NCBI GenBank assembly: GCA_020430865.1
Contig: JAGQIY010000708.1
Span: forward strand, 1 to 9,973
Reading direction: 5' to 3'
Origin: Myxococcales bacterium
GTDB taxonomy: Bacteria > Myxococcota > Polyangia > Polyangiales > Polyangiaceae
DNA: 9,973 nt
Numbering within the stretch: the stretch's first letter is position 1; every line of letters starts with the position of its first letter. Shown piece by piece: positions 1 to 9,973 of this stretch. The notes beneath the pieces are model-generated. The model saw only the letters and a program-made list of their open reading frames with translations, ran no database searches and had not been told where the DNA came from. A program made the position numbers and the translations under genes.

Positions 1-1211
1 AGGCCACGGTTGGTGTACTTCTTCGCGATCGAGACCACGAGGCGCAGGTTGGCTTCCACCAGCTCCGCCTTCGCGCGCTCGGTACGTTGCTCGGCCTCCT
101 TGACCCGCTCGTAGAGCCTCAGCGTTACCGCGCGGTCCACGCCGAGCTCTGCCTCGATGTCACCTGCTTCGCGCTCGGTGTCCTCCACGCCGTCGATATA
201 GCGCTGAGCGTCCAGGCTCGCCCTGCCGTGTTCCTGGCACAGCGCTTCCCAGGCGTCGGCGTCTCCCAGGCAAGTCGAGATGCGTGCGCTCAGCGCGCCG
301 CGCTCGACCCCGAGGTGCTGCTCCAGATCGCCGCGCCGCGCAGCGGCTCGATTGAAGGCTTGCACCGCCTTCTTCAGCGACGAGATCAGCCTGTCGACGG
401 TCTTCTTGTTGAGCTTGAGCTCGCGCAGCGTGCGAATGGCGTCCTTCTTCAGCGCGGCCAGCTCGGCGTCCAGCTGTGCGGCCTTCTCACCTGTTGCTGT
501 TTCCCTGCGGGTGCGTGCGTCTCGGCTCTTCTTGTCGAGTCGCTTCAACTTGTCGAGCAGGCGGATGGTCGCTCTATCCGCCTCTTCCTCGTCGATCTCG
601 GGCTCGTCCTCACTGCGCTCCCGGATGATCTCCTTGACGCGGATCTTGTGCGCCTTGAGCTTCTCGCCGAGCAGCACCAGCTCGCGCACGGCGACGGGGG
701 TGTCGAGGACGGCGCTCAGCAGGTCGTCCTCGCCGTCCTCGATGCGCTTGGCGATCTCCACTTCACCCTCGCGCGTGAGCAGCGAGACCCCGCCCATGCG
801 ACGCAGGTAGATGCGGACGGGGTCGTTGGACCTCAGCGCCTCGTCGGCGCTGCTGGCGCTCGGTGCCACCTTGGCGGGCTTGGCCTTGGCGTCGGCCTTG
901 GCGGGCTTCGGCTTGGCTGGCTCTTTGGGGCGCTTGGGGGGCGGCTCGCCGCTGGTCTCGACCAGGTCGATCTCGGCACCCTCGATGTGCGAGAGCACCT
1001 GCTCCATCTGCTCGGGGTCGACGCTGTCACCGGGCAGCGCGGCGGAGACCTCGTCGAAGGTCAAGAAGCCCTGGCTCTTGCCGCGGTGAATCAACTGGCT
1101 GACGCGCTCTTCCTTGTTTGCATCGAGCGCGGGCGGCTGGTCACTCGACGCTGATCCGTCTCCCACGCGTGCGCTTCCGTTCTTGGCCCCGTTCGGATGT
1201 TTCGCTCCCAC
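1..1211 (-). CDS. rpoD: RNA polymerase primary sigma factor RpoD (sigma-70), N-terminal part, cut by window edge
   Basis: This is the housekeeping sigma factor, which directs core RNA polymerase to -10/-35 promoters. About 403 residues are present; the rest lies beyond position 1. In order I see a short polar leader, a region 1.1-like segment (about residues 34-85, starting ERVSQLIHRGKSQGFLTFDE), a Lys/Ala/Pro-rich linker (about 88-120), region 1.2 (NDPVRIYLRRMG, about 129-140), a long charged non-conserved region, and the start of region 2.1 (AELVEANLRLVVSIAKKYTN) at the edge. The start is a GTG at 1211. The sequence GAGAGGA lies about 5 bases upstream, and no ATG is in frame before the stop at 1289-1287. 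The gene follows dnaG on the same strand with a 162-nt spacer, as in the classical macromolecular-synthesis operon. Identity is certain; the exact start is fairly sure. Confidence 0.96.
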   Translation of the reverse strand, partial: MGAKHPNGAKNGSARVGDGSASSDQPPALDANKEERVSQLIHRGKSQGFLTFDEVSAALPGDSVDPEQMEQVLSHIEGAEIDLVETSGEPPPKRPKEPAKPKPAKADAKAKPAKVAPSASSADEALRSNDPVRIYLRRMGGVSLLTREGEVEIAKRIEDGEDDLLSAVLDTPVAVRELVLLGEKLKAHKIRVKEIIRERSEDEPEIDEEEADRATIRLLDKLKRLDKKSRDARTRRETATGEKAAQLDAELAALKKDAIRTLRELKLNKKTVDRLISSLKKAVQAFNRAAARRGDLEQHLGVERGALSARISTCLGDADAWEALCQEHGRASLDAQRYIDGVEDTEREAGDIEAELGVDRAVTLRLYERVKEAEQRTERAKAELVEANLRLVVSIAKKYTNRG

Positions 1212-1229
1212 CGTTTTCCTCTCAGCCGA

Positions 1230-1258
1230 GCCTGGAGCACCTTCCCCGCGCTCCAGGC
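1230..1258 (-). promoter_or_regulatory. Perfect 9-bp hairpin in the dnaG-rpoD spacer, just before the rpoD ribosome binding site
   Basis: The arms GCCTGGAGC (1230-1238) and GCTCCAGGC (1250-1258) are perfectly complementary around an 11-nt loop. In the rpoD mRNA the hairpin ends about 6 nt before the GAGAGGA Shine-Dalgarno sequence. No U-run follows, so it is not a standard terminator. It could be an RNA processing or stability element between dnaG and rpoD, or a control of rpoD translation. The fold is seen in the sequence; the role is inferred. Confidence 0.5.
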
Positions 1259-1351
1259 AATCCTCAAGACCCGCCCGTTCGAGCGGTCAGACCCCAAAAA
1301 GAAACTCGCAGTCCTGATCACGCCCTCGCAGGCGCTCCAAGTCCTCGTCCT

Positions 1352-1365
1352 CGCCTCCTCAGGCG
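1352..1365 (-). other. Small stem-loop just after the dnaG stop codon
   Basis: CGCCT and AGGCG form a 5-bp stem around a 4-nt loop, 9 nt beyond the dnaG stop. A T-rich run on the same strand (1304-1296) lies some 50 nt further on, too far to make this an intrinsic terminator. It may reduce readthrough or protect the dnaG 3' end, but the stem is short and could be chance in GC-rich DNA. Confidence 0.2.
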
Positions 1366-1373
1366 CGAATGAG

Positions 1374-3389
1374 CTAGCGGCGTCGTTCCCTGGCACGCCT
1401 GAAGCGTTCGCTCAAGAGCGAAAGTTCCTGCTCGAAGTCGCCCTGCGCTTGAGCCTGGTGGAGCTCGTCCACGACGTGCGCCGCTTCGCGCACCGCCTGG
1501 AGCTTCTCCAGCCGGCGCAGATTCGCCACCAGCTCGCCGCGGCATGGGTCCAGTTGATCGTGCTTTGGTGCCGCGAGTCGCTGACTGGCGTAGCCGCCGA
1601 GGGAGTCGGGAAGAGCCTCCAGGATTCGCCCAGGATCCACGCCGGTTCGCGTCGATGCGCCCTCCAGCGCCGTGTGCGTCTGCCCTACACTCTCCCACAC
1701 GTGACGCAATGCGACATAGCCGAGAGCCAGGTCGCCCTCTAGCAAGTTGGCCGCCTCCCAACTCACAGCGTCTCCCAGCAGAGAAGGGAAGTCGAGAAAT
1801 GCGCCAAAGATTTCCCGCTCGATCTCGTGGGCCTGGTTGCGGCTCTTCGCCCGTTCGGGGGGCTGCGGCGGCGCGGGCCCACGGGGGCGCTGCGAGAGCG
1901 GATCGAGGCCGCCCTGGCGTTCCTGGCGCGGCTCCTCGGCGCCTTCTCGTCGAGCGCGCGCGTAGGCTGCCTGCGGCGGCGCGCCGGACCGCTCGACCCC
2001 GACGCTGGCTTCCAGCGCTCGCAGCGTGGCCCCGTCCGCGATCCCCAAGCGCTCGGCGACCGTGTCCGCGTAGCTCTTGGCCATCGCCCGCACCGTCGGA
2101 TCGTCCTCCTCCTCGAGCAGCTGCTTGACGCGCTTGATCCGCTCCGCCTTGTCGAGGGCGCCGCTGACCTTCTCGTCGAGCGTGCTCTCGATCAGGTACT
2201 CCAGCATCGACTGGCTGGCGCCGACGATGCGTCGGATGGCCTCCGCGCCGCCTTGGCGAGCCAGATCGTCCGGGTCCACGCCTTCGGGCAGGCTAGCGAC
2301 CCGGACTACCAAGCCGACTTCTCGGGCAGGCCCACGGGAGGACTCCGTGGCGCGCCGGCCCGCGGAGTCTCCATCGAACAGCAACACGGCCTGATTGGTG
2401 TAGCGCCGTATTTCCTTGCCCTGCTCGGCGGTGAATGCGGTCCCGAGGGGCGCCACCACGTTGGTGACCCCACGCGCGTGCAGGCTCACGACGTCGAAGT
2501 TTCCTTCCACGAGGATACACTGGTCGCGCTCCCTGACTGCCTGTCTGGCTTGATATAGACCGAAGAGCACCTCGCGTTTACGGTAGATCGGGCTCTCGGG
2601 GCTGTTCAGGTACTTGGCCGGGGCGTCGCTGTTCCCGGTTCCGAGAGGAGACAGGCCCGCGCCGGCCAGTTGCTCTTCGCTCGGCTCGGGCAGCGCACGA
2701 CCGCTGAAGGCCACCACGCGGCCACGCAGGTCGAGTACGGCGAACATCAGCCGGTGCCGGAAGCGGTCGTAGTGCCCCGGGCCCGTCTTGCGGGGGACGA
2801 GCAGACCGACGCGCTCCGCGGGGTGGACGCTCGCGCCTTGATCGCGCAGCTGGCGCGCGAGGTTGTCCCAGCCGTAGGGCGCATAGCCCACGCGGAAGGC
2901 CCGCATGGCCTCGATGGCGTCCCCGCTCTGCTGATCCGGTTCGAGACCGCGCTTGCGGATCTCGTCACGCGCGAGCTCCGCCAGCGGGTGCTCCCTCAGC
3001 ATGCGCTCGTAGAACGCCGCCGCCAGGGCGCCCGCGTCGTACATTTCCTCGAGGCGACGCCGCTGCTCGGCAGCCTGGCGGCGGTCGCGGTCGTCGCCGG
3101 TCTCCACGACCTCGATACCCTCGTGCTCGGCGATGTGTCGAATCGCTTCAACGAACGAGAGTCCCTCGTGCTCCATCAAGAAGCGGATCGGATCTCCACT
3201 CACCCCACAACCGAAGCAATGATAGAAATTGCGTTCGTCGCTGACGTGGAAGCTGGGAGTTTTTTCCTTGTGAAAAGGACACAGGCCGATGTGGCTGCGC
3301 CCCCGGCGCTCGAGCTTCACGTACTCGCCGATGATGCGGATGGCGTTCATCCGGCTCTTGACGCGATCGACGGTCTCCTGGCTGATCAT
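1374..3389 (-). CDS. dnaG: DNA primase DnaG
   Basis: This primase makes the RNA primers for lagging-strand synthesis at the replication fork, working with the DnaB helicase. It has 671 residues, somewhat longer than the roughly 580-600 of many primases. The N-terminal zinc-binding domain has C37, H40, C58 and C61 (CPFH ... CFGC). The catalytic core contains KYLNSPESP at about 259-267. The TOPRIM acidic residues are in VEGNFDVV (E295) and LLFDGD (D339, D341). A low-complexity, Gln/Arg/Pro-rich linker (about 465-520) leads to a helical C-terminal domain (about 520-671) in the place of the helicase-binding domain. The usual EGYxDVV TOPRIM motif reads EGNFDVV here. The ATG at 3389 begins the typical primase N-terminus (MISQETVDRVKSR); its Shine-Dalgarno sequence is weak. 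It is divergent from the radical SAM gene and lies upstream of rpoD. Confidence 0.98.
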   Translation of the reverse strand: MISQETVDRVKSRMNAIRIIGEYVKLERRGRSHIGLCPFHKEKTPSFHVSDERNFYHCFGCGVSGDPIRFLMEHEGLSFVEAIRHIAEHEGIEVVETGDDRDRRQAAEQRRRLEEMYDAGALAAAFYERMLREHPLAELARDEIRKRGLEPDQQSGDAIEAMRAFRVGYAPYGWDNLARQLRDQGASVHPAERVGLLVPRKTGPGHYDRFRHRLMFAVLDLRGRVVAFSGRALPEPSEEQLAGAGLSPLGTGNSDAPAKYLNSPESPIYRKREVLFGLYQARQAVRERDQCILVEGNFDVVSLHARGVTNVVAPLGTAFTAEQGKEIRRYTNQAVLLFDGDSAGRRATESSRGPAREVGLVVRVASLPEGVDPDDLARQGGAEAIRRIVGASQSMLEYLIESTLDEKVSGALDKAERIKRVKQLLEEEDDPTVRAMAKSYADTVAERLGIADGATLRALEASVGVERSGAPPQAAYARARREGAEEPRQERQGGLDPLSQRPRGPAPPQPPERAKSRNQAHEIEREIFGAFLDFPSLLGDAVSWEAANLLEGDLALGYVALRHVWESVGQTHTALEGASTRTGVDPGRILEALPDSLGGYASQRLAAPKHDQLDPCRGELVANLRRLEKLQAVREAAHVVDELHQAQAQGDFEQELSLLSERFRRARERRR

Positions 3390-3416
3390 CGGCTGCTCGT
3401 CACAGGCCCTTCGAGC

Positions 3417-3449
3417 CCGGGTGTCTCGTTCATACTCTGCGGCACCCGG
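3417..3449. promoter_or_regulatory. Inverted repeat spanning the proposed dnaG -10 box
   Basis: The perfect 7-bp arms CCGGGTG (3417-3423) and CACCCGG (3443-3449) are centred on about 3433, directly over the proposed dnaG -10 element (3429-3434). That geometry suits an operator for a dimeric repressor. I do not recognise the motif as belonging to a known regulator, and GC-rich DNA gives such repeats by chance now and then. Confidence 0.3.
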
Positions 3450-3456
3450 CAGGCAA
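3429..3456 (-). promoter_or_regulatory. Candidate sigma-70 promoter for dnaG-rpoD
   Basis: On the minus strand TTGCCT (3456-3451) and TATGAA (3434-3429) are separated by 16 bp, each matching 4 of 6 consensus bases. The predicted transcript would start near 3422 and give a leader of about 33 nt before the dnaG ATG at 3389. It is the best promoter-like pair I see in this 126-bp divergent gap for the dnaG direction. It is predicted from sequence only. Confidence 0.4.
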
Positions 3457-3457
3457 C

Positions 3458-3482
3458 ACGCGCGGATCGAAGCACCGCGCGT
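3458..3482. promoter_or_regulatory. Perfect 8-bp inverted repeat between the two divergent promoters
   Basis: The arms ACGCGCGG (3458-3465) and CCGCGCGT (3475-3482) flank a 9-nt spacer. The repeat fills the gap between the proposed -35 boxes of dnaG (3451-3456) and the radical SAM gene (3482-3487). It could bind a regulator that acts on both promoters. The motif is all G/C apart from its outer A/T pair, so chance remains possible. Confidence 0.3.
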
Positions 3483-3509
3483 TGACTGTTTGTTTGTTCA
3501 GTATACACT
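3482..3509 (+). promoter_or_regulatory. Candidate sigma-70 promoter for the radical SAM gene, predicted leaderless
   Basis: TTGACT (3482-3487, 5 of 6 to consensus) and TACACT (3504-3509, 4 of 6) are separated by 16 bp in a locally AT-rich patch. A start site 7 nt past the -10 falls on the A of the ATG at 3516. The mRNA would then be leaderless, which fits the absence of a properly spaced Shine-Dalgarno sequence. A shifted -10 reading TATACA at 3502 would leave a spacer of only 14 bp and is less likely. Confidence 0.5.
3484..3503 (+). promoter_or_regulatory. LexA-like SOS box overlapping the radical SAM promoter
   Basis: The sequence GACTGTTTGTTTGTTCAGTA contains an ACTG-N10-CAGT dyad. It has CTGT-N8-TCAG where the enterobacterial SOS box has CTGT-N8-ACAG. 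Positions 3486-3502 also match 14 of 17 positions of the Myxococcus xanthus LexA motif as I recall it (CTRHAMRYBYGTTCAGS), including the whole GTTCAG half. The box covers the spacer between the -35 and -10 elements, where a bound repressor would block RNA polymerase. Binding by LexA is inferred. Confidence 0.5.
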
Positions 3510-3515
3510 CCAGGC

Positions 3516-4565
3516 ATGCGGCCGCTGCCGGTTCACAACCCACCGAACCCGTTTCAGGGCCAGGAGGTGGAGTACCTGCTGGAAGACGGCGTCGAAGCTC
3601 CGACCCAGGGCTTTCAGCTGTACCAGGACACCTCGAAGACGATCCTCAGCAAGAACCAGAGCCCCGACGTGGGCATGCGCTGGAGCGTGAACCCCTACCG
3701 GGGCTGCTACCACGGTTGCGCGTACTGCTACGCGCGTCCCAGCCACCAGTACCTGGGCTTCGGCGCAGGAAGTGACTTCGAGCGGCGGGTCGTGTTCAAG
3801 CCCCGCGCCAGCGACCTGCTGCGAGCCGCGTTCGAGGCGAAGAGCTGGCGAGGCGAGGCGGTGCTGTTCAGCGGCAACACCGACTGCTACCAGCCCATCG
3901 AAGCCAGCTTGCGCCTCACCCAGGCCTGTCTGCGGGTCTGCGGGGAGTATCGCAATCCATTCCACATCATCACGAAGGCGCCCTTGATCGAGCGCGACAT
4001 CGAACTGCTCGTCGACCTCGCGAAAGAGACGCCCTGTGGTGTGACGATCAGCGTGCCGTTCTGGGACCCGACCGTGGCTCGCTGCATCGAACCTGGAGCG
4101 GCCACGCCCCAGCGGCGAATTCGAACCATCCGCCGTCTCGCCGAGGCTGGGCTCGATGTCAGCGTCAACGTCGCTCCGCTGATCCCTGGCCTCGCAGATC
4201 GAGATCTCGTACGCATCCTCGAAGCCTGTCGTGCAGCGGGCGCGAGGCGTGCTGGGATGATCCTCGTGCGTTTGCCGGCGGAGGTGAAGCAGGTGTTCGT
4301 CGAGCGACTGGAACAGGCTCTCCCCGAGCGCGTGGGCAAGGTCCTGGGCCGCATTCGGGAGGCGCGCGGCGGACAGCTCAATGACTCGCGCTTCGGTGCT
4401 CGCATGCGCGGCGAAGGGCACTATGCCGAGATGATCTGGAACCTGTTCCGCTCCACTTGCGCTCGACTCGGGTTCGAGCAAGGCATCGAGGACCCGATGA
4501 CCGAGGCCACCACGACCTTTCGCCGTCCGACCGACCCCGGGGGACAGCTGCGTTTGTTCGTCTGA
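3516..4565 (+). CDS. PA0069-family radical SAM protein (SplB-related, COG1533) with C-terminal clamp-type motif
   Basis: This 349-residue enzyme belongs to the radical SAM superfamily, near spore photoproduct lyase. Its substrate is not established. The [4Fe-4S] cluster motif is C64-x3-C68-x2-C71, inside NPYRGCYHGCAYCYARPSH (about 59-77), which is typical of the family. Further family landmarks are NTDCYQP (121-127), ITKAPLIERD (152-161), PLIPGL (221-226) and GGQLNDSRFGARMRGEG (285-301). The N-terminal NPPNPF also fits the family, which supports the ATG at 3516. The last residues are QLRLFV; Q344 to F348 match the QLxLF sliding-clamp-binding pattern. The protein is cysteine-rich. It is divergent from dnaG and has a LexA-like box in its promoter, so I infer a role in inducible DNA repair. 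Family assignment is firm; function is not. Confidence 0.93.
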   Translation: MRPLPVHNPPNPFQGQEVEYLLEDGVEAPTQGFQLYQDTSKTILSKNQSPDVGMRWSVNPYRGCYHGCAYCYARPSHQYLGFGAGSDFERRVVFKPRASDLLRAAFEAKSWRGEAVLFSGNTDCYQPIEASLRLTQACLRVCGEYRNPFHIITKAPLIERDIELLVDLAKETPCGVTISVPFWDPTVARCIEPGAATPQRRIRTIRRLAEAGLDVSVNVAPLIPGLADRDLVRILEACRAAGARRAGMILVRLPAEVKQVFVERLEQALPERVGKVLGRIREARGGQLNDSRFGARMRGEGHYAEMIWNLFRSTCARLGFEQGIEDPMTEATTTFRRPTDPGGQLRLFV

Positions 4566-4566
4566 G

Positions 4567-4589
4567 CGAGCGTGGCGCACGACCGCTCG
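4567..4589 (+). terminator. Weak stem-loop after the radical SAM gene
   Basis: CGAGCG (4567-4572) and CGCTCG (4584-4589) form a 6-bp stem around an 11-nt loop, 2 nt past the stop codon. No U-run follows. It could mark the 3' end of the transcript, but it is a poor intrinsic terminator. Confidence 0.25.
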
Positions 4590-4694
4590 AGTTGCCCTTC
4601 TGGTTTGGGGGGGGAGAGGACAGGTGCGGCGAGGTGTCGCGCGGCGTGAGTCTCTGGCGTGCGTGCGCGCCCGTCGGCTCTAAATGGCGAGTAG

Positions 4695-6410
<1,716 letters not shown>

Positions 6411-6435
6411 TCAGCCTGTCGGGCAGGAGAAGTAG

Positions 6436-6978
6436 ATGGCGACAGAAACCCTGGAGCTCGAAATCGTCACGCCCGATGGCCTGGCACTGGAGGAGCAAGT
6501 GACCGAGTTCACTGCTCCGAGCGTCGACGGTGAGTTCGGCGTGCTGCCCGGCCATCGTCCGCTGTTGGCGGCGCTGGCCACCGGGATCGTGAGCTACACG
6601 CAGGACGGTCAAGAGGTGCGCGTCGCCGTGGGCAATGGCTTCGTCGAGGTGAACCAGGACAAGGCAGTCTTGCTGACGGACCACTTCATCACGAAGGACG
6701 ACGTCGACCCGGTTCGCGTCCGCCTCGAGCTGAAGGAGACCGACGAGAAGCTGGACAACTGGAAGGACGAGCCAGGCACCGCGGAACACATGCAGCTCAT
6801 CGCCGATGAGCTCTGGGCGGCCGTGCAGCTCGAGCTGTACGGCGATCCGCCGCCCCCGATCGTGCGCACCTACACCTTCGCGGGTGCGGAGCCAGAGCGC
6901 TATCATGTCACGACCGACATCGAGAAAGCTCAGGCAGCCGCCGAGGACGAGGAGAAGCAGCACGAAGCTCAGGGCTGA
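6436..6978 (+). CDS. atpC: F1 ATP synthase subunit epsilon with C-terminal extension
   Basis: Epsilon joins the gamma shaft to the c-ring and can inhibit ATP hydrolysis through its C-terminal helices. The N-terminal beta-sandwich is clear: LELEIVTPDG (6-15), then GEFGVLPGHRPLLAALATG (32-50). Two predicted helices follow (about 91-110 and 115-135). The protein has 180 residues, against about 130-140 for most bacterial epsilon subunits. The extra tail from about 137 starts with a PPPP run (138-141) and ends in an acidic, Ala/Glu/Lys-rich segment. The ATG at 6436 has AGGAGA 6 nt upstream. It is the second gene of an atpD-atpC pair and converges on the lipoprotein gene. Confidence 0.95.
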   Translation: MATETLELEIVTPDGLALEEQVTEFTAPSVDGEFGVLPGHRPLLAALATGIVSYTQDGQEVRVAVGNGFVEVNQDKAVLLTDHFITKDDVDPVRVRLELKETDEKLDNWKDEPGTAEHMQLIADELWAAVQLELYGDPPPPIVRTYTFAGAEPERYHVTTDIEKAQAAAEDEEKQHEAQG

Positions 6979-6998
6979 GACGCTTCCCGATGAACACT

Positions 6999-7029
6999 GG
7001 CGCCGCTGATCCACGAGGTCGGCGGCGTC
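6999..7029 (+). terminator. Strong hairpin between convergent atpC and lipoprotein genes
   Basis: Positions 6999-7011 pair with 7017-7029 over 13 bp, including three G-U pairs, around a 5-nt loop (CACGA). The core is CGCCGC with GCGGCG. The G-U pairs form only in plus-strand RNA and become A-C mismatches in the other transcript, so the hairpin suits atpC better than the lipoprotein gene. There is no U-run, so this would be a hairpin-only terminator or a 3' stabiliser. Confidence 0.5.
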
Positions 7030-7048
7030 GACGCGTCCAGGGGGGCGT

Positions 7049-7528
7049 TCAGTCGTCTTCGTCTTCGTTGCGGCGCTCGGCGGCACGCCGCGAGGCTTCG
7101 CTATAGACCAGAAAGCGCTGATCGAGCACCAGCCGATCGTCGACGAAGAGTCGCACGTTCCACTCGCCGAGCGGGTCCCCCGGGGCCAGCTCGAGCTGGG
7201 TCTCGAAGCGCTGGCTGCCCTTGGGGGCGACGCCGCTGCCCAGCTCCGTCACCCGGCTCGAGTGCGTCGGTCGCTTTCCGCGCGGAGCTGGACGATCCCA
7301 CTCCCAGCGTATCGGGACGTCTCGAGTCAGGACGCTCTGGAAGTCCACCCGCAGACCCTGCGTCTGCTTGCGCCGGTCGATCTCGAAGGGCACCTCGTTG
7401 CGCTCCTGCACCTGGCCGCCAAAGAACACGCCGAACACCGCGCGCTCCACTAGCTCATCCTTCGGCTCGTCCTCGGGGCAGCCAGTCAACAGCAGCCCCA
7501 GGAACACGAGCAGGCCTCGGCGCTTCAC
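7049..7528 (-). CDS. Small predicted lipoprotein, function unknown
   Basis: I do not recognise a family with certainty. The product has 159 residues with a short basic start (MKRRG), a hydrophobic core, and the lipobox LTGC with C17 as the lipidated cysteine. P18, E19 and D20 follow, and there is no Asp at +2, so outer-membrane sorting would be expected. The body looks like a beta-sandwich: WEWDRP (75-80), then GEWNVRLFVDDRLVLDQRFLV (121-141), a W-x-V-x-L/F-V-x-D pattern like that of Ig-like or DUF2914-type modules. The tail is acidic (NEDEDD). The GTG start overlaps the ksgA stop as GTGA. GAGAGG sits 6 nt upstream, so the two genes are probably translationally coupled. Confidence 0.8.
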   Translation of the reverse strand: MKRRGLLVFLGLLLTGCPEDEPKDELVERAVFGVFFGGQVQERNEVPFEIDRRKQTQGLRVDFQSVLTRDVPIRWEWDRPAPRGKRPTHSSRVTELGSGVAPKGSQRFETQLELAPGDPLGEWNVRLFVDDRLVLDQRFLVYSEASRRAAERRNEDEDD

Positions 7529-8376
7529 GCTCCACCTCTCAGGCGCAGCAGTGCCTTCTCCATGCGAGCGAACTCTCTCACGTCGAGCGTCTCTCCCCGC
7601 CGGTCCAGGTCGATCGTGGCTGCCTGTGCAGCCTCGACGAGGTGCTCCTCAGCGACGCCTCGCCAGGCGTTGCGCAGCGTCTTGCGGCGCGCTGCGAAGG
7701 CAGCCTTCACCAACGCGCGAAAGAGCGGCGTCTCCTCCGCAACGGCCGGTCTGCGAGCGACCAGCTCGATCACCGCAGAGTCGACGTTCGGCTGAGGATG
7801 AAAGGCGGTTCGCTTCACCACGAAGGCTCGCCGAGCCTCGAAGGCTGCTTGCACGAACACGCTGAGGCCACCGTAGACCTTGTTGCCCGGCTGGGCCGCG
7901 ACTCGCTCGGCGACCTCGAGCTGGACCATGAACACCGCCCGCTCGATCTCGTCGGCTACCGAGACCGCGCGCTCCAGCAGAGGACCGGTGATCTGGTAAG
8001 GGAGGTTCCCGGTCAACACGCGCGGCTGGATCGCCGTCTGGAAGCGGTCCGCGTAGTCGAAGCTCTTGGCGTCCGCCTCGCAAACCTCGAGTCTGCCGGC
8101 CGCCAGCGGATCTGCGAAGCGCTCGCGCAAGCAGGGGACCAGATCGCGATCGCGCTCGATGGCGATCACGCGATCGGCGCGCTCCAGGAGGGGCGCTGTG
8201 AGCGCGCCGAGACCGGCACCGATCTCCACGACTGTGCCGCGATCCGGGCAAGCCAGCGCCGCGATCTTGGCGCAGATATTGGGATCCGTGAGGAAATTCT
8301 GCCCGAAGCTCTTCTTCGCCTGGAGCCCGGCCTCGCTCAGCTGCTGGCGAGGGTTCCTGTGCTCGAGCTCAGCCAC
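7525..8376 (-). CDS. rsmA (ksgA): 16S rRNA (adenine1518/1519-N6)-dimethyltransferase KsgA/RsmA
   Basis: The enzyme uses S-adenosylmethionine to dimethylate two adjacent adenines in the last helix of 16S rRNA, late in small-subunit assembly. It has 283 residues, normal for the family. The family N-terminus KKSFGQNFLTD is at 21-31. The SAM-binding motif EIGAGLGALT is at 51-60, with an acidic strand end at E74. The catalytic motif NLPY is at 124-127. FHPQPNVDS is at 192-200, and RRKTLRN lies in the C-terminal domain at 230-236. The start is a GTG at 8376 with GGAGG 8 nt upstream. It lies 45 nt after the DUF58 gene, and its stop overlaps the start of the lipoprotein gene, so the three probably form one transcript. 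Confidence 0.96.
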   Translation of the reverse strand: MAELEHRNPRQQLSEAGLQAKKSFGQNFLTDPNICAKIAALACPDRGTVVEIGAGLGALTAPLLERADRVIAIERDRDLVPCLRERFADPLAAGRLEVCEADAKSFDYADRFQTAIQPRVLTGNLPYQITGPLLERAVSVADEIERAVFMVQLEVAERVAAQPGNKVYGGLSVFVQAAFEARRAFVVKRTAFHPQPNVDSAVIELVARRPAVAEETPLFRALVKAAFAARRKTLRNAWRGVAEEHLVEAAQAATIDLDRRGETLDVREFARMEKALLRLRGGA

Positions 8377-8421
8377 GGGCGTCGCCTCCGTGCTCCGGCC
8401 TTGCCACGATCGACGCGCGCC

Positions 8422-9973
8422 TCATCGATTGCTGAGCCCTTGATGTTTGTGCTTCGCGTGGAGCACGCGCACCCCCAGGCGGCGCAGGCCTCGCTCGCCT
8501 CGCGCCGCGGCCACCCGCTCGCGGAGACCGAGTGCGTCGGCCACCGCGTCGGCGACCAGGTCCGTGCGTGGCAGCCCGGGTTCGAAGGTCATCGGCACCC
8601 AGATCACGTGGCAACGGCGCCGTGGCAGCTGAGTCAGGGCGCGCTCGAGATCCGGACGCAGCTCCAGATCGGGCGCCGGCGACCAGATGGCGATCATGCT
8701 GGCGCGAGGCTTCTCCCGTGTGATGCGCGCGAGCGCCTGTCCGAGCGAGCGATCCGTGGCGTTGCGCTCCGGTTCCTGACGCGGTGGAGAACCCATGCCG
8801 AAGGCCAGCAGGTACTGCCGCAAGGTGCGCTCCCGCTTCGAATTGCCGAGGGGCTCGTGCACCTGAAAGGGGGCCCGAGGCAGCGTCTTCACCACCCGGC
8901 GGGCGATCCGGTCGAGCTCCGTGGGGCGCACGCGGGTCGCTGCCTCGGGATCCAGCGGACGCAAATGCTCGAGCACGCGCAGACCGACGTCGGATTCGTC
9001 GAGGTCGCTGCGATCAGCGTCCACCGTTCCGGTGTCGTGCGCCAGCGCGCCCATCAGGCGTCCGAGCTGGCCCACTCCAGAATCCGCGGGGATATAACTG
9101 AGGACACGACTGGCGACGATCACCAACCCGACGCGGTCGCCCTGCGCGAGATGTCGACTGGCCACCGCGGCCAGCTCGTCGATCGCGATGTCCAGCGGTG
9201 CTTTGCCGGGCACTCCTGACCAGAGCTCCACCGAGGCGTCCAGCACGAGCCACACCACGTCGCGCTCGTCTTGCTCGTACTCGCGCACCATCAACTTGCC
9301 GCGACGCGCGCTGGCCTTCCAGGCGATGCGCTTGAACGGGTCCCCGGGGGCGTGCTCCCGCAGTTCCTTTAGCTCCAAACCTTCGCCAGCCAGGGGCCCC
9401 GGTCTACCCGCCTCTGCGCCATGCCGGCTTCTTCCGCCGCGCGCCGTGTGCAGCGCCGTCGCGAACGGACGCGGCAGCACCTCGATGCCGTACGGATTCG
9501 CGAAGGTGAGCGGTACCTCGAACAGGCCAGGACTACCCTGGACCTCCAGGGAGAGACCGTGGATGCCGTGCCGACCGACGCGGGGTGGGGTGACCTTGAC
9601 CGTCACCTCGAGGCGACCGCCCGCAGGCACCTCTCCCCGGGGCGGCTCGACCTCGATTTCGAGGTCGGGGGAGCCGACGGCGCGCAACTCCACGTAGCGG
9701 GCCGCGCGGGTGTCGCGGTTGCGCACCTCGGACATCAGCTCCAGCGTCTCGTTTCGCGCGATGCTGCGCACTCGCTCCGGTTGCCGCCACAGCATCTCGA
9801 ACCCAGCAGCCCGGATACGAGCGACCGAGAGCCGGGTCACCGCGCGAGCGATCGCGAGCCCGACCAGGATCGCCCCGCTCCAGGCCAGCGCCGGCGCGCT
9901 GCGCGCCACGACCGCCGTGCCCACGGCGATCATCCCCGCCAGGGTGAGGTCAACGGCAGAACGGGTGGGGTGC
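8422..9973 (-). CDS. DUF58 domain protein (MoxR-associated, vWA-like), 5' end beyond window
   Basis: DUF58 proteins are membrane-anchored and usually pair with a MoxR AAA+ ATPase. Their role is unclear, perhaps in envelope assembly or protein maturation. The frame is open to the right edge. An ATG at 9933 would give 503 residues but would cut into a hydrophobic helix, and the residues before it (HPTRSAVDLTLAG) look like a normal DUF58 start, so the true start is at or beyond the edge. Counted from that ATG, there is a second hydrophobic helix (about 13-33) and a beta-rich region (about 60-150). The DUF58 core LREHAPGDPFKRIAWKASAR is at 191-210, followed by a vWA-type strand with LDAS (231-234). 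The usual DxSxS metal site reads DASVE, so metal binding is doubtful. ksgA follows after 45 nt. Confidence 0.9.
   Translation of the reverse strand, partial: HPTRSAVDLTLAGMIAVGTAVVARSAPALAWSGAILVGLAIARAVTRLSVARIRAAGFEMLWRQPERVRSIARNETLELMSEVRNRDTRAARYVELRAVGSPDLEIEVEPPRGEVPAGGRLEVTVKVTPPRVGRHGIHGLSLEVQGSPGLFEVPLTFANPYGIEVLPRPFATALHTARGGRSRHGAEAGRPGPLAGEGLELKELREHAPGDPFKRIAWKASARRGKLMVREYEQDERDVVWLVLDASVELWSGVPGKAPLDIAIDELAAVASRHLAQGDRVGLVIVASRVLSYIPADSGVGQLGRLMGALAHDTGTVDADRSDLDESDVGLRVLEHLRPLDPEAATRVRPTELDRIARRVVKTLPRAPFQVHEPLGNSKRERTLRQYLLAFGMGSPPRQEPERNATDRSLGQALARITREKPRASMIAIWSPAPDLELRPDLERALTQLPRRRCHVIWVPMTFEPGLPRTDLVADAVADALGLRERVAAARGERGLRRLGVRVLHAKHKHQGLSNR

Follow-up and report, generated by a model that had tools for sequence, protein, structure and literature searches.

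A PA0069-family radical SAM gene of a myxobacterium with a LexA-like box in its promoter and a predicted clamp-binding tail

The stretch of DNA analysed here (the window, 9,973 nucleotides from a Myxococcales bacterium) carries a radical SAM gene of the PA0069 family which, judged from its sequence and its predicted fold, most probably encodes a LexA-controlled enzyme with the fold of spore photoproduct lyase (SPL) that docks on the beta clamp and acts on damaged DNA. We assign this reading a probability of roughly 60%. What the analysis shows are the features of the sequence, the degree to which they are conserved, and a predicted fold; relatives of the gene carry more of the evidence than the single window does.

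Family assignment, predicted fold and genomic company

The gene extends from 3516 to 4565 on the plus strand, stop codon included, starts with an ATG at 3516 and encodes a protein of 349 amino acids. As the initial annotation had proposed, this protein belongs to the PA0069 family: it is matched by the family model NF033668 with 387 bits (cut-off 360) over nearly the full length of the model (positions 8–348 of 348), and by PF04055 with 67.4 bits (cut-off 29.5). The radical SAM cluster motif CxxxCxxC, likewise named there, is present as CYHGCAYC at codons 64–71 (3705–3728, plus strand), and its cysteines C64, C68 and C71 are invariant in an alignment of 65 sequences. NF033668 itself is classed as a hypothetical equivalog, and no function is assigned to it. 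The model of the sister family Rv2578c (NF038135) reached 221.6 bits, which is below its cut-off of 430 and places the window protein outside that family. The nearest named relative derives from a Polyangiaceae MAG (85% identity to the window protein), and a homologue with 84% identity is encoded in a Polyangia MAG (locus L001), which makes Polyangia the probable origin of the window. Phage records contain 12 distant matches, with at most 31.5% identity. The matches of G279 and G360, in gammaproteobacterial genomes, are copies with internal stop codons and apparently decayed, and on a Haloarcula plasmid (L177) two divergent radical SAM genes adjoin each other.

Among solved structures, the closest fold to the predicted model is that of SPL (PDB 4fhc and relatives), and at 13% sequence identity the model shows an SPL-like radical SAM fold. 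The match stops at residue 326, and the C-terminal tail lies beyond the matched fold. A sequence search of the solved structures led to NifB and SkfB, for which the profile gave a best E of 2.3e-6, and to SPL only with E of about 0.1. Membership in the SPL family proper was rejected, since up to an E of 0.001 neither of its models, TIGR04070 and TIGR03886, is among the matches of the window protein. C140 is the hydrogen-donor cysteine of the solved SPL. In the window protein C124 is a candidate hydrogen donor, and this position is occupied by Pro or Ala in 29 of the 114 members examined. Around codon 124 (3885–3887) 85 members read TDCYQP, 22 TDPYQP and seven TDAYQP, and one is without the motif; close to the presumed active site, the family is split by this variation.

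The gene is divergent to dnaG (primase; 1374–3389, minus strand), with which it has a 126-base intergenic region in common. The start of rpoD (minus strand), atpC, rsmA and a gene for a DUF58 protein (Pfam) are further neighbours and look ordinary; atpD was recognised by eye. ORFs similar to dnaG and atpD also flank the gene in the loci L001, L002 and L006. An additional ORF at 7049–7528 looks lipoprotein-like by eye, has no Pfam match and has similar ORFs in the same three loci. Clustering of the neighbourhoods revealed no partner common to many lineages. In six of 80 loci, all of them from Bacteroidota, a dinB-like ORF directly precedes the gene in the same orientation (Pfam confirmed one of them, with IMS and IMS_C; the other five were assigned by clustering). 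DinB of the closest genome bears QLDLF, and a canonical clamp motif beyond the domain start was found in seven of the 14 DinB proteins examined, out of 20 matches.

From fold and company, we infer that the enzyme may repair DNA. If docking and SOS control are real, it could alternatively modify a base, a nucleotide or a replisome protein and in this way enable a translesion polymerase, without reversing a lesion. This is consistent with the dinB-like genes just upstream in the few Bacteroidota loci, with the failure of the SPL family models to match and with a Cys124 that is not universal; we consider it unlikely, yet more probable than the other alternatives given below.

The C-terminal tail

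The window protein ends in PTDPGGQLRLFV. The predicted beta-clamp-binding motif QLRLF covers codons 344–348 (4545–4559, plus strand) and is followed by a V; it is preceded by a linker of codons 321–343 (4476–4544, plus strand) with block pLDDT values of 61 (residues 321–330) and 80 (331–340). For residues 341–349 the mean pLDDT is 58, which is low in the monomer model. In a 2024 review (PMC11139829) the clamp consensus is given as Q-phi-x-[L/M]-[F/L] or Q-phi-x-[L/M]-x-[F/L], with QLxLF and QLxLxF as best versions. By its sequence QLRLF fits this consensus, in agreement with the clamp-type pattern that had been read from the window.

Within the last 20 residues the strict consensus is present in 118 homologues out of 120 listed, the window protein among them, in 49 of 79 complete genome loci and in 24 of the best-scoring 30 further Myxococcota loci. 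Gammaproteobacterial loci carry it in 24 of 30 cases, the other six being near-fits, alphaproteobacterial loci in three of five and actinobacterial/Gemmatimonadota loci in two of four. When the pattern is relaxed to Q..L plus a subsequent hydrophobic residue, the count for the complete genome loci is 72 of 79. Sorted by form, the 163 distinct proteins of the loci comprise 96 with the five-residue form, six with the six-residue form, 40 with a looser form and 21 with none of them; at 60% non-redundancy (n = 56) the corresponding numbers are 36, two, 14 and four. Three actinobacterial members of the Rv2578c family end in GQEPLF, EQLRLL and TQLTLL. The initial annotation had counted a lack of conservation of QLxLF in close homologues against its own reading; this objection falls away, because conservation was found and the tail agrees with the clamp consensus.

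When 65 members are aligned, Q344 and L347 are conserved to at least 90%; among 12 diverse members no other residue C-terminal of G301 is invariant. For 49 representatives the position scores at Q, [LM] and [FLWYI] are circular, because the table was anchored on these residues, and were therefore left unused; motif position 2, on which the anchor sets no condition, is L or M in 36 of the 49. Conservation in these representatives is lower ahead of the motif, apart from FRRP-like linker residues which are somewhat conserved.

A chance origin of the tail was rejected on the basis of controls: The clamp consensus is fitted by three of 1860 internal 20-mers, by one of 574 other mechanically called ORFs of the loci and by none of 19 distant SplB-like paralogues. 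The places of the paralogues, 20 in total, were hand-picked from lower-scoring matches, and the twentieth, a motif-bearing fragment with 47% identity, is probably a true family member. In a separate set of distant SplB-like proteins none of four had the consensus in the last 20 residues, and shuffled tails fit it in 1–4%.

An exception are the Nitrospirota, where 15 of 20 loci (L227–L246; the 15 lie within L227–L243) are without QLxLF and carry a tail of the type LFP[DGN]F, which lacks the Q. This tail may be another docking peptide. A search for the DinB C-terminal domain gave no match in the ten Nitrospirota genomes with LFP[DGN]F tails that were searched.

Such a deviating group, the position of the motif at or near the extreme C-terminus and the partial conservation of the FRRP-like residues in front of it would also suit a tail which packs on its own enzyme, forms a dimer contact or serves as a turnover signal. 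We regard this as improbable, as conservation follows the clamp consensus: its defined residues are retained, its x position is variable, and one and the same site holds either the five- or the six-residue form. The low pLDDT of the tail in the monomer model likewise argues against it.

The promoter and LexA-type boxes in relatives

The LexA-like box ACTGTTTGTTTGTTCAGT (3485–3502, plus strand) has the form ACTG-N10-CAGT. It lies, as the initial annotation had stated, between the promoter elements, within a site composed of a -35-like hexamer TTGACT (3482–3487, plus strand) and a -10-like hexamer TACACT (3504–3509, plus strand), which a search for sigma-70-like sites returned as the sole one of the region 2800–5200 (0.2 expected). 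The box ends 13 bases before the ATG. The -10-like hexamer is located six bases 5' of the ATG in the window and, with the same spacing, in L001; the mRNA may therefore be leaderless. Both sequences have TTGACTG.TTG..TGTTCAGTATACACT in common, the box of the window being aligned with that of L001, and the flanking sequence has diverged.

The published LexA box of M. xanthus is CTRHAMRYBYGTTCAGS, and in the same work its LexA is described as binding weakly to the pafBC box and not to the recN box (PMC9705874). The window box agrees with 14 of the 16 core positions of this consensus and deviates at the other two as well as at the seventeenth; from the Myxococcus pafBC box it differs in one base of 16. 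ACTG-N10-CAGT has one match in the window (0.13 expected), and at least one match occurs in 24 of 200 dinucleotide shuffles, so that the box of the window alone is weak evidence.

In the relatives, agreement with at least 14 of 16 consensus positions within 150 bases upstream was found for 14 of 55 genes, compared to 40 of 3300 random windows; after shuffling of the upstream regions, 16 of 2200 reached this level. The other 41 of these Myxococcota-type upstream regions score lower. The 55 genes comprise 25 hand-picked myxobacterial/deltaproteobacterial loci of L001–L080 together with L136–L165, and the random windows were taken from the same loci. Of 19 related genomes, 13 have GTTCAG ahead of lexA, and it is absent from the lexA regions shown of the other six. 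It stands between a TTGAC-type -35 and a -10 at lexA of the closest genome (L085) and of L083, L084 and L091, as seen by eye, and the recA boxes of related genomes are irregular. For the lexA upstream scan the weights were derived from the boxes of the radical SAM genes, while the count for the 55 genes uses the published consensus. A pattern scan of the closest genome gave 15 sites, those of lexA and the radical SAM gene among them, versus 10 for the reversed-pattern control, which is no clear enrichment. With a box in the promoter that is common to lexA of the lineage, the gene appears by sequence to belong to the LexA regulon.

LexA-type boxes of other lineages were found as well. GTTC-N7-GTTC, the LexA box of alphaproteobacteria, lies within 136 bases upstream of all five alphaproteobacterial homologues examined, which were chosen from plasmid matches, and nowhere else in those 4-kb loci. 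GAAC-N4-GTTC, the LexA box of Actinobacteria, precedes two of three Rv2578c-type actinobacterial genes. Against a general rule speaks that no more than four of 30 gammaproteobacterial loci have CTG-N10-CAG.

The intergenic region with the window box (3390–3515) is common with the divergent dnaG-rpoD operon, which the box could also touch. A box that arose by chance, or that acts on dnaG-rpoD and not on the radical SAM gene, has a slight probability only: matches in 24 of the 200 shuffled windows, a distance of 95 bases from the dnaG start and the two core positions off consensus speak for it, but the box lies between a -35 and a -10 that face the radical SAM gene, the promoter island is kept in L001 despite a diverged flank, and boxes 19–31 bases upstream of the gene also occur at L004, L005, L021 and L033, where ORF clustering detected no dnaG-like ORF.

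Proposed role and relation to known SOS networks

According to two comparative studies, SplB-like genes (splB, COG1533) are under SOS control in alpha- and betaproteobacteria (PMC3323433) and in Bacteroidetes (PMC8565304). In these networks LexA-type sites lie upstream of splB too, mostly as comparative-genomics predictions, but their LexA motifs are other than that of the window; the word "clamp" does not occur in either of the two papers. SplB-like genes are also reported in ImuB-C operons in a further paper (PMC3765255). Among the open-access papers listed by the literature searches, none was found that joins the PA0069 family or its tail to the clamp. We know of no clamp-docked radical SAM enzyme described before. 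PA0069 was reportedly placed within the P. aeruginosa LexA regulon by Cirz in 2006.

The initial annotation had combined three steps, damage induction, clamp recruitment and DNA repair. Conservation of the tail and recurrence of LexA-type boxes in relatives speak for the first two, whereas repair stays a proposal. We infer binding by LexA, binding to the clamp, DNA as the substrate and repair as the outcome from the features described above. The gene would be repressed by LexA and its product would be a radical SAM enzyme with the SPL fold. Upon DNA damage LexA would be cleaved, the promoter with its internal box would open and the enzyme would be made. Its flexible C-terminal tail (QLRLF) would then fit into the pocket by which the beta clamp binds peptides, dock the enzyme there and bring it to replicating or stalled DNA, where the 5'-deoxyadenosyl radical could act on the damaged base. 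A wider proposal, for which we see slightly less than even chances, is that PA0069 and its sister family Rv2578c form an ancient SOS-induced, clamp-riding group of radical SAM enzymes that repair or modify DNA bases at the fork.

In several phyla SplB-like genes are part of SOS networks, although no role beyond spores is known for them, and a conserved clamp-docking tail would put such an enzyme at replicating DNA. With a short tail and an apparent damage switch, the job of the gene is therefore easy to test. If the proposal is true, PA0069 and Rv2578c would, to our knowledge, be the first radical SAM enzymes shown to dock on the clamp, and they would act on a DNA substrate in cells other than spores.
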